A stretch of DNA of 64,000 bases. Source: Bacteroidota bacterium (lineage in GTDB: Bacteria > Bacteroidota > Bacteroidia > Chitinophagales > Chitinophagaceae). Every line of letters begins with the position of its first letter. The stretch's first letter is position 1. Positions 1 through 64,000 of the stretch are shown here, one piece after another. The notes below the pieces were generated by a model, which was not told the DNA's origin, ran no database searches, and saw only the letters and a list, made by a program, of their open reading frames with translations. A program made the position numbers and the translations under genes. Location of the stretch: the NCBI GenBank assembly GCA_029555415.1, contig JAKPSI010000064.1, forward strand, positions 1-64,000, in the 5' to 3' direction.

Positions 1-68
1 TCATACTGATATTTTTATTAGCCATTTTGCTTAGATTTAAGGAGCTAAAAAGTAGCACCGTGGTCTAA
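1..68 (+). other. possible 3' end of a gene running in from the left
   Basis: An open frame enters from the left edge and stops with TAA at 66-68. The roughly 21 residues start hydrophobic (ILIFLLAILLRF) and end KSSTVV, which would suit the tail of a membrane protein. The stretch is too short to identify and may be chance. Confidence 0.15.
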
Positions 69-110
69 GCAAACACACGCTAAAAACAGTATGGTTAGTC
101 TTAAAAAAGA

Positions 111-193
111 GGGGTCAGTTTGCCGCGATCAAGTGGGGTCAGTTTGCCGCGGTCGAAGGGGGTCAGTTTCACGCGGTCAAGTGGGGTCTGTTT
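111..193. repeat. 24-bp direct tandem repeats, IS21-type transposon end (inferred)
   Basis: Three complete units of 24 bp start at 111, 135 and 159, and a partial fourth starts at 183. Each begins GGGGTCAGTTT and continues with a CCGCGGTCAAG-like half. Multiple short direct repeats of this GGGTCAGTTT kind are known at the ends of IS21-family elements, where the transposase binds. That assignment rests on resemblance; no istA or istB gene is visible. The surrounding 1-305 interval otherwise holds only AT-rich sequence leading to the sigma-factor gene. Confidence 0.55.
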
Positions 194-305
194 AGGCGGA
201 ATTTCCATTTATTATTTACCGGTTAGAAAACGATTACCTGAAATAAACTAATATGTTTTTAGCATCCTTAGTGCAACCTTATATAAAATCTGCATTATAT
301 ACCAA

Positions 306-881
306 ATGAACCTTGAAGAGGAGAAGCATTTATTACAACAGATTAAAACTGACCCTGAGAAGTTTGGGGTCCTTTTTGATGCCTGTTATCAACCTATTTT
401 TAAATATATTTTAAGACGGGTTGCTGATTATGATATTTCAAGAGACATTGCGGCGGAATGTTTTCTTAAAGCCTTTTTGAATATTCAATCATTTACCTGG
501 AAAGGCATTTCCCTTTCATCCTGGCTCTACCGGATTGCTACAAATGAAATCAATTACTATTTCCGTCAACATAAGCAATATACAAGTTCGCTTGAACAGC
601 TTAAAAATCGTGGCGAGTTTGATATGATGGACAGCCCGGAATATGTCAACGAAAAACAATTACTTGAAAAAGAACTGGAACAGCATAATGAATTTAAACG
701 GGTACAAAAGGGTTTGACACAACTGGATATCAAATACCAGGAAGTTCTTTCCCTCCGTTATTTTGAAAAAAAATCAATACTGGAAATTGCAGAAATACTG
801 AATAAAAATGAAGGAACGGTTAAATCGCTATTATCCAGGGGTACCGGTAAACTAAGAAAATTAATTATGAATGCAACCTGA
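306..881 (+). CDS. ECF-type RNA polymerase sigma factor
   Basis: This 191-residue protein has the length and layout of an extracytoplasmic-function sigma factor. Residues about 20-95 form region 2, with the core-binding and -10 recognition part including SLSSWLYRIATNEINYYFR. Residues about 130-185 form region 4, a helix-turn-helix containing LSLRYFEKKSILEIAEIL and NEGTVKSLLSRG. It would direct RNA polymerase to a small set of promoters in response to an envelope or surface signal. The next gene, 35 bp downstream, encodes a membrane protein and is the natural candidate for its regulator, but that pairing is inferred. The gene is AT-rich compared with the region beyond 5400. Confidence 0.9.
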   Translation: MNLEEEKHLLQQIKTDPEKFGVLFDACYQPIFKYILRRVADYDISRDIAAECFLKAFLNIQSFTWKGISLSSWLYRIATNEINYYFRQHKQYTSSLEQLKNRGEFDMMDSPEYVNEKQLLEKELEQHNEFKRVQKGLTQLDIKYQEVLSLRYFEKKSILEIAEILNKNEGTVKSLLSRGTGKLRKLIMNAT

Positions 882-916
882 ACAGGAAAATTACATTATA
901 GTAATAAACCTCTACT

Positions 917-1384
917 ATGGAAAATAAAAAATTTGAAGAACAGTTGGAAAATCTACAAACACCACAAGTGAACGACATCCGTCATCAGCAAAGTTTAAAA
1001 GTCAATTTGCTGAATGCCCGGAAATCTTCCCGTATTGGTATTGTGTTTATTACCCTTCCTTGTCTGTTCCTGTTTGGTGTATTTATGAAATATTTTCTGG
1101 GTGTTCAATTCCCTGTTTTCACTGCTTTGGAAGATGCTATGGCCAATCTGGATAAAACACCATTTTTGAAATGGATCTCCCCGGTATTATTAGTAGGGTT
1201 ACCTTTGCTGGCTATTATCATTAACACACTTGCCATCACTCATTTTTACAGGGATAAGCAACGGAAAGAGTTATTAATAACAATAAAATACAGGTTATTG
1301 AATATTTCGATACTTATAATCAGTATTTGTATTGTGGCTATTTTTATTTTATTTGCTATTGGTGAATACATGCACCATGGCTGA
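917..1384 (+). CDS. three-helix membrane protein, possible sigma-factor partner
   Basis: The 155-residue product starts with about 38 charged, soluble residues. Three hydrophobic segments follow at roughly residues 39-60, 90-110 and 125-150. I do not recognise a named family. Its position 35 bp after an ECF sigma gene in the same direction, with a short cytoplasmic N-terminus ahead of membrane helices, resembles the layout of anti-sigma factors. No FecR or zinc-anti-sigma motif is present, so this role is a guess. The gene is AT-rich. Confidence 0.7.
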   Translation: MENKKFEEQLENLQTPQVNDIRHQQSLKVNLLNARKSSRIGIVFITLPCLFLFGVFMKYFLGVQFPVFTALEDAMANLDKTPFLKWISPVLLVGLPLLAIIINTLAITHFYRDKQRKELLITIKYRLLNISILIISICIVAIFILFAIGEYMHHG

Positions 1385-1431
1385 AAATACAAGATGATTA
1401 CTTGAGTATCCCCGGTTTTGAATTCTTTAAA

Positions 1432-1449
1432 AATGATAATTTTATCATT
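1432..1449. terminator. AT-only hairpin after the sigma operon
   Basis: AATGATAA and TTATCATT form a perfect 8-bp inverted repeat with a 2-nt loop, about 50 bp behind the membrane-protein stop codon. It has no GC clamp or T-run, so termination activity is uncertain. Confidence 0.25.
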
Positions 1450-1528
1450 GAAATAAAGGATATATAAAAACCAACATAAACTCTTCATATGAAATAAAGA
1501 GCCAAAATGTTGAGAATTTTATTTGCAA

Positions 1529-1754
1529 GCCGCTAACATTGGTATTGCCAATAGTGGAGCTGGACATTGGAGCAATCAGCAGTGGTAATTATGCTGTACT
1601 GCGGTTTGGGGCTCGATGAATCCCGGCACTGTGGCCGGGACAGGCGCCGCCCGGCTTTAGTTCTTAATCTTGAACTTTATCAGAAAGCCAGGCAGCAGTT
1701 CCGGCGGACGGAATTCTAATTCCCCACCATCGGCAATACCTGCCCGTTAGCAGC
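1529..1754. repeat. attC-like inverted-repeat site A
   Basis: This is the first of four related sites. The outer arms GCCGCTAAC (1529-1537) and GTTAGCAGC (1746-1754) pair over 9 bp. A 3-nt spacer on the left and a 5-nt spacer on the right are unpaired. The inner arms, starting GGTATTGCC at 1541 and ending GGCAATACC at 1740, pair over about 19 bp with three mismatches. All three would be G-T pairs on the bottom strand. Internal blocks shared with site B include GGAGCAATC, a GGCTCGAYGAAT-like block and CAGCAGTTCCGG. A CCCGGC..GCCGGG-type hairpin sits near 1622-1640. The architecture matches integron attC sites (R arm, spacer, L stem). The rest of 1385-1987 holds a small hairpin and the promoter of the next gene. 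Confidence 0.7.
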
Positions 1755-1833
1755 AACCGTATGAACCGACAGTGCAACCATTGACGAGAGTAAAATTAGA
1801 CACTGAATGACTGTCACCACTGCCGTTTTTCAA

Positions 1834-1862
1834 TTTGACATCGGGCCAAATTTTTAACTTTG
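1834..1862 (+). promoter_or_regulatory. Bacteroidota-type promoter for the VOC gene
   Basis: TTTG at 1834-1837 and TAACTTTG at 1855-1862 match the Bacteroidota -33 (TTTG) and -7 (TAnnTTTG) elements. They are separated by 17 nt, slightly shorter than usual. The promoter lies between site A and the gene, so the gene appears to carry its own promoter. Confidence 0.5.
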
Positions 1863-1987
1863 GTGCTTCTATTTTTTTAACAGTTGCGGGGGACAGTAAT
1901 TCTTGTTTTCCGGGCTTTGTGAACAGCAGGGCGACAATTCACACGACAGCAACTAACGATTAGAATAAAATCATAAACTTGATAACA

Positions 1988-2512
1988 ATGAAACGAGCCG
2001 TATTTTTAACTTTTGCATTTGTGGCAACTTTTTGTCTTGGGTTCTCATTTAAGACATTAACGACAACAACAAACGACAGCAATAAAATGAAACGAGTAAC
2101 AGGTATTGGGGGCATTTTTTTCAAATGTAAAGACCCGAAAAAAGTAAAAGAATGGTATCAGACACATCTTGGATTAAACACAAACGAATATGGAAGCGTA
2201 TTTGAGTGGTACCAAGGTGCTGACAGCACAAAAAAAGGATTTACACAATGGAGTCCGTTCAACGACAAGACTAAATACTTTGAACCTTCTACAAAAGAAT
2301 TTATGATAAACTATCGAGTAGAGAATTTGGAACCACTTGTTGAAGAATTGAAAAAGGAAGGCGTAACCATTGTGGACAAAATTGAAACTGTTGAATATGG
2401 AAAATTTGTCCATATCCTTGACGTGGAAGGAAATAAAATTGAACTTTGGGAAGCTAACGACATTGAATTTGAAAAATTGGGCAAACAAATTGGTGCTGAA
2501 ACCACAAAATAA
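1988..2512 (+). CDS. secreted VOC (glyoxalase/bleomycin-resistance fold) protein
   Basis: The protein has 174 residues. Residues 1-23 form a signal peptide (MKRAVFLTFAFVATFCLG). A vicinal-oxygen-chelate domain occupies about residues 35-155, recognisable from GIFFKCKDPKKVKEWYQTHL, YRVENLEPLVEELKKEGV and DVEGNKIELWE. VOC proteins are metal-dependent lyases, dioxygenases or binding proteins; the substrate here cannot be read. The ATG at 1988 is chosen because it gives a clean signal peptide; an in-frame TTG lies 9 bp upstream. Site A precedes it and site B begins 17 bp after its stop, making it the first cassette-like unit. Confidence 0.85.
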   Translation: MKRAVFLTFAFVATFCLGFSFKTLTTTTNDSNKMKRVTGIGGIFFKCKDPKKVKEWYQTHLGLNTNEYGSVFEWYQGADSTKKGFTQWSPFNDKTKYFEPSTKEFMINYRVENLEPLVEELKKEGVTIVDKIETVEYGKFVHILDVEGNKIELWEANDIEFEKLGKQIGAETTK

Positions 2513-2528
2513 CCTACCAAAACGGCAT

Positions 2529-2727
2529 GCTGTTAATAAGGGTATTGCTGCAAGCGGGACTTGAGATTGGAGCAATCGGCTTTATCATGCTATCAGCAGC
2601 AGTTTCGGCTCGACGAATAAAGCCAGGCAAAAGTTCTTAACTTCAAATTCAAATTAAAACCGGGCAGCAGTTCCGGGCGGAACCTTATAAAATATCCCAC
2701 CTGCAGCAATACCTGTCCGTTGTAGGC
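2529..2727. repeat. attC-like inverted-repeat site B
   Basis: The inner arms at 2541-2559 (GGTATTGCTGCAAGCGGGA) and 2695-2713 pair over 19 bp with only two mismatches. Both are bottom-strand G-T pairs. Where site A has GGTATTGCC, this site has GGTATTGCTGC with a matching change on the other arm. The left outer arm GCTGTTAA (2529-2536) is consensus-like; the right outer arm, GTTGTAGGC (2719-2727), is diverged. Internal blocks GGAGCAATCGGC, GGCTCGACGAAT and GGGCAGCAGTTCCGGGCGG are shared with site A. The site starts 17 bp after the VOC stop and ends 9 bp before the next ATG. Confidence 0.7.
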
Positions 2728-2735
2728 AATGCCAA

Positions 2736-3314
2736 ATGATAAAAGCATTTAGAATGAAATATATTTTTATTTATCTTCTTGTATTTATTTGCAGTTTAAT
2801 TTCTAGCCTTTGCTATGGACAAAATAAAATTAATTTGATATATAACATAACCGACATCAACAAACCTAGCAATGACACTTTTAACATAAAAAAAGTTAGT
2901 ATTGTAAACCATTCAGACTCTATAATTATCATACTAAAAAACAGGAATAAAATTACCTTTCCCCCAGGTAAAATCTGGGGTTATCAGGATTCCCACAATA
3001 CTATTTATCGCTATTTTGATGGTGATTTTTATTATGTTAGACAACTTGATACCATGATTATTTATTCGCGTGTAGGTGGTAAAAGCAATAAATATTATTT
3101 TAGCGAAGGGGGAAATGGAAAAATACTGAGTTTAGGTACGAAAAGTTTGAAAAAAGAATTTGCAAACAATGCTTGTCTTTTAAATAAGATTGCCAATGAA
3201 TATAAATGGTATCAGGATTACTCAGCATACAACAAAAAGACAAAGTCTTACAGAATTGTAGAGTTTTTTAAATATTGCCTGGACAACATTCAAGTAGCCA
3301 GGAAGAAGAGCTAA
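2736..3314 (+). CDS. secreted protein of unknown function (cassette gene)
   Basis: I do not recognise this 192-residue protein. It begins with a signal peptide (about residues 7-29, FIYLLVFICSLISSLCYGQ) and is therefore exported. The remainder is rich in Ile, Asn, Lys and Tyr, with beta-type stretches such as SDSIIIILKNRNKITFP and YRYFDGDFYYVRQLDTMII. Its base composition is the most AT-rich in the window, clearly different from the S41 gene that follows, which suggests separate origin. An alternative ATG at 2754 also leaves a good signal peptide. No promoter is obvious in the 9 bp between site B and the start, so transcription may come from within or before site B. Confidence 0.7.
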   Translation: MIKAFRMKYIFIYLLVFICSLISSLCYGQNKINLIYNITDINKPSNDTFNIKKVSIVNHSDSIIIILKNRNKITFPPGKIWGYQDSHNTIYRYFDGDFYYVRQLDTMIIYSRVGGKSNKYYFSEGGNGKILSLGTKSLKKEFANNACLLNKIANEYKWYQDYSAYNKKTKSYRIVEFFKYCLDNIQVARKKS

Positions 3315-3324
3315 AAAGGCACTT

Positions 3325-3520
3325 CCGCCAACAAGGTATTGGCAAAAGCGGGGCAGACTCAAGGGTAATCGGCAGCAACTCCTTAATCTGCATTAGTTGT
3401 AGGCTGACCGTTTCTTATTAATTTTTCTTTGTAATTTCAGCATCGCACACATTAAGGGCGACATTGATTGGGCAGACGTACAAAAAAACCCACCTTCGCC
3501 AATACCCCGACGTTAACTGC
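3325..3520. repeat. attC-like inverted-repeat site C
   Basis: The inner arms at 3335-3353 (starting GGTATTGGC) and 3488-3506 (ending GCCAATACC) pair over 19 bp with four mismatches, three of them bottom-strand G-T pairs. The base changed relative to site A (GGC instead of GCC) is compensated on the opposite arm. The outer arms are GCCAAC (3327-3332) and GTTAAC (3512-3517), pairing with two bottom-strand G-T wobbles. The central part is diverged from sites A and B. The site begins about 10 bp after the preceding stop. The remaining 3521-3634 interval is AT-rich leader for the S41 gene. Confidence 0.65.
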
Positions 3521-3634
3521 TCAGCCAGTCAAAATCCTCTGAAAACCTCAAAACAGACGGCAATGATGTTCCAGTCATATTTTGAATCGTTAATTCATAA
3601 ACTTTACGCTTACTTTGAACATGAGAAATGAAAA

Positions 3635-5101
3635 ATGAAAAAATATTTACTTCTCCATATATCTATATTACTGTTTTCAGCAAATTCCAAGTCGCAAACA
3701 CTCACTTCAGAAAACCTGCATAAAGACTTCCAGGTACTGAAAAGTGTTTTATTGAATTATCACCCCGGGCTTTACAGGTTTCAGGACAGCCTGACCGTTG
3801 CCGGTAATTTTGCAAAACTTGAACAACAATTGACACGGGACCTGACGCTTGCTGAGGCTTATCTGATCTTTTCCAAATTCACAGCAAGTATTAAATGCGG
3901 ACATACCTTTTGCAGCTTTTATAATCAAAGCGGTCAGACAAAAGACAGCCTTTTCAACAAAAGCGATAAAGTCCCTTTTACGTTTTTCCTGTTTGACAAA
4001 AGGATGTTTATTGAAAAAAATGTTTCAGAAAGTGATGCGTTAGTTCAGGGCACTGAAGTTCTAGAAATCAATAATATACCTGTCACTGCAATTATTGACA
4101 CTTTAATACAATACATTAAGGGTGATGGCGGTAATAATTTAAAAAGACTGAATGATCTAAACCTTTCCGGCTTAGGCAAATTTGAAGCATTTGATATTTT
4201 TCATTCACTATTATTCCCACCCAAAAACAATCTGTATTCTTTAAAAATCAAACAACCCGGCACAACCGATCTTAAGGAAGCCAGTGTAAAAGCCATAAGC
4301 CGGAATGAACGTTTTGCATTAATGGAAAACAAGTATGGTAAACAGCCGGCGACTTTATACGATCTATGGAGTTTTAAGATCCTGAACAGTGAAACCGCCT
4401 ATCTGAAAATAGGCACATTTGTAACCAATCAATTAACCATTGACTGGAAGAAATATATTACTAACGCTTTTGACGAACTGAACGAAAAGAATATCCAGAA
4501 CTTAATCATTGACATCCGTGGTAATGAAGGAGGCGATGATGAAGTAAATCTTGTACTGGGGAATAAATTAGCGAAAAGGCAAATTGAATTTCCGGCATTC
4601 AGGGAGTTACTACGCTATGAAGATGTTTCCGATGAATATCGCCCCTATCTGAATACATGGGATAAAAGTTTCTATAACCGGAAAGGGCAATTAATAAAAA
4701 AAGAGAACGGGTTTTATACCTGGAAAAGAGACAGAGGGAACTCAATTATCAAGCAGAACAATAAAGCATTCCGTGGAAACACCTACCTGCTTGTTGACGC
4801 AGCCAATAGTTCAGCCACATTCTTCCTTACAGCAGGGTTACAACAAAACAAAATCGCGACAGTGATCGGCTCTGAAACTGGCGGGAACCGAAAAGGTACA
4901 AATGGCGGACAACTTTTCTTTTTACGGCTGCCTCATTCTAAAATAGAAATCGATATCCCGTTAATTGGTTACTATCCTTTAACAGAGCAACCTGACAAGG
5001 GCATAAAACCAGACATTGAAATTCCATTAACAATTTCAGATCTCTTATCCAACAAAGACAGGGTTTTGGAAAAAACACTGGAGCTAATTAAGAATAAGTA
5101 G
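3635..5101 (+). CDS. secreted S41-family (C-terminal-processing/tricorn-like) peptidase
   Basis: The 488-residue protein has an N-terminal signal peptide (residues 1-20, ending NSKSQ). A helical N-terminal domain is followed by a PDZ-like stretch around residues 120-160 (VQGTEVLEINNIPVTAI). The S41 catalytic domain comes next, with NLIIDIRGNEGGDD near residue 290 and the nucleophile region DAANSSATFFL (Ser392/393). ETGGNRKGTNGG and GIKPDIEIP complete the family signature. It should cleave peptides or proteins in the periplasm or outside. The gene sits alone between sites C and D in the same direction as the other cassette genes. GC content is higher than that of its neighbour at 2736. Confidence 0.88.
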   Translation: MKKYLLLHISILLFSANSKSQTLTSENLHKDFQVLKSVLLNYHPGLYRFQDSLTVAGNFAKLEQQLTRDLTLAEAYLIFSKFTASIKCGHTFCSFYNQSGQTKDSLFNKSDKVPFTFFLFDKRMFIEKNVSESDALVQGTEVLEINNIPVTAIIDTLIQYIKGDGGNNLKRLNDLNLSGLGKFEAFDIFHSLLFPPKNNLYSLKIKQPGTTDLKEASVKAISRNERFALMENKYGKQPATLYDLWSFKILNSETAYLKIGTFVTNQLTIDWKKYITNAFDELNEKNIQNLIIDIRGNEGGDDEVNLVLGNKLAKRQIEFPAFRELLRYEDVSDEYRPYLNTWDKSFYNRKGQLIKKENGFYTWKRDRGNSIIKQNNKAFRGNTYLLVDAANSSATFFLTAGLQQNKIATVIGSETGGNRKGTNGGQLFFLRLPHSKIEIDIPLIGYYPLTEQPDKGIKPDIEIPLTISDLLSNKDRVLEKTLELIKNK

Positions 5102-5111
5102 CGGTACATCA

Positions 5112-5250
5112 GCCAGCAAGGGTATTCTTGATAGTCAGGCAGGACATAAAAACTGCCAGTCCCGTATAAGCGGGATTTTGCTGTGGTTCCGGGCTTGACG
5201 AATATTCATTTCCCTGCCCCACCCTCAATCCATACACATTCATTAACAGC
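5112..5250. repeat. attC-like inverted-repeat site D (short, diverged)
   Basis: The site begins 11 bp after the S41 stop. Its inner arms, 5122-5143 (GTATTC..TTGA..GGCAGG) and 5213-5235, pair over most of 22 bp with one bulge. Two of the differences are bottom-strand G-T pairs. The outer arms are GCCAGCAA (5112-5119) and TTAACAGC (5243-5250). It keeps the GGCTTGACGAAT and CCCCACC blocks of the family but is only about 140 bp long. A CCCG..CGGG mini-hairpin lies at 5161-5174. The interval 5251-5409 shows nothing further except the ribosome site of the next gene. Confidence 0.55.
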
Positions 5251-5396
5251 ATATTATGATCGTTTATCTGCCGGCCCTGCTCCCTTTGATTTCAGCTGAA
5301 ATACCGAACTTTGTTACTGTAAATCTTCTGAAAACACATGCGGATTGAAATTTGCCGTAACTGACTATTCCAACTGCATTGTTTCACCTAAAAAAA

Positions 5397-5402
5397 GGAG
5401 GG
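5397..5402 (+). promoter_or_regulatory. unusually strong Shine-Dalgarno sequence
   Basis: GGAGGG lies 7 nt before the ATG at 5410. Most genes in this window lack such a motif, as is normal for Bacteroidota, so this start is unusually well marked. Confidence 0.5.
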
Positions 5403-5409
5403 TAAAACA

Positions 5410-6543
5410 ATGAAAGTATTTTTTGTCACACTAATAATGATGGGCCTGGCCTTTTCCCCTCAGTTAGCAAAGGCTCAAAAAGGATCTTCCATCGTCATCC
5501 ATGATAACACCAGTCAAACAAATGGCGGAGAAAATGCGACATCGAATCTCAGGAAAGAGATAACCTCCGCATTAAACCGCGAAAAACCCTGTACTGACCT
5601 GATGGACGACCAGGATATCCGCAATGTGCTGGAGAGTGAACGGGAAAAGAATTTACTTGAAGGCGGTGATCCGCAACAGGTATTAACAGATATCGGGAAC
5701 CTGATGGGAGCCAGTTATGTAATGAGCGTTTCTGCTACCCCGGGAGCCGGCGGAACCAATACATATACGGTTTTTGTGATGGACCCGCAATCCGGAAAAA
5801 CAATTGCCCGCCAAACGGGAACAGATGCCAAACAAATTGCAGATAATATCACCAGGCAGCTTGGGTCCAGTCTTTCGGATGACTGTAAACCGCATTGGGT
5901 GGGGGAAGTCAGGTATGATTACTCCTCGAATGAAACAAAAGTAACAAACGACGCAGGTGCCATGCATGCCAGTACGAGGAATACCAAACGAACCAAGACC
6001 GAAACTTATATTGCACAAAACAGCATTGTTGCCATGTTATTACCACCTAAACCCGGCAGCAATATTACTACCAGTAAAGCGATCGCAAGGGTCTGGATGA
6101 GATCGAAGATCATCTCAGAAAGGAAAGAGGAAACGGTCGGTGAAATTTATTGCCGCCTGAAAGGTGAAAACCCTGAATGGAAGGGCTACAACGCATCATA
6201 CGCAGAAACCATAACGCAATTAGGCGGAGGCGCAGACAATCTTCCCGTCTCTATTTCATTGGATGATGAGGGTAACTACAGTATCGTTGTAAGTTCACCC
6301 GGCGGGGTGCTTATTGGCAAAGTCGAAACTAAAAGGTCAGAATCAGGTTGTGGCCCGGTAAATCCCCCTTCCATAGATGCGGTAAGTATGCCTGAACAAA
6401 AACTGGACAAATCAGGTTTCGATGTTACCGGGAAAACCGATGCAAAAAACCGTGACTCCCTCACTGGCTCCAAAACCATGCCTGACGGAAAAACGAAAAT
6501 AACCTGGCATCTGAAACTGGTAAAACCGAAAAAGAAAAATTGA
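5410..6543 (+). CDS. secreted protein with a CsgG/FlgO-like N-terminal region, function unknown
   Basis: The 377-residue protein has a signal peptide ending AKAQ at residue 23. Residues about 25-160 look like the fold used by CsgG, LpoB and FlgO lipoprotein relatives: DDQDIRNVLESER, a DIGNLMGASYVMSVSA stretch, then DPQSGKTIARQT and IADNITRQLGSSL. That resemblance is tentative. The C-terminal half (about 165-377) is unfamiliar and contains beta-rich and Lys-rich stretches, ending KPKKKN. It has no lipobox. It follows site D but has base composition closer to the rest of the chromosome, so whether it is a fourth cassette gene or the flank of the array is open. Confidence 0.7.
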   Translation: MKVFFVTLIMMGLAFSPQLAKAQKGSSIVIHDNTSQTNGGENATSNLRKEITSALNREKPCTDLMDDQDIRNVLESEREKNLLEGGDPQQVLTDIGNLMGASYVMSVSATPGAGGTNTYTVFVMDPQSGKTIARQTGTDAKQIADNITRQLGSSLSDDCKPHWVGEVRYDYSSNETKVTNDAGAMHASTRNTKRTKTETYIAQNSIVAMLLPPKPGSNITTSKAIARVWMRSKIISERKEETVGEIYCRLKGENPEWKGYNASYAETITQLGGGADNLPVSISLDDEGNYSIVVSSPGGVLIGKVETKRSESGCGPVNPPSIDAVSMPEQKLDKSGFDVTGKTDAKNRDSLTGSKTMPDGKTKITWHLKLVKPKKKN

Positions 6544-6692
6544 ACAGCTTAACTGTTATTTGATCACATTCAAGCAGTTTAAAACCTGAAATATGATTCC
6601 GCTAATGGTGATAAGCGGCAGGCGGAAATGTAACACCCAACCTGCTCAAAGCCTTATTATTGCCTGCAAGTAAGCAGTTTGTGCTAAATTGA

Positions 6693-6914
6693 ATCTTTTA
6701 TATAAATATCAGCTTTGAAAACAATCTTTTCAGCTTCGCCATTCATGATACCACGCAGATCGCCCTCACGGATTATATGAATGCCTTCCACAGTCTGAAG
6801 TTCTCAGTGGAGAAAAACAGGGCTTATAATCCGGGTTCGGTAACAGTATTTTTCAAACTGAATAACAAGGCCTTTGCTGTGCTTCCGGGAAAAACTCTTG
6901 TGTTGTCCGCTTAA
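6693..6914 (+). pseudogene. remnant of a gene, C-terminal fragment
   Basis: An open frame of 73 codons after an in-frame stop reads as ordinary protein. It includes SFAIHDTTQIALTDYMNAFH and FFKLNNKAFAVLPGKTLVLS before TAA at 6912. There is no sensible start codon near its beginning, so it looks like the surviving 3' part of a deleted gene. I do not recognise the family. The other bases of 6544-6962 show no gene. Confidence 0.35.
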
Positions 6915-6962
6915 ATTGCAGAAATTAACGGCTCGTTATCTCCGAAATAAGAAACCGAAAAC

Positions 6963-7751
6963 ATGGAAGTACATCATCACACACATGCTGACCAAGGGAA
7001 GAAAAACTGGAAATCCTATTTCTGGGAATTCCTCATGTTATTCCTTGCCGTTTTCTGTGGATTTTTAGCTGAATACCAGTTAGAACATATGATCGAAAGA
7101 GAAAGGGAAAAAGAACTGGCTGCCAGTTTTTATAATGAACTCAAGGGAGATTCACTATCCATCCGCACCACGATTGAAAACAGGAAACGGAAAGATGCAG
7201 CTTTCACCTTTTTGAAATCCTATTTCCGTGACAGCAGCATGTCCCAATGCTCCAAAGACTTCTCCATCAATTTCTTTTATGCTTTCGCGACGTACAGCCC
7301 ATCCATCTTCGATCCCAATGATGCGGTCCTCGATCAGCTGAAGAGTTCGGGTTCCCTCCGTTATTTTAAAGACCACGATCTCCAGGAACTGACCGGCAGG
7401 TTATCCGTTGCCATCTCCAGGCTGAAAAGCAGGAATGAAATGGAATGGACCTATGTACACGAGATCATCAATCCCTTCTTCATCAAACACAATGATCAAA
7501 GCTGGACTGACAGGATCGACCGGGACAGCAGTGTTTTCACCGTTGTTGCATTGCAGCAGTATGAACGCTCAGCGGAACAGATCCCGTTCCATTTTCAGAA
7601 TACAGATGCATTTGACAGGACTGAAGCCGTCAACATCATGGGGTTATACCAGCTTACTTTCAGGGGAACATTGCGTAAGCAATATCTCGACTATGAGGTG
7701 CTCAATGCACAATTACTGGAATTATTAAGAAAGGAATATAAATTGAAGTAA
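6963..7751 (+). CDS. His-rich N-terminus, single-helix membrane protein (paralogue 1)
   Basis: The 262-residue protein starts MEVHHHTHA, followed by a Lys/Trp-rich patch (KKNWKSYFWEF) and one strongly hydrophobic helix at about residues 22-42. After the helix comes a charged, coiled-coil-prone segment (HMIEREREKELAASFYNEL) and a mostly helical soluble domain to residue 262. No catalytic motif is visible. A paralogue at 12306 shares almost the whole first 45 residues but a diverged C-terminal domain. The N-terminus could bind metal through its histidines. The topology suggests a short cytoplasmic tail and a periplasmic domain, which is inferred. The function is unknown. Confidence 0.8.
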   Translation: MEVHHHTHADQGKKNWKSYFWEFLMLFLAVFCGFLAEYQLEHMIEREREKELAASFYNELKGDSLSIRTTIENRKRKDAAFTFLKSYFRDSSMSQCSKDFSINFFYAFATYSPSIFDPNDAVLDQLKSSGSLRYFKDHDLQELTGRLSVAISRLKSRNEMEWTYVHEIINPFFIKHNDQSWTDRIDRDSSVFTVVALQQYERSAEQIPFHFQNTDAFDRTEAVNIMGLYQLTFRGTLRKQYLDYEVLNAQLLELLRKEYKLK

Positions 7752-7821
7752 GTCCTCTTTTTAGTCATTGCCAGCGTATCACCATATCATAAGCAGGGCC
7801 AAAGCGCTTAATTTGCACCCT

Positions 7822-8955
7822 ATGCAGAAGCTTCATTATGAGATCAAACTTTTAAAACCAGCAGTACTAAAGATTACAACTTTGCACAAAACGTTCATCC
7901 TCGCCTTATCTGTCGTTGTTATTTCCTGCCACGGGCAAATAAAACCCAGTACGCCGGAAAATTTCAATATTTCATCTAACGTACCGCCTGTTGTTCAAAG
8001 ATCCGGGCCGGCTGCAAAGAACCCGGGCTTTGACAGCACATTAGTCAGTCAGTACATCCGGAGTATTTTTCAGGATTCAAAAGGCAATCTATGGTTCGGC
8101 ACGATAGAAGAAGGTGTCGTGCGGTATGATACTAAAACCCTCACTTATTTCAGCACACCGGGTGGTACTAAAGCCACAACAGTTCATTCGATCACGGAAG
8201 ATAACAAGGGCAATATCTGGCTGGGGACAGAGGATCAGGGCGTTTATAAATATGACGGAAAACAGTTCCGGAACTATAATGAAAAGAGTGGGCTGATCAG
8301 CACTTCGATAAGCAGGAAAAGTATGCTCGTTGACCGTTCCGGCAACTTATGGGTAGGCACTGAGAGCGGCGTTTTCCGGTATACTCCTTCAGCAGACAGC
8401 ACGGAAGGCAAATGCTTTTCTGTATTCAGTCTCATTCCGCCGGTCATTGTGAAAGGCATCATGGAAGACAGGAATGGCAACATTTGGATCGCATCTTCCC
8501 GGGATGGTGTATTTCGTTATGACGGAAAAACAGTCACCGATTTGCGGGAAATTGAAGGGCTGGGCGACAACTATGCCGGCGGCATGGCAGAAGACAATTC
8601 CGGGAATATCTGGTTCACCATGAAAGAAGGCATTTGCAAGTATGACGGAAAGAACTTCACAAAGTATACTTCCAAAGATGGATTGGGCGGAACCGAATTC
8701 TGGGGAATATACATTGAAAAGTCGGGCATCATCTGGATCACAGCCAGAGGAAGTACAACCCGATTCGATCCGGCTATTGCTTTACCAAATGCTAAGGCAT
8801 TCACAGTGTTTACGGATAAAGACGGAATTAACTGCTGCGTACAAAGTATGTTTCAGGACAGGTCGGGCAATATGTGGTGGGGAGCCGGACAGGGTCTCTA
8901 CAGATTCAATGGCACCCGGTTCTACCAGGTAAAACAAAAAGGGCCCTGGCAGTAA
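7822..8955 (+). CDS. lipoprotein with seven two-component-regulator-type propeller repeats
   Basis: The product consists of a signal region with a lipobox (VVVISC) followed by seven copies of a repeat with a D-x-x-GN-[IL]-W-x-G/A core. Examples are QDSKGNLWFGT, EDNKGNIWLGT, VDRSGNLWVGT, EDRNGNIWIAS, EDNSGNIWFTM and QDRSGNMWWGA. Such Reg_prop repeats fold into a seven-bladed beta-propeller, usually the sensor half of hybrid two-component systems. Here no kinase or DNA-binding domain follows, and the protein ends after the seventh blade. The start is uncertain: ATG at 7822 is used, an upstream ATG at 7768 is possible, and TTG at 7882 would give the neatest signal peptide. Confidence 0.82.
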   Translation: MQKLHYEIKLLKPAVLKITTLHKTFILALSVVVISCHGQIKPSTPENFNISSNVPPVVQRSGPAAKNPGFDSTLVSQYIRSIFQDSKGNLWFGTIEEGVVRYDTKTLTYFSTPGGTKATTVHSITEDNKGNIWLGTEDQGVYKYDGKQFRNYNEKSGLISTSISRKSMLVDRSGNLWVGTESGVFRYTPSADSTEGKCFSVFSLIPPVIVKGIMEDRNGNIWIASSRDGVFRYDGKTVTDLREIEGLGDNYAGGMAEDNSGNIWFTMKEGICKYDGKNFTKYTSKDGLGGTEFWGIYIEKSGIIWITARGSTTRFDPAIALPNAKAFTVFTDKDGINCCVQSMFQDRSGNMWWGAGQGLYRFNGTRFYQVKQKGPWQ

Positions 8956-8984
8956 AATCATCATAACATTTAAAATTGATAACC

Positions 8985-9551
8985 ATGCGAAACTTAACCT
9001 TCTTCATGCACGTATCTCTCGACGGATTGATCTCCGGCCCCAGCGGTGAAATGAACTGGATCAAAGTGGACGAAGAGATCTTTGATTTTGTCGGAACCAT
9101 GACCGCCCAGGCCGATACCGCGCTTTATGGACGGGTCACGTATGAAATGATGCAGGGCTACTGGCCGGAGGCCGGTAATAAACCCAATGCCTCTAAACAT
9201 GATAAGGAACATTCCGCCTGGTACAATCAGGTATCAAAAATTGTACTGTCAAAAACACTGTCTCAGAATGGCCTGCACAACACGACGATTATTGCAGATA
9301 ACCTGACTACAAAGATCAATGCTATCAAGGCAAAGGAAGGGAGCAATATCCTGATCTTCGGGAGTCCCCGGGCCTCTATATCCTTACTGAACGAAGGACT
9401 GATCGATGAATTCTGGCTCTTTGTGAATCCGGTCATTTTAGGCAAGGGCATACCGCTGTTCAAGGGTGTTAGCGGAACAACCAAACTGAAGCTGATCGGA
9501 TCAAGGACTTTCGGCTGTGGTGTGATTGCAATTCACTATGGAAAATCGTAA
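8985..9551 (+). CDS. dihydrofolate reductase family (RibD C-terminal-like) protein
   Basis: The 188-residue protein matches the RibD C-terminal/DHFR-like fold. It begins RNLTFFMHVSLDGLISGPSG, contains ALYGRVTYEMMQGYWP, and has the nucleotide-binding GSNILIFGSPRASISLLNEG followed by IDEFWLFVNPVILGKGIPLF. Members of this group are NADPH-dependent reductases; the stand-alone forms have no settled substrate. The ATG at 8985 is preferred over a TTG 9 bp upstream. It is a single gene between the propeller lipoprotein and the M1 peptidase. Confidence 0.87.
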   Translation: MRNLTFFMHVSLDGLISGPSGEMNWIKVDEEIFDFVGTMTAQADTALYGRVTYEMMQGYWPEAGNKPNASKHDKEHSAWYNQVSKIVLSKTLSQNGLHNTTIIADNLTTKINAIKAKEGSNILIFGSPRASISLLNEGLIDEFWLFVNPVILGKGIPLFKGVSGTTKLKLIGSRTFGCGVIAIHYGKS

Positions 9552-9636
9552 ACCATTTGACCACAGACCGGGCAGTGAAAATGCGCAACATTTTGTATCA
9601 AATCATACTGAACCTTCACAACTATAACAAAGAAAA

Positions 9637-11280
9637 ATGAAAGTAACCCTTTCTTCAGCTTTGCTCCTGGCGCTGTGTTTTTTTGCAGGACAACTACAAG
9701 CCCAGAACATTGATAAGATCAGCATGTCCTCAGGCGGACCACTGAAACCCCTGCAGGCCATCATGGACATCCGCCATTATACCATCGCGCTGGATGTGGA
9801 CATTGACAAAAAGGCGATCAATGGTTATACAGAGATCGAACTAAATCTGGCGTCGCCCACAGATTCATTATTGTTTGACTTCACGCATATGCTGAAAGTG
9901 AGTAAAATAAGCGTTGACAATAAAGAATTTCCTTTTTTGATCAAAGGCGATCAGATCTTTATCACGAACGGATCCGTTTTTGCAGCCACAAAACACTCGG
10001 TAAAGATCTATTATGGTGGAAATCCGCCGACCCCGGTTATCCCGCCATGGGAAAGTGGTTTCACCTGGACCAAAGACAGAAGTGGTAACCCATTCGTGAA
10101 CATCACCTGCCAGGGTGACGGCGGCAAAACCTATTTCCCCTGCAAGGACCATCCCAGTGATGAACCCAATGAAGGGGTCGATCTCATCATCACGATTCCC
10201 AATGGCTTGTCAGTTGCTGGTCCTGGCCTCCTTCAATCCGTGAAGCCGGTTAAGAAGGGCAAATCGGCCTGGCACTGGAAAACGAATTATACCATCAGCA
10301 ACTATTGCGTGGTCTTTGATATCGGTAAGTATAAAGTTTACAACCGTAATTACACGACCTGCGAAGGAAATATCGTTCCCATCCAGCTCTACATCCTTGA
10401 ACGGGATACGGCTAAAGCCCAATACCTGCTTGATATCAAAGAAAGAGACGCGCATATCCTGGAGAAATATTTCGGGGAATATCCCTGGGTAAAGGAAAAG
10501 ATCGGCATTGCCGAAGTACCCAACTCGGGCATGGAACATCAGACGATGATCACATTCAGTGACAGCCTGGATTTCTATCACTATCCCGGTAACCTGGATT
10601 TCGCCGATGTATATTATCATGAATTCGCGCATGAATGGTGGGCGAATAAGATCACCAATAAGGACTGGTCACACATGTGGGTCCAGGAAGGCATCGCAAC
10701 TTATGGTAGCGCACTGGCCATGCGGGAGATCGGCGGAGAAGCTGCGTATGATTCAACGATGCTCGGTAACCGTTTTGCGGTTTCTTCCTACGGGAATCAA
10801 CAACCCATGGTGTCGCATGAAGGATCCACCGTAAAAGAAGTTTATAATCCCGATATTTATTGCAAAGGCGCCATGCTGATGCATACGTTGCGGTATGTGC
10901 TGGGCGACAGCCTCTTCTTCCCCACCCTGAAGCGGTTCATTACGAATGTGAAATATCCATACGATCAGTTCTTTACATCAGACGATGTGGAACAGTTCTT
11001 CATCCGGGAAACAGGGAAAGACCTGAAGCCAATATTTGATTTCTATTGCAAGGCTATCACAGAGATCGGGATCGATGTATACCAATACGACCCAGGGACT
11101 TATTATATTGCGGTCAGCAATCCACCGGCCGGTTCGTTGCCGCTGGATATCGTCACCGACAAGGGGATCATCCATACAACGATGAACGCCACCAGGGACA
11201 AGCCGTTTTGGTTCAGGAGTAAAACAACACCGGCCATTGACCCGAGGGGTTGGTACCTCAGAAAAGTGACCTTCCATTAA
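9637..11280 (+). CDS. secreted M1-family zinc aminopeptidase
   Basis: The 547-residue protein has a signal peptide (residues 1-22, ending LQAQ) and an N-terminal beta domain typical of M1 peptidases. The gluzincin catalytic domain carries the zinc motif HEFAH at about residues 328-332 and the third ligand Glu351 in WVQEGIATYG, with the correct 18-residue gap. The substrate-recognition loop reads SGMEHQTM, corresponding to the GxMEN motif. It lacks the long C-terminal helical domain of PepN-type enzymes, so it belongs to the shorter branch. It should trim amino acids from peptides in the periplasm or outside the cell. Confidence 0.92.
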   Translation: MKVTLSSALLLALCFFAGQLQAQNIDKISMSSGGPLKPLQAIMDIRHYTIALDVDIDKKAINGYTEIELNLASPTDSLLFDFTHMLKVSKISVDNKEFPFLIKGDQIFITNGSVFAATKHSVKIYYGGNPPTPVIPPWESGFTWTKDRSGNPFVNITCQGDGGKTYFPCKDHPSDEPNEGVDLIITIPNGLSVAGPGLLQSVKPVKKGKSAWHWKTNYTISNYCVVFDIGKYKVYNRNYTTCEGNIVPIQLYILERDTAKAQYLLDIKERDAHILEKYFGEYPWVKEKIGIAEVPNSGMEHQTMITFSDSLDFYHYPGNLDFADVYYHEFAHEWWANKITNKDWSHMWVQEGIATYGSALAMREIGGEAAYDSTMLGNRFAVSSYGNQQPMVSHEGSTVKEVYNPDIYCKGAMLMHTLRYVLGDSLFFPTLKRFITNVKYPYDQFFTSDDVEQFFIRETGKDLKPIFDFYCKAITEIGIDVYQYDPGTYYIAVSNPPAGSLPLDIVTDKGIIHTTMNATRDKPFWFRSKTTPAIDPRGWYLRKVTFH

Positions 11281-11308
11281 TAAACGACCAAACATAAAAA
11301 TCAATAGC

Positions 11309-11770
11309 ATGGCCAAAGAAATGATCTTAGAAAAGTCGATCGTCATCAGCAAACCCGTTCAGGAAGTATATGATTTCCTGAAGATCACCCGCAACCAGGA
11401 AACATTCAGCGTCTGGAACATGAAGGACCCCAACAAGGCGACCACAGCAACCGGTACCGATGGAACGGAAGGTTTCCTGTATGCCTGGGACAGCAAGAAT
11501 AAAAGTGTTGGCGCCGGCAGTCAGCGGATCACGCGAATGGTGGAAGGTCAGCGGATCGATTACGCGCTGGTCTTTGAAAGACCCATGAAGAATACGGGTA
11601 CCTCCTCCTTCATCCTGGAAGCTGCGGGGGCGGGTCAAACCCGGGTGACCTGGGATTTCAGGGGGCCGACCAAATTCCCCATGAGTCTGTTCGCCGGACT
11701 GATCAAAAAAATGCTGGGTAAGGACATCGTGCAGAGTCTGGAAAACCTGAAAAAGAATCTGGAATCATAA
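11309..11770 (+). CDS. SRPBCC-family protein
   Basis: The 153-residue cytoplasmic protein fits the START/Bet v 1-like SRPBCC fold. It opens with the typical strand and helix EKSIVISKPVQEVYDFLKIT and ends with a long helix (LAGLIKKMLGKDIVQSLENL). The middle is beta-rich (RITRMVEGQRIDYALVFERP, RVTWDFRG). Such proteins bind hydrophobic ligands in a central cavity; the ligand is unknown. It lies 28 bp after the M1 peptidase in the same direction and 11 bp before the next gene, so they may be cotranscribed. Confidence 0.85.
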   Translation: MAKEMILEKSIVISKPVQEVYDFLKITRNQETFSVWNMKDPNKATTATGTDGTEGFLYAWDSKNKSVGAGSQRITRMVEGQRIDYALVFERPMKNTGTSSFILEAAGAGQTRVTWDFRGPTKFPMSLFAGLIKKMLGKDIVQSLENLKKNLES

Positions 11771-11781
11771 ATTCAGTCTTT

Positions 11782-12189
11782 ATGAAATGGTTTGCTTTCC
11801 TCCTCCTGCTGGCTGCACTGAGCGGCCCTTCCCGGCTGCATGCGCAGACATATTCTGATTCACTCCATATCTACGAAACCCGGTCGGGCTTGAAGTTCAC
11901 GCTCAACAAAAAGGTCCTGACCATGCCGGAATTAATGAACACGCTGCGTGATCACCAGCCGGCGTATGACGAGATGAGATTAGCGAAGCGCAATAAGATC
12001 TCGGTGGTAACGGGTTTCATCGGTGGCTTTCTGATCGGATGGCCGTTGGGTAGTCTGATCGCGGGAGAAAAACCGAAATGGATTATGGCAGGTATCGGAG
12101 CCGGGATCATTGGCATTACGTTTCCGCTGGACAAAGCTTACAGAAAACACGCCAAAAAAGCGGTAGAGCTGTACAATGCTCATCTGTAG
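11782..12189 (+). CDS. exported protein with two glycine-rich hydrophobic segments
   Basis: I do not recognise this 135-residue protein. It has a signal peptide (residues 1-22, ending LHAQ), a short soluble stretch, then two hydrophobic, glycine-rich segments (GFIGGFLIGWPLGSLIAG and IMAGIGAGIIGITFP). It ends with a basic tail. The segments look like a membrane hairpin with glycine-zipper character. It follows the SRPBCC gene by 11 bp. Confidence 0.7.
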   Translation: MKWFAFLLLLAALSGPSRLHAQTYSDSLHIYETRSGLKFTLNKKVLTMPELMNTLRDHQPAYDEMRLAKRNKISVVTGFIGGFLIGWPLGSLIAGEKPKWIMAGIGAGIIGITFPLDKAYRKHAKKAVELYNAHL

Positions 12190-12305
12190 TGAAAGTTCGG
12201 GGAAACATCCTGACAAACCGTGCACCGCTCTTTCAATAAATTTCCCTGAAATGTTTTCTAACAAAGTATCTTTAATTACACCAGCATTAACCCTGCTATT
12301 TTACC

Positions 12306-13070
12306 ATGGAAGTACATCACCACACACACGCAGGTCACGGAAAGAAAAGCTGGAAAGCCTATTTCTGGGAATTTTTGATGTTGTTCCTGGCCGTTTTCTG
12401 CGGCTTTTTTGCAGAATACCAGCTGGAACATAAGATAGACAGGGACAAAGAGCAGGAATATATCCATTCCATGATCGAAGACGCCAGAACAGATACCGCA
12501 AACATCCACCGGGCGATCGACTTCAATGTAGCCCGTGTATATAAACTAGACTCCTTAGCCATGGTCTGTTTCAATTATGGCTTATCTGAAAAGGATGATC
12601 CCATACTTAACAAGTTGTACCGTTCCTGCCTACGTCATCCGGATTTTGTAAGTCCGACAGAAAGGACCATGACCCAGTTGAAAAACTCAGGTGGTATGCG
12701 CTTGTTGCGAAATAAGACCGCCGCAGACAGTATCCTGGGCTATGACGACTTCGCTAAAAAACTGATCGACCAGCAGGGATGGTGCGAGGAAATGCTCCGG
12801 AAACTGGTGGACCAGTGCATGCCGATCTTCAATTTTAAATATTCATCCAGCCTGGATCCCGTTACTTTAAAGATCAGCATACCTGCATCATACGATTCCG
12901 CAAGACTGATCAAAAATGATAAAGCTTTACTGATCGAATTAGGGAACCGTGCGATCATGTATAAAAATGTGGTGCTCTTTTACCTCCTTTTATTACATGA
13001 AGGAGAGAAGCATGCAGTGAATCTGATGCAGACCTTACGCGAGACTTATCATATAAAGGTCAGTGAATAA
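12306..13070 (+). CDS. His-rich N-terminus, single-helix membrane protein (paralogue 2)
   Basis: The 254-residue protein begins MEVHHHTHAGHGKK and is nearly identical to the protein at 6963 through the Trp-rich patch and the hydrophobic helix (YFWEFLMLFLAVFCGF, then AEYQLEH). Beyond residue 45 the two share only general character: a charged coiled-coil start and a helical soluble domain with little direct identity. This one contains RTMTQLKNSGGMRLLRN, comparable to LDQLKSSGSLRYFKD in the other. That suggests the families are homologous throughout but the soluble domain evolves fast. The function is unknown. Confidence 0.8.
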   Translation: MEVHHHTHAGHGKKSWKAYFWEFLMLFLAVFCGFFAEYQLEHKIDRDKEQEYIHSMIEDARTDTANIHRAIDFNVARVYKLDSLAMVCFNYGLSEKDDPILNKLYRSCLRHPDFVSPTERTMTQLKNSGGMRLLRNKTAADSILGYDDFAKKLIDQQGWCEEMLRKLVDQCMPIFNFKYSSSLDPVTLKISIPASYDSARLIKNDKALLIELGNRAIMYKNVVLFYLLLLHEGEKHAVNLMQTLRETYHIKVSE

Positions 13071-13133
13071 AAGGGCGGTAAAACAAGTCGTCCGTTATCA
13101 CCGGAATTGATCTGTCGCTTAAATTTGTCCCGT

Positions 13134-14012
13134 ATGAAATACATTTTTTTTGCCATCCTGCTCATACTCATCGCCTGCGGATCGGCCCCCAAAAAGATCG
13201 AAAAAGAACCTGTGCCGCCGCGCAAAGCTGCCATTGCGCAAAAGATCGTGATGGAGATCTATACCCTGCATTTCAGTCTGGAAACACCGCCCGGCCATCC
13301 TGCAATGATCGAGGAATACACAATCCGTGGTGTTAACGGGGAGAAAAAGGACACGATCACCAGGACCTTCTTTTATGAACATGACCGCCTGGTAAAACAG
13401 ACCGACGATGAATTCGGTAGCCTGCAAACTTATCTCATGCAATATGACACCCTGGGTCGTCCCATCCTGGTCGGATCCTGGTACAAAGACTCGATCCAGT
13501 ATCTGACGAATAGTCTTGCCGATGTGATCCGGATCCACTCGATAGGCGATAAGACCGATGACTACAACCGCTATTATTTTTTTGGCAAATCGGACAGCCT
13601 GCTGATCGAATCCCTCGATGGACCTGAAATGTGCTATTTCAAAGAAGTAAAAGATACGATGCTGGTCACAAGAGCATGGCATGATTTCCAGGGCAGGATC
13701 ATGTCACTCAAACTGGAAGCCTACGATAAGAACAACCGCCTGGTGGGTATCACTTTTTATGATAATAATGGGAACGAAGACCGCAAGATCCTGTTCACTT
13801 ATGATGAGCATGGGAATCAGTTATCCCGTTTGGAAAGGGACCGTGACAATATTATTGGGGGCAACAGCGGATTTACCGCCATCAGCAAGCCTGCCGATCA
13901 TCTTTCCGTATATGAATACGATGACCGTGGCAACTGGATACGGTGTACCGAAAAGACCGCGGATGGCATGTACACATCAGTGACCACCAGAAAGATCACG
14001 TATCAGCAATAG
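13134..14012 (+). CDS. lipoprotein with YD/RHS-like repeats
   Basis: The 292-residue protein starts with a lipoprotein signal (MKYIFFAILLILIAC, lipid-modified Cys at residue 15), so it should be membrane-anchored. The C-terminal half contains YD-repeat-like units of the kind found in RHS proteins: YDTLGRPILVG, YDKNNRLVGITFYDNNGN, YDEHGNQLSRL and YDDRGNWIRC. These form beta-hairpin strips rather than an enzyme. An upstream ATG at 13107 would destroy the signal peptide, so the ATG at 13134 is chosen. A TAAATTTG box at 13120-13127 may be the promoter -7 element, although it is close to the start. Confidence 0.75.
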   Translation: MKYIFFAILLILIACGSAPKKIEKEPVPPRKAAIAQKIVMEIYTLHFSLETPPGHPAMIEEYTIRGVNGEKKDTITRTFFYEHDRLVKQTDDEFGSLQTYLMQYDTLGRPILVGSWYKDSIQYLTNSLADVIRIHSIGDKTDDYNRYYFFGKSDSLLIESLDGPEMCYFKEVKDTMLVTRAWHDFQGRIMSLKLEAYDKNNRLVGITFYDNNGNEDRKILFTYDEHGNQLSRLERDRDNIIGGNSGFTAISKPADHLSVYEYDDRGNWIRCTEKTADGMYTSVTTRKITYQQ

Positions 14013-14075
14013 CTATTTCAAACAACTGAGTATTTTTGTCAACCCCTGGTCATGAACGACCGGTCAACCTTCATT

Positions 14076-14606
14076 ATGAAATATCTTCTCATCACATTTA
14101 CGCTATTATCCATTTGCACTTCCTTACACGCCCAAAAACCCCTTCCAGACTCTGTAGCAAAGTCCAATGCGGAAAAGCAGGCTTTGACCATGGCCAATTA
14201 TCTGCTGGCCAAGGACTATAAACATTTCACCGCCTTCACTTACCCTGCCATCGTAAAAATGGCCGGCGGCGCGGATCAAATGGCGCAGTTCATGGAAAAG
14301 AGCATCAACGATATGGCGAAAGAAGGATTCACATTTTCCAATGTCGAGGTCAGGGATTATTCCCGGATCATCCATACGGAAAAACAGCTGCAATGCACCC
14401 TGACAGAAGTGATCGAACTGAAGAACCCGGATGGCAAACTCATCCAGAAGTCCACCCTGATCGGCATCTCCGGCGACAAAGGTGCCAATTGGACCTTCAT
14501 CGACACCCATGGCGCTCCCCTGAAAAAATTACAACAAACCCTGAAGGAGCTGAGCAACGAACTAGTGATACCGGCCATGGAAAAACCGGTATTGATCGCG
14601 AATTAA
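14076..14606 (+). CDS. secreted protein of unknown function
   Basis: This 176-residue protein has a signal peptide (MKYLLITFTLLSICTSLHAQ). The mature part resembles the NTF2/SnoaL-type alpha-plus-beta layout: an N-terminal helix pair (AEKQALTMANYLLAKDYKHF), then beta strands (LQCTLTEVIELKN, LIGISGDKGANWTFIDTHG). This is weak and I do not assign a family. A TATTTTTG promoter-like box lies at 14031-14038. The ATG at 14052 would add eight residues ahead of the signal peptide and is less likely. Confidence 0.7.
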   Translation: MKYLLITFTLLSICTSLHAQKPLPDSVAKSNAEKQALTMANYLLAKDYKHFTAFTYPAIVKMAGGADQMAQFMEKSINDMAKEGFTFSNVEVRDYSRIIHTEKQLQCTLTEVIELKNPDGKLIQKSTLIGISGDKGANWTFIDTHGAPLKKLQQTLKELSNELVIPAMEKPVLIAN

Positions 14607-14660
14607 GTGCTGCTACTGTATTAATTTTATCGTCAGCACTTAACTTTTCACACCCATCTT

Positions 14661-15398
14661 ATGCGGTTCCTCCTTCTTGCCTTATCCTTCATCTTTGTAA
14701 TGAATCCTGTTTTGGGTCAGGAGAAATCCGCCAAACTGAAGATCGCCCATCTCTCCGGCGACTTCTACATCTATACCACTTACAATACGTACGAGAACAG
14801 TCAGGTGCCCGCCAACGGAATGTACCTTGTCACGGATCAGGGTGTTGCTTTATTCGATACACCGTGGGACAGTACACAGTTCCAGCCGCTGCTGGACAGT
14901 ATCAAAACGAAGCATGGAAGATCTGTCGTGTTATGTTTTGCTACGCACTGGCATACGGATAAAACGGCCGGACTGGAATACTACCGGCAACTGGGCATCC
15001 CTACCTACACCACGACCATGACGGATTCACTCAGCAAACTGAACGGGAAGAAAAGGGCGGAATTCCTGATGACGAAGGATACGGTCTTTCATCTCGGCCA
15101 TTATACTTTTGAAACCTATTACCCCGGGGAAGGACATACAGCCGACAATATCGTGATCTGGTTCAGCAGGGAGAAGATCCTCTATGGTGGCTGTCTGATC
15201 AAAGGCGCGGATGATGAAACGCTGGGCTACCTGGGCGATGCGAATGAAAAAGCGTACGCGACCACCTTAAAAAATGTCCGCAACAGATTCAAAGACCCGA
15301 AAGTCATTGTGATCGCACACAGCGACTGGCACAATATCAATTCCCTGAAGCATTCCATTGAAATGGCAGAGGCCCTGAAAAAAGAAGAGCAGCACTGA
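14661..15398 (+). CDS. subclass B1 metallo-beta-lactamase
   Basis: The 245-residue precursor has a signal peptide (residues 1-19, ending VLGQ) and the full subclass B1 zinc site. HWHTD at residues 96-100 supplies His96, His98 and Asp100; YPGEGHTADN gives His159; LYGGCLIKG gives Cys178; and IAHSDW gives His220. The Cys ligand and the GGCLIK context distinguish B1 enzymes from other MBL-fold hydrolases and resemble BlaB/MUS-type enzymes of Flavobacteriia. It is expected to hydrolyse beta-lactams, including carbapenems, in the periplasm; activity is inferred. No mobile element flanks it, so it looks like an intrinsic chromosomal gene. Confidence 0.9.
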   Translation: MRFLLLALSFIFVMNPVLGQEKSAKLKIAHLSGDFYIYTTYNTYENSQVPANGMYLVTDQGVALFDTPWDSTQFQPLLDSIKTKHGRSVVLCFATHWHTDKTAGLEYYRQLGIPTYTTTMTDSLSKLNGKKRAEFLMTKDTVFHLGHYTFETYYPGEGHTADNIVIWFSREKILYGGCLIKGADDETLGYLGDANEKAYATTLKNVRNRFKDPKVIVIAHSDWHNINSLKHSIEMAEALKKEEQH

Positions 15399-15434
15399 AT
15401 AGTGAAGTCTTTAATTAATTAAGCGAAGCTGACC

Positions 15435-15941
15435 ATGGCCATCCGTAGACAACTCACTTTATTCGTTCCTCAAAAAGAAGCGGAACTGATCGAGGCGATC
15501 CGCCTGCGATTCAATCCGCTTCAATATGATCTGATCAAATGCCACGTGACCCTGTGCCGGGAACATGAACTGACGGACCTGACACAGATCATTGAAAACA
15601 TAAGACTATCGCCGCTCCGAAGCATTCGGTTGGGGTTCGGCAAGCCGGTACGTTTTGCCAATGGCAAGGGTGTGCTTTTACCAGCTGTATCCGGGCTTTC
15701 AGCATTCCGGCAATTGCGGGAACTGATACTAAAAGGCGTCGTTAAAGATCCTGGCGAGCAGGAACCGCATATCACACTCATGCATCCGAGGAATGCTTCC
15801 TGTATGGATGCTGATTTCGCCTTCATCGAAAAAGCGGAGTTACCCCAAACGATCTCTTTCAGTAACATCAGCCTGATCGAACAGTCAGATAGTGACCCAT
15901 GGAAACTATTGCAATCATTTGATCTGGCAGCAGATATGTAA
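15435..15941 (+). CDS. 2'-5' RNA ligase-like 2H phosphoesterase
   Basis: The 168-residue protein carries the two H-x-T/S motifs of the 2H phosphoesterase superfamily: CHVTLC near residue 36 and PHITLMH near residue 116. The spacing is normal for LigT/ThpR-like proteins. Such enzymes open 2',3'-cyclic phosphates or ligate tRNA halves; the substrate here is unknown. It lies 36 bp after the beta-lactamase in the same direction, with no visible functional link. Confidence 0.85.
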   Translation: MAIRRQLTLFVPQKEAELIEAIRLRFNPLQYDLIKCHVTLCREHELTDLTQIIENIRLSPLRSIRLGFGKPVRFANGKGVLLPAVSGLSAFRQLRELILKGVVKDPGEQEPHITLMHPRNASCMDADFAFIEKAELPQTISFSNISLIEQSDSDPWKLLQSFDLAADM

Positions 15942-15988
15942 CCACTTCTTTCCGGCCTCCCCCTTCCTTAAAATAATTTCAGAAATAT

Positions 15989-16024
15989 TTTGCGAAACCA
16001 AATAGTTGCATATATATTTGCAAC
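15989..16024 (+). promoter_or_regulatory. promoter with overlapping palindromic operator for the arsR-type gene
   Basis: TTTG (15989-15992) and TATATTTG (16013-16020), separated by 20 nt, match the Bacteroidota promoter. The inverted repeat GTTGCA-N8-TGCAAC (16005-16024) covers the -7 box. An ArsR dimer bound there would block the promoter, so autorepression is the likely mode. Confidence 0.65.
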
Positions 16025-16047
16025 CAGAAGGTAGCAAATCAAAAATT

Positions 16048-16374
16048 ATGGAAACCAGAAGAGATGTATTTCAGGCCATTGCCGATCCGACCCGGAGAGC
16101 GATCATCATCCTGCTCGCCACCCAGGCCATGACGCCCAATGCGCTGGCCGAACATTTTCAAACCAGTCGCCAGGCCGTATCCAAACACCTGCGTATCCTG
16201 ACGGAATGCCATCTGGCCAAACCCGAACAAAAGGGCCGTGAAATATTCTACACACTTGAAGCGGAAAAAATGAAAGAGATCGATAAATGGCTGACGCAAT
16301 TCCGGAAGATCTGGGAGACCCGTTTCAGCCAATTGGACAACGTATTAGCAAACCTGAAAAAACAAAAAAAATGA
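16048..16374 (+). CDS. ArsR-family transcriptional regulator
   Basis: The 108-residue protein is a winged-helix repressor. It has [14 protein letters not shown] near the N-terminus, the recognition helix in [18 protein letters not shown] at about residues 43-60, and the wing [12 protein letters not shown]. There are no Cys-rich metal sites, so it is not an arsenic or cadmium sensor. It belongs to the group paired with SRPBCC (AHSA1) genes. Its stop codon overlaps the next start (ATGA), meaning translational coupling. The ATG at 16048 is chosen because it lies after the promoter and gives the standard family start. Confidence 0.9.
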
Positions 16375-16871
16375 GCAGCCTCTTCAATGACTTCATCGTC
16401 GACAAAGCCACCCAAACCGTCACCATCAACCGGGAATTCGACGCCGAATTGTCGCTGGTATGGGATGCATTCACCAAACAGGAGATCCTGGACCAGTGGT
16501 GGGCACCCAAACCCTGGATCTCCCGCACCAAACACATGAATTTTGAAGCGGGCGGAAAAAGATTCTACGCCATGGTGAGTCCGGAAGGGCAGGAACACTG
16601 GTCGCTCCAGCAATACCTGGAGATCAGACCCATCACGTTCTTCAAAATGCTCAATGCCTTCGCCGATGCGAATGAGAACCCGCAATTGCCTGGTTCTGAA
16701 TGGAGCCTGCATTTCAGCGAAGCGGATGGCAAGACCAGACTCAGTGTGGTGATCTGGAATGAATCTCTCGAACGCATGGAAAAAATGATCGAAATGGGCT
16801 TCCAGGGCGGATTTACGATGACCCTTGCCTACCTGAAGGAATTGCTGGTCACTTTGTCAAAACGTTCCTGA
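16371..16871 (+). CDS. SRPBCC (AHSA1-like) protein coupled to the ArsR regulator
   Basis: The 166-residue protein has the AHSA1 signature: [20 protein letters not shown], then [10 protein letters not shown] in the N-terminal half and a C-terminal helix [18 protein letters not shown]. These cytoplasmic proteins bind small hydrophobic molecules; the ligand may act on the partner ArsR regulator, but that is inference. It starts inside the stop codon of the upstream regulator. Genes for a small conserved protein, a DUF1801 protein and a PhnB-like VOC protein follow, a combination often found together in Bacteroidota. Confidence 0.88.
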
Positions 16872-16906
16872 ACCAGACCTTACGTGAACAGATAACCTCA
16901 AAAGAA

Positions 16907-17116
16907 ATGGTTGAAATTTTCAAAACGAACGTGCAGAAAAAAACAGAAAGCAAAAAGTTGATCCGGCTTTTGTCGGACACCTATCCCGCCTGCCGGATCA
17001 ACTTCGACCTGTCGGACCGCGATAAAGTATTGCGGGTGGAAGGTGAATATATCACCTCATCGGAGATCATGGTCCTGCTGCAGGACCATGGTTTCCATTG
17101 TGAAGTCCTGGATTAA
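16907..17116 (+). CDS. small conserved protein, HMA-like fold without metal motif
   Basis: The 69-residue protein has a beta-alpha-beta pattern (VEIFKTNV, SKKLIRLLSDTYP, CRINFDLS, VLRVEGEY, SSEIMVLLQDHGF, CEVLD) like a ferredoxin-type heavy-metal-associated domain. The CxxC metal motif is missing, so metal binding is unlikely. It stands 35 bp behind the SRPBCC gene and 23 bp before the DUF1801 gene in the same direction, probably in one operon. Confidence 0.7.
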   Translation: MVEIFKTNVQKKTESKKLIRLLSDTYPACRINFDLSDRDKVLRVEGEYITSSEIMVLLQDHGFHCEVLD

Positions 17117-17139
17117 CCAACTATACTTAACTTTCGGAT

Positions 17140-17559
17140 ATGACCGTCAAAGACCAGATCAAAAACTACATCGCCTCCCTTCCCGAGGCCAAGGCTTCAG
17201 AAATGCAGTCGCTGCACAAACTTGTACTGAAGATCGCTCCCAAAAGCAAACTCTGGTTCGAGGACGGCAAAGATGCATCGGGCAAGACCGTCAGTAACCC
17301 CAATATCGGTTACGGCACTTACACGATACAATATGCGAATGGGAAAACGAAAGAGTTCTTCCGTGTCGGCATTAGCGCGAACACAAGCGGCATCTCGGTC
17401 TATATCATGGGACTGGAAGACAAATCTTTCCTCAGCAAAACTTATGGCAAAAAGATCGGGAAAGCGAGTGTGACGGGATATTGCATTAAATTTAAATCGG
17501 TGGAGGATGTTGATTTGGCGGTCCTGAAAGAAGTTATTGCATATCGGTTGGGGTTGTAA
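17140..17559 (+). CDS. DUF1801 (YdhG-like) protein
   Basis: The 139-residue protein shows the DUF1801 pattern. The N-terminus MTVKDQIKNYIASLPEAKAS is followed by LHKLVLKIAPKSKLWFEDGK and then the core around IGYGTYTIQYANGKTKEFFR. The end is VEDVDLAVLKEVIAYRLGL. The fold is related to the frataxin-like YdhG proteins; the biochemical role is unknown. It lies in the ArsR/SRPBCC cluster. Confidence 0.82.
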   Translation: MTVKDQIKNYIASLPEAKASEMQSLHKLVLKIAPKSKLWFEDGKDASGKTVSNPNIGYGTYTIQYANGKTKEFFRVGISANTSGISVYIMGLEDKSFLSKTYGKKIGKASVTGYCIKFKSVEDVDLAVLKEVIAYRLGL

Positions 17560-17566
17560 TGAAAAA

Positions 17567-17597
17567 TAGCTGCTGGCTACTGGCTGCTGGCTGCAGG
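17567..17597. repeat. low-complexity GCTGCTGGCTACTG-type dispersed repeat
   Basis: The run AGCTGCTGGCTACTGGCTGC and its continuation repeats the same CTGGCT unit seen twice more in this window, near 27698 and 27781. It lies directly behind the DUF1801 stop codon. An AAACCATCAAGCAATC stretch follows at about 17643, also a recurrent intergenic sequence. Confidence 0.5.
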
Positions 17598-17680
17598 TTG
17601 ATCCCGTTAAAATGGAGCTTCCAGGCAAAACACGAAAACAATTAAACCATCAAGCAATCAAACAATCTGGCGATAAAGTC

Positions 17681-18073
17681 ATGAAACTGGACATCTACGT
17701 GAACTACCCCGGCCTTTGCGAAAAAGCATTCCGGTTCTATGAGCAACTGCTCGGCGGGAAGATCACCATGATGTATCCGCATCCTCAGCTACCGCCCGAT
17801 TTTCCGCAGAACTGGAAAAATCCCATTATGCATGCGGTCATTGAGATCGGCGGAACATTACTCAGAGGTGCTGATGTACCCAACGCAGAACCCATGCGCA
17901 GTGCCTATCTCACGCTCAGGCCCGATACAGAGGAAGAAGCTGAACGGATCTATGCTGAACTTTCAACGGACGGGGAAGTGTTCATGAAAATGGAAAAAAC
18001 ATTCTTCGCTAACCGGTTTGCGATGCTGCGGGACAGGTTTGGGACTTCGTGGATGATCCTGCAGGGAGCGTAA
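17681..18073 (+). CDS. VOC-family protein, PhnB-like
   Basis: The 130-residue cytoplasmic protein fits the PhnB/3-demethylubiquinone-methyltransferase-like VOC group. It has MKLDIYVNYPGLCEKAFRFY at the start, EQLLGGKITMMYPHPQLPP, then PDTEEEAERIYAELSTDGEV and FANRFAMLRDRFGTSWMILQ. The second half carries the usual RDRFG signature. A longer reading from 17612 would translate dispersed-repeat sequence, so the ATG at 17681 is preferred. It ends the ArsR/SRPBCC-associated group. Confidence 0.85.
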   Translation: MKLDIYVNYPGLCEKAFRFYEQLLGGKITMMYPHPQLPPDFPQNWKNPIMHAVIEIGGTLLRGADVPNAEPMRSAYLTLRPDTEEEAERIYAELSTDGEVFMKMEKTFFANRFAMLRDRFGTSWMILQGA

Positions 18074-18163
18074 AAGCAACAAGCCAAGAGTTTTGAGCTA
18101 TGAGCTTCGAGCCAGTAAAGATTCACCGCTATTCTGCACCTACAGAAATACAAATCCATTACA

Positions 18164-18721
18164 ATGAAATCAAAACATCATATAACATTCCTTTTTATTA
18201 CAATTTTTTCGTTTGACCAAACATACGCGCAAAGAGCAACCCGTGCAGAAATAGACTCTTTAATGTGCCCATCAGGACACGCTTCTGTCGGCCAGCCCTA
18301 TATGGAATTCAAAATAGAGAATGAAACATCATCAATAGACAATCAAGCCCTGAAGGGTAAAATAGTATTTATCAATTTCTGGTTTGAAGGCTGTCATCCT
18401 TGTCTGGCCGAAATGGAAGCACTCAATGAACTCTATAAAAAGATGTCCGGCAATAAGGATTTTCTTTTTATCTCCCTGACCTGGGATAATGCTGATGCGA
18501 TCAAAAGGGTCAAGGATAAATTCGGATTAGCATTTGATGCCTTTTCCGCTTCCCGCGCAGAATGCCAGCGGCTTAATTTCGGTTGCGGCTACCCGACCAG
18601 CATTATTCTGGATAAGTCAGGGATTGTCAGGTACAGGCACAGCGGAGGCTCGATTAAACCCAAAGAAGCAAATGAATTCGTCGAAAAAACTTTGTTTCAG
18701 GAAATTCAAAGTCTGTTTTAA
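18164..18721 (+). CDS. exported thioredoxin-like (TlpA/AhpC-TSA) protein
   Basis: The 185-residue protein has a signal peptide (to about residue 22, TYAQ) and a TlpA-type thioredoxin domain. Markers are LKGKIVFINFWFEGCHPC, which contains the redox CHPC motif near residues 77-80, and the cis-proline loop GCGYPTSIILDKSGIV. It should reduce or shuffle disulfides in the periplasm. Two extra cysteines (AECQRLNFGCG) lie before the cis-proline, which is unusual. The gene is more AT-rich than its left neighbours. Confidence 0.87.
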   Translation: MKSKHHITFLFITIFSFDQTYAQRATRAEIDSLMCPSGHASVGQPYMEFKIENETSSIDNQALKGKIVFINFWFEGCHPCLAEMEALNELYKKMSGNKDFLFISLTWDNADAIKRVKDKFGLAFDAFSASRAECQRLNFGCGYPTSIILDKSGIVRYRHSGGSIKPKEANEFVEKTLFQEIQSLF

Positions 18722-18762
18722 CTGATGCAGGCGGGCTCAGATCAAAACTGAGTCACGAAGCA

Positions 18763-18937
18763 AGGTTCCTCGCATCGCTCGGAATGACAGGTCAGCAGCA
18801 ATATATAAAGGAGTAAGACTTCTCGCTACGCTCGAAGTGCAAAAGGCCCTCCTCAATCCGCCATTTCGAGCGCAGCGAGAAATCTTACTCACCTACTCCC
18901 ACACAAGTACTGTCATTCCGAGCACAGCGAGGAACCT
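18763..18937. repeat. nested double inverted repeat (REP-like)
   Basis: Two inverted repeats are nested. The outer pair, 18763-18790 and 18910-18937, matches at 25 of 28 positions and contains the GGAATGACAG / CTGTCATTCC ends. The inner pair, 18813-18839 and 18862-18888, matches at 24 of 27 and contains CTCGCTACGCTCGAAG / TTCGAGCGCAGCGAG. Such GAGCGCAGCGAG palindromes are frequent between Bacteroidota genes and resemble REP elements. It fills most of the gene-free interval 18722-19042; the rest shows nothing clear. Confidence 0.7.
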
Positions 18938-19042
18938 GAAAACAAGTATTTTTTGTGAGATTGAATTATGAAGAAATGGGCTAAATTGAATCATTGTTCA
19001 AATGATTTTCAGAACACCTATTGAGGCCGAAAACCGAGCCAG

Positions 19043-19636
19043 ATGAAGTATCAAAGCCTATTAATATTTCTTTTGACCACGTTCCCCTTCTTAGGCTTTG
19101 GACAAAACAAAGACACCATCTCATTATCATCACTATTCAGCGATTTTCCCATCGATTCCTCTTTTAATCACATAAGCCAATTTTGTGAAACACATCACTT
19201 CAACAAGCGGGCAAGCATATATGATGAATTGAAATCGGACTATTTTAGCCAAATACTGAATGATACATCTACATATTTCAAATCAAGCAATTCAAGATTC
19301 GAGTTTTATTTTTCAATCAAGCATCCTATAAAAGACACGATCCTGCAAGAAGCACTTGTTATAAACAGATACTTAACTTATCAGGAATCAAATGAATACA
19401 ATGCTGAGAAGCAATTTGATAAGATGATCAAAGTTTTTAGCAACGCTTATCCTCACTCAAAAAAGATTGTTCTCATTTCAGAACATGGTAAAGAAGGAAC
19501 TCTGGTTGAATTTTACACCAAAAAATATTCAAAAACTCCAGTACTCATTATTGAATTGAGTAACAAATTCGGAAACCTTCCTTTTAAAAGCCGCGTGATC
19601 GTGATTTCATATATTAGAGCATACCCGAAAGACTAA
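19043..19636 (+). CDS. secreted protein of unknown function
   Basis: This 197-residue protein has a signal peptide (MKYQSLLIFLLTTFPFLGFGQ). I see no known domain. The mature part alternates helical and beta stretches (FNKRASIYDELKSDYFSQIL, RFEFYFSIKHP, KIVLISEHGKEGTLVEFYTK) and ends SRVIVISYIRAYPKD. It is AT-rich and lies 10 bp before another secreted unknown, so the two probably form an operon. Confidence 0.72.
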   Translation: MKYQSLLIFLLTTFPFLGFGQNKDTISLSSLFSDFPIDSSFNHISQFCETHHFNKRASIYDELKSDYFSQILNDTSTYFKSSNSRFEFYFSIKHPIKDTILQEALVINRYLTYQESNEYNAEKQFDKMIKVFSNAYPHSKKIVLISEHGKEGTLVEFYTKKYSKTPVLIIELSNKFGNLPFKSRVIVISYIRAYPKD

Positions 19637-19646
19637 CTGATCAATT

Positions 19647-20099
19647 ATGAATAAATTCCAGCTCTTCCTTTTTTCTTTAATGCTAACTGCTCAATTTGTA
19701 TCCGCCCAGGACCCTTTGTCCAAAACAGTCATCTTAGAAAAAATTAAAACAATTAAAACCTGCAAGCCTGTAGCGAAAAGAGTATTAGCTACCGACACGG
19801 TATGCTTCATCGCCACATGCCCTGATAACCCCAAAAACTACTACTTCGAATTTTATAAACTGGGGAAAAGCAACGACGGAGGACAACAAAGGATCATCTG
19901 TCAATTCTACTTCTTCAATGACCAGTTGATCTTCATTGAACAAGGGATGCGAAAGAAAAAACGCTTTTCGGATTACTACCTGGACCAGGGAAAGATTTTC
20001 ACATCTGACCTGGATAAAGCACTACCTGTATTAACACAGGAAATCATAGATACACTTAAGGCGCAACTTTTATCATACCGAAATACCCTTTCTAAATAA
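19647..20099 (+). CDS. secreted protein of unknown function
   Basis: The 150-residue protein has a signal peptide (MNKFQLFLFSLMLTAQFVSAQ). The mature domain has four cysteines (TCKPV, VCFIATCPD, IICQF) that might form disulfides, and a beta-rich core (YYFEFYKLGKSNDGGQQRII). No family is recognised. It follows the previous gene by 10 bp, shares its AT-rich composition, and may act with it. Confidence 0.7.
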   Translation: MNKFQLFLFSLMLTAQFVSAQDPLSKTVILEKIKTIKTCKPVAKRVLATDTVCFIATCPDNPKNYYFEFYKLGKSNDGGQQRIICQFYFFNDQLIFIEQGMRKKKRFSDYYLDQGKIFTSDLDKALPVLTQEIIDTLKAQLLSYRNTLSK

Positions 20100-20109
20100 A
20101 GTTCTCATT

Positions 20110-20137
20110 GATCACGAAGCAAGGTCCCTTGCATAGC
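20110..20137. repeat. half copy of the 18763 repeat
   Basis: ATCACGAAGCAAGGTCCCTTGC resembles the left outer arm and flank of the nested inverted repeat at 18763, but no matching right arm follows. It appears to be a decayed or solo half. CAAAACCCAAAACTC-type low-complexity sequence follows at 20161-20188. Confidence 0.4.
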
Positions 20138-20188
20138 ATCTTCCCTCATCACGCCTAACCCAAAACCCAAAACTCATAACCCATAACC

Positions 20189-20220
20189 AAAAAAAAGAGG
20201 GCTCCTTTTACAGAACCCTC
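20189..20220 (-). terminator. rho-independent terminator of nifJ
   Basis: Read on the minus strand, GAGGGTTC (20220-20213) pairs with GAGCCCTC (20204-20197) with one mismatch, and a run of eight T follows. It lies 24 bp behind the nifJ stop codon. Confidence 0.8.
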
Positions 20221-20243
20221 CTCTCTTTCTAGCCTATATACCC

Positions 20244-23200
20244 TTATAGTGCTTTCATTGCTTCGATCCGCTCCCAGTGCAGCTGAATGGCCGTATTCGC
20301 GAGGCCGAGGAATTCAGTGCCTTTCTCAGGATTGTTGCTCTTGATCGTCGTGAAGCGGTTCTCATGATACAGGAACTCTTCAACCGGAACAGAAGGCGGT
20401 TTGCAGTCGAGTGTAAACCTTTGTCCTTTTTCTTTGAGCGGATTGTAACGGAAGATCGGCCAGTAACCTGTCTTCACCGCCAGACTCTGCTGCTCTAATC
20501 CATGGCACATGTCGTAACCGTGAGCGATACAGTGACTGTACGCGATGATGATGGAAGGTCCGGGATAAGCTTCCGCTTCCAGGATGGTCTTCAGGGCGTG
20601 TACATCATTGGCACCCATCGCGATCTGTGCTACGTAAGCGCTGCCATGGGCAACTGCCTGCATCGCCAGGTCCTTCTTACCGGTCGTTTTACCATTCACC
20701 GCGAATTTGGCGCTGGCTCCGATCGGAGATGCTTTTGATTTTTGTCCGCCCGTATTACTGTACACCTCTGTATCCATCACCAGAATGTTGACATTCTCAC
20801 CGGTGCTGAGCACGTGGTCAAGACCGCTGAAGCCGATATCATATGCCCAGCCGTCACCACCCACGATCCAAACGGATTTCTTCTCCAGGAATTCAGCGAT
20901 CTGATACAACCTGTAAGATTCATTCGTGCGGATCTCGCGGAGGCGTTTCTTCAGTTCATTTACATTCTTGCGTTGTTTGGTCACTTCGGCTTCATCCACT
21001 TCCGCGTTCAGCAGCAGTGCATCCGCCAGTTCAGCTCCCACTTCTTCGCGCATGCTCATCAGCAGGCGCAGGGCCATATCGCGTTTCTTGTCGGTAGCGA
21101 GTTTGATACCAAGACCGAATTCCGCGTTGTCCTCGAAGAGTGAGTTGGCCCATGCCGGTCCGTGACCTTCATGATCCGTGGTCCACGGTGTAGTCGGCAG
21201 GTTTGCACCGAAGATGGAAGAGCAACCCGTAGCGTTGGCCACGATCATACGATCGCCGAACAGCTGGGTCAGCAGTTTCAGGTACGGTGTTTCACCGCAA
21301 CCACTGCAGGCGCCGGAGAATTCGAACAGAGGTTCGAGCAGCTGAGAACCTTTCACTGTTGCTTTGTTCACGCGGCTGCGGTCGATATCAGGCAGTTCCA
21401 GGAAGTAATCCCAGTTCTTCTTTTCTGTTTCTTTCAGCGGCAGCACATCTTTCATGTCGATGGCTTTGTGACCCGCTTCAGTTTTACTTTCGATCGGGCA
21501 AACTTCCGTACATAGTTTGCAACCGGTACAGTCTTCAACAGCGACCTGCAGCGTGTACGCTTCTTTATCCTTGATGAATTCCTTACCGATCGGATCGGTG
21601 AATTTGAAGAAGGAAGGCGCATCTGCCAGCCAGTCGCGGTCGTATACTTTTACGCGGATCGCAGCGTGAGGACAAACGAAATAACATTTACCGCACTGAG
21701 AGCAGAGTTCAGGATCCCATACAGGCACCTGTTCCGCGATATTGCGTTTTTCCCATTTAGTGGTACCCATCGGATACACACCATCAACAGGGAATGCGCT
21801 CACCGGCAGTTCATCCCCTTCGCCGGCGATGATGCGGGCCAGTACATTCTGTACGAAGTCAGGCGCGTTACCGGAGATAGCGGGTTCGATCTCACGATCA
21901 CCTACGATGAAGTTGGTGTAATCCACTTTATGCAGGTTCTCAAGGGTCTGATCCACGGCGCGGTAGTTCTTCTGCACCACTTCTTCCCCTTTACGTCCGT
22001 ATGTTTTCTTGATCGCGCTCTTGATATACTGAATAGCGAGGTCGCGGGCCATTACATTACTGATCGCGAAGAAGCAGGTCTGCAGGATACCGTTGATGCG
22101 GGAACCCATGCCGGTTTCTTTTGCCACTTTGGAGGCATTGATCACATAGAACTTGAGTTCTTTGTGGATGATCTCATCCTGGATCTTCTTCGGCAGCTGA
22201 TCCCATACTTCCTCCTGCGCATAAGGTGTATTGAGCAGGAAGGTGGCACCTTTCTCCGCGTCTTTCAATACGTCATATTTCTTGAGATAGTTGAAGTGGT
22301 GACAAGCGATGAAGTTGGCCGAATTCACCAGGTATGTGGAGCGGATCGGATGATCGCTGAAACGCAGGTGGGAAACGGTCAGGGAGCCTGATTTTTTGGA
22401 GTCGTACACGAAATAACCCTGTACGAAATTATCGGTCACTTCACCGATGATCTTGATCGTATTCTTGTTCGCACTTACGGTACCATCCGCACCCAGACCG
22501 AAGAACAGGCCACGGAACAGGTGTTGCTGTTCGAGTGAGAAGTTCTTATCATAATCAAGACTGGTATGTGTTACATCATCTTCGATACCGATAGTGAAAC
22601 TGTTCTTGGGTTCGGCTTTCAGCAGTTCATCGTAGATGGCTTTCACCATACCGGCGTTGAATTCTTTGGAAGCGAGACCATAACGGCCACCGATCACTTT
22701 GGGTGCAACACCCTGCCATGCGGTGTGGATCGCGCTGATCACGTCCATATATAATGGTTCGCCGATCGCACCGGGTTCTTTACAACGGTCGAGTACCGCG
22801 ATATTCTTCACGGTAGCAGGTAAAGCACCCAGGAAATGTTTCACGGAGAAAGGACGGAACAGGTGAACATTCAGATAACCCACTTTCTCATCGCGCGCGT
22901 TGAGGTAGTCGGTCACTTCATGTACAGGACCCACGCCGGAACCCATGATGATGATCACGCGTTCAGCCTGCGGGTGTCCGTAGTACTGGAACAATTTATA
23001 CTGACGACCGGTCATGGCTGCGAATTCATTCATCGCATTGGTCACGATATCCGGTACGTTCTGATAATAAGTATTACCGGCTTCACGGCTCTGGAAGAAC
23101 ACATCGGGGTTCTGTGCGGTACCGCGAACCATGGGATGTTCGGGGTTCATGGCACGACGGCGGTGTTTGCTCACTTCTTCTTCATCGATCATGGAGCGTA

Positions 23201-23819
23201 TCTCATCGTCTGACAGTACTTCCACTTTCGCCAGTTCATGTGATGTGCGGAAACCATCGAAGATGTTCAGGAACGGGATCCTTGCTTTGAGCGTGGAAGA
23301 GGTGGCGATGAGCGCCATGTCATGTGCTTCCTGCGGATTGTTACCGAAGAGCATGGACCAACCGGTAGAGCGGGTTGCCATTACATCACTGTGATCTCCG
23401 AAGATGGAGAGGGCGTGTGTGGCAAGTGCGCGTGCCGCGATATGAAAAACGGCGGGTGTCAGTTCCCCTGCGATCTTGTACATGTTGGGGATCATCAGTA
23501 ACAATCCCTGAGAACAGGTAAAGGTGGATGCGAGCGCACCACCCTGCAATGCACCGTGAATGGCACCAGCTGCACCGGCTTCACTTTGCATTTCGATCAC
23601 TTTGGGGACTTCCCCGTAAATATTTTTGATGTCATTACTGCTCCATTCATCTGCCCATTCTCCCATGGCGGAAGAAGGTGTGATCGGGTAAATGGCGCAA
23701 ACCTCGCTGGTCTTGTAGGCAACGTACGCCGCAGCTTCGTTCCCATCCATGATCGCGTTGGTCACTTCTTTTTGCCCCTCGGTTTTACCCGGAGCGGCTT
23801 GTTTGGTAATTGTTTCCAT
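20244..23819 (-). CDS. nifJ: pyruvate:ferredoxin (flavodoxin) oxidoreductase
   Basis: The 1191-residue single-chain enzyme oxidises pyruvate with CoA to acetyl-CoA and CO2, passing electrons to ferredoxin or flavodoxin. Domains run in the standard order. The N-terminal pyrimidine-binding domain contains YITPSSAMGEWADEW-like sequence near residues 40-55. A CoA-binding and gamma domain follow, then a two-cluster ferredoxin domain with CSQCGKCYFVCP and CTGCKLCTEVCP near residues 690-770. The C-terminal TPP domain has CSGCGETPY, GCSSIFGANLPTTPW and GDGWAYDIGFSGLDHVLS. Length and motifs are complete. It is monocistronic with its own terminator. Presence suggests growth at low oxygen or a reductive role for low-potential ferredoxin. 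Confidence 0.97.
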   Translation of the reverse strand: METITKQAAPGKTEGQKEVTNAIMDGNEAAAYVAYKTSEVCAIYPITPSSAMGEWADEWSSNDIKNIYGEVPKVIEMQSEAGAAGAIHGALQGGALASTFTCSQGLLLMIPNMYKIAGELTPAVFHIAARALATHALSIFGDHSDVMATRSTGWSMLFGNNPQEAHDMALIATSSTLKARIPFLNIFDGFRTSHELAKVEVLSDDEIRSMIDEEEVSKHRRRAMNPEHPMVRGTAQNPDVFFQSREAGNTYYQNVPDIVTNAMNEFAAMTGRQYKLFQYYGHPQAERVIIIMGSGVGPVHEVTDYLNARDEKVGYLNVHLFRPFSVKHFLGALPATVKNIAVLDRCKEPGAIGEPLYMDVISAIHTAWQGVAPKVIGGRYGLASKEFNAGMVKAIYDELLKAEPKNSFTIGIEDDVTHTSLDYDKNFSLEQQHLFRGLFFGLGADGTVSANKNTIKIIGEVTDNFVQGYFVYDSKKSGSLTVSHLRFSDHPIRSTYLVNSANFIACHHFNYLKKYDVLKDAEKGATFLLNTPYAQEEVWDQLPKKIQDEIIHKELKFYVINASKVAKETGMGSRINGILQTCFFAISNVMARDLAIQYIKSAIKKTYGRKGEEVVQKNYRAVDQTLENLHKVDYTNFIVGDREIEPAISGNAPDFVQNVLARIIAGEGDELPVSAFPVDGVYPMGTTKWEKRNIAEQVPVWDPELCSQCGKCYFVCPHAAIRVKVYDRDWLADAPSFFKFTDPIGKEFIKDKEAYTLQVAVEDCTGCKLCTEVCPIESKTEAGHKAIDMKDVLPLKETEKKNWDYFLELPDIDRSRVNKATVKGSQLLEPLFEFSGACSGCGETPYLKLLTQLFGDRMIVANATGCSSIFGANLPTTPWTTDHEGHGPAWANSLFEDNAEFGLGIKLATDKKRDMALRLLMSMREEVGAELADALLLNAEVDEAEVTKQRKNVNELKKRLREIRTNESYRLYQIAEFLEKKSVWIVGGDGWAYDIGFSGLDHVLSTGENVNILVMDTEVYSNTGGQKSKASPIGASAKFAVNGKTTGKKDLAMQAVAHGSAYVAQIAMGANDVHALKTILEAEAYPGPSIIIAYSHCIAHGYDMCHGLEQQSLAVKTGYWPIFRYNPLKEKGQRFTLDCKPPSVPVEEFLYHENRFTTIKSNNPEKGTEFLGLANTAIQLHWERIEAMKAL

Positions 23820-23927
23820 ATAAAAGATTTATAGGCTGAAAGAATAAGCCACTAAAGTACCCCCACCCCCAAACGTGCAGGATGACTTTAGTCAACGAAG
23901 GACTTGATTTACATAGGGGTAAACCAA

Positions 23928-23955
23928 AAAGCCCTGAGCTGAAACTCAGGGCTTT
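23928..23955 (-). terminator. rho-independent terminator of glycyl-tRNA synthetase
   Basis: AAAGCCCTGAG (23928-23938) and CTCAGGGCTTT (23945-23955) form a perfect 11-bp stem with a 6-nt loop. On the minus strand it ends in a T run (23930-23926), placing it 24 bp behind the glyS stop. Confidence 0.85.
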
Positions 23956-23978
23956 ATAAAAATATGGCGTGATGGATA

Positions 23979-25424
23979 TCAGGCAATAGCGCCCAGGACC
24001 ATGCCCTTGATGGCATCGATGGGGATCCTTTCCTGGAGCATGCTGTCGCGGTGACGCACCGTGACCGTATTATCTTCCTTGGTCTGATGATCGACCGTAA
24101 TGCAGAACGGCGTACCGATCGCATCCATCCGGCGGTAGCGTTTACCGATCGCGTCCTTCTCTTCATAGAAGCAGCGGAATGACTTTTTACAATCATCCAT
24201 GATCCCCCGTGCGATCTCCGGCAGACCATCTTTTTTCGTCAGCGGGAACACCGCCATTTTGATGGGGGCCAGTTTGGCGGGGAATTTCAGGACCACGCGA
24301 CTGTCAGGTTTCTCCGGCGTACTCAGGTCTTCTTCGGTGTACGCGTTGCTCATGATGAGCAGGAACATCCGGTCCAGACCGATCGATGTTTCGATCACAT
24401 ACGGAATATAATTCTGGTTGATCTCTGTATCGAAGTACTGTTGTTTCTTCTTACTGAATTCCTGGTGGTTCTTCAGGTCGAAGTCGGTACGTGAGTGGAT
24501 CCCTTCCACTTCCTTGAAACCTATGGGGAATTCGAATTCGATATCGCAGGCCGCATCGGCGTAGTGCGCCAGTTTGATGTGGTCATGGAAACGGTACTTA
24601 TCGGCCGGCAAACCCAGGCTGAGATGCCATTTCAGGCGTTCGGCCTTCCAGTATTCATACCATTCTTTCTGTGTGCCGGGGCGGATGAAGAACTGCATTT
24701 CCATCTGTTCGAATTCCCGCATGCGGAAAATGAATTGTCTGGCGACGATCTCATTCCGGAACGCTTTACCGATCTGCGCGATACCGAACGGAATTTTCAT
24801 GCGGCCCGTCTTCTGCACATTCAGGAAGTTCACGAAAATACCCTGCGCGGTTTCGGGGCGCAGGTACACTTTATTGTCTTCACCCTCACCGGACACGGAT
24901 CCGAATTCGGTGGAGAACATGAGATTGAACTGACGCACATCGGTCCAGTTACAGGTACCGCTGACAGCGCATTTCATCTTGTTATCGTCGATGAGTTGTT
25001 TGAGTCCCGCGAAATCATCCTTGGCCAGCAACGCGTCCATGGATGCGAGCACAGCATCCGCTTTCGCAGCATCACCCGCGTTGCGGACATCTTCCGCAAA
25101 ACCTTCGATCAGGTGATCGACACGGTAGCGTTTCTTGCTGTCCTTGTTATCGATCATCGGATCGTTGAAATTATCCACGTGACCGCTGGCCTTCCAGGTG
25201 GTCGGGTGCATGAAGATCGCGGCGTCGATACCTACGATATTATCGTGGAACTGGGTCATGCTGTTCCACCAGTAATCTTTGATATTCTTCTTGAGTTCGG
25301 AGCCCATCTGGCCATAGTCGTACACGGCCTGGAGACCATCATAGATCTCGCTGCTGGGGAAAATGAAGCCATACTCCTTACAATGGGAGATGATAGCCTG
25401 GAATTTATTGCTGTCGGTTGCCAT
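23979..25424 (-). CDS. glyS: glycyl-tRNA synthetase, homodimeric class II type
   Basis: The 481-residue enzyme attaches glycine to tRNA-Gly. It has the class II motifs of the alpha2 type. N-terminal FQAIISHCKEYGFIFPSSEI leads in, and YLRPETAQGIFVNFLNVQ is followed by motif 2 (GKAFRNEIVARQFIFRMREF). Motif 3 includes VIETSIGLDRMFLLIMSN. The C-terminal anticodon-binding domain starts near LAPIKMAVFPL. The start at 25424 (MATDSNKF) is chosen because upstream codons read into the promoter region of the divergent YHS gene. It is transcribed away from that gene. Confidence 0.96.
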   Translation of the reverse strand: MATDSNKFQAIISHCKEYGFIFPSSEIYDGLQAVYDYGQMGSELKKNIKDYWWNSMTQFHDNIVGIDAAIFMHPTTWKASGHVDNFNDPMIDNKDSKKRYRVDHLIEGFAEDVRNAGDAAKADAVLASMDALLAKDDFAGLKQLIDDNKMKCAVSGTCNWTDVRQFNLMFSTEFGSVSGEGEDNKVYLRPETAQGIFVNFLNVQKTGRMKIPFGIAQIGKAFRNEIVARQFIFRMREFEQMEMQFFIRPGTQKEWYEYWKAERLKWHLSLGLPADKYRFHDHIKLAHYADAACDIEFEFPIGFKEVEGIHSRTDFDLKNHQEFSKKKQQYFDTEINQNYIPYVIETSIGLDRMFLLIMSNAYTEEDLSTPEKPDSRVVLKFPAKLAPIKMAVFPLTKKDGLPEIARGIMDDCKKSFRCFYEEKDAIGKRYRRMDAIGTPFCITVDHQTKEDNTVTVRHRDSMLQERIPIDAIKGMVLGAIA

Positions 25425-25500
25425 AGGGCGCAAAAATAAGCTCAAAACCTGACTTTCCGGCCTTGTGGCACGGATCATGCGGCGTATTGATGGCGTTCCC

Positions 25501-25508
25501 TACATTTG
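25501..25508 (+). promoter_or_regulatory. promoter -7 box for the YHS gene
   Basis: TACATTTG matches the TAnnTTTG element and lies 21 bp before the ATG at 25530. No good -33 TTTG is seen at the expected distance. Confidence 0.35.
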
Positions 25509-25529
25509 TAACTACTAAAAACTCCGAAG

Positions 25530-25805
25530 ATGAAGATCGCATTAGCATTTATAGCCATTCCCGCCAGCCTGCTGCTGGCCACTCAGTTCAACGCTTCCGG
25601 CACCAAAGCCGTTGCAACGGAAAGCCGTTATGCATCTGTGGATACGATGCGCAAGGACCCCGTTTGTGGTATGAGCGTGGATGATGCGAAAGTGGATACT
25701 GTTCATTATAAGAACGGACAGATCTATGGATTCTGCAGCAAGCATTGCAAGGAGTCCTTCGCCGCTAATCCGGAGAAATACACCAAACCCAAACCGAAGA
25801 ACTGA
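25530..25805 (+). CDS. exported YHS-domain protein
   Basis: The 91-residue protein has a signal peptide (to about residue 20) and a YHS domain. The domain runs from about residue 42, KDPVCGMSVDDAK, through YGFCSKHCKESFAANPEKY. The three cysteines (PVCGM, FCSKHC) are the metal-binding positions known from copper- and other metal-handling YHS/TRASH proteins. It probably binds a soft metal in the periplasm. It is followed 30 bp later by a small membrane protein gene. Confidence 0.85.
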   Translation: MKIALAFIAIPASLLLATQFNASGTKAVATESRYASVDTMRKDPVCGMSVDDAKVDTVHYKNGQIYGFCSKHCKESFAANPEKYTKPKPKN

Positions 25806-25835
25806 TCTTCTTTAACAGTTCAATCCATTCCGATC

Positions 25836-26141
25836 ATGGATCTTACCGGTAAAAAAAAGCAGGTACAGGGATTATTGCGCCGTGGTGTGCCTGATGGTGA
25901 GATCCGGGAAAGCCTGCGAAGTGAAGGTTTCAGCGAGGAGGAGATCACCGAGATCTTCAAGCCGAAGCGCTATGATATGCGGGATTATTACCTGATCGCC
26001 AGCATAGCGATCATCCTTTGTGGCGTTTATATGTTACCGGGATTGCTTGGTATTCTCATCATGCTCATTGGCGGACTGATGCTATATGAATACCGGCGTG
26101 AGACCCTTCGGGTGAAACAGGAACAGCAAAGGAATCAGTGA
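25836..26141 (+). CDS. small membrane protein with N-terminal helix bundle
   Basis: The 101-residue protein has a charged N-terminal half that looks like a short helical or UBA/SHOCT-like module (QVQGLLRRGVPDGEIRESL, FSEEEITEIF). One or two membrane helices follow (YYLIASIAIILCGVYMLP, LLGILIMLIGGLMLY) before a basic tail. The function is unknown. Its last 7 bp overlap the 3' end of the convergent MazG-like gene. Confidence 0.7.
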   Translation: MDLTGKKKQVQGLLRRGVPDGEIRESLRSEGFSEEEITEIFKPKRYDMRDYYLIASIAIILCGVYMLPGLLGILIMLIGGLMLYEYRRETLRVKQEQQRNQ

Positions 26142-26473
26142 AGTTTGGGATTATTCTGGTGCCGGTCAGCATCCCTTTTCGTTTTCTTCTCCATATTTTT
26201 TTCAAATGCTTCGGTGAGATTGACACCGGTCTGGTTGGCGAGGCAGATCAGGACCCATAAAACATCCGCCATCTCATCTGCGACTGCATCTTTGGACGCC
26301 GCCTTTTGATCTTCATTCTTATAGGACTGATCCCCGTATTGGCGGGCCATATGCCGGGCCAGCTCCCCTACTTCTTCGGTTAGGATAGCCATGTTCGTGA
26401 GTTCACTGAAGTAGCGGACGCCGATGGTTTTGATCCATTGATCCACATTTTCCTGGGCTTGCTGGAGGGTCAT
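26135..26473 (-). CDS. MazG-like nucleotide pyrophosphohydrolase
   Basis: The 112-residue protein has the all-alpha NTP pyrophosphatase pattern: LTEEVGELARHMAR supplies the E-x-x-E pair and VADEMADVLWVLICLAN the E-x-x-D pair that bind magnesium. It should hydrolyse nucleoside triphosphates to monophosphates and pyrophosphate, probably for nucleotide-pool cleaning. The ATG at 26473 is used; an upstream start would add 12 residues not typical of the family. It ends in a 7-bp overlap with the convergent gene. Confidence 0.88.
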   Translation of the reverse strand: MTLQQAQENVDQWIKTIGVRYFSELTNMAILTEEVGELARHMARQYGDQSYKNEDQKAASKDAVADEMADVLWVLICLANQTGVNLTEAFEKNMEKKTKRDADRHQNNPKLH

Positions 26474-26653
26474 AACAAATATTTTTGCTTCAAAACAGCA
26501 ATATAGCACGATTCTTGCCGTTTACCACTACCCGTCCCCGTCCGGAAACAGGCCCAATGACTGATCCGGAAAAGAATCCTACCCCCTGAAATACGTATAC
26601 CCGCCGGCACATTGCCCGGGAAACCCATTCGCTGAAACTTAATCGTGTTAGCT

Positions 26654-27004
26654 ATGATGCAGACATTCAAATGCCTGATGGCAGCTTTTGCTGTCTTCGT
26701 GATTACCGGTCTACCGGTCGTTGCGCAGTCCGAACCCGGCGCCAACAGCAATTCCATTTCTGTTAAAAAAGATCCCCTTCCTTATAAAGTACTGAACTCC
26801 GGTCGCCAGCTCACTTTCAAAGCCAACCGCAATATCCGTTCCCTGATGATCTGGACCGCCTCGGGCAACAGGGTGCTGGAACAGCAGGATATAAATGAGG
26901 CGAATTACAGTTATACGATACCGACGTCAATTAACGAAAGGATATTTTTTGTGATGATCGTGCTGGATAATGGGAAGGTGTATACCCGGAAAATCGGGAT
27001 ATAA
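26654..27004 (+). CDS. small secreted protein made mostly of a T9SS-type C-terminal domain
   Basis: The 116-residue protein has a signal peptide (to about residue 25, PVVAQ). Residues about 45-116 resemble the C-terminal sorting domain used by the Bacteroidota type IX secretion system. An immunoglobulin-like strand pattern (RQLTFKANRNIRSLMIWTA, SGNRVLEQQDI) ends in the conserved KVYTRKIGI. Normally this domain is the tail of a large surface protein; here there is almost nothing in front of it. Start ATG 26654 or 26657 cannot be separated. The role is unknown. Confidence 0.65.
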   Translation: MMQTFKCLMAAFAVFVITGLPVVAQSEPGANSNSISVKKDPLPYKVLNSGRQLTFKANRNIRSLMIWTASGNRVLEQQDINEANYSYTIPTSINERIFFVMIVLDNGKVYTRKIGI

Positions 27005-27013
27005 GAATTAAAG

Positions 27014-27211
27014 ATTCAAAATTTAAAATTAATACAGGAGCCTATTAGCTCGTTATTATCAGCAAGCATCGATTTGCGTAAGTTCGAACCACAGTCGAGT
27101 TAACTATTCCTTGAAAAATGCTAAAATGAAATACCTCCGCAATAATGACCGTACTTGAAATTCTTACTCTGCTAACAGCACGCTTTAATTTTGAATTTTA
27201 AATTCTAAATT
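27014..27211. repeat. AT-rich inverted-repeat-flanked intergenic stretch
   Basis: ATTCAAAATTTAAAATT at 27014-27030 and AATTTTGAATTTTAAATT from 27187 are roughly inverted copies of a low-complexity sequence that recurs before 53840. Between them lies about 150 bp without a gene. It is probably dispersed intergenic repeat and not a functional site. Confidence 0.3.
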
Positions 27212-27664
27212 CTATTCTTTCGCTTTTGAGTCCACGACTATCGTCACCGGCCCATCATTCAGCAACTCCACTTTCATATCCGCTCCGAACACGCCGGTAG
27301 CAATGGTTTTACCCAGGTCAGCGGTCAGTTGCGCGATCATCTTTTCATACAAAGGAATAGCGATGTCAGGTTTGCTTGCCTTAATATAACTCGGCCGGTT
27401 CCCCTTTTTGGTAGAAGCATGTAAGGTAAACTGGCTGATGAGCAGGATCGCTCCGCCGGTATCTTTCACCGATAAATTCATCACCCCATCTGCATCATCG
27501 AAAATGCGCATGTTCACGATCTTGGCACTCAGCCACTGGATGTCCTCATCCGTATCCGCATCTTCAATACCCAACAGAACGAGCAGTCCATTCTCGATCT
27601 GTCCGTTTATTTTGCCATCGATGGTGACGGAAGCACGGGAAACACGTTGGATGACGGTGCGCAT
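27212..27664 (-). CDS. dtd: D-aminoacyl-tRNA deacylase
   Basis: The 150-residue protein carries both active-site motifs of the DTD family: SQFTLHA near residue 77 and NDGPVTI near the C-terminus, and starts with the standard MRTVIQRVSRASVTI. The enzyme cleaves D-amino acids (and mis-attached glycine) from tRNA by RNA-based catalysis, protecting translation. Glycyl-tRNA synthetase lies about 1.8 kb away and the ribosome-rescue factor ArfB lies 300 bp upstream on the other strand. Confidence 0.96.
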   Translation of the reverse strand: MRTVIQRVSRASVTIDGKINGQIENGLLVLLGIEDADTDEDIQWLSAKIVNMRIFDDADGVMNLSVKDTGGAILLISQFTLHASTKKGNRPSYIKASKPDIAIPLYEKMIAQLTADLGKTIATGVFGADMKVELLNDGPVTIVVDSKAKE

Positions 27665-27692
27665 GGGTTATTAGTTAGAACACGAAAATAGA

Positions 27693-27860
27693 TGAAAAAG
27701 CTACTGGCTGCTAGCTGCTGGCTACTAGCAGATCCTCCTAACCGGAAAAAATTTTTACATAAAAAGCTAACCATCAAAAAATAGCTACTGGCTGTTAGCT
27801 GTTAGTGCATCCTGCAACCCATAAGAATTTTCCACATAACACGCCAACAATCAAACCATC
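27693..27860. repeat. cluster of dispersed low-complexity repeats
   Basis: Two CTGGCT-rich runs (about 27698-27728 and 27781-27808) are separated by an AT-rich segment. AATCAAACCATCAAACCATC follows at about 27849. The same units occur near 17567 and 17643. They fill the gene-free interval 27665-27911. Confidence 0.5.
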
Positions 27861-27911
27861 AAACCATCAAACAATTCATCCCTTTCACCGACCTTCGCAA
27901 AACACGCCCAA

Positions 27912-27968
27912 CTCAAAACCCCCGTCCGACTGGCGTCAGCCGGGCGGGCATAACCCAAAACTCAAAAC
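27912..27968. repeat. REP-like element with palindromic core, copy 1
   Basis: A 37-bp segment (27914-27950) is identical to one at 44107-44143. Its core begins CCCGTCCGACTGGCG and ends CAGCCGGGCGGG, an imperfect palindrome. CAAAACTC-type flanks surround it. The element abuts the TTG start of arfB directly, so the gene leader is made of repeat sequence. Confidence 0.65.
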
Positions 27969-28379
27969 TTGCCTCTCTCTGGTTTTCATAGTGAAATCTC
28001 GTTCCAAACAACAAGAAGCGGCGGCAAAGGCGGCCAGAACGTGAACAAGGTGGAAACGGCCGTGATCGGGACTTTCAGCATTGAGCAGTCCATGGTGCTC
28101 AGTGAGGACGAGAAGAAAACCCTGCTGGAAAAACTCAGCAACCGCCTCACCAAAGAAGGCATGCTGCAGGTCAAGGCCCAGACCCACCGCACCCAACTGG
28201 CCAATAAGGAAGAAGTGATCAAAAAACTGCAGGCCATTCTGCAGGCAGCCCTGCTGAAAAAGAAATCAAGGATAGCAACGAAAAAGTCCAGATCATCGAT
28301 TGAAAAAAGGCTGGAAGGCAAGAAGAAAAAAGCGGATGTCAAATCCGGCCGTGGCCGCCTCCGCCCCGGTGATTATTAA
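27969..28379 (+). CDS. arfB: alternative ribosome-rescue factor, peptidyl-tRNA hydrolase ArfB
   Basis: The 136-residue protein has the release-factor-like domain with the catalytic GGQ in TTRSGGKGGQNVNKVET near residues 14-30. The C-terminal tail is long and basic (KKKSRIATKKSRSSIEKRL and following), entering the mRNA channel in ArfB. It frees ribosomes stalled without a stop codon. No ATG is available: an in-frame TAA lies 18 bp upstream and the only usable start is TTG at 27969, giving a normal family length. The N-terminal residues MPLSGF are not conserved, so the start may have been reshaped when the repeat upstream was inserted. Confidence 0.92.
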   Translation: MPLSGFHSEISFQTTRSGGKGGQNVNKVETAVIGTFSIEQSMVLSEDEKKTLLEKLSNRLTKEGMLQVKAQTHRTQLANKEEVIKKLQAILQAALLKKKSRIATKKSRSSIEKRLEGKKKKADVKSGRGRLRPGDY

Positions 28380-28406
28380 GCTCACACAATTTTTGTAAAT
28401 TAGAAG

Positions 28407-29462
28407 ATGCAGCTACCTGTGCGCAAAAGTTTCCTGACGATCGGGCTGATGGTATGCCTCTGTTCCGCAGCTGTATTGCTGTCGGAATCCTGCCGCAAGA
28501 ACAATCCCAATCAATTGACCTTCCTGCAACCGGAAGTCCCCGCAGGTTTCCCTTCACCCCTCTATGCTTTCCAGGATAACGCGCTGACCGAAGAAGGGTT
28601 TCAACTCGGGCGCCATTTGTTCTATGATGGCCGGTTGTCGGTCGACAATCTCCACCCCTGCAGTTCCTGTCACCAGCAGATCGCTGGTTTCGGAACATAT
28701 GAGCACGACCGCAGTCATGGTGTGCATGATTCCCATACTCTCCGCAACGCACCGGCCTTATTCAATCTGCGCTGGGCGCCATTGTATCACTGGGATGGTG
28801 AATTCAAAACGCTGAAAGAAGAAGCGCAGCAACCGGTGATCGGTCCGATCGAAATGGGCGAAACCTGGGATGGTGTGATCAGCAAGATCGGAAAGGACCC
28901 TTACTATCAGCAGCAATTCCTGAAAGTATTCCGCACGCGTTTCATCCGGCCCGAACATATCTTACAGGCACTCGCGCAATTCACCGGATCACTGATCTCC
29001 GTGAATTCAAAATATGACCGGGTGAAAAAAGGAACTGAACAATTCAGTGTGGCGGAGCAACATGGTTATGATCTGTACAAAACGAACTGCGCTACCTGTC
29101 ACCCCGAACCGTTGTTCACCGATTACAGTTTGCGCAATAATGGTATCCCCGTGGATCCGAATCTGAATGATTTCGGCAAAATGCGGCTGACCGGCAAGAG
29201 CCAGGACTCGCTCCTGTTCCGGGTTCCGAGCCTGCGTAATGTGTATATCTCTTCCAACTACATGCATGATGGACGGTACAACACCCTGGCGCAATGCATC
29301 AATCATTACCGAACAGGTATTCAGCAAAGCGCGACCCTCGATCCCTTACTGAAGAACGGCATCGCGCTTACGAATGCCGAAGCAACGGACCTCGGTCTGT
29401 TCCTGCGCGCACTCACGGATTCCAGCTTTCTGGTGGATCCGCGGTATACAAAACCATTATAG
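28407..29462 (+). CDS. di-haem cytochrome-c peroxidase (CcpA/MauG family) lipoprotein
   Basis: The 351-residue protein has a lipoprotein-type signal (SESC at about residue 29) and two covalent haem sites: CSSCH near residue 90 and CATCH near residue 230. Other family markers are GRHLFYDGRLS, the HTLRNAPALFN stretch, FRVPSLRNV and YMHDGRYNTL. It should reduce hydrogen peroxide in the periplasm with electrons from cytochromes, or act as a MauG-like oxidase. It begins 27 bp after arfB in the same direction. Confidence 0.93.
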   Translation: MQLPVRKSFLTIGLMVCLCSAAVLLSESCRKNNPNQLTFLQPEVPAGFPSPLYAFQDNALTEEGFQLGRHLFYDGRLSVDNLHPCSSCHQQIAGFGTYEHDRSHGVHDSHTLRNAPALFNLRWAPLYHWDGEFKTLKEEAQQPVIGPIEMGETWDGVISKIGKDPYYQQQFLKVFRTRFIRPEHILQALAQFTGSLISVNSKYDRVKKGTEQFSVAEQHGYDLYKTNCATCHPEPLFTDYSLRNNGIPVDPNLNDFGKMRLTGKSQDSLLFRVPSLRNVYISSNYMHDGRYNTLAQCINHYRTGIQQSATLDPLLKNGIALTNAEATDLGLFLRALTDSSFLVDPRYTKPL

Positions 29463-29468
29463 GAGGAA

Positions 29469-30119
29469 TTACATGGAGCCCATGCGTTTCAGCTTCAGGC
29501 TTTCCAGGACCTGACGTTGATTCTCGATGTCCTTCGTCGTCATATCCTGATCCTTCTCATTCTTCCTGATCTTCTCTTCCAGATCGGCCTTGTCTTTCTG
29601 CAGTTCAGATAATTTCTTTTCTGCTTTGGATACTACATCCTGTTGCGCCTGGATCTGTAATTCAAGATCAGCGGCCACTACATCGGGGGTCAGACGGGCC
29701 AGGAAATTACGGGCTGCCTGCATATCGGCGGCGTCGAAGGTGGTCATAGCATTGGTGTTCTCATCCTTCATGATCACGAAATAAAGAATGGAACCATCTT
29801 TATCCTTCTTGCCTTTCTTATCGATATAGATCAGGTAATCCATGCGGTTACTGCTGATATCACTGAGCAGGGCGCTCTTGTACACTTTGAAACCTTTATC
29901 GCGGTTGAACAAGCCTTTTTCTTCCTTCGCTTTGTAACCCAACTGTTCCATACGCTTCACCACGGCATTTTCGGTAGCCTGCTGTACATAAGGAAATTCG
30001 ATCACGAAAGCATCCTGCTTCTTCTTATTGTATTCGATCTTGCCTTCATAAGCCTGCGCGCTGACGGCCAGTGAAAACAATAAGGCAACTGCTAAAAAAG
30101 GGTAAATGATCCGGTTCAT
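29469..30119 (-). CDS. secreted protein with C-terminal coiled coil, function unknown
   Basis: The 216-residue protein has a signal peptide (to about residue 23, SAQA). An alpha-plus-beta domain follows (VIEFPYVQQATENAVVKRM, MDYLIYIDKKGKK, LYFVIMKDEN). A long coiled coil (about residues 140-210) is rich in Lys, Glu and Gln, including QQDVVSKAEKKLSELQKDKA. No named family is recognised. An alternative ATG at 30137 would add six residues. It converges on the peroxidase gene, with six bases between the stops. Confidence 0.75.
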   Translation of the reverse strand: MNRIIYPFLAVALLFSLAVSAQAYEGKIEYNKKKQDAFVIEFPYVQQATENAVVKRMEQLGYKAKEEKGLFNRDKGFKVYKSALLSDISSNRMDYLIYIDKKGKKDKDGSILYFVIMKDENTNAMTTFDAADMQAARNFLARLTPDVVAADLELQIQAQQDVVSKAEKKLSELQKDKADLEEKIRKNEKDQDMTTKDIENQRQVLESLKLKRMGSM

Positions 30120-30248
30120 ATGCTGAAATTTGTTCATAAAGATACGGCAAAGGCAAAAAGCGTTGCAAACACGTTAAAGAAAAGAGGTTCCGGACCTGTT
30201 TTCGTATTTCCGGATGGCAACAATTACATTTGTCCTTAAATCATTTCC

Positions 30249-31751
30249 TTGAGCAGCATTACAAAACTGGCCGGTCAGACCATGTGGTATGGAGCAAGCT
30301 CCATCGCGGCCCGTTTTCTCAATTATCTGCTCACCCCCTACCTCACCGCCCAGCTTTCCGGGCCGGCTTACGGGGAAATGACCATCGTCTATTCAGCCAT
30401 TCCCTTCCTCAACGTCATTTTCACGTACGGACTTGAAACGGCCTATTTCCGGTATGTGCAGAAGAAGGAGCATGAGGAGGACGTCTACAATACCGCTACC
30501 GTTTCGCTGGTGATCAGCACCTTCGTCCTGACCGGACTGATGCTGATCCTCCGTCAACCGATGGCCGATCTGCTGCGCATAGAAAAACATCCGGAATACA
30601 TCACCTGGAGCGCGTTCATCATCGCATTCGACAGTTTATCTGCACTGGCATTCGCAAGACTGCGTTTCGAGAACCGTCCCCGGAAATTCGCCTTCATCCG
30701 TGTGGCGGGCATCCTGGTCAATATCGCGATCACCGTTTATTTCCTTTCGTTCTGCCCCTGGCTGGCGAAGAACCATCCGGATAGTTTCCTGCTGAAATTC
30801 TACAATGAAGATATCGGCATGGGCTATGTGCTGATCGCGAATCTGGTGCAGTCCATCGCGACTTTCATTTTCCTGCGCAAGGAATTCCTGTCCTTCAAAT
30901 GGAAATTCAATAAAGCATTATGGAAGGAGATCATGATCTATTCCATGCCGCTGATCATCGCCGGCTTCGGTGGTATGATCAATGAAACCTTCGACCGGAT
31001 CATGCTGGCCTGGTGGTCGAATGCACCGACTGAAGATGCAGTAAAAATTCAGGTGGGCACATACGGCGCCTGTTATAAACTGGCCATCCTCATCACGTTG
31101 TTCATCCAGGCCTTCCGCATGGGCGCGGAACCTTTCTTCTTCAAATCCGCACAGGGCGATAACCCGCAAAAGGTCTATGCACGCGTCATGAAATTCTTTG
31201 TCATCACTGTTTGTGTGATGTTCCTGGTGGTAGCACTGTACATCGATACCTGGAAACATTTCATTCAGAAAAAAGTATACTGGGAAGGGCTGGGTGTCGT
31301 ACCCATCCTGCTTTTCGCGAATATCTTCCTCGGCATTTATTACAACCTGTCGATCTGGTACAAGGTCACCAACAAGACCATGGCCGGGGCCTGGATCACA
31401 CTCGCCGGCGCGGCGATCACACTCGTCATCAATTATCTTTTCATTCCGCGTTTCGGGTATATGGCTTGTGCATGGGCCACGTTCGCGTGTTACGGAACGA
31501 TGATGGTGATCTCCTTTAAATGGGGACAAGCACAATACCGCGTGCCGTACGCGTGGAAGAAATTAGTGGCTTACATGGTGATCGTGGTGCTGCTGTATTT
31601 CATAGATCAGCTGTTCCTGAAAGCGGGACTGAATATCTGGATCAACCGCGGCTTCGCCACGATGCTGACACTGGCCTTCATCATCTTCGTCCTGAATATT
31701 GAAAGAAAAGAATTCAGCAAACTGCCGGTGGTCGGCAGGTTCCTCGCCTGA
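30249..31751 (+). CDS. polysaccharide/lipid-linked oligosaccharide flippase (MOP superfamily)
   Basis: The 500-residue protein has about twelve to fourteen membrane segments and the pattern of Wzx/MurJ-type flippases. The N-terminal LAGQTMWYGASSIAARFLNY, the VYSAIPFLNVIFTYGLETAY stretch and the amphipathic ETFDRIMLAWW helix are typical. It should move lipid-linked saccharides across the inner membrane, but no glycosyltransferase genes surround it, so the substrate is unknown. The only fitting start is TTG at 30249. It lies head-to-head with the gene at 30119. Confidence 0.88.
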   Translation: MSSITKLAGQTMWYGASSIAARFLNYLLTPYLTAQLSGPAYGEMTIVYSAIPFLNVIFTYGLETAYFRYVQKKEHEEDVYNTATVSLVISTFVLTGLMLILRQPMADLLRIEKHPEYITWSAFIIAFDSLSALAFARLRFENRPRKFAFIRVAGILVNIAITVYFLSFCPWLAKNHPDSFLLKFYNEDIGMGYVLIANLVQSIATFIFLRKEFLSFKWKFNKALWKEIMIYSMPLIIAGFGGMINETFDRIMLAWWSNAPTEDAVKIQVGTYGACYKLAILITLFIQAFRMGAEPFFFKSAQGDNPQKVYARVMKFFVITVCVMFLVVALYIDTWKHFIQKKVYWEGLGVVPILLFANIFLGIYYNLSIWYKVTNKTMAGAWITLAGAAITLVINYLFIPRFGYMACAWATFACYGTMMVISFKWGQAQYRVPYAWKKLVAYMVIVVLLYFIDQLFLKAGLNIWINRGFATMLTLAFIIFVLNIERKEFSKLPVVGRFLA

Positions 31752-32396
31752 TCATTCACCAGCCACATAAGGATTGTTAGCCTTCTCGAAACCGATGGTG
31801 GTAGCGGGACCATGACCGGAATATACTTTCGTCGCGTCCGGTAACGGATAAAGCTGTGTGCGGATACTCTGTTCCAGCGTATTGAAATCTCCTCCGGGCA
31901 GGTCGGTCCGCCCAACGCTTCCCCTGAAAAGGACATCTCCGCTGACGAGGAAACCATCAGCCGAACTGTAAAAACTGACGCTGCCGGGAGAATGGCCGGG
32001 TGTAAAACGGACCTCCAGTTCATCTTCCCCCAGACGGATGTTTTTTCCGGGTTCGAGGTAAACCAGGGGACCATTATAATTGTCAAAAGGCAGTTGCCAT
32101 CTTTCACCGGAAATAGGGGCAAAATCGAGTACCTGCTTTTCGAGGGGGTGCAGGTGCAGGTCCAGTCCCCAGGTATCGTGGACGAATTGGTTGCCGAAAA
32201 CATGGTCGAGGTGGCAGTGGGTATTCAGCAGCAGCAGTGGTTTCAGGCCATTTTCAACGACAAAAGCCTGCAATTTGGCTTTTTCTTCGGGGAAATAACA
32301 ACCCGGGTCGATAATGCAGCACTGTTTCAGCCCGTTATAGAGGATGTAGGTATTCTCCTGCACCGGGTTGAAAGTAAAAGGGACAACGGTCAACAT
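31752..32396 (-). CDS. MBL-fold hydrolase, glyoxalase II-like
   Basis: The 214-residue cytoplasmic protein has the metallo-beta-lactamase-fold motif THCHLDH (about residues 59-65), TPGHSPGSVSFY with the next zinc His, SGDVLFRGSVGRTD with the bridging Asp, and YSGHGP with the last His. The pattern matches glyoxalase II-related thioesterases. It starts just after a convergent flippase stop (no gap) and is divergent from the gene at 32509. Confidence 0.9.
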   Translation of the reverse strand: MLTVVPFTFNPVQENTYILYNGLKQCCIIDPGCYFPEEKAKLQAFVVENGLKPLLLLNTHCHLDHVFGNQFVHDTWGLDLHLHPLEKQVLDFAPISGERWQLPFDNYNGPLVYLEPGKNIRLGEDELEVRFTPGHSPGSVSFYSSADGFLVSGDVLFRGSVGRTDLPGGDFNTLEQSIRTQLYPLPDATKVYSGHGPATTIGFEKANNPYVAGE

Positions 32397-32508
32397 GACT
32401 GGATTTTTGTACTTTTAATACCGGACATTGCCCGGAAAAGAATAAAGATAAACAAACCGCAAAAGCGGGCGTGACAGATTATTGCTGTGCGTCCGGAAAA
32501 AAGATTCT

Positions 32509-35500
32509 ATGAAGAGAGTAATATGCCTGTTGGCCTGCCTTACGATCCTGGTCAGTGAACAATCCCATGCGCAGGTCAGTACCGTTGAGTACGGGAAGAA
32601 CCGCGTGCAATTCCAGAAATTCAAATGGAAGTATTACCAGACGGAGAACTTCAACAGTTACTTCAGTCAGGATGGTCTCGGCCTGGGCAAATATGTTGCG
32701 CAGATCGCGGAACAGGAATTGCCCGGCATTGAGGAATTCGTGGAGTACGGATTGCAGCGCCGCGCCAACATCGTTGTGTACAATAACTATGACGAAATGC
32801 TGCAGTCGAATATCGGCAATGGTATCGACTGGCAGAATACCGGTGGTGTCACCAAACTGGTGAACAATAAAATGATCGTGTACTTCGACGGTAACCACGA
32901 ACACCTGCGTCAGCAGATCCGTCAGGGTATCGCGAAGATCCTGGTGGATAATGTGCTGTTCGGGGATGACCTCGGCGAATTCGCCGCCAATCAGGCCCTG
33001 CTCGATCTCCCCAAGTGGCTGACCGATGGTTACATTGAATATGCAGCCGAATACTGGAACCCAACACTGGATGATGATCTCCGCTCCATCATGCTGGGCG
33101 GAAAATACAGCAAGTTCTATCAGTTCGCGTTCGACAAGCCCATGCTGGCCGGTCATGCGTTCTGGAAATACATCGCTGATAAATACGGCCGCAGCAAGAC
33201 CACCTACATGCTGTACCTGAGCCGCATTTACCGTAACCTGAATCAGGCCGCGGTGAAAGTGACGAAGAAGAAATTCAAAGTACTGTTACAGGATTTCATG
33301 ACCGAATTACCGCAGCAGTATTACAAGGACCTGCGCGGCCGCCGCAATTCACCGAAAGGACAGATGTCCATCAGTGAAGTGATCGGCAAAAAGGATTTCA
33401 TCCGCTTCAATGCCAACCCCGTTGCGAAAAGTTATACGTATGCCGTGACCGAATTCAAACAGGGCCGCTACACGGTGGTGCTGATGGAGAATTTCGTGAA
33501 CCGCAAGGAATTGCTGCGTCTCGGTGTCCGCTCCCGAGAAGATGACAAGGCGCCCAACTATCCGATCCTGGCATGGGATGGTAAAGGCTCGCGACTGACC
33601 TGCATTTACAATGAAGATGGCAAATTGAAATTATTCGTTTGGGACAACCTGAACCGCATCAAGATCGTGAAGCAGGAACTGCCGATGTTCGATCAGATCC
33701 AGGATGCGAAATACATGCTGGACAACAATACCCTCATGCTGAGTGCGGTACGCAGCGGGCAGTCCGACATCTACGTGTACAAAATCGACAAACAGACTTT
33801 TGAGCAGATCACGAATGACGCGTACGATGATCTGGATCCCGCGTTCGTGGCCTTCCCGAACAAAACGGGTATCATCTATTCCAGTAACCGTCCGTATGCA
33901 ACAGCCGGCACCAGCGATGATACGATCCCGAAGAATCGCTTCAACATTTATCTGGTCGACAACTGGAATAAATCAGACACCAAACAGATCTCAAAGTTGA
34001 CAGATCTGCGTTTTGGTAACGCGCGTTATCCTTCGCAATACAACCAGACCCATTTCACTTTCGTGAGTGATGAGAATGGTATCAATAACCGTTATGCCGG
34101 TTTCTTCAAAACAGAAAGGGCCGGACTGGATACGCTCGTCTTCATCGGTGATGAGATGCTGCGTAATCCACCGCAACGTGATGTGGACAGCCTGCTGAAA
34201 GAATGGAATAAGACCGATGTGGATTCCGTCGGATTCGTGTCCATCACGAACGACTCTTCCTATGTTTTCCCGATCACTAACTATCAGAGCAGCATGCTGG
34301 AAACCCGCACTGCCGGTGATCAGCAGCAGGTGAGTGAAGTGGTGAAACTGGCGGATGTAAAACTGCTGTACCGCCTGAAAGTGGATGAGAACACGCTGCG
34401 CCGCCGCAATGTGAGCGCACGTCCGACCGAATACATGAAGAAGAAGATCGAAGAGGAAAAGAAAGCGGCGAATAAAGTGGCGGTCTTCCAGGCACAGCCT
34501 GATTCCGTTGTCAAGAAGCAGAATGATTTCTTCAACAGTGAATTCGCGGATGAGAAGACCGACAGCACTAAACTCGGTAAAGTGGTGGAATCAGAAGAGC
34601 TGGCAAAAGAGCCGATCCTGAAGAAAGCTAAAGTGTATGAGTACCGTCCGCCGAAATTCTTCAACGATTATATCGTCAGCGGTTTCAACAACAACGTACT
34701 GGTGACCCGCTTCCAGCCTTATCAGGGTGGCAATGGTCCGGTCAAGCTGAGCAATAACGATCCGTTCAACGGTATGCTGCGCGTGGGTACTTCCGATCTG
34801 TTCGAGGATTGGAAATTCGCCGGTGGCTTCCGCATCAGTCCGAACCTGGACAACAACGAATATGTGATCAGCAGTCAGTACCTGAAGAAGCGCATCGATT
34901 ACGGCTTCACGTATTACCGTAACTCAGTGAAGAACCCGCCGCTGTATAACGACTCAACCAATTACAACGTGAAGCAGTTCACGAACCTGTATCAGCTGAC
35001 GGTGGCTTATCCGTTCAACCGCGTCCGCAGCCTGCGTTTCAACGTAGCGTTCCGCCGCGACAAATATGTGATCCTGGCGAATGACTTCTTCTCACAATCA
35101 CTGAAAGAACCGGACCGCAAGATCTCTTACGGTTTGTTCCATGCCGAGTTCGTGCATGATGACGCGATCACTCCGGCACAGAATATCTGGTACGGTCTGA
35201 AATGGAAGATCTATGCTGATTTCAATACCAAGCTGAACAGCAAGAACCTGAACGGACAGAGTCCGTACACGATCAACCTCGGTTTTGATGCCCGCAATTA
35301 TGTGCAGATCTACCGCAACATCATCTGGGCGGTACGCGGCGCGGGTGATTTCAGCTGGGGACGTGAGAAGTTCATTTATTATCTGGGTGGTGTCGACAAC
35401 TGGCTGTTCCCGAAATTCAACCGTGAGAACAAACCGGATCCGGATGCGGATTACGCGTTCCAGTCGCTGGCCGTCAACCTCCGTGGCTTCAAACAGAATG

Positions 35501-35865
35501 TCGCGAATGGCAACAACGCGCTGGTGCTGAACAGTGAGATCCGTGCCCCGATATTCACTTCGTTCTTCAACAAACCGATCAATAACGCTTTCCTCCGCAA
35601 TTTCCAGATCGTACAGTTCTTTGATCTGGGTACAGCCTGGAACGGCGCTTATGATAAGATCGTTCGTCCGAATGTAGTGTATGGTACACCTCCGCTGTCC
35701 GTGAAGATCAAAGCTGGTGGTATCGGACCTTTTGCGGGTGGATATGGTTTCGGCGCGCGCAGTACGGTGCTGGGTTATTTCCTGCGTTTCGATGCGGCCT
35801 GGGAGATGGATGGTGTGTTCAGGGGTAAGCCGATGTATTATTTTGCGATGGGGTTTGACTTTTAA
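32509..35865 (+). CDS. propeller plus outer-membrane barrel protein with degenerate peptidase domain
   Basis: The 1118-residue protein has a signal peptide (to about residue 22, QSHAQ). An N-terminal peptidase-MA-like domain (to about 270) has the downstream Glu-bearing helix (LPKWLTDGYIEYAAEYW), but the HExxH position reads LRQQIRQGI, so it should be inactive. TolB-like propeller blades follow (about 290-560, for example DAYDDLDPAFVAFPNKTG). A Lys/Glu-rich linker sits near 640-700. The C-terminal region, about 730-1118, is a predicted outer-membrane beta-barrel ending MYYFAMGFDF with a terminal Phe. It may assemble or anchor an envelope complex; this is inference from domains. It is a single transcription unit with a terminator behind it. 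Confidence 0.8.
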   Translation: MKRVICLLACLTILVSEQSHAQVSTVEYGKNRVQFQKFKWKYYQTENFNSYFSQDGLGLGKYVAQIAEQELPGIEEFVEYGLQRRANIVVYNNYDEMLQSNIGNGIDWQNTGGVTKLVNNKMIVYFDGNHEHLRQQIRQGIAKILVDNVLFGDDLGEFAANQALLDLPKWLTDGYIEYAAEYWNPTLDDDLRSIMLGGKYSKFYQFAFDKPMLAGHAFWKYIADKYGRSKTTYMLYLSRIYRNLNQAAVKVTKKKFKVLLQDFMTELPQQYYKDLRGRRNSPKGQMSISEVIGKKDFIRFNANPVAKSYTYAVTEFKQGRYTVVLMENFVNRKELLRLGVRSREDDKAPNYPILAWDGKGSRLTCIYNEDGKLKLFVWDNLNRIKIVKQELPMFDQIQDAKYMLDNNTLMLSAVRSGQSDIYVYKIDKQTFEQITNDAYDDLDPAFVAFPNKTGIIYSSNRPYATAGTSDDTIPKNRFNIYLVDNWNKSDTKQISKLTDLRFGNARYPSQYNQTHFTFVSDENGINNRYAGFFKTERAGLDTLVFIGDEMLRNPPQRDVDSLLKEWNKTDVDSVGFVSITNDSSYVFPITNYQSSMLETRTAGDQQQVSEVVKLADVKLLYRLKVDENTLRRRNVSARPTEYMKKKIEEEKKAANKVAVFQAQPDSVVKKQNDFFNSEFADEKTDSTKLGKVVESEELAKEPILKKAKVYEYRPPKFFNDYIVSGFNNNVLVTRFQPYQGGNGPVKLSNNDPFNGMLRVGTSDLFEDWKFAGGFRISPNLDNNEYVISSQYLKKRIDYGFTYYRNSVKNPPLYNDSTNYNVKQFTNLYQLTVAYPFNRVRSLRFNVAFRRDKYVILANDFFSQSLKEPDRKISYGLFHAEFVHDDAITPAQNIWYGLKWKIYADFNTKLNSKNLNGQSPYTINLGFDARNYVQIYRNIIWAVRGAGDFSWGREKFIYYLGGVDNWLFPKFNRENKPDPDADYAFQSLAVNLRGFKQNVANGNNALVLNSEIRAPIFTSFFNKPINNAFLRNFQIVQFFDLGTAWNGAYDKIVRPNVVYGTPPLSVKIKAGGIGPFAGGYGFGARSTVLGYFLRFDAAWEMDGVFRGKPMYYFAMGFDF

Positions 35866-35867
35866 AC

Positions 35868-35938
35868 GCAGATTAACACGGATTGGCACAGATTATAATA
35901 CACGAATGAGCACGAATAGGTGCGAATGAACACGAATA
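35868..35938. repeat. dispersed CAGATT/CACGAAT repeat
   Basis: ACGCAGATTAACACGGATTG is followed by several CACGAATGAGCACGAATA-type units. A related run with CGCAGATACCGCAGATC lies at about 60881-60920. Such units are common Bacteroidota intergenic sequence. Confidence 0.45.
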
Positions 35939-35950
35939 GATTTCCTAAAG

Positions 35951-35985
35951 AAAAGAGCCCCGACTATAAACGTCGGGGCTCTTTT
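35951..35985. terminator. bidirectional rho-independent terminator
   Basis: AAAAGAGCCCCGAC (35951-35964) pairs perfectly with GTCGGGGCTCTTTT (35972-35985), 14 bp with a 7-nt loop and T-runs on both strands. It separates the barrel-protein gene from the convergent creD gene. Confidence 0.9.
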
Positions 35986-36030
35986 TATTTCATAAGAAAA
36001 GGAAGCTGAGAAAAACGAATGAACTAATCA

Positions 36031-37338
36031 TCACCACTGCAGTTTTCTGGAGAAATACATGATGATCGCCAGTGCAGCAAAGAGGCCGAAGCTGCCCATC
36101 AGCAAAGCGTAGTCCTGCAGCTGGATGATCGTGAAAATATAGCCGTAGACCACGGCCAGCACGAAACTGATGAAGGTGGCCAGTTTGCCCGACCGCATGA
36201 TCCCTCCTACGAACCAGGCGATGAGGCCGATGGTGGCGACCGATGCGATGAGATAAGCCAAATTGTAACCGGTATATTCCGAGATCGATAACAATAGCGT
36301 ATAGAACAGTACGAGTGCAAGTCCGGCCAGTCCGTACTGCACCAAATGCAGCGGTCTTTTATAGATCGTTTCAATGAGGAAGAACGCGGCAAAGGTCAGG
36401 ATGATGCACAGCAGCGCGTATTTAACCGAACGCTGTGTTTTATCATAGCTGTCAACCGGGATCACCAGATCCGCGCCCAGTACGGAACCGGAGAGATCGA
36501 TATACCGGTTCTGCCAGATCTGCGGCACACTGCGGTTCATGAATTTCCAGGAGGCGGTGAAGCCACTGTCCTTCACTTCACGTGTATCCGGCAGCTTCAC
36601 ACCCGTGAAACTCGGGTTGGGCCAGTTGGAGCGCATGGTGAGTTTGTTCTCCCGCGCTGTGGCGGCAAATACCAGTCGCTGTGAACCATTCAAAGAGAAT
36701 TTGACAGAGCCGCTCAGATCTTTGGCAGCGATCTCCGGATTGAGCGGTACCGGTGCTTCCAGGATATCCGGTGCGCCCTGCACATCCGAAGGGCGTGGCT
36801 GGAAGACGATATTACTATCGCCCCAGTGCAGGAAAACATCTTCGTTGATACCACGCAGGTTATCGGTCACATTCATGACGATACGCGCGCGGTTCCAGAG
36901 GATATTTTCAGGAGCGATACCGAGTGTGGTCCATTTAATGGGACTGAAGCGGATATCAATATTGATATCGCTGCGGTACACGGCCACCTGATAGATGCCG
37001 CGGTGGCGGTTCTCCGGCACTACGCTGGACTGGATATCGGAGTGATCGGGCATGAACCAGGCTTCGCGGGTGACCCAGACGCGGGAGCCGTTCGCGCCAT
37101 CGATCTGTTCGTTGTAGGGCAGCAACAGCAGCGGACCGGTAACGGTTTGTTTACCCGCCCACTTGCCGCTGATATCAGCGATGGCCTCATTCTGCCGGCC
37201 TTCGCGCTCGCGCACGAGTTCCATGATCAGATTGGTGGGCACCCAGAGTATGAGCGCGAGGATGAAAATGAAAATGCCTTTGATGAAGAGACGTCCTTTG
37301 CCGAAGATTGTGTTCAGCAGACCAGTTGATTGTTCCAT
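36031..37338 (-). CDS. creD: inner-membrane protein CreD family
   Basis: The 435-residue protein has one N-terminal helix (GIFIFILALILWVPTNLIME), a large beta-rich periplasmic part with GKWAGKQTVTGPLLLLPY and SPIKWTTLGIAPENILWN, and five to six helices in the last 130 residues (from VKYALLCIILTFAAFFLIE). This matches CreD/inner-membrane-stability proteins. It is the last gene of a minus-strand cluster with four small membrane proteins and a winged-helix regulator, and its role there is probably response to envelope stress. Confidence 0.92.
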   Translation of the reverse strand: MEQSTGLLNTIFGKGRLFIKGIFIFILALILWVPTNLIMELVREREGRQNEAIADISGKWAGKQTVTGPLLLLPYNEQIDGANGSRVWVTREAWFMPDHSDIQSSVVPENRHRGIYQVAVYRSDINIDIRFSPIKWTTLGIAPENILWNRARIVMNVTDNLRGINEDVFLHWGDSNIVFQPRPSDVQGAPDILEAPVPLNPEIAAKDLSGSVKFSLNGSQRLVFAATARENKLTMRSNWPNPSFTGVKLPDTREVKDSGFTASWKFMNRSVPQIWQNRYIDLSGSVLGADLVIPVDSYDKTQRSVKYALLCIILTFAAFFLIETIYKRPLHLVQYGLAGLALVLFYTLLLSISEYTGYNLAYLIASVATIGLIAWFVGGIMRSGKLATFISFVLAVVYGYIFTIIQLQDYALLMGSFGLFAALAIIMYFSRKLQW

Positions 37339-37356
37339 ATAGTTGTTGTTGATTGT

Positions 37357-37575
37357 TTAGTCAGAAGTTTTTTCGGCGATCCATTTCCACCAGAAAACAG
37401 TGCAGGTGGCGTACACAAAAATTTGATAGAGGTCATCGCTCACGGAATGTCCGTTACGCGTGATCGCCATGCAAACGGGTATCATGAAGATGATGGCCAG
37501 CAGGGTGATGATATAGCCGGCGGGGTGGACGGGCACATAGGTCCATCCGAATTTTTTAAACCAGATCGTTCTCAT
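37357..37575 (-). CDS. small two-helix membrane protein
   Basis: The 72-residue protein begins MRTIWFKKFGWTYVPVHPAG and has two hydrophobic segments (YIITLLAIIFMIPVCMAI and YQIFVYATCTVFWWKWI). The function is unknown. It overlaps the upstream gene by 20 bp and lies 18 bp before creD, so it is part of the creD operon. Confidence 0.75.
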   Translation of the reverse strand: MRTIWFKKFGWTYVPVHPAGYIITLLAIIFMIPVCMAITRNGHSVSDDLYQIFVYATCTVFWWKWIAEKTSD

Positions 37576-38029
37576 TTGTTACAGGTTTTAAGTCTTCTGT
37601 TAATTGAATGAATTGTTTAAAGCGTATCAAGGCGGCCAGAGCAGCCGCAGCATAGGCGGGCCAGAAGATCCATAGCACTTCCAGGGGTCCCGACCAATGT
37701 GATGAATCGAATACCCAGCTGACAAGCATTACGCTTATCAGTATATTGGCAACGACCGATATCTGAATAAAAAAATGCAGTAGTACATATCGCTCCGGCG
37801 TTGTAGCGGGTAAACGGAATAAGAATGCCGTTAAACCGTATGCGATCAGCAATGCAGGCAAAGTAACGATCATCAAAAAGATCACAAAGGGGATGAACAA
37901 CAATAGCGCATATCCAATACTGCTGAGATCTTCAGCATCACTCACAAGCAAATTCGAGTATGTCAAAAGCAGCATCAATGGCAAAGCCAGCAACCAGGTG
38001 CCGGATATGTATTTAAATATTCTCCCCAT
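37556..38029 (-). CDS. four-helix membrane protein, unknown
   Basis: The 157-residue protein starts MGRIFKYISGTWLLALPLML and shows four hydrophobic segments, with a soluble C-terminal tail (FIQLTEDLKPVTNENDLV). It overlaps the genes on both sides (17 bp upstream, 20 bp downstream), so it is translated from the shared cluster message. No family is recognised. Confidence 0.75.
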   Translation of the reverse strand: MGRIFKYISGTWLLALPLMLLLTYSNLLVSDAEDLSSIGYALLLFIPFVIFLMIVTLPALLIAYGLTAFLFRLPATTPERYVLLHFFIQISVVANILISVMLVSWVFDSSHWSGPLEVLWIFWPAYAAAALAALIRFKQFIQLTEDLKPVTNENDLV

Positions 38030-38510
38030 CTTCTTCGGTTTTGAGTACTGAATTTTCAAGTAATGTGATCTTGCGTAACACGATCAGCAGCGGCACCAGT
38101 CCGAATACACCAAAGGAGCAGTCCACTAACCGCCACCAGAGCGGGATCCCGCGCATCGCCCCGAAAATGAATGCCCAGGGCAGGACCAGGATACAGGCAA
38201 TGACCCCGAACTCGATCACCCAGCGGTTGCGGACCGGATCGCGGTAAGGGCCGATGAATAGGATGGCCAGCACCACATGCGCGAAGGCGAGCCAGTCGTT
38301 CCCGTACAGCAGAAAAGGATATTTCCTTCCGGTTTCCGCAACGGCGAGGTACACGCTATCCAGCCAGTCGCCGATGCTGGTACCGAGCGGAAAGACCTGA
38401 CATAAAAAATGCAGTTCCGTTTCCGCGGGGATCGCGGTGAGTCCGCTCAATGCCAGCAGCACCATGAAGGAGCCGATCCAGATCCGCAGTGTTTTTAATT
38501 CGTTTGTCAT
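38013..38510 (-). CDS. membrane protein, unknown, in the creD cluster
   Basis: The 165-residue protein has about four hydrophobic segments and a charged C-terminal end (LLENSVLKTEEDGENI). The start at 38510 (MTNELKTLRIWIGSF) sits four bases behind the operator-like palindrome at 38514-38537. This favours it as the first gene of a sub-operon running through creD. The function is not recognised. Confidence 0.75.
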   Translation of the reverse strand: MTNELKTLRIWIGSFMVLLALSGLTAIPAETELHFLCQVFPLGTSIGDWLDSVYLAVAETGRKYPFLLYGNDWLAFAHVVLAILFIGPYRDPVRNRWVIEFGVIACILVLPWAFIFGAMRGIPLWWRLVDCSFGVFGLVPLLIVLRKITLLENSVLKTEEDGENI

Positions 38511-38513
38511 TTT

Positions 38514-38537
38514 AAAAAGTACTTTGTATTTCAAAGT
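38514..38537 (-). promoter_or_regulatory. operator palindrome 2 of the creD cluster
   Basis: Read on the minus strand this is ACTTTGAAATACAAAGTACTTTTT, quoted here in two parts: ACTTTGAAATACAAAG then TACTTTTT. The dyad ACTTTG-N5-CAAAGT is followed directly by the start codon at 38510. It matches the site at 39518-39541 in 20 of 24 positions and the winged-helix gene lies just upstream, so both are likely binding sites for that regulator. Confidence 0.65.
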
Positions 38538-38553
38538 GAAGGCACAAAAAAAA

Positions 38554-38853
38554 TTATCGCATGCCTTTGATCATATTTTCCAGGGCGCTGATATGGTCCT
38601 GGAAAGCTTTTTCGCCCGCCTTGGTGACCGAATAGGTGGTATTGGTCTTCTTGCCCACGAATCCCTTGTGGACCCGGATATAGCCGTTCTCCTCCAGGTT
38701 CACCAGGTGCGTGGCCAGATTCCCATCGGTCACTTCCAGCATTTGTTTCAGGTCGTTAAAGTTCACTTCCTCATTCACCATCAGCATGCTCATCACACCG
38801 AGGCGGATGCGGCTTTCGAAAACTTTATTCAACCCGTTGATCGGATTTTTCAA
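38554..38853 (-). CDS. winged-helix transcriptional regulator (HTH_34 type)
   Basis: The 99-residue protein is a compact MarR-like winged helix: FESRIRLGVMSMLMVNEEVN, then FNDLKQMLEVTDGNLATHLV with the recognition helix, and the wing EENGYIRVHKGFVGKKTNTT. The end, GEKAFQDHISALENMIKGM, is a dimerisation helix. It uses a TTG start at 38853, 13 bp after the stop of the upstream membrane-protein gene. The two identical-type palindromes ahead of 39517 and 38510 suggest it regulates its own cluster. Confidence 0.87.
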   Translation of the reverse strand: MKNPINGLNKVFESRIRLGVMSMLMVNEEVNFNDLKQMLEVTDGNLATHLVNLEENGYIRVHKGFVGKKTNTTYSVTKAGEKAFQDHISALENMIKGMR

Positions 38854-38866
38854 TTCTTTTGTTTTA

Positions 38867-39517
38867 TCAGTTCACGCTGTCTTTTTCATATTTCCACCAC
38901 ATGATTGCGCCATACAGGATATGCAATACCCCGAAACCGACCGCCCAGCAATATAAACCATAGCCGATGAATTGTGTGTTCACGATGCCCAGCACAATCT
39001 CCAGATAACCCAGGTAACGGATATCACTCAGCGTGAATTTGCTTCCGTTCACCAGTGCCAGTCCGTAAAAGATCAGGCTGGCCGGGGCAATGAAACGCCA
39101 TTCACTGTACTGCAGCATGGCAAGGATGAACAAGCCACCCGCTCCCAGCGGCACCATCATGCTCCAGGCCAGGTTCCGGCTGGATACATTCCACAACGGC
39201 GTTTGATTATGACGCGCCCGGCGCCAGGTGAAATAAAAAGCGGATACCAGTGCCAGCGCCAGCACGGCGATCGCGAGGATGAACAGATCCAGTTTGAGCT
39301 TATTGAAATCCGGTCCTTCAAAATTCCCCCGGGAATTATAGGCCAGGTAATATTCCGCGAGACGATTGGATGCCAGCCAGGCCCCGCCCATCGCGCAAAG
39401 GCCCGCCGCGATGCCACTGAGCCCGCTCAGGGAAATGAACCGGCTCGATCTTTCCATGATCCGGCGGATGTCCTTGATCTCATCCAGGGAAGAAGTCGGA
39501 AGCTGTTGATCAGTCAT
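38867..39517 (-). CDS. membrane protein, first gene of the regulator/creD cluster
   Basis: The 216-residue protein has a soluble N-terminus (TDQQLPTSSLDEIKDIRRIM) and five to six hydrophobic segments, including FILAIAVLALALVSAFYFTW and GLYCWAVGFGVLHILYGAIM. I do not recognise a named family. It starts directly at the operator at 39518-39541 and is followed by the winged-helix gene after 13 bp. It may sense the signal that the regulator responds to, which is inference. Confidence 0.78.
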   Translation of the reverse strand: MTDQQLPTSSLDEIKDIRRIMERSSRFISLSGLSGIAAGLCAMGGAWLASNRLAEYYLAYNSRGNFEGPDFNKLKLDLFILAIAVLALALVSAFYFTWRRARHNQTPLWNVSSRNLAWSMMVPLGAGGLFILAMLQYSEWRFIAPASLIFYGLALVNGSKFTLSDIRYLGYLEIVLGIVNTQFIGYGLYCWAVGFGVLHILYGAIMWWKYEKDSVN

Positions 39518-39541
39518 AAAAAGTGCTTTGTGATACAAAGT
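39518..39541 (-). promoter_or_regulatory. operator palindrome 1 of the creD cluster
   Basis: On the minus strand it reads ACTTTGTATCACAAAG then CACTTTTT, touching the start codon at 39517. The dyad CTTTGT-N3-ACAAAG is clear. It shares 20 of 24 bases with the site at 38514-38537. Confidence 0.65.
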
Positions 39542-39610
39542 AAATAACCAGGAACCGTATTTCCAAATGATTTTTTACTGCCGCCCAACCTTATCCTTCC
39601 GTTAACAATC

Positions 39611-39639
39611 TTGGATTCGCGGATCAAAGTGTATTTTTA
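39611..39639 (+). promoter_or_regulatory. promoter-like element before the DUF5686-type gene
   Basis: TTG at 39611-39613 and TATTTTTA at 39632-39639, 18 nt apart, approximate the TTTG and TAnnTTTG boxes. The ATG follows at 39647, so the leader would be very short. Confidence 0.3.
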
Positions 39640-39646
39640 CAACCCA

Positions 39647-42133
39647 ATGCGGACGACCATCATCCTTTTCAAAACCCTGCTCACCCTGTGCTGCCTGACT
39701 GTTGCCTTACCCGCACTGTCACAGTCCTTCCGCATCAGCGGCACCATCCTTGACGCCCAGAGTGAAGAACCCATCCCCTTTGCTTCCGTTCGTTTCCGAA
39801 ATACCGGCTTCGGCGGCCTCACGGATTCTGCCGGACATTTTGCTTTCACCCTGACCGACAGACCCTCCGATACCCTGGAGATCTCCTGTGTGGGTTATCA
39901 GCCTTTTTACCTGGCGATCGCCTCTGTGAAAGATCTTCAGAAAGTGAACATCCTCATGGAGCGCGGTAAATTCAATGAATCCGCGAGCGTACGTGTAAAA
40001 GTGAACAAAGGCCTGCTCGTTTGGCGCAAGATCGTTCAGCACAAAGCATCGAACGACCGCTACCGGTTCGACAATTTCTCCTACGAACTCTATAACAAAC
40101 TTGAACTCGATCTCAAGAATATCAATTTCGAAAAGCTGGGTAAATTCAAACCCCTCAAGCCTATCAGTGATCTGATCAATGATAATATCGACACCGCGGA
40201 AGGACTCCGCTATCTCCCCTCCTACCTCACTGAGGCCATGTCCGATTATTATTATCAGAAAAAACCACTCAAACGCCGTGAGATCATCAAAGCCGCCAAT
40301 ACCAATGGCGCCAAGAATGAAAGTGTGATCAAACTGCTTGGTGGCATGGACCAGGTGATCAACGTCTACAATAATTTCATTCCGGTTTTCGATAAGGAAT
40401 TCGTGAGTCCCGCCAGCGATAACGGCGACTACTACTATAATTACCATGTGGCCGATACGCAGATCGTGGGTAAGAACCGGTACTACCATCTCATCTTCAC
40501 GCCACGCCGCGCCGGCAGTAATACTTTTGAAGGCGATTGCTGGGTGCATGCAGGCAGCTTCGCCATCCGCAAAATGAACCTGCGTTTAGGAAAAGATGCC
40601 AACATCAATTTTCTCAACAACCTCAGCCTGATCCAGGAATACAATCTGCTCAACGATTCTACCTGGTTCCTGTCGAAGGATAAATTCGTGGCCGACATTT
40701 CTCCCTTCGGCAAGGACAAGCCCGGCTTCATCGGCCGGAAAACGACCACCTACCGGAATGTAGTGGTGAACGATACTTCAGTGACCAATGAACTCAGCAA
40801 GAACAAACTACTTGAAGAGATCATCACCCTGCCCGGGGCGGATGAGAAAGGAAAGCAGTACTGGGCGGAATCCCGGCATGAAGAACTGAGCAAGACAGAA
40901 AGCGCAATCATCAAAATGATCGATACCCTCACCAACGCGCCGGTCTTTCAGAAATTCACCCGCACGATGGCATTCCTCGGTACGGGTTACAAGGACATCG
41001 GCAATTTCCAGATCGGGCCCTGGTTCAACTGGATCAGTACGAATGGCTGGGAAGGATTAAGACTGCGCTTCGACCTGGGCACCAACAAGAAGTTCGACAA
41101 GAAATGGTGGTGGCATACTTATCTCGCTTATGGCTTCGGTGATAAAAAACTGAAAGGAAAAGCGGAACTCTTTTATCTGCCCAAGAAACATCCGCGCTTT
41201 TATCTCTACGGATCCTATACGAACGATCTGGATCACGGACAGAACTATTACGGTGAAGTCTCTTCCGATAATTTCTTCGCGCTCGCGGTGCGCAAACCCA
41301 ACCTGCCTTCCAAATTCATGAAGGTGGATGAAAAACGATTCGAGTTCTTCCAGGAAACCCGCAATGGTTTCTCCACCCTGCTGGCCACTACGCACAAGAC
41401 CTATAACCCGCTGCGGGGCTTGCTTCCGGCCGATTCCTTCCCGGTCAATAACGGAGGAACCAAACTCGCCAACTTCGAAGTCTCGCTGCGTCTGCGTTTC
41501 GCCTATCTCGAAAAATTCCTGGAGAATAATTTCTTCCGTACCAGTCTGGGCAGTCCCTACCCCATCGGTGAACTGTACATCTCCCATGGTTTCGCGGGCA
41601 TCTTCAACAGCAGTTATAAATACACCAAGCTCACCGCCAGCATCTCTGATTATATCAAGATCCCGCCTTACGGCAGCATCTCCTATTATATTTACGGAGG
41701 CAAGACATTCGGCACGTTGCCGTACATGTTGCTGGACATCGCGCCGGGTAACCGTTTGTATTACTACAACAAGTACGCGTTCAATCTCATGAACCGCTGG
41801 GAATATGTGCATGATCGTTATGCCGGTGTCAACATCGAACATATCATCGGCAATGGCATCTTCCGTCTCTTCCCCAAACTACGCTGGCGCCAGTTCTGGA
41901 CCGCTAAATCATTATGGGGCAGCCTGAGTCCCGCCAACCAGGCCCTCAATCTCAAAACCACTTCCGGATTCCAGACCCTCAATGGCAAAACCTACCTGGA
42001 GCTGGGCACTGGTGTTGATAATATCTTCAAGGTCTTCCGCCTCGACTTCGTATGGCGCGTGCTTCCTGACAAAGTCCCCAGCAGTGCCGACAAAAATTTC
42101 GGTGTATTCGGATCGTTCAGGTTGAATTTCTAA
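39647..42133 (+). CDS. outer-membrane protein with carboxypeptidase-regulatory-like domain and DUF5686 region
   Basis: The 828-residue protein has a signal peptide (to about residue 26, PALSQ). A carboxypeptidase-regulatory-like beta-sandwich (about 27-110: ISGTILDAQSEEPIPFASV, then SAGHFAFTLTDRPSDTLEIS) follows. A long DUF5686-type region contains YELYNKLELDLKNIN, SEAMSDYYYQKKPLKR-like sequence, YHVADTQIVGKNRYYHLIF and WVHAGSFAIRKMNL. The end reads NFGVFGSFRLNF with a terminal Phe, as in outer-membrane beta-barrels. Members are common near TonB-dependent systems in Bacteroidota, but no SusC/D pair is nearby. The function is unknown. Confidence 0.85.
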   Translation: MRTTIILFKTLLTLCCLTVALPALSQSFRISGTILDAQSEEPIPFASVRFRNTGFGGLTDSAGHFAFTLTDRPSDTLEISCVGYQPFYLAIASVKDLQKVNILMERGKFNESASVRVKVNKGLLVWRKIVQHKASNDRYRFDNFSYELYNKLELDLKNINFEKLGKFKPLKPISDLINDNIDTAEGLRYLPSYLTEAMSDYYYQKKPLKRREIIKAANTNGAKNESVIKLLGGMDQVINVYNNFIPVFDKEFVSPASDNGDYYYNYHVADTQIVGKNRYYHLIFTPRRAGSNTFEGDCWVHAGSFAIRKMNLRLGKDANINFLNNLSLIQEYNLLNDSTWFLSKDKFVADISPFGKDKPGFIGRKTTTYRNVVVNDTSVTNELSKNKLLEEIITLPGADEKGKQYWAESRHEELSKTESAIIKMIDTLTNAPVFQKFTRTMAFLGTGYKDIGNFQIGPWFNWISTNGWEGLRLRFDLGTNKKFDKKWWWHTYLAYGFGDKKLKGKAELFYLPKKHPRFYLYGSYTNDLDHGQNYYGEVSSDNFFALAVRKPNLPSKFMKVDEKRFEFFQETRNGFSTLLATTHKTYNPLRGLLPADSFPVNNGGTKLANFEVSLRLRFAYLEKFLENNFFRTSLGSPYPIGELYISHGFAGIFNSSYKYTKLTASISDYIKIPPYGSISYYIYGGKTFGTLPYMLLDIAPGNRLYYYNKYAFNLMNRWEYVHDRYAGVNIEHIIGNGIFRLFPKLRWRQFWTAKSLWGSLSPANQALNLKTTSGFQTLNGKTYLELGTGVDNIFKVFRLDFVWRVLPDKVPSSADKNFGVFGSFRLNF

Positions 42134-42196
42134 CGCAAACTGAATCCGGCTATTTCTGTAACTTGTAGTACTGCCTCTTCCCGGCATACCTTAACT

Positions 42197-43519
42197 ATGA
42201 GATCCTCTGAATATTTGCTTGTTTGTATCTGCATGCTGTTGTCCATGTCCAGTATGGCGCAACCACAGAACGGTGCATTCATCCCTGATCTTCAAAAAGG
42301 ATGCAAGGTCTGGGTACCGGGTTATGCTCCGGGCGACAGTCTGACGATCCGCTGGACGGGTCCCTGCAAAGCAGAGATGGCGGACGGTTCCGGTACACTC
42401 ACATTTTATATCAAAAGCCAGCAGGTAGCGGTCTATACCGGTTCCGTACATAAAGGCGAACCGAACGGGATCGGTAAATACGTTTACCCCAACGGCGTGA
42501 TCCAGGAAGGGAATTTCGTGAATGGTGTGATGAACGGAAAGGGCAAAGTGATCATCAGTCCAACACAAAAGCTGGAAGGCAATTTCAAAAATGGAGAGAT
42601 CCTAGATCTGGATCCTGCATTGCTTGCTCATCTGGAAACGAATGTGATCTCCCATGATGACAGTATAGACCTGTATGCCAATGATGGTCCATCAAAGGAT
42701 CTGTTGTACGATATTCTGGTCCCTGCAAAAAAAGCGCAGGCAGTCATTGTATTGTTACCGGGAACATGGGACAGGCTGGAATATGTACTCAGCAGCAACA
42801 AGGAGTTATGCAGACTGGCTTTTCAGAATCAGATCGCGGTCATTGTACCATCGGTCAATCAGCGACTGACCATGGAGAAAAATGTGCTGGATTTTCTGAA
42901 TGCTGTTTTCGAACATGCGATCACGAAATATCAGCTGCCGAAAAACAAATTCATCCTCGGCGGATTCTCCATGGGCGGGTTGTTCAGCACCCGTTACACG
43001 GAATTTGCGTATGAGGACCCATCAAAGGTCACGGTCGTACCGGTTGCAGCTTACAGCGTGGATGGCCCCACCGATCTGGAAAATATGTACCGGATGGAAG
43101 AAAGGGCCTATAACCGCAAGCCCGGTCCCGGTGAACCGCAGTACGCTATGAACGAATTCAAATCCTATATGGGCGGCGCTCCTGATGAATACAGGAAGAA
43201 CTATGAATTGTATTCTACTTTTTCAAAAGCAAGAGCGGATGGCGGCAATGCGCAATTCCTGAAAAATGTTCCCTACCGTGTTTACAATGATGTGGATGTG
43301 ACCTGGTGGCTGAAGAATCGTGACGCTGACCTGTACGACATGAACGCACTCGATCAATCCGCCATGATCAATTTCCTTCAACATGCTGGCAATAAGGACG
43401 CTGAATTCATCAACGCTTTCGGTAAGGGCTACCGCATTGAAGGCAACCGCCACCCCCATTCCTGGTCGATCGTGGATGCAAAGGATTGTATCAACTGGGT
43501 GCTGAAATGGATCAAATAA
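42197..43519 (+). CDS. secreted MORN-repeat plus alpha/beta-hydrolase fusion
   Basis: The 440-residue protein has a signal peptide (to about residue 21, SSMAQ). Several MORN-like repeats follow in residues about 60-135, such as YTGSVHKGEPNGIGKYVYPN and EGNFVNGVMNGKGKVI. The C-terminal hydrolase domain from about residue 165 carries the nucleophile elbow GGFSMGG with Ser258 and a possible catalytic His in GNRHPHSW near residue 420. It resembles PHB-depolymerase/esterase-like enzymes. MORN repeats usually bind membranes or act as spacers, so it may work at the outer membrane. The substrate is unknown. Confidence 0.82.
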   Translation: MRSSEYLLVCICMLLSMSSMAQPQNGAFIPDLQKGCKVWVPGYAPGDSLTIRWTGPCKAEMADGSGTLTFYIKSQQVAVYTGSVHKGEPNGIGKYVYPNGVIQEGNFVNGVMNGKGKVIISPTQKLEGNFKNGEILDLDPALLAHLETNVISHDDSIDLYANDGPSKDLLYDILVPAKKAQAVIVLLPGTWDRLEYVLSSNKELCRLAFQNQIAVIVPSVNQRLTMEKNVLDFLNAVFEHAITKYQLPKNKFILGGFSMGGLFSTRYTEFAYEDPSKVTVVPVAAYSVDGPTDLENMYRMEERAYNRKPGPGEPQYAMNEFKSYMGGAPDEYRKNYELYSTFSKARADGGNAQFLKNVPYRVYNDVDVTWWLKNRDADLYDMNALDQSAMINFLQHAGNKDAEFINAFGKGYRIEGNRHPHSWSIVDAKDCINWVLKWIK

Positions 43520-43550
43520 AATTGTTTCATGATCTGGAAATCTGATCAAC

Positions 43551-43991
43551 TTGAAATACACAATTCTGATATTATTCTTTGCCCTTGGCTCATGTATCAG
43601 TAAAAGTCCAAATACTGGTCAAACTGATCGTCCGAATAAATTAATTTCAGTACCTGACACATTATTAAATATCTCCAGTGGTTCAATGAGCCCATATCAT
43701 ACAATAACTATAAATAACATACCATTCAAACTAGTAACAGGAAACAATGCTGATACGATATTTCTTTCAACAGATGATCCCCGGTTTACAATACCAGAGG
43801 GATTCAGGGCTGGACAGACATGGAAAGAAATTGATCCCAAAACAAGAACAAAGATCCTCATCGAGTCCGGATGGGGCTATTATATTCCATTGAAATCCGG
43901 ATGGAATCTGTTCTTCAGCGAAAGCAACCTATCAGGGTCAAAAACCCCTGCCGATAGTTCCAAAATCAAGAGCATTTTCAAAAGGAATTGA
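43551..43991 (+). CDS. small lipoprotein, unknown
   Basis: The 146-residue protein has a lipoprotein signal (KYTILILFFALGSC, lipobox LGSC at about residue 15), followed by a beta-rich domain (ITINNIPFKLVTGNNADTIF, TKILIESGWGYYIPLKSG). The only fitting start is TTG at 43551. It is AT-rich compared with its neighbours. No family is recognised. Confidence 0.65.
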   Translation: MKYTILILFFALGSCISKSPNTGQTDRPNKLISVPDTLLNISSGSMSPYHTITINNIPFKLVTGNNADTIFLSTDDPRFTIPEGFRAGQTWKEIDPKTRTKILIESGWGYYIPLKSGWNLFFSESNLSGSKTPADSSKIKSIFKRN

Positions 43992-44106
43992 AAGCATCCG
44001 ATTTCCCCGCATTTCGTAAATTCAAAGAAAAAAACGATTGCGTCTCTGGCCAGTAAAGAGACTTCAACCTATCGGAGTCTTCATAACCCGCAACCCGCAA
44101 CCAACC

Positions 44107-44160
44107 CAAAACCCCCGTCCGACTGGCGTCAGCCGGGCGGGCAAAACTCAAAACCCAAAA
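44107..44160. repeat. REP-like element with palindromic core, copy 2
   Basis: The segment 44107-44143 is identical over 37 bp to the copy at 27914-27950, and is followed by CAAAACCCAAAACC-type sequence. It ends four bases before the glpK ATG. Both copies lie in the same orientation directly in front of a start codon. Confidence 0.65.
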
Positions 44161-44164
44161 CCGC

Positions 44165-45658
44165 ATGTCTCTTTACATATTAGCGCTCGACCAGGGCACC
44201 ACTTCAAGCCGAAGCATGGTCTTCGACAAACAAGGCAATATCATCAGCGTAGCCCAGAAAGAATTCACGCAGATCTTTCCGCAACCCGGATGGGTGGAGC
44301 ATGATGCCGATGAGATCTGGAGTACGCAATACGGCACCATGGCCGAAGCACTGGCCCAGGCCAATATCACCATGAAACAGGTGGCGGGTATCGGGATCAC
44401 GAATCAAAGGGAAACTACCGTGGTATGGGACCGCAAGACCGGCAAGCCGGTTTATAATGCCATTGTATGGCAGGACAGGCGCACGGCGGGTTATTGCGAT
44501 CAATTGAAAGCGGCCGGCAAAGCGGAATTGTTGCAGCAAAAAACTGGACTCATTCTCGATGCTTATTTCTCCGCCACCAAACTGAAATGGATCCTGGATG
44601 AAGTGCCTGGTGTACGTGAACGTGCGGAAAAAGGAGAACTCGCATTCGGAACGATCGACAGCTGGCTGACCTGGAAACTGACCGGAGGTGAAACGCATGT
44701 TACCGATGTGTCAAATGCATCCCGTACCTTATTACTGAATATACATACGGGTCAATGGGATCCTGAACTGCTGGACCTCTTTACGATCCCCGCTTCCCTT
44801 TTGCCTGAAGTGAAACCATCGAGCTATATCTACGGCACCACCGGAAATGTAGTTCCCGATTCACGTATACCCATCGCCGGTATCGCGGGTGATCAGCAGG
44901 CGGCATTGTTCGGACAGCAATGCACGCAACCCGGCATGGTGAAGAATACGTATGGCACCGGCTGCTTCATGCTGATGAACACCGGTACCCAGGCGATCAT
45001 CTCGAAAAACAATCTGCTCACCACCATCGCCTGGAAGATCGGCGATACCACGGAATACGCATTGGAAGGATCCGTCTTCATCGCCGGTGCCGTGGTACAA
45101 TGGCTGCGCGATGAACTTAAGATCATCCGTCAGTCGGCCGAAGTGGAAGCGCTGGCCGCACAGGTTCCTGATAATGGCGGTGTGTACCTCGTGCCCGCTT
45201 TTGCCGGACTCGGTGCCCCGCACTGGAATCCATACGCACGCGGTACCATCTTTGGATTGACACGTGGCAGTAACAATGCACATATCGCGAAAGCGGCACT
45301 GGAAAGCATCGCCTACCAGACCTATGACGTACTCAAAGCCATGGAAGCGGATTCCGGCATCGAGATCAAAGAACTCAGGGTCGATGGCGGTGCTACGGTG
45401 AACAACGGACTCATGCAGTTCCAGAGTGATATCCTGCAATGCAAAGTGGTACGTCCGAAAATAACGGAGACCACAGCGCTCGGTGCGGCCTATCTCGCCG
45501 GACTCGCTGTGGGTTACTGGAAGAATATCTCCGAGATCCAGGAACAATGGCAGGCCGATCAAACATTCGCGCCGGTGATGAATGCAGAAGCAAAGGCACA
45601 ACTCGTGAAAGGATGGGCCCGCGCCATTAAGGCCAGCATTGAATGGGCGGCCGGATAA
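44165..45658 (+). CDS. glpK: glycerol kinase
   Basis: The 497-residue FGGY-family kinase phosphorylates glycerol to glycerol-3-phosphate with ATP. Motifs include the phosphate loop [13 protein letters not shown] at residues about 8-20, [20 protein letters not shown], the [15 protein letters not shown] block, and [39 protein letters not shown] closes the ATP site. Length is exactly standard. It opens a tight operon with glpD (3 bp gap), glpF and a RidA-type gene. Confidence 0.97.
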
Positions 45659-45661
45659 TCC

Positions 45662-47134
45662 ATGAACCGAACCTCACAGATAAAAGAACTGGAAGCGGAC
45701 CGGGAATGGGACTGCTGCATCATCGGTGGTGGCGCCACCGGTCTGGGTATCGCTGTGGATGCGGCTTCGCGCGGATTGAAAACGATCCTCTTCGAGCGCA
45801 GTGATCTCGCGAAAGGCACTTCATCCCGTTCCACCAAACTCGTACATGGCGGTGTGCGTTATCTGCAACAGGGCAATATCAAACTCGTGCTCGAAGCATT
45901 GAAGGAAAGAGGCTTGCTCCTGCGCAATGCACCGCATCTCGTGCACAATCAGCAATTCGTCATCCCCAATTACAGCTGGTGGGACCAGCCCTTCTACGGC
46001 ATCGGTCTCAAAATATACGACCGCATGGCCGGCAAACTCGGTCTCGGTCCATCCATTTTCCTTTCCATCGAAGAAACGCTGGAACGACTGCCCAATCTGG
46101 ATCCGGAAGGATTGACTGGTGGTGTATTGTACCACGACGGGCAATTCGATGACGCGCGACTGGCCATCAACCTGGCACAAACTGCCGTTGCGCAAGGAGC
46201 AGTTGTGCTGAATTATTTTCAGGTGGAAGGATTACTGAAACAAAATGATAAAGTCATTGGTGTTACTGTGAAGGATTCCGAGAACGGTAACAATTATATT
46301 ATCAGAGCAAAACAGGTCATCAACGCTACGGGTGTTTTCACGGACAGTATCCTGCAAATGGATGAACCCGGCAGCGCTTCGCTGATCAGTCCGAGCCAGG
46401 GTGTTCACCTGGTGGTCGATAAAGATTATCTCCCCGGCACCTGCGCCATCATGATCCCGCGTACGGATGATGGGCGGGTATTGTTCGCGGTACCCTGGCA
46501 TGATAAACTGGTATTGGGCACCACGGATACACCGGTCAACAAAACGGATGAAGAACCTGTTGCGCAGGAATCCGAAATTGATTTCATCTTACAACATATC
46601 GCGCGTTACCTGCAAAAAGATCCGCTGCGGAAAGATGTACGCAGTGTGTTCACGGGATTGCGCCCGCTCGTGAAAGGAAAAACGGGGAGGACCGCTTCCT
46701 TGTCGCGCGACCATCATCTCAGCAAAAGCGCATCCGGACTCATCACCATCACCGGTGGGAAGTGGACCACGTACCGGAAGATGGCGCAGGACACTGTGAA
46801 CCTGATGCTGCAAGATGATCCGCGTCCCTGTATCACGGAAACACTGGCGATCGCGGGACAGGACAACCCGCTCATCCCCGCTTCCCTCGCGGGTTTGACG
46901 GATACGGAGCTTGAGCCGCTGATCAGACAAGCCGTACAGGAAGAAGCCTGTATGACCGTGGAAGATATGCTGGCCCGCAGAAGCAGGCAGCTATTCCTCG
47001 ATGCCCGGATCGCGATGGAAATGGCGCCGCGTATCGCGGAAATGATGGCTAAAGAAAGGGGGAAGGACGAGGTTTGGAAAACGGAACAAATCAATATCTT
47101 TAGAAACATGGCGGGTCAGTACCTGCCAGTTTAA
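45662..47134 (+). CDS. glpD: aerobic glycerol-3-phosphate dehydrogenase
   Basis: The 490-residue flavoenzyme oxidises glycerol-3-phosphate to dihydroxyacetone phosphate and feeds electrons to quinones at the inner membrane. The FAD-binding Rossmann motif CCIIGGGATGLGIAVDAAS lies at about residues 19-37, followed by TSSRSTKLVHGGVRYL. Other markers are ATGVFTDSIL, VLGTTDTPVNKTDEEP and TGLRPLVKG. A helical C-terminal domain from about residue 400 completes it. It begins 3 bp after glpK, so the two are translated together. Confidence 0.96.
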   Translation: MNRTSQIKELEADREWDCCIIGGGATGLGIAVDAASRGLKTILFERSDLAKGTSSRSTKLVHGGVRYLQQGNIKLVLEALKERGLLLRNAPHLVHNQQFVIPNYSWWDQPFYGIGLKIYDRMAGKLGLGPSIFLSIEETLERLPNLDPEGLTGGVLYHDGQFDDARLAINLAQTAVAQGAVVLNYFQVEGLLKQNDKVIGVTVKDSENGNNYIIRAKQVINATGVFTDSILQMDEPGSASLISPSQGVHLVVDKDYLPGTCAIMIPRTDDGRVLFAVPWHDKLVLGTTDTPVNKTDEEPVAQESEIDFILQHIARYLQKDPLRKDVRSVFTGLRPLVKGKTGRTASLSRDHHLSKSASGLITITGGKWTTYRKMAQDTVNLMLQDDPRPCITETLAIAGQDNPLIPASLAGLTDTELEPLIRQAVQEEACMTVEDMLARRSRQLFLDARIAMEMAPRIAEMMAKERGKDEVWKTEQINIFRNMAGQYLPV

Positions 47135-47160
47135 TTCAAACATCAACCAAAACGTTTGCT

Positions 47161-47868
47161 ATGTCACCTTTACTCGCTGAATTCACCGGCACCGCTATGC
47201 TCATCATTTTAGGTGATGGCGTTGTAGCCAATGTCGTTCTCAACAAAACAAAAGGAAATAATGCAGGTTGGATCGTCATCACCTTTGGATGGGCGATGGC
47301 CGTATTCACTGGTGTCTACGCGGCCACACATTTGGGCAGTGCCGGTCACCTGAATCCTGCAGTTACAATTGCACTGGCAGTTTTCGGTGATTTTGACAAG
47401 AGCCTGATCGGACCTTATATCGGCGGACAATTCGCCGGTGCGTTTGCAGGTGCGGTCGTCGTTTGGCTGAATTACAAGAATCATTTTGACGAAACCAAAG
47501 ATGCGGACGCGCAACTGGCCGTTTTCAGCAGTGGCCCTGCCATCCGGAATATCCCTTTCAATTTCATCACCGAGTTCATCGCATCATTCGTGCTGATCTT
47601 CGGTGTACTCGTGATGCCCAAAGCTGATGTGAACCTCGGCACCCTGAATGCCTTACCGGTCGCTTTACTGGTGCTCGGCATCGGTCTCTCACTGGGAGGC
47701 GCCACCGGCTATGCCATCAATCCAGCGCGTGACCTGGGTCCCCGCATCGCGCATTTTATTTTACCGATCCCGAATAAAAGGGACAGCGACTGGGGCTATG
47801 CACTGGTGCCTGTACTCGGGCCTATAGCCGGCGGACTGCTCGCGGCATTCGTTTACACACTCATTTAA
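47161..47868 (+). CDS. glpF: glycerol uptake facilitator (aquaglyceroporin)
   Basis: The 235-residue MIP-family channel has six helices and the two pore motifs, LNPAVTIALA near residue 65 and INPARDLGPRI near residue 185. The Asp after the second NPAR is the residue that marks glycerol-type channels. It lets glycerol cross the inner membrane for GlpK. It lies 26 bp after glpD. Confidence 0.95.
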   Translation: MSPLLAEFTGTAMLIILGDGVVANVVLNKTKGNNAGWIVITFGWAMAVFTGVYAATHLGSAGHLNPAVTIALAVFGDFDKSLIGPYIGGQFAGAFAGAVVVWLNYKNHFDETKDADAQLAVFSSGPAIRNIPFNFITEFIASFVLIFGVLVMPKADVNLGTLNALPVALLVLGIGLSLGGATGYAINPARDLGPRIAHFILPIPNKRDSDWGYALVPVLGPIAGGLLAAFVYTLI

Positions 47869-47877
47869 ACAATTGTT

Positions 47878-48342
47878 ATGTCAACACCACTTGATAACCT
47901 CGCGAAACTCGGACTGAGTCTTCCGCAAACTTCATCACCCATCGCAAATTATGTGAACGCGGTACGCACCGGCAACCTGATCTATTTGTCCGGGAAAGGG
48001 CCCTTACTTCCTGACAATACATACATCACCGGCAAAGTCGGTGCGGAAGTGAGTATTGAACAGGGCTATGAAGCGGCAAGACTTTGCGGCTTACATCACC
48101 TGGCCGTGCTGCAGTCAGAGTTGGGCGATCTGGGAAAGGTCAAACGTATCGTCAAAGTATTGGGATTGGTCAATTGCATTGACACCTTTACCAAACAACC
48201 GGCGGTAATGAATGGTTACAGTGATCTCATGGCAGGCGTTTTCGGAGAAAAAGGTAAACACGCCAGAAGCGCCATGGGTACCAATTCCCTGCCGGGCGGT
48301 ATTCCGGTTGAAGTGGAAGTGATCGTGGAAGTGGAAGATTAA
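47878..48342 (+). CDS. RidA-family (YjgF-type) protein
   Basis: The 154-residue protein belongs to the RidA superfamily: YVNAVRTGNLIYLSGKGPLL, then ARLCGLHHLAVLQSELGDL and the C-terminal GGIPVEVEVIVEVED. The catalytic Arg of true RidA lies in the ARSAMGTNSLPGG stretch, at the usual RxA position, so imine deaminase activity is possible. Members of this longer subgroup are not all RidA enzymes. It follows glpF by 9 bp and ends with a terminator, so it is in the glp operon although no direct role in glycerol use is known. Confidence 0.88.
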   Translation: MSTPLDNLAKLGLSLPQTSSPIANYVNAVRTGNLIYLSGKGPLLPDNTYITGKVGAEVSIEQGYEAARLCGLHHLAVLQSELGDLGKVKRIVKVLGLVNCIDTFTKQPAVMNGYSDLMAGVFGEKGKHARSAMGTNSLPGGIPVEVEVIVEVED

Positions 48343-48362
48343 TAAACAGAATCAAATACATC

Positions 48363-48392
48363 AAAAGGACTCTTTGCCGTGAGTCCTTTTTT
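48363..48392. terminator. rho-independent terminator of the glp operon
   Basis: AAAAGGACTC (48363-48372) pairs with GAGTCCTTTT (48381-48390), 10 bp with an 8-nt loop and a T-run. It lies 20 bp after the RidA-type stop and also faces the convergent gene at 48401. Confidence 0.85.
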
Positions 48393-48400
48393 ATTGTTGG

Positions 48401-48895
48401 TCATTTTAAATTGACACCGGCTGCAACAAGCGTCATCACAATGGTGAGTGCCAGGCCAAATCCGAGCCAGGATGACCAGATCCTTCTCTTACGTTTTTCG
48501 TCCTGATATAAATAAGCGATCAGCACACCGAATAAATTCAGGAAGAAGCCCAGTGCGAAACCACCCGCCTCGAGCTTTTTACTGCCCCCGGTATGGTGCA
48601 TGTACTTTTCAAGTCTCCCCCATTCCATGAAACCATCCTTACTGATACTATTCCTGAGTTTATGCCGCACTGATGTGAAGGCCAGCTTTTCAATAAGACT
48701 CATTTTTTTACCCCTGATGTTTTCCAGCTGAACCGCACGCATAACTGAAAGGTCCAGCAGCGAAACCTGCTCACCATTTTTTCCGATGACCAGGTACAGA
48801 TCCGATGCCCGGGTACGACCGGGACGTGCAACAACGCTGCCTGAACTGCTGTTCAGCATGAAGATGCCCATTAAAATAAAAAGGACCTTTTCCAT
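48401..48895 (-). CDS. membrane protein, unknown
   Basis: The 164-residue protein has an N-terminal signal-like helix (KVLFILMGIFMLNSSSG), a soluble middle part (DLYLVIGKNGEQVSLLDLSV) and two C-terminal helices (GGFALGFFLNLFGVLIAYLY and LGFGLALTIVMTLVAAGV) separated by a basic loop (KRKRRIW). No family is recognised. It is divergent from nothing close and converges on the glp operon. Confidence 0.7.
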   Translation of the reverse strand: MEKVLFILMGIFMLNSSSGSVVARPGRTRASDLYLVIGKNGEQVSLLDLSVMRAVQLENIRGKKMSLIEKLAFTSVRHKLRNSISKDGFMEWGRLEKYMHHTGGSKKLEAGGFALGFFLNLFGVLIAYLYQDEKRKRRIWSSWLGFGLALTIVMTLVAAGVNLK

Positions 48896-48943
48896 ATGCA
48901 GGCGGTTTGATGATACTATATGCGAACAAAGATCAGCCAGACA

Positions 48944-50116
48944 TCAGCAGTGATCCGTGATGACCTTGCAGGCTGCCCTGATCTGTTCTTCATCAATGGT
49001 CAGGGGCGGAGAAATGCGGAGACAATTGGATGCGAACAGGAACCAATCCGTCAGCACGCCTTGCTCAATACTCGCATCAATGATCCGCTTATTCGTTTCA
49101 AAGGAATCGAAGGCAACGGCCATCCATAAGCCAAAGGACCGGACCGCTTTGATGTTGGGGTGGACCAGCAGTTCCCTGAATAATTTTTCTTTGGCAGCTA
49201 CTGATGACGCGAGATCCTCTTTCAGTAACACTTCCATCGCGGCTTTGCCCGCTGCACAACTGACGGGATGGCCGCCGAATGTGGTGATATGTCCCAGCAC
49301 CGGATTATCCGTGAACTGATCCATCAGATCTTTGGAAGCTACGAACGCGCCCAAGGGCATTCCGCCGCCCAGTGATTTACCCAGCAACAAGATATCCGGC
49401 ACCACATCAAAATGTTCAAAACCCCAGAGCTTACCGGTTCTTCCAAATCCGGCTTGTATCTCGTCCAGGATCAGGAGCGTTCCTGTCTCTGTGCATTTTT
49501 TCCGCAAAGCCTGCATCCAGGATCGATCCGGAGTGATGATCCCGGCTTCGGCTTGTACCGTTTCCGCGATCACACAGGCAGTATGTTCATTGATCTCGTC
49601 CAGTGCTTCCTGTGAATTATATTGAAGATGCAGCACATCCGGCAATAAAGGGCGAAACGCATTCCTCCAGTATTCATTGCCCATAATGCTGAGTGCGCCT
49701 TGTGTGGAACCGTGATAAGAATTGCTGAAAGCCAGTATCCGTGTGCGTCCCGTCACGCGCTTAGCCAGCTTCATCGCCCCTTCCACTGCTTCCGCACCGG
49801 AATTGGTGAAATAAACGGATGAAAGCGGGGCCGGCAAATGTTCCGCGAGTAATTGTGCGAACTGCACCTGCGGCGATTCAATGAATTCACCGTACACCAT
49901 CACATGCAGGTAGGCATCCAGTTGTTTTTGTATGGCGGCGATCACCTGAGGATGACGGTGACCGGTATTAGCCACACTGATCCCGCCGATGAGGTCGGTA
50001 TATTTTTTCCCCGCGGCATCAAACAGATAAACGCCTTCCGCTTTCACGATATCCAGTGCCAGCGGAGCAGGCGATGTTTGTGCCACATGACGTAAAAAAA
50101 GTTCGCGTTGATTCAT
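48944..50116 (-). CDS. class III PLP-dependent aminotransferase
   Basis: The 390-residue enzyme has the class III layout: GVYLFDAAGKKYTDLIGGIS at the start, TNSGAEAVEGAMKLAKRVTG for the phosphate site, LLILDEIQAGFGRTGKLWGF with the PLP-contacting Asp, and LLLGKSLGGGMPLGAF with the Schiff-base Lys near residue 245. It moves an amino group from an omega- or alpha-amino compound to a keto acid; ornithine-, acetylornithine- or GABA-type activity cannot be separated by eye. It lies 6 bp after the TraB-domain gene on the same strand, so they share a message. Confidence 0.9.
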   Translation of the reverse strand: MNQRELFLRHVAQTSPAPLALDIVKAEGVYLFDAAGKKYTDLIGGISVANTGHRHPQVIAAIQKQLDAYLHVMVYGEFIESPQVQFAQLLAEHLPAPLSSVYFTNSGAEAVEGAMKLAKRVTGRTRILAFSNSYHGSTQGALSIMGNEYWRNAFRPLLPDVLHLQYNSQEALDEINEHTACVIAETVQAEAGIITPDRSWMQALRKKCTETGTLLILDEIQAGFGRTGKLWGFEHFDVVPDILLLGKSLGGGMPLGAFVASKDLMDQFTDNPVLGHITTFGGHPVSCAAGKAAMEVLLKEDLASSVAAKEKLFRELLVHPNIKAVRSFGLWMAVAFDSFETNKRIIDASIEQGVLTDWFLFASNCLRISPPLTIDEEQIRAACKVITDHC

Positions 50117-50122
50117 GTTGCC

Positions 50123-53100
50123 TTATTCTTCCAGGAACTGGTCCAGGAATTTTTGAAAGAATTCATCCAGCCTCAGGCCGTCGAAAGGTTCATCGTAATA
50201 AATTCCGCAAGTGCGGATATTTTCCGGGATCGTGATTTTTTTCTGATCCATATCGAAAGGCCCTGCCACCGCAAGGTAAGCATCGGGCTCGGAATCCTCT
50301 TCATCTTCCCCGTAACGCAGATTGACACGGTAAATGAAATAGCGTTTTTTCACGCCCTCCACTTCCCGCTCAACCGTTTTGATATAGATGAATTCAGGCT
50401 TCATTCCGTCATCATCCTCTTCATCCATCACTGCATTGTACAGATACCCCTTCGCGATCTTTTTCTGATCCATGATGCCTGCAGGGATCAGGCTGGTCTT
50501 GCCGGCTTCCTTCAACAATTCATATAGTTCAATGGTGAATTGATCCTTGGAAAGTAATTTTTTAAGATCGGGCTGACTGACGGTATGATGTTCATTGAAA
50601 AGCGTGACCAGTGCAAACTTCTTTACATTCAGCTGCTTCACCTGCTGGAATGCCAGCAACAGGTCATCTGCCTTCTTCTGCTTGAAATAACCCAATAACG
50701 GAAGGGTATATTCCAGACGGTATTCATAATCATAACTGTCTTCAGGAAGCGGTTTGGTTTCCGCCAGCAGTTTCCGCATCAGCTTGTCGATCGCTGGCCA
50801 GTGCGTATCCAGCTCCTGAAGTGTCATCCGGCTGCTGTCGATCATGGTCTTTGCCAGTGAAAGAATGCTGCTGCCGGCGATCGTATCCATGATATGTTCA
50901 AAGAGCGCCGGAAAAAGTAAGCGTGAAAGTTCCGGCTGTCCTTCCAGCATTGAATAGAAATAGTAATAATTCTCACTCACCGGGAATTGCTTTTTAAGCA
51001 ATTCATTGATCAGGGAGTATGCTTCTTCATGGTGCTGAGCTGCCAGCAGACTGAGCCAGTCGTATTGCAGGCCACGTATCTGAGAACCGGGATCCGCATA
51101 ATGCTGCCGGATGAAATCCAGTACCCACGGGTCTTCCACCGGATCTTCGCCCTCATTGTATAATTTATCCAGGACATTGAAAAGGCGGTTATTGACCATG
51201 TCCTTCAAACCATTGATGGTACGGTAAGGCAGCAGTGTTTTCTCCATCAGCATTCGGATATGCGTGCTGTCGAACACCACTGCATTCAAAGCATCATATG
51301 CGTGTGAGAACACCACACTGTCCTGCGACTGCAGGTCATCAAATATCCTTTTGGGTGTATTTTTCGTTAGCCAATCCATCGGCTTCAGTTCACTCACACG
51401 GAATTCATTGAAATAACGCTCCTCATTTACCGCACGCTGTCCGGTGAGCGGCAATACAGGCTTCGACATGCGCAGGATATAAGAGCGGTCACCATTCAGA
51501 AAAAACCGGCAGTGCACGTCCTTTGCCTGAGTAGTATCCCTGAATATAAGGTCCCTGCCCTCGAGTCCGTTCTGACGAACAACCGTATAACCGACAAGCG
51601 TATCATCTTCAGTAAGGATCTGATCACGGATCCGGTCAAATGCAACGGACACATCACTGACCCAGTAATAAGGATTCAGGGCCGTTACTTCAACCGAGTA
51701 TACACGGGAAGTATAAGGTTCTGTAGCAACGAACGTTCCTAGCGTCCGGTCTGTCAGTGAATCCGCCTCGTCTTCCGTTCCATTTATGATAGCATCCGGC
51801 ATCCAGCTGCTGAATGAACGGTCGGGGGATGCGGCAGACTTCCAGTCCGATCCCGGCAATTCCGTAATAGCGAATGAACTCAGGAAACGTCTGACATCCG
51901 GCTGGTCCGGACTAAGCGTTTCATATTCAGCAGATACATAGTAGCCGATATTATCACGCTTCACGATGATACCCTGCATCATTCTTCCTTTACTCGGACC
52001 AGCGGAATAAAAACGAGCGGGATAACCTCCGGTGGAAGTATCAACGATCGTGACAAGCGATTTATCCATCTCCTCTTCTATGGATGAGATATAGCTTTGA
52101 AAGAACTGTTCCGTTTCTTTGAAAACATGTCCTGATGAAGGCCTGATCAGGTACACGGAATAATCGATACCGGTCGATGCATCACTGTACACATGGGAAG
52201 CCAGCGAACTTTTCCCTTCGACGGACTTTGCAGGCGTGTATTTGGGTTTTCCCGGAAATTCGATCCGGAATCCTTCTTTACTGCTTTCATCTTTGCTCCA
52301 GTCAGGCCTGACGCGTTCCATCAGGTTCAATGAGGTCATGAAATGAACAGAGACCGGATCATACAGTTTTTCCTTCTTCAGTGAACTCAGCGCGAGCATA
52401 TAGAACATCTGGCCACGGAAGTATTCCGTAACACGCGTATAGCTTTTATCCTTCATCAGCATGACCGATTCCCTTCCCGTTAACTGACCGGCATGTGCCT
52501 CTCCACCGCTGAGGAGGATTCCGGAACCGTAGTCCAGCATGGCTTTGATCTGACCGTTAAAAAAACTATCGACGCCCGCATCCCGCTCTTCCTTCGTCAT
52601 ACGGCCCGTGATGGTCATATAGGTCTTCCCTTCCCCCAGATCGTAGTAGTATCTAACGGTCCGTCCACCACCGCGGGGTTGTTCCGTCATAGGACCGGGT
52701 GTTTCAACGGTGAATCCCTGTTCCTTGTCCGTTAGACGGATCCATTTCTTTTTTGCATCAGGTAACACGATGTCTCCGGCATAGATCCTTTTTTCTGAGA
52801 ACACCGGCTCTACTTTATATCCCATCTGACGAAGCAGACTGATCAGTCCGCGTGGTCCGGGAAGATGCCCGGCTCCCACAGCCGTGAACAGGGATTGTGC
52901 GTGCATGATGCTGTCCATCATTTTAACCATCCCTTCATTCCGGTGATACAGGAACAGTTCCATCGCAGATTCAGTGAAATAGCGCGCCAGAAAATAATGC
53001 AGGCTGTCCAGGTCCTCCTTATAATAGTATTTACTCAGCGGAGATTCACTCTTTGTATCCCAATTCTCAAGCAGTTCTTCGATATGGTCCGGATTGACAC

Positions 53101-53656
53101 CATCAGACAGCGCCTTGATAGCCCGGAGCTGCATGGCCACCTTCTCCAGCCCGTACACTTTCTTTTCTTTGGAAGATGCCAGTTTGAAGAGGAAGGCATC
53201 CATGAATACATCCATACCATCGGCAGACTTCTCCTGACTGGGTGCGACCAGTTTTCCCATCAGACTTTTGAGTTTGCTGTAATTCAATGGCGGGGCTTTC
53301 GGGTCCTTACGCCTGATCTTACTTAGCAGGGAGTCCAGTTTCTGATCCGCCTGACTTTCATCGTGCAGATTCAGATCGCCGTTGTAGACAGCAGTGAACA
53401 GATCATTAAGACTATCCGGATTGAGTTCCATGGCAAATGCTTCCGCCCTTTCCAGGAATGTATACAGGGAATCTTCGAAATAGAAAGCCTCCCGGTCATT
53501 TACGTGCATCGTACCAAAAAGGTAAGAGGGTTGCTTCATGCCGTTGCCACTGATCTTCCATAAAAGGGACTTGCCTTTGGCAGGCTGGGCATGCAGTGAG
53601 GTAGCATGAAAAAACAAAAAGGTGAACAGGATCAGGGCAGGGAGAATTCGTCTCAT
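50123..53656 (-). CDS. large exported TraB/GumN-domain protein
   Basis: The 1177-residue protein has a signal peptide (to about residue 24, SLHAQ). A TraB/GumN domain follows (about 28-290), with LLWKISGNGMKQPSYLFGTM, FAMELNPDSLNDL and FTAVGAGHLPGPRGLISLLR. Such domains are thought to be metal-dependent peptidases and appear alone in about 300-residue proteins. The remaining 880 residues hold at least two repeats of a beta-rich domain around EGFRIEFPGKP and NYYYFYSMLEGQPELSRLLF-like helical stretches near the end. I do not recognise these. The start at 53656 gives the signal peptide; an upstream extension would not be exported. Confidence 0.82.
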   Translation of the reverse strand: MRRILPALILFTFLFFHATSLHAQPAKGKSLLWKISGNGMKQPSYLFGTMHVNDREAFYFEDSLYTFLERAEAFAMELNPDSLNDLFTAVYNGDLNLHDESQADQKLDSLLSKIRRKDPKAPPLNYSKLKSLMGKLVAPSQEKSADGMDVFMDAFLFKLASSKEKKVYGLEKVAMQLRAIKALSDGVNPDHIEELLENWDTKSESPLSKYYYKEDLDSLHYFLARYFTESAMELFLYHRNEGMVKMMDSIMHAQSLFTAVGAGHLPGPRGLISLLRQMGYKVEPVFSEKRIYAGDIVLPDAKKKWIRLTDKEQGFTVETPGPMTEQPRGGGRTVRYYYDLGEGKTYMTITGRMTKEERDAGVDSFFNGQIKAMLDYGSGILLSGGEAHAGQLTGRESVMLMKDKSYTRVTEYFRGQMFYMLALSSLKKEKLYDPVSVHFMTSLNLMERVRPDWSKDESSKEGFRIEFPGKPKYTPAKSVEGKSSLASHVYSDASTGIDYSVYLIRPSSGHVFKETEQFFQSYISSIEEEMDKSLVTIVDTSTGGYPARFYSAGPSKGRMMQGIIVKRDNIGYYVSAEYETLSPDQPDVRRFLSSFAITELPGSDWKSAASPDRSFSSWMPDAIINGTEDEADSLTDRTLGTFVATEPYTSRVYSVEVTALNPYYWVSDVSVAFDRIRDQILTEDDTLVGYTVVRQNGLEGRDLIFRDTTQAKDVHCRFFLNGDRSYILRMSKPVLPLTGQRAVNEERYFNEFRVSELKPMDWLTKNTPKRIFDDLQSQDSVVFSHAYDALNAVVFDSTHIRMLMEKTLLPYRTINGLKDMVNNRLFNVLDKLYNEGEDPVEDPWVLDFIRQHYADPGSQIRGLQYDWLSLLAAQHHEEAYSLINELLKKQFPVSENYYYFYSMLEGQPELSRLLFPALFEHIMDTIAGSSILSLAKTMIDSSRMTLQELDTHWPAIDKLMRKLLAETKPLPEDSYDYEYRLEYTLPLLGYFKQKKADDLLLAFQQVKQLNVKKFALVTLFNEHHTVSQPDLKKLLSKDQFTIELYELLKEAGKTSLIPAGIMDQKKIAKGYLYNAVMDEEDDDGMKPEFIYIKTVEREVEGVKKRYFIYRVNLRYGEDEEDSEPDAYLAVAGPFDMDQKKITIPENIRTCGIYYDEPFDGLRLDEFFQKFLDQFLEE

Positions 53657-53714
53657 AAGCGGGTGTTTGTCAGATAAGGCAATACAAATAAAGGAACATT
53701 TTACGGATATTTGA

Positions 53715-53840
53715 TTAAAGGAGAATGGATGATGGAGAATGGATAATGTGGTTCTAAGGGTCAGATCGAATACCTTTAGCCCTTTTATTTTCCCAGCACC
53801 CAACATTCAAAACTCAACATTCAAAATTCAAAAATTTCCC
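53715..53840. repeat. dispersed GGAGAATGGATAATG and CAAAACTCAACATTC repeats
   Basis: Units of the GGAGAATGGATGATGG type (about 53720-53745) and CATTCAAAACTCAACATTC (about 53805-53822) fill the leader between two divergent genes. Related or inverted versions occur at 54362-54420 and at 61005-61045, where the reverse form (TCCATTCTCCATTATC) appears. Confidence 0.45.
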
Positions 53841-53842
53841 CC

Positions 53843-54361
53843 ATGCCCCTCATTCTTCCCGTCGATTCCAAACTCCCCCAATTCGGTGAGAACTGCTTTA
53901 TCGCTCCCAATGCCACGATCGTGGGGGATGTGACCATGGGCCGCGACTGCAGCATCTGGTTCAATGCCGTGATCAGGGGTGATGTCAATTTCATTAAAAT
54001 GGGCGACAAGGTGAATGTGCAGGATGGGGCCTGTATCCATTGCACCTACCAGAAATGCGGTACCACCATCGGCAATAATGTATCTATCGGTCACCACGCT
54101 ATCGTACATGGCTGCACCCTGGAGGATGATGTGCTGGTCGGCATGGGCGCCATCATCATGGACAATGCCGTCGTACATTCCAATTGCATTATCGCCGCCG
54201 GAGCCGTCGTGCTGGAAAATACCATCTGCGAACCCGGCAGCATCTACGCCGGCGTACCCGCCAAAAAAGTAAAAGACATCCCGCAGGAAATGATAGGTGG
54301 GGAGATCCACCGGATCGCGAATAATTATGTGCGGTATGCCGATTGGTTCCGTGATAAATGA
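53843..54361 (+). CDS. gamma-class carbonic anhydrase family protein (left-handed beta helix)
   Basis: The 172-residue protein has hexapeptide repeats of a left-handed beta-helix. The three zinc histidines appear at IHCTYQK, SIGHHAIVHG and the second His of that block. The motif RGDVNFIKMGDKVNVQDG is typical of gamma-carbonic anhydrase homologues, and the tail GVPAKKVKDIPQEMIG is the family end. It may hydrate carbon dioxide or, like YrdA-type relatives, have another role. It is divergent from the TraB-domain gene. Confidence 0.9.
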   Translation: MPLILPVDSKLPQFGENCFIAPNATIVGDVTMGRDCSIWFNAVIRGDVNFIKMGDKVNVQDGACIHCTYQKCGTTIGNNVSIGHHAIVHGCTLEDDVLVGMGAIIMDNAVVHSNCIIAAGAVVLENTICEPGSIYAGVPAKKVKDIPQEMIGGEIHRIANNYVRYADWFRDK

Positions 54362-54560
54362 TAATTGATAATGGAAAATGGATAATGAAATACAGATAAG
54401 AGGTTATAGGTTATAGGTAAAAGGTTGATGCTAAGCGACAATTCATTAGATAATGAGGAATCGCCAAACGAAGGATGCAGCTTCTCAATTAACATTAACA
54501 TTCTTAAAAGGACTACCGACTAAAGACTATCGACTACTGACTATTTGATATGTGTACCCA
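54362..54560. repeat. gene-free stretch with low-complexity repeats
   Basis: ATAATGGAAAATGGATAATG, TTATAGGTTATAGGTAAAAGG and GACTATCGACTACTGACTAT-type units follow each other. No gene or RNA structure is seen in 54362-54670. Confidence 0.4.
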
Positions 54561-54670
54561 AGACACATTCCATATCTGGAAACCCCTATAAGAACCGCAC
54601 CCATAGTGCTTTTACGATACCCGGTGCAATTAATAACAGTTAAATTCGTTAACACAATATGCAGTATCAC

Positions 54671-54865
54671 ATGAAAAACATACGCTTAGCAGGGATCGCG
54701 TTCGCGGTCATGTTCCTTTTGTCCTCCTGTGGTCTCTGGCGCAGCATGTTCAAACCCAAGTACGGATGTCCCAGTAACGGAAAGAATGTAGGCGCTGAAA
54801 AGATCGTCAGCGGCGACCCCAAGGCATTGAAGTCAGCGAGAAAGGCAAAAAAATTCAGAAGTTAA
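54671..54865 (+). CDS. very small lipoprotein
   Basis: The 64-residue protein has a lipobox (FLLSSC, Cys at about residue 21), followed by a short basic mature part with SMFKPKYGCPSNGKNVGA and KSARKAKKFRS. It is probably an envelope lipoprotein. Similar short proteins are common in this group; the function is unknown. It lies 63 bp before another small gene. Confidence 0.65.
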   Translation: MKNIRLAGIAFAVMFLLSSCGLWRSMFKPKYGCPSNGKNVGAEKIVSGDPKALKSARKAKKFRS

Positions 54866-54928
54866 CGTATAAAATGCAGCTAACTGCATCCTGATCTTGT
54901 CCTATGAATAAACCTTAAAGCCTTTACC

Positions 54929-55261
54929 ATGAGCCTTACCCTACGAACCAATCTCGGTCATACCGAAGCGGTCATCTCCGATGACGGCAGCCTGAAACAA
55001 TTCTACCACGTGGCCGATGTACTGAGCCGCGACTTTAAAGTCAGTTTCTCCCACAAAGAAGATGATTTTGATACGATCGACTGGGAATTCCGTTTCAAAG
55101 GTCATAACATGACTCTCCATTATAATATCTACAATGGTATTTCGCTGTTCCCGACCAAGACCCGCGATGCCCTGAACAAGGACAATAAAGCGGTCGTTGA
55201 ACTGGCCGGTATCCTGGAAGCTAAATTATTCAGCGAAGCAACGGAAAAGCATATCGCCTGA
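54929..55261 (+). CDS. conserved hypothetical cytoplasmic protein
   Basis: The 110-residue protein has an alpha-plus-beta look (SDDGSLKQFYHVADVLSRDF, then IDWEFRFKGHNMTLHYNIYN), without signal peptide or recognisable motif. It ends 2 bp before the stop of the convergent rsgA gene. No function is assigned. Confidence 0.72.
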   Translation: MSLTLRTNLGHTEAVISDDGSLKQFYHVADVLSRDFKVSFSHKEDDFDTIDWEFRFKGHNMTLHYNIYNGISLFPTKTRDALNKDNKAVVELAGILEAKLFSEATEKHIA

Positions 55262-55263
55262 GA

Positions 55264-56190
55264 TCAGTAGTCGTTTTCCTCCAGTGAACCCAGTATTCCT
55301 GCATAACTCAGGAACCTGTCTTCGTGTATCTCACCGTTACGTACCGCATCCTTTACCGCACATTCCGGCTCTTCCATGTGCAGGCAATTATTGAACTGAC
55401 ATCCCTGTAAACGGTTCCGCATTTCAGGATAGTAATGTGACAATTCCTGTTTACTGATATCCACCAACCCGAATTCACGCATACCCGGTGTATCGATGAT
55501 CCGTCCGCCATTCGGCAGATCGTGCATTTCCGCAAAAGTGGTCGTATGCTGCCCCTTTCCGCTCCAGCCGCTGATCCCCTGTGTTTTCAGGTCCGCCTCC
55601 GGTAACAAACAATTCAGTAATGATGATTTTCCAACGCCGCTGTGTCCGCTGATCAGACTGATCTTTCCGGCCAGCGCTGCATTCAGTTCCTCAATACCCA
55701 TGTGCTTCTCGGCACTCACCAATAAGACACGGTAACCCAGCGCCTCATACATGTCCTTCCATTTTTCAAATTGCTCCTCTTCTTTCTTACGGTACAGATC
55801 GGCTTTATTGAATACCAGGATCGCCGGCACATGATACATTTCACAGGCCACCAGGAAACGGTCGATGAACCCCTGCGAAGTACGCGGCTCACGCAATGTG
55901 ACCACCAGCAGCGACTGATCCAGATTGGATGCCACGATATGATGCTGATGCTTGTTGCGGGGGGACTGGCGGTTGATATAATTCCGGCGGTCATGCACCG
56001 TGTGTATGGTCGCGGTTTGTTCCCCTTCATTCTCTACCTCTGCTTCCACTTCATCACCTACCGCTACCGGATTGGTACTGGTGATATCATCGATCTTCAT
56101 CACGCCCTTGATACGGGCATTCCAGATCTTACCCTCTTCATCACGGATAACATACCAGCTGCCGGTCGATTTGTACACTAATGCCTTCAT
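55264..56190 (-). CDS. rsgA: ribosome small-subunit-dependent GTPase A
   Basis: The 308-residue enzyme matures the 30S subunit. It has an N-terminal OB-fold domain (to about 65) and the circularly permuted GTPase domain in which NKADL (G4) precedes the P-loop GHSGVGKSSLLNCLL (G1) and DTPGMREFGL (G3). The C-terminal zinc site reads CQFNNCLHMEEPEC, the Cys-x-His-x-Cys pattern. All key residues are present. It lies 47 bp after the batA-like gene on the same strand. Confidence 0.97.
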   Translation of the reverse strand: MKALVYKSTGSWYVIRDEEGKIWNARIKGVMKIDDITSTNPVAVGDEVEAEVENEGEQTATIHTVHDRRNYINRQSPRNKHQHHIVASNLDQSLLVVTLREPRTSQGFIDRFLVACEMYHVPAILVFNKADLYRKKEEEQFEKWKDMYEALGYRVLLVSAEKHMGIEELNAALAGKISLISGHSGVGKSSLLNCLLPEADLKTQGISGWSGKGQHTTTFAEMHDLPNGGRIIDTPGMREFGLVDISKQELSHYYPEMRNRLQGCQFNNCLHMEEPECAVKDAVRNGEIHEDRFLSYAGILGSLEENDY

Positions 56191-56237
56191 GAACCGCTAA
56201 ATTACAGTAATACGCCTGATCCGGAGCATCCGGACCC

Positions 56238-57248
56238 TCAGGGGAAACGACGGAATACAGTATAACGCAGGATGACCTCCAGGAATAAAAAGGCCAGCGC
56301 TGCCAATACGAATGGCAGGAACTTTTCTTCATAACGCCGGAAATTGCGGATCTCCACCTTTGATTTCTCCAACCGGTCGATCTGCTTGTAGATCGCACCC
56401 AGCCCGTCCTTATCCCTTGCCCGGAAATACTGTCCCCCGGTTTCTGATGCGATGCGCTGCAGCAATTGTTCATCGAGGAAATCGCCCACCGGACTCTTTG
56501 CATTCCTGTTGTTGCCGGTCGCAACCGGAGCCGGCGGCGCCGCGCTCATCCCGACCGTATACACTTTCACCTGATGCGCTTTCGCGATATCCAGTGCGGT
56601 GAGCGGATCGATCAGCCTGGTCTCAGGCGGGTCTTCCTTTCCATCGGTCAGTAAGATGATTACCTTACTCTTATGTTTGCTCTGCGATAAACGATCCGTT
56701 GCCGTGGCCAGTCCCTCCCCGATCACCGTACCATCCGTCAGGTAACGCCGGCTTTCAAGACCTTCGATCTGCGCCAGCAAAGTGGAGTGATCGGTCGTGA
56801 TCGGACACTGCGTAAAACTCTCCCCTGAAAAAATGACGAGGCCGATCCGGTCCACCGGCCTGCTGCGTACAAATTCTTCCGCCACTTCTTTGGCCGCTTC
56901 CATCCGTGAAGGCAGGATATCCTTCGATGCCATGCTTCCGCTCACGTCCATGCACAATACGATGTCGATCCCTTCCCCTTCTTTCAGCTCCCGGTCATTC
57001 CGTGTGCGGGGTCTTGCCATAGCGATGATCAGCGCTGTGATAGCCAGTATCCGTAAGATGAAAGGCACATGACGAAAACGGCTTTTCCAGGAAGATGCAC
57101 GAAAGGCCTGTGCAGCCGAGACCATGATGCTGCCCTGCTTCGCGTCCGAACGGTACACATACCACCAGATCAGCAGGAGCGGCAATGCAGCCAGTCCTAC
57201 CATCCAGGGCCATGCGAATTCAATATGTCGGAACCAGTCGTACAGCAT
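56238..57248 (-). CDS. VWA-domain protein BatA-like
   Basis: The 336-residue protein has two N-terminal helices (WMVGLAALPLLLIWWYVY and RHVPFILRILAITALIIAMA), then a von Willebrand A domain with the MIDAS motif DVSGSMASKD near residue 97 and TDGKEDPP near residue 200. One more helix closes the C-terminus (PFVLAALAFLFLEVILRYTV). This matches BatA of the Bacteroides aerotolerance locus. Its start overlaps the upstream stop by one base. Confidence 0.9.
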   Translation of the reverse strand: MLYDWFRHIEFAWPWMVGLAALPLLLIWWYVYRSDAKQGSIMVSAAQAFRASSWKSRFRHVPFILRILAITALIIAMARPRTRNDRELKEGEGIDIVLCMDVSGSMASKDILPSRMEAAKEVAEEFVRSRPVDRIGLVIFSGESFTQCPITTDHSTLLAQIEGLESRRYLTDGTVIGEGLATATDRLSQSKHKSKVIILLTDGKEDPPETRLIDPLTALDIAKAHQVKVYTVGMSAAPPAPVATGNNRNAKSPVGDFLDEQLLQRIASETGGQYFRARDKDGLGAIYKQIDRLEKSKVEIRNFRRYEEKFLPFVLAALAFLFLEVILRYTVFRRFP

Positions 57249-58120
57249 CAGGGTAATTGTTTGGTTTTTTCAATGGCTTCTTTGATAATGTTGAAACAGG
57301 ACTGATGATCGGCTTCTGTCGGCTGGTATTTCGCGAACTTGACGAAATCGGATAACCGCAATGCCTGATTCAGCTGATCGGCAAGTCCTTTTACCAATGC
57401 CACGCTTTTCAACTGAAGAATGAGATCATCGGTCGTTTTCTGTAAAGACAATATCCCTTTCTTCCGGAAGATGTACACACGGAAAACAGATACGAGTCCG
57501 GAGTAATAGGCTTTCGCATCACTGGTCTTACCCTTCCAGGCTTCCAGTCCCTGCATCGCTTCTTTGAAAGGGTCGGTGAGTGGTTCAGGTTGCGGAGAAG
57601 CTGGCGCTGCGGGCTTTTTGCGGAACAACAGATACAACAACAGGATCAGCAGGACCGCACCGCCGGCAAAGATCAGCCAGGGAAAGCTCTTCTTTTTCTC
57701 ATCAACCGGTATCACATCCTTGATGTCATGATAAGGTTTGGAAGGATCGGCATCCGAATACACCACATCCACAGCTATGGAATCGGAAACCACAGTACCC
57801 ATCCGGAACGGAGGAATGACCCAGTGACCGGAATCAAAACTGACGAGATGATAAATTCCGTGAATGAATGTATATCCCTCTTTGACCGATGTATCGAATA
57901 CCGGCGGTTCCGCGATCTCAAAATGAGGGAAGCTGTCAACGGCCGGAAAATTCACTGCGGCATCGCCTGACAGTTGCACATCCACCGTTACTTTCAGGGG
58001 TTCGCCCAGCAACACGCGTTGTTTATCTGCAGAAGCTTTCACGCTGACAGTCACCTGTCCACCAGCCAAATGACTGAACAACAAGGTGGCAAATAAAAGT
58101 ATGGGAACGAGTGGCTTCAT
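57248..58120 (-). CDS. BatD-like/DUF4381-type membrane protein
   Basis: The 290-residue protein has a signal peptide (to about residue 21), one beta-sandwich domain (QVTVSVKASADKQRVLLGEP and LKVTVDVQLSGDAAVNFPA) like that of BatD proteins, a single membrane helix (FPWLIFAGGAVLLILLLYLL) and a helical cytoplasmic end (about 195-285). It is shorter than BatD, which has several such domains. Its place between the DUF58 and BatA genes supports a role in the same membrane complex. Confidence 0.78.
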   Translation of the reverse strand: MKPLVPILLFATLLFSHLAGGQVTVSVKASADKQRVLLGEPLKVTVDVQLSGDAAVNFPAVDSFPHFEIAEPPVFDTSVKEGYTFIHGIYHLVSFDSGHWVIPPFRMGTVVSDSIAVDVVYSDADPSKPYHDIKDVIPVDEKKKSFPWLIFAGGAVLLILLLYLLFRKKPAAPASPQPEPLTDPFKEAMQGLEAWKGKTSDAKAYYSGLVSVFRVYIFRKKGILSLQKTTDDLILQLKSVALVKGLADQLNQALRLSDFVKFAKYQPTEADHQSCFNIIKEAIEKTKQLP

Positions 58121-58124
58121 GGGT

Positions 58125-58997
58125 TCATCGGTTCCGGCTGATGAAGAATTTCTGCAGCACTTTCACATAATCCTCATCCGTGCGGATATGTAGCAGGTCG
58201 GAGCCCGCTTTCTTGAAAGCGTCGGTACTGTATTTGGTGACGTGGAAGAATTCCTGTTCATATCTGTAGCGGACATACTCATTACTCGTGTCCACCCATT
58301 TGCGGCGGTCCGATTCCGCGTCGCGCACCTGCATCAGTCCCGCATCCGGCAAACGCTGGTCCATGGGGTCATATAATTTGATGCCGACCACATCGTGTTT
58401 GCGTCCCGCGATGCGAAGCGCATCTTCATAATTCGCGTCCAGAAAATCACTCAGCACAAAAGCGATGCTTTTCTGCCGCGTCATATTATTGAAGAATTGC
58501 AGTGCTTTCGCCAGTTGCGTGCCTTTGCCCTTCGGCTCCTTGCTCAGCAGTTCACGTACGATGAAGAGCGCGTGCTGCTTGCCCTTCTTCGGAGGGATGT
58601 AAGCCTCCACGATATCGCTGTAAAAGATCACACCGATCTTATCCGCATTGTTCACGGCCGAAAAACTCAGCACAGCAGCGATCTCGGTGATGATATCCCG
58701 TTTGGTGCCGTGCATCGTCCCGAACAGGGAACTGGCACTGATATCCACCAGCAGCATCACCGTCAGCTCGCGTTCTTCCTCGAATATCTTGCTGAACGGA
58801 TGACCAAAACGAGCGGATACGTTCCAGTCGATGAACCGGATGTCATCTCCCGCCGCATACTCCCGCACTTCCTTGAACGACATACCCTTACCCTTGAAGG
58901 CGCTGTGGTACTCGCCTGTAAAGAGGTCGCTGGTCAGTTTTTTACTCCTGATCTCCAGGGCCCTTACTTTCTTTAATATTTCAGCTGTAGTTAGCAA
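58125..58997 (-). CDS. DUF58 (von Willebrand-like) protein
   Basis: The 290-residue protein has the DUF58 signature: EYHSAFKGKGMSFKEVREYA and the motif RFIDWNVSARFG near residue 60, followed by VMLLVDISASSLFG with a MIDAS-like DxSxS. It works with the MoxR ATPase encoded just upstream, probably as its cytoplasmic adaptor. It starts with TTG at 58997. Four bases separate it from the downstream BatD-like gene. Confidence 0.9.
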   Translation of the reverse strand: MLTTAEILKKVRALEIRSKKLTSDLFTGEYHSAFKGKGMSFKEVREYAAGDDIRFIDWNVSARFGHPFSKIFEEERELTVMLLVDISASSLFGTMHGTKRDIITEIAAVLSFSAVNNADKIGVIFYSDIVEAYIPPKKGKQHALFIVRELLSKEPKGKGTQLAKALQFFNNMTRQKSIAFVLSDFLDANYEDALRIAGRKHDVVGIKLYDPMDQRLPDAGLMQVRDAESDRRKWVDTSNEYVRYRYEQEFFHVTKYSTDAFKKAGSDLLHIRTDEDYVKVLQKFFISRNR

Positions 58998-59026
58998 ATC
59001 CTTTTTTTATTGCAAGAACACAGAGA

Positions 59027-59156
59027 ATAAAAGCTTAACCACATAGGATCATAGAAACATAGTTACACATAGTTAGAACACATAGCCACACTATTTTAGC
59101 TTTCCCTTCTATGTGTACCTATGTGCCTCATGTGTCTATGTGTTTAAGCTTTCTAT
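59027..59156. repeat. 130-bp imperfect palindrome of ACATAG repeats
   Basis: The left arm 59027-59072 (ending TTACACATAG) and the right arm 59109-59156 (starting CTATGTGTACC) are inverted copies. Both contain AAAGCTT..ACACATAG elements. It lies between moxR and the DUF58 gene, where a hairpin could change expression ratios. The rest of the 187-bp gap holds only T-runs. Confidence 0.55.
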
Positions 59157-59184
59157 GATTCTTTTTTTATTATTCAACATTTCG

Positions 59185-60186
59185 TTACGGAACATTCACG
59201 ATCTTAATTACCTCCTCGATCACCTCCTCCACATCCACATTCTCCGCCTCCGCCTCATATGTCAGTCCGATACGGTGACGCAGCACATCCTTACAGATAC
59301 TGCGGATATCTTCCGGTATCACGAATCCTCTTTTATTCAGGAAAGCCTGCGCCTTGGCCGCGATAGCGAGGTTGATACTGCCACGTGGGGAAGCCCCATA
59401 GGAAATGAGCGGCTTCAGTTTATCCAGTTTATATTTTTCAGGTTCACGGGTGGCGAATACGATATCCAGTATATACTGTTCGATCTTTTCATCCATATAG
59501 ATCTGTCTGGTCAGCTCCTTTGCCTGGATCACCTCTTGTACGGACACGACCTGCTTCACGGGTGCCAGCGGACCTTCTTGTACCTGTTGCCGGATGATGA
59601 GCTGTTCTTCATGCATCTTCGGATACTTCACGATCACTTTCATCAGGAAGCGGTCCACCTGCGCTTCGGGCAACGGATAGGTACCTTCCTGCTCCAGCGG
59701 ATTCTGAGTCGCGAGCACCAGGAAAGGTTCTTCCAGTTTATAAGTCGTGTCACCGATCGTTACCTGGCGTTCCTGCATCGCTTCCAGTAAAGCACTCTGC
59801 ACTTTGGCAGGTGCGCGGTTGATCTCATCCGCCAGAATGAAATTGGCGAAGATGGGCCCTTTGCGGACCACGAATTCATTCTTCTGCTGATTATAGATGA
59901 GTGTACCGATCACGTCAGCCGGTAAAAGGTCGGGCGTGAATTGTATACGACTGAATTTGGCATGTACTGCCTGCGAAAGCGTTTTGATGGTGAGGGTCTT
60001 GGCCAGTCCGGGCACCCCTTCCAACAAGATATGCCCGTTACTGAGCAGGCCCATCAGCAGGCGGTCGAGCATGTGCGATTGCCCGATGATCACATGACCG
60101 GTCTCTTCCCGCAGTTTATCAGTAAAGGCGGCGGCATGTACGATACGTTCATTGAGCTGGCGGATGTCTTCGGCGGTTTTCAGCAT
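59185..60186 (-). CDS. MoxR-family AAA+ ATPase
   Basis: The 333-residue ATPase has the Walker A-type motif [16 protein letters not shown] near residue 58, Walker [21 protein letters not shown] near residue 120, sensor [20 protein letters not shown] and the C-terminal lid with [17 protein letters not shown]. MoxR proteins act as chaperone ATPases for DUF58/VWA partners encoded downstream. It heads the locus, separated from the DUF58 gene by the 59027-59156 palindrome. Confidence 0.94.
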
Positions 60187-60401
60187 ATTGATCTTTTTAA
60201 AGAATAGTGGCTTTCCGGATCCGTACCCCGTCTACAAGCCGGAAAATGAACGGGATACCATATCTGTCACAAAATACGAACTTGCTCTAAGCAAATAATT
60301 TGCCGTTATCCCAATAAACGGAAAAACACTAAGGAAATCAGCGTTTTTTACCTTTTCTGCATGGTAAAGAAGGCTTATTTTGGCAGTTGAAACCAATGAT
60401 C

Positions 60402-60857
60402 ATGAAAAAACACATCCTCCTATCCACAGCCATTTTCAGCTTTTTACTCCTGTCGGTACCCGCCTGCAAGAAAGAAAAAGCACCCGCTCCCAAAACAAAA
60501 ACGGAACTGATCAGCTCATCACCCTGGGTTTTCCAGAGTGCATCAGCCAGCGGAACCGATATTTCCAATAATGCCGCCCTTGCCTGCGTCAAGGACAACA
60601 GCCTGACCTTTGCCGCAGCCGGCACCGGTAGCGTAGCTGAAGGAACTATCGTTTGCTCACCCACTACAGCAGGCAATTTCACCTGGAGTTTTCAGAATAC
60701 GGAAACCACATTATCGCTTTCAGCAGGCCTCCTGCCCGGCGGTAACGGTACTTTCAACCTGGTATCTGTTGATGCAACAAATCTGGTGATCTCTCAAAAT
60801 GTGACCATCCCGCCTTCGGTGACTCCGATACTGGTGGTGTTCACTTTTAAGCATTAA
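60402..60857 (+). CDS. lipocalin-like lipoprotein, unknown
   Basis: The 151-residue protein has a lipoprotein signal (FLLLSVPAC, Cys at about residue 22), followed by a beta-rich domain with ISSSPWVFQSASASG, AACVKDNSLTFAAAGTG-like sequence and FTWSFQNTETTLSLSA. This layout resembles the lipocalin-like domains of Bacteroidota lipoproteins. The start at 60402 is chosen for the signal peptide; earlier starts read into the promoter region. It stands alone. Confidence 0.72.
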   Translation: MKKHILLSTAIFSFLLLSVPACKKEKAPAPKTKTELISSSPWVFQSASASGTDISNNAALACVKDNSLTFAAAGTGSVAEGTIVCSPTTAGNFTWSFQNTETTLSLSAGLLPGGNGTFNLVSVDATNLVISQNVTIPPSVTPILVVFTFKH

Positions 60858-60942
60858 TTTTTTTCACGCAAAGAAGTTTCCCGCAGATACCGCAGATCTT
60901 AGCACAGATCACGCGGATATTATCACACGTTGTTAGTGAAAC

Positions 60943-60973
60943 AATGAAGCCGAAAGAATCTTTCGGCTTCATT
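60943..60973. terminator. bidirectional rho-independent terminator
   Basis: AATGAAGCCGAAAG (60943-60956) pairs perfectly with CTTTCGGCTTCATT (60960-60973), 14 bp with a 3-nt loop. It separates the lipoprotein gene from the convergent nadE gene. CGCAGATACCGCAG-type and TCCATTCTCCATTATCC-type dispersed repeats flank it. Confidence 0.8.
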
Positions 60974-61045
60974 CATTTTGGGTAATGAATTACGGAGCAT
61001 CCATTCTCCATTATCCATTCTCCATTATCAAATATCAATTCTCCA

Positions 61046-62746
61046 TTAAGAAAGGTATTTCCCTACGATCGGCATTCGTCTTCCCGTCCCGAACGCCTTC
61101 CAGCTGATGCGGATGATGGGACAGAACTGATTGCGTTTGTATTCGCTGGTGTTGACGAGTTTGAGGACACGGTTCACCAGCGTTTCATCATAACCTTTCG
61201 CAATGATCTCTTTCGGACCGTTGCGCATTTCGATGTATTCATATAAAACGCGGTCGAGCTGGTCGTAGTCCGGGAGACTGTCACTGTCCTTTTGATTGGG
61301 CCTCAATTCCGCGGAGGGCGGCTTGGTAATGATATTTTCAGGAATGATCTCTTCTTCCCTGTTCAGGTGTTTTGCGAGTGCGAAGACCTGCATCTTGTAA
61401 CAATCGCCCAGCACACTGAGTCCGCCGGCCATATCACCGTACAGGGTTCCGTAGCCGGTCGACAATTCACTCTTGTTCGATGTATTCAGCAGCACATAAC
61501 CGAATTTGTTGGCAATGGCCATCAGCAGGTTGCCGCGGGTACGGGCCTGGATATTCTCTTCTGCCAGACCGAAAGGCAGGTCCTTGAAAATGGGTTTCAG
61601 CTCCTGCAGGAAACTGTCGTAGATATTTTTCACCGGAACGATATCATAAGGATTGCCAAGGTTCTTACTCAGGGCCACCGCGTCATTCACGGAATGATCG
61701 GTCGAGAATTGTGAGGGCATCAGGATCGCGCGTACATTTTCTTTGCCCAGTGCTTCCACCGCCAAAGCCTGTACCACCGCACTATCAATACCCCCCGACG
61801 CACCGAGGATGGCCTTTTGGAATCCCATCTTTTTGAAATAATCGCGGATACCCAACACCAGCGCGTGCCGGATCTCTTCCATATTCTTTTCGTTCGTCAG
61901 GTATTTGATCACGTCTTCGCCGGTGCCCACTTCACGTGCTGAGAAGAACACCGGTTCTTCCGCAGGCGGAGCAGATGATCTTTTCAGCAGCTCATTCAGT
62001 TCCACTACCTGATAGTCCTCTTCAAAATAATTCAGCTCTTTTATTTTATTGCCGTTGCAGTCGTACACCAGACTGCCCCCGTCGAATACGATCTCCGTTT
62101 GTGAACCCACCGCGTTGCAGTAGATCATCGGCAGTTTGTACTTCAGGGTATGCGCGCGGATGAGACTGTTGCGGACGATATCCTGCGCGTAGTTATAAGG
62201 TGAAGCGGAGAGATTGATCATCACATCCGGCTGGTAAGGCATCAGCTTTTCCATGGGTGTGATGCGGTACAACGGATTATCACCCATGTTCCAGATATCC
62301 TCACAGATCGTGACCCCCAGTTTCTTTCCTTTGAAGTGAACCACATTCCAATCGTAAGCCGGTTCAAAATAGCGGTATTCATCAAATACATCATAATTGG
62401 GGAGCAGGGTCTTGTGCACTTCCGCTTTGATCTCCTTTTCATGCAGCAGGAAAACGGCGTTGAAAAGGTCCTTGCCTTCCCTGCGGGGATTCCGGGCGGG
62501 ACTGCCGATCAGCACTCCGATCGTATCCGCGTGCTGTTTGATGACATCGATCTCGCGGTAGCAGCTGTTGATGAAGTCGTCGAATTCCAGGAAATCCCGG
62601 GGCGGATAACCGCACACGCAAAGCTCAGAGAACACCACCAGGTCGGCCCCCTGGGTCTTTGCCCATTCAATGCCCGCGATGATACGGCGGGTATTGCTTT
62701 CAAAATTCCCGATGTGGTAGTTCTGCTGCGCGAGGGCGATCTTCAT
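61046..62746 (-). CDS. nadE: NAD(+) synthase (glutamine-hydrolysing)
   Basis: The 566-residue enzyme makes NAD from deamido-NAD, ATP and glutamine. The N-terminal nitrilase-like glutaminase domain (about 1-260) carries the catalytic Glu (VVFSELCVCGYPPRDFLEF), Lys (HKTLLPNYDVFDE) and Cys (VTICEDIWNMGDNP). The synthase domain has the P-loop ILGASGGIDSAVVQALAVEA near residue 315, plus NKSELSTGYGTLYGDMAGG. It is complete. A TAAATTTG box sits five bases before the start on the minus strand, so the leader would be very short. Confidence 0.96.
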   Translation of the reverse strand: MKIALAQQNYHIGNFESNTRRIIAGIEWAKTQGADLVVFSELCVCGYPPRDFLEFDDFINSCYREIDVIKQHADTIGVLIGSPARNPRREGKDLFNAVFLLHEKEIKAEVHKTLLPNYDVFDEYRYFEPAYDWNVVHFKGKKLGVTICEDIWNMGDNPLYRITPMEKLMPYQPDVMINLSASPYNYAQDIVRNSLIRAHTLKYKLPMIYCNAVGSQTEIVFDGGSLVYDCNGNKIKELNYFEEDYQVVELNELLKRSSAPPAEEPVFFSAREVGTGEDVIKYLTNEKNMEEIRHALVLGIRDYFKKMGFQKAILGASGGIDSAVVQALAVEALGKENVRAILMPSQFSTDHSVNDAVALSKNLGNPYDIVPVKNIYDSFLQELKPIFKDLPFGLAEENIQARTRGNLLMAIANKFGYVLLNTSNKSELSTGYGTLYGDMAGGLSVLGDCYKMQVFALAKHLNREEEIIPENIITKPPSAELRPNQKDSDSLPDYDQLDRVLYEYIEMRNGPKEIIAKGYDETLVNRVLKLVNTSEYKRNQFCPIIRISWKAFGTGRRMPIVGKYLS

Positions 62747-62840
62747 CCTGCAAATTTATCAATTTTCGGCGGGGTACAGCCGCATGCTTTGTTAACGTAA
62801 TTTCGCACGCAACAATCTGAACAGAACCACGTTTATCCTC

Positions 62841-63860
62841 ATGATGAAAAAAGCCAGCCTGATCCTCCTGCTCCTGGCAGGATTCGCCGCCTGTAAAACC
62901 AAAAAGAACATCCCTGATGTTTCGGGCATCCCCGTTACCGTTAAACTGGAACGTTTCGACCAGGGCTTTTTCGAGACCGACAGCATCCGCCCCGAAGAGG
63001 GCCTCGCGCACCTGCAGCAGCAGTTCCCGGGTTTCTACCCCGATTTCATGGAAGGCCTGCTGGGCGTGAATGGTTCCCCCATCGATACCAATACCATCCG
63101 TGCCACTCAAATGCTGCTGACCCGGTACCGCAGCCTTTACAGCACCGTACAACCCCTGTACAAGAACACTGCGGATCTGGAAAAGAACATCGCGCAGGGA
63201 TTCCGCTTCGTGAAATTTTATTTCCCCGAATACAAACTGCCGGGGCTCATCACTTTCATCAGTACACTGGATGCGCCGGGCATCGCGCTCACCAATAAAT
63301 ACATCGCGATCGGTTTGCAGCAATATGCCGGAAAGGATTTTCCGGGCTATCAGGATGAAGGTGTCAAACAACTTTATCCGGCTTATATCTCCCGCCGCTT
63401 CGAACCCGCATTCATTCCTGCCAACTGTATCAAAGCCATCATCACGGATATGTTCCCGGACAACAGCGGCATCTTACCGTTGGCCGGACAAATGATCGAG
63501 AAAGGAAAACAGTGGTGGCTGCTGGATCAGCTGATGCCGGAAACGGCGGATAGTCTGAAGACCGGCTACACGACCGATCAGTTGAAATGGTGTAACGCGA
63601 ATGAAGGACTGATCTGGTCATACATACTGAAGAATGAGAATCTGCAATCGGTGGATCCCGCCACCATTCAGACCTATATCGGTGAAGGTCCGTTCACACA
63701 GGGCTTTTCACAGGAATCATCTCCGGGCAACATCGGACAATGGATCGGCTGGCGCATCGTGCAGAAATACGCGGACAAACATCCGGAACTGAAACCTGCG
63801 GATATCATGAAAACGGATCCGAAAAAGATCCTGGAAGAATCGACCTATAAACCGAAGTGA
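62841..63860 (+). CDS. gldB: gliding-motility lipoprotein GldB
   Basis: The 339-residue lipoprotein (LLAGFAAC, Cys at about residue 19) matches GldB. It has VKLERFDQGFFETD near residue 40, FPGFYPDFMEGLLG, then RFVKFYFPEYKLPGLITFIS and ALTNKYIAIGLQQYAGKDFP. GldB is one of the core gliding proteins of Bacteroidota and may relate to type IX secretion. Its presence suggests that the organism glides. It ends on the same base position as the convergent apaG stop begins, with no gap. Confidence 0.9.
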   Translation: MMKKASLILLLLAGFAACKTKKNIPDVSGIPVTVKLERFDQGFFETDSIRPEEGLAHLQQQFPGFYPDFMEGLLGVNGSPIDTNTIRATQMLLTRYRSLYSTVQPLYKNTADLEKNIAQGFRFVKFYFPEYKLPGLITFISTLDAPGIALTNKYIAIGLQQYAGKDFPGYQDEGVKQLYPAYISRRFEPAFIPANCIKAIITDMFPDNSGILPLAGQMIEKGKQWWLLDQLMPETADSLKTGYTTDQLKWCNANEGLIWSYILKNENLQSVDPATIQTYIGEGPFTQGFSQESSPGNIGQWIGWRIVQKYADKHPELKPADIMKTDPKKILEESTYKPK

Positions 63861-64000
63861 TCAGTTGGCCTTGAAGGGCACGAACATGTCGAAGGACGGG
63901 ATCCTGACTTCGAAAGTCTGTTTGGAGTTGAGGTTCTCCATCTGATAGGTGCCATACATCCTGCCCATTTCAGAACGCAGGTTACAGCCACTCACATACT
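63861..64000 (-). CDS. apaG: ApaG domain protein, 3' end only
   Basis: The window edge cuts this gene; 45 C-terminal residues remain. They read VSGCNLRSEMGRMYGTYQME and then end SFDMFVPFKAN, the characteristic end of ApaG, a fibronectin-III-like protein of unknown role. It converges on gldB with no gap. Confidence 0.85.
   Translation of the reverse strand, partial: YVSGCNLRSEMGRMYGTYQMENLNSKQTFEVRIPSFDMFVPFKAN

Follow-up and report, generated by a model that had tools for sequence, protein, structure and literature searches.

A chromosomal subclass B1 metallo-beta-lactamase gene in a lineage-variable stretch of a Chitinophagaceae genome

Subclass B1 metallo-beta-lactamases (MBLs) hold a hydroxide at a di-zinc site, where it attacks the beta-lactam carbonyl. 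Bacteroidota are known as rich in B1 genes, and the B1-4 group of Berglund et al. has hosts among Bacteroidetes and Firmicutes (PMC5637372). Of 21 novel B1 genes tested, 18 gave imipenem hydrolysis in E. coli, among them each of the three listed from B1-4; some Bacteroidota B1 genes, all of them belonging to group B1-3, were Carba NP negative in E. coli (PMC5637372). CAM-2, found in a Pyrinomonadaceae MAG, hydrolyses carbapenems (PMC9241868). In IMP-1/IMP-6, as in evolved BcII, the residue at position 262 tunes which substrates are preferred (PMC4212336), and the second shell of NDM-1 includes Lys121 and Ser262 (PMC7443720).

Here we describe a B1 gene in a 64,000-nucleotide stretch of Chitinophagaceae DNA (the window). 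The host assembly comprises 139 contigs and is 98% complete. Some same-family genomes have B1 loci equal in length, identity and score to those on contigs named Chitinophagaceae bacterium UBA3961 and Parafilimonas (L004/L042 and L007/L044), which points to a Chitinophagaceae host. The gene is chromosomal, since proS and other core genes share its contig. An earlier note, made from the sequence alone, had reported a complete subclass B1 metallo-beta-lactamase with all six zinc-site residues. The open reading frame proved exactly as described, running intact from ATG to TGA on the plus strand and encoding 245 aa, and H96, H98, D100, H159, C178 and H220 stand at the protein positions given there. 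The features of the gene are as follows.

14661 to 15398, plus strand: subclass B1 metallo-beta-lactamase gene, 245 aa (open reading frame; NF033088 and NF012146; phmmer to BlaB-1; AlphaFold model against 1m2x).
14661 to 14720, plus strand: residues 1-20, a likely signal peptide lacking a lipobox Cys, with VLG/Q or Q/E as the approximate cleavage site (sequence by eye).
14946 to 14960, plus strand: H96-W97-H98-T99-D100, the HxHxD motif (BBL H116, W117, H118, D120; alignment to reference B1 enzymes; H96, H98 and D100 invariant in 19 homologues).
15135 to 15137, plus strand: H159 (BBL H196), Zn1 ligand (alignment, homologue conservation).
15192 to 15194, plus strand: C178 (BBL C221), Zn2 ligand (alignment, homologue conservation).
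15315 to 15320, plus strand: A219-H220 (BBL 262-H263), Zn2 ligand with a non-Gly neighbour, clade signature (alignment, tree mapping).

In standard class B numbering the six ligands are H116, H118, D120, H196, C221 and H263, and their columns align with those of BlaB-1, IND-7, GIM-1, IMP-1, NDM-1 and VIM-1. All six are kept in 68 of 68 aligned B1 sequences (this protein and 67 others) and show no variation across 19 homologues. Lys224 is also retained, and position 233 is Tyr in the alignment, like in BlaB and IND. With this ligand set, Zn1 would be bound by H116, H118 and H196 and Zn2 by D120, C221 and H263, and a zinc-bound hydroxide held at the site would attack the beta-lactam carbonyl. 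The N-terminus, MRFLLLALSFIFVMNPVLGQ, judged by eye from the sequence, is signal-peptide-like and has no lipobox. This region is variable yet hydrophobic across the 19 homologues, with Q20 retained in more than 90%, and the AlphaFold model has low confidence over the likely signal-peptide residues. We infer that the product is periplasmic, exported by the putative signal peptide.

With the NCBIfam equivalog model for subclass B1 (NF033088, cut-off 200) the protein scores 235.5 bits, and the BlaB/IND/MUS model (NF012146) is narrowly passed with 277.1 bits against 270; chance similarity would give far lower scores. Pfam places the protein at superfamily level only. The top NCBIfam score is that of bla-B1-FLAV (NF000450; 318.1 bits, cut-off 450), followed by the CAM model (NF033895; 291 bits, cut-off 535), and further named-family models likewise stay below their cut-offs (251 versus 400 and 230 versus 500 bits). 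Among the bla-B1-FLAV, CAM, PEDO-3, BlaB, MUS, TUS and SPI models, no named allele family's own cut-off is reached. A phmmer search matches BlaB-1 with an E-value of 8.5e-64; of the solved structures, BlaB-1, the Pontibacter korlensis MBL (6XFR) and IND-7 come closest. An AlphaFold2 model from 18 homologues (mean pLDDT 87.6, pTM 0.84) predicts the MBL alpha-beta/beta-alpha fold, resembling solved B1 enzymes. In a Foldseek search with this model, B1 enzymes take all the top places, led by 1m2x (rmsd 1.4; TM 0.95 by target length).

Phylogeny, proposed in the earlier note as a check, places the gene inside B1, with BlaB-1 and IND-7. In our maximum-likelihood tree of 68 rows, whose bootstrap is not fully settled and whose inner order in the BlaB/IND/FLAV part is open, the gene lies inside an 18-row clade (support 99/99) with L040 as its neighbour (100/99). 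BlaB-1, IND-7 and enzymes of Flavobacterium type join this clade in a wider group (96/94), which a 100/99 branch divides from GIM-1, IMP-1, NDM-1, VIM-1 and other Bacteroidota genes. CAM, JOHN, PEDO-3, MUS, TUS and SPI are not rows of the tree, and those of them that have a family model are compared through its score. The placement fits B1-4, with its BlaB, IND, JOHN, PEDO-3 and CAM relatives. The nearest relatives, at 64-73% identity, are from Chitinophagaceae (Lacibacter luteus, Lacibacter cauensis and a Ferruginibacter MAG) and from other Bacteroidota-labelled contigs. Curated models, tree, fold and homologues support B1 membership, a chromosomal setting and divergence, the note having called the enzyme possibly divergent.

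Comparison of the surroundings with those in relatives gives two segments.

1 to 20099, no strand: non-syntenic, lineage-variable stretch carrying the B1 gene, with base 1, the start of the contig, as the left limit of the comparison (comparison with relatives).
23982 to 50116, no strand: syntenic core segment from proS on, used as control when the gene contexts were compared (colinear genes in two relatives, G022 and G033).

The core segment is colinear in G022 and G033, and two of its genes are so in G016; in all three genomes the B1 gene sits elsewhere relative to it. Around the B1 gene, no neighbours are in common with G016, G033 or G029, and only RibD_C- and VOC-type genes with G022. Left of proS, the window has nothing in common with eight relatives, except a pyruvate:ferredoxin oxidoreductase (PFOR) in one, and those eight have this flank in common with each other. 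The relatives show no conserved gene neighbourhood or regulator around the B1 gene: ArsR and AHSA1-type genes near it recur at one locus only (L028), and DUF1801 and RibD_C-type genes in a few. A search for a dedicated promoter or terminator at the gene gave nothing above chance. The B1 gene is therefore located in a roughly 20-kb lineage-variable stretch. Gain, loss or rearrangement may have produced this context, the contig starting at base 1 and the sampled genomes all coming from other genera. No gain event with boundaries is demonstrable, owing to that start and to the decay of synteny from one genus to another. Nor is a clean insertion beside proS: what comes after proS in relatives, namely genes for an FAD/NAD-binding oxidoreductase and for an mfd-like protein, is on other contigs of this genome.

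Several other genes of the window were recorded. The PFOR-type protein (20247-23819, minus strand, 1191 aa) adjoins proS, is full-length in one of four relatives tested, also lies beside proS in G020, and is itself patchy. A second MBL-fold protein (31755-32396, minus strand; Pfam Lactamase_B, 93.8 bits) is an ordinary MBL-superfamily hydrolase, syntenic in relatives and not B1. CreD has been linked to beta-lactamase regulation in some Gammaproteobacteria; the CreD-family inner membrane protein gene here (36034-37338, minus strand; 448.7 bits) lies inside the conserved core segment, about 21 kb from the B1 gene, and probably has no connection with that gene. Genes for a sigma factor, a glyoxalase-like protein and an S41 peptidase at 306-5098 have a third-position GC (GC3) of 0.30-0.38, where most of the window has 0.5-0.7, and could possibly be foreign DNA. 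Two proteins without a Pfam family (6963-7748 and 12306-13067) have a common N-terminal stretch (MEVHHHTHA..GKK.WK.YFWEFLMLFLAVFCGF.AEYQLEH) and are apparently paralogues.

The earlier note had also described the gene as having no insertion sequence, integron or other resistance gene adjacent. This agrees with a Pfam scan of 28 window proteins, which hit neither mobility families nor further resistance families. The gene has no flanking repeats of element size, and its GC3 (0.63) is in line with that of its neighbours. Matches in a plasmid collection all stay below 60% identity (GIM-1 comes first, with 34.5%), and phage and viral-contig collections gave no match to the protein. A mobile element around the B1 gene was rejected as far as these tests reach.

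An intact B1-type gene is present in 13 of 35 sampled same-family genomes, and a member of the clade in three of the 35 (G016, G022 and G033); the sample holds no same-genus genome, and the patchiness is that of the family level. One further same-family genome has a broken B1-type gene. Two loci show decay. At G028:C22:86713-87353 (L012/L024) a B1 gene lies in two overlapping pieces in different frames, one with an in-frame stop. At G033:C3:284650-285177 (L023/L088) the first 180 residues of a second B1 gene lie about 20 kb from the intact copy, a case of duplication and decay. The family is under purifying selection, because close relative pairs have dN of 0.08-0.12 against dS of 0.84-2.1; for the gene itself dS is saturated, and these figures are those of the relative pairs.

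Taken as a whole, our data are best explained, with high confidence, by an intact chromosomal gene for a periplasmic B1 enzyme of Chitinophagaceae, which belongs to the Bacteroidota/Firmicutes B1-4 group and is an accessory rather than a fixed core gene. Such a gene would probably have been gained, lost or relocated repeatedly within the family. The alternative that survives best, although we consider it doubtful, is that of a truly intrinsic, vertically inherited lineage gene, whose unshared neighbours reflect ordinary synteny decay between genera. It accords with the core genes on the chromosomal contig, with the native GC3 and nearby absence of mobility genes, and with closest relatives mostly from the same family or phylum. 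However, the proS-side segment has stayed syntenic in the very genomes in which the B1 gene lies elsewhere, and the flank left of proS that relatives have in common is missing from the window. The distribution also speaks against vertical inheritance, with so few family members carrying an intact B1-type gene and fewer still one of the clade. The earlier note's "intrinsic" is therefore supported in part: the gene is chromosomal and adjoined by no mobility gene, but its occurrence is patchy and its neighbourhood essentially unshared. The evidence does not establish a gene fixed in the lineage, and the word should be weakened to "chromosomal accessory gene". The gene encodes an ordinary, well-supported B1 metallo-beta-lactamase.

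The protein is likely to hydrolyse beta-lactams, because tested relatives (18 of the 21 novel genes, the listed B1-4 ones among them, and CAM-2) hydrolyse carbapenems. Its substrates would most likely be penicillins, cephalosporins and carbapenems, and it may protect the host against environmental beta-lactams. The substrate range may nevertheless differ, because at positions 117, 261 and 262 the clade has residues unlike those of most B1 enzymes. Gly262 is absent from all 18 clade members, which have Ala, Ser or Thr there, and present in 47 of 50 sequences outside the clade. Pro261 is likewise absent from 18 of 18, and Trp117 is found in 17. On the tree, the loss of Gly262 amounts to four changes, which fit one at the clade base and one each in IMP-1, NDM-1 and 6XFR. 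This raises the tentative possibility that, in this unnamed Chitinophagaceae B1 family, the replacement of Pro261-Gly262 by an aliphatic residue and Ala/Ser/Thr, together with Trp117, gives a substrate profile distinct from that of BlaB and IND, in which case the position-262 switch known from IMP-1/IMP-6 and NDM would have occurred in nature once more, independently.

An alternative in which the B1 fold serves mainly a non-beta-lactam substrate or a narrowed beta-lactam range, mirrored in W117 and the non-Gly262 residue, seems improbable. That the whole clade has lost Pro261-Gly262 and acquired Trp117 would suit it, as would the tuning of substrate range by position 262 in IMP and BcII (PMC4212336). 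However, all ligands and K224 are retained, and Ser262 also occurs in IMP-1 and NDM-1, and Lys121 in NDM-1, both broad-spectrum lactamases (PMC7443720). A recently acquired mobile resistance gene, which patchy distribution, variable context and the mobilised relative CAM-1 from the same group (PMC9241868) might suggest, is very hard to reconcile with native GC3 and with surroundings devoid of mobility genes and element-size flanking repeats, nor is there a close plasmid or phage match.

The gene does extend the known reservoir, as the earlier note put it, to the extent of one more member; Bacteroidota were already rich in such genes (PMC5637372). With it, the B1 reservoir of Bacteroidota gains a clade that is unnamed and sparsely distributed and that falls in the same group as CAM, an enzyme seen in the clinic (PMC9241868); the picture of B1 evolution and resistance spread stays as it was. 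The clade is a natural comparison for the effect of position 262 on substrate range.

Compared with described enzymes, the protein has the same ligands as bla-B1-FLAV (NF000450) and matches it over nearly its full length. A relative that passes this model (L075) is about 49-50% identical to our protein, which itself falls below the cut-off. CAM-1 and CAM-2 have the same B1 group and ligands (PMC9241868). In P. aeruginosa, CAM-1 lies together with ISCR14 in an ICE (PMC9241868), whereas the gene described here has no such context. The clade is unsupported as the source of CAM-1: relatives score 272-335 bits with the blaCAM model, whose cut-off is 535. BlaB (1m2x) and IND (3l6n) are 41% and 35% identical to the protein and have Tyr233, a short L3 loop, Asn70 and Ala69 in common with it. 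In contrast, they have S117, R121 and A/P261-G262 where it has W117, K121 and I261-A262. The Pontibacter korlensis enzyme (6XFR) also has W117, K121 and a non-Gly262 residue, yet it is 34% identical and lies in a different part of the tree, so these common residues are probably convergent.
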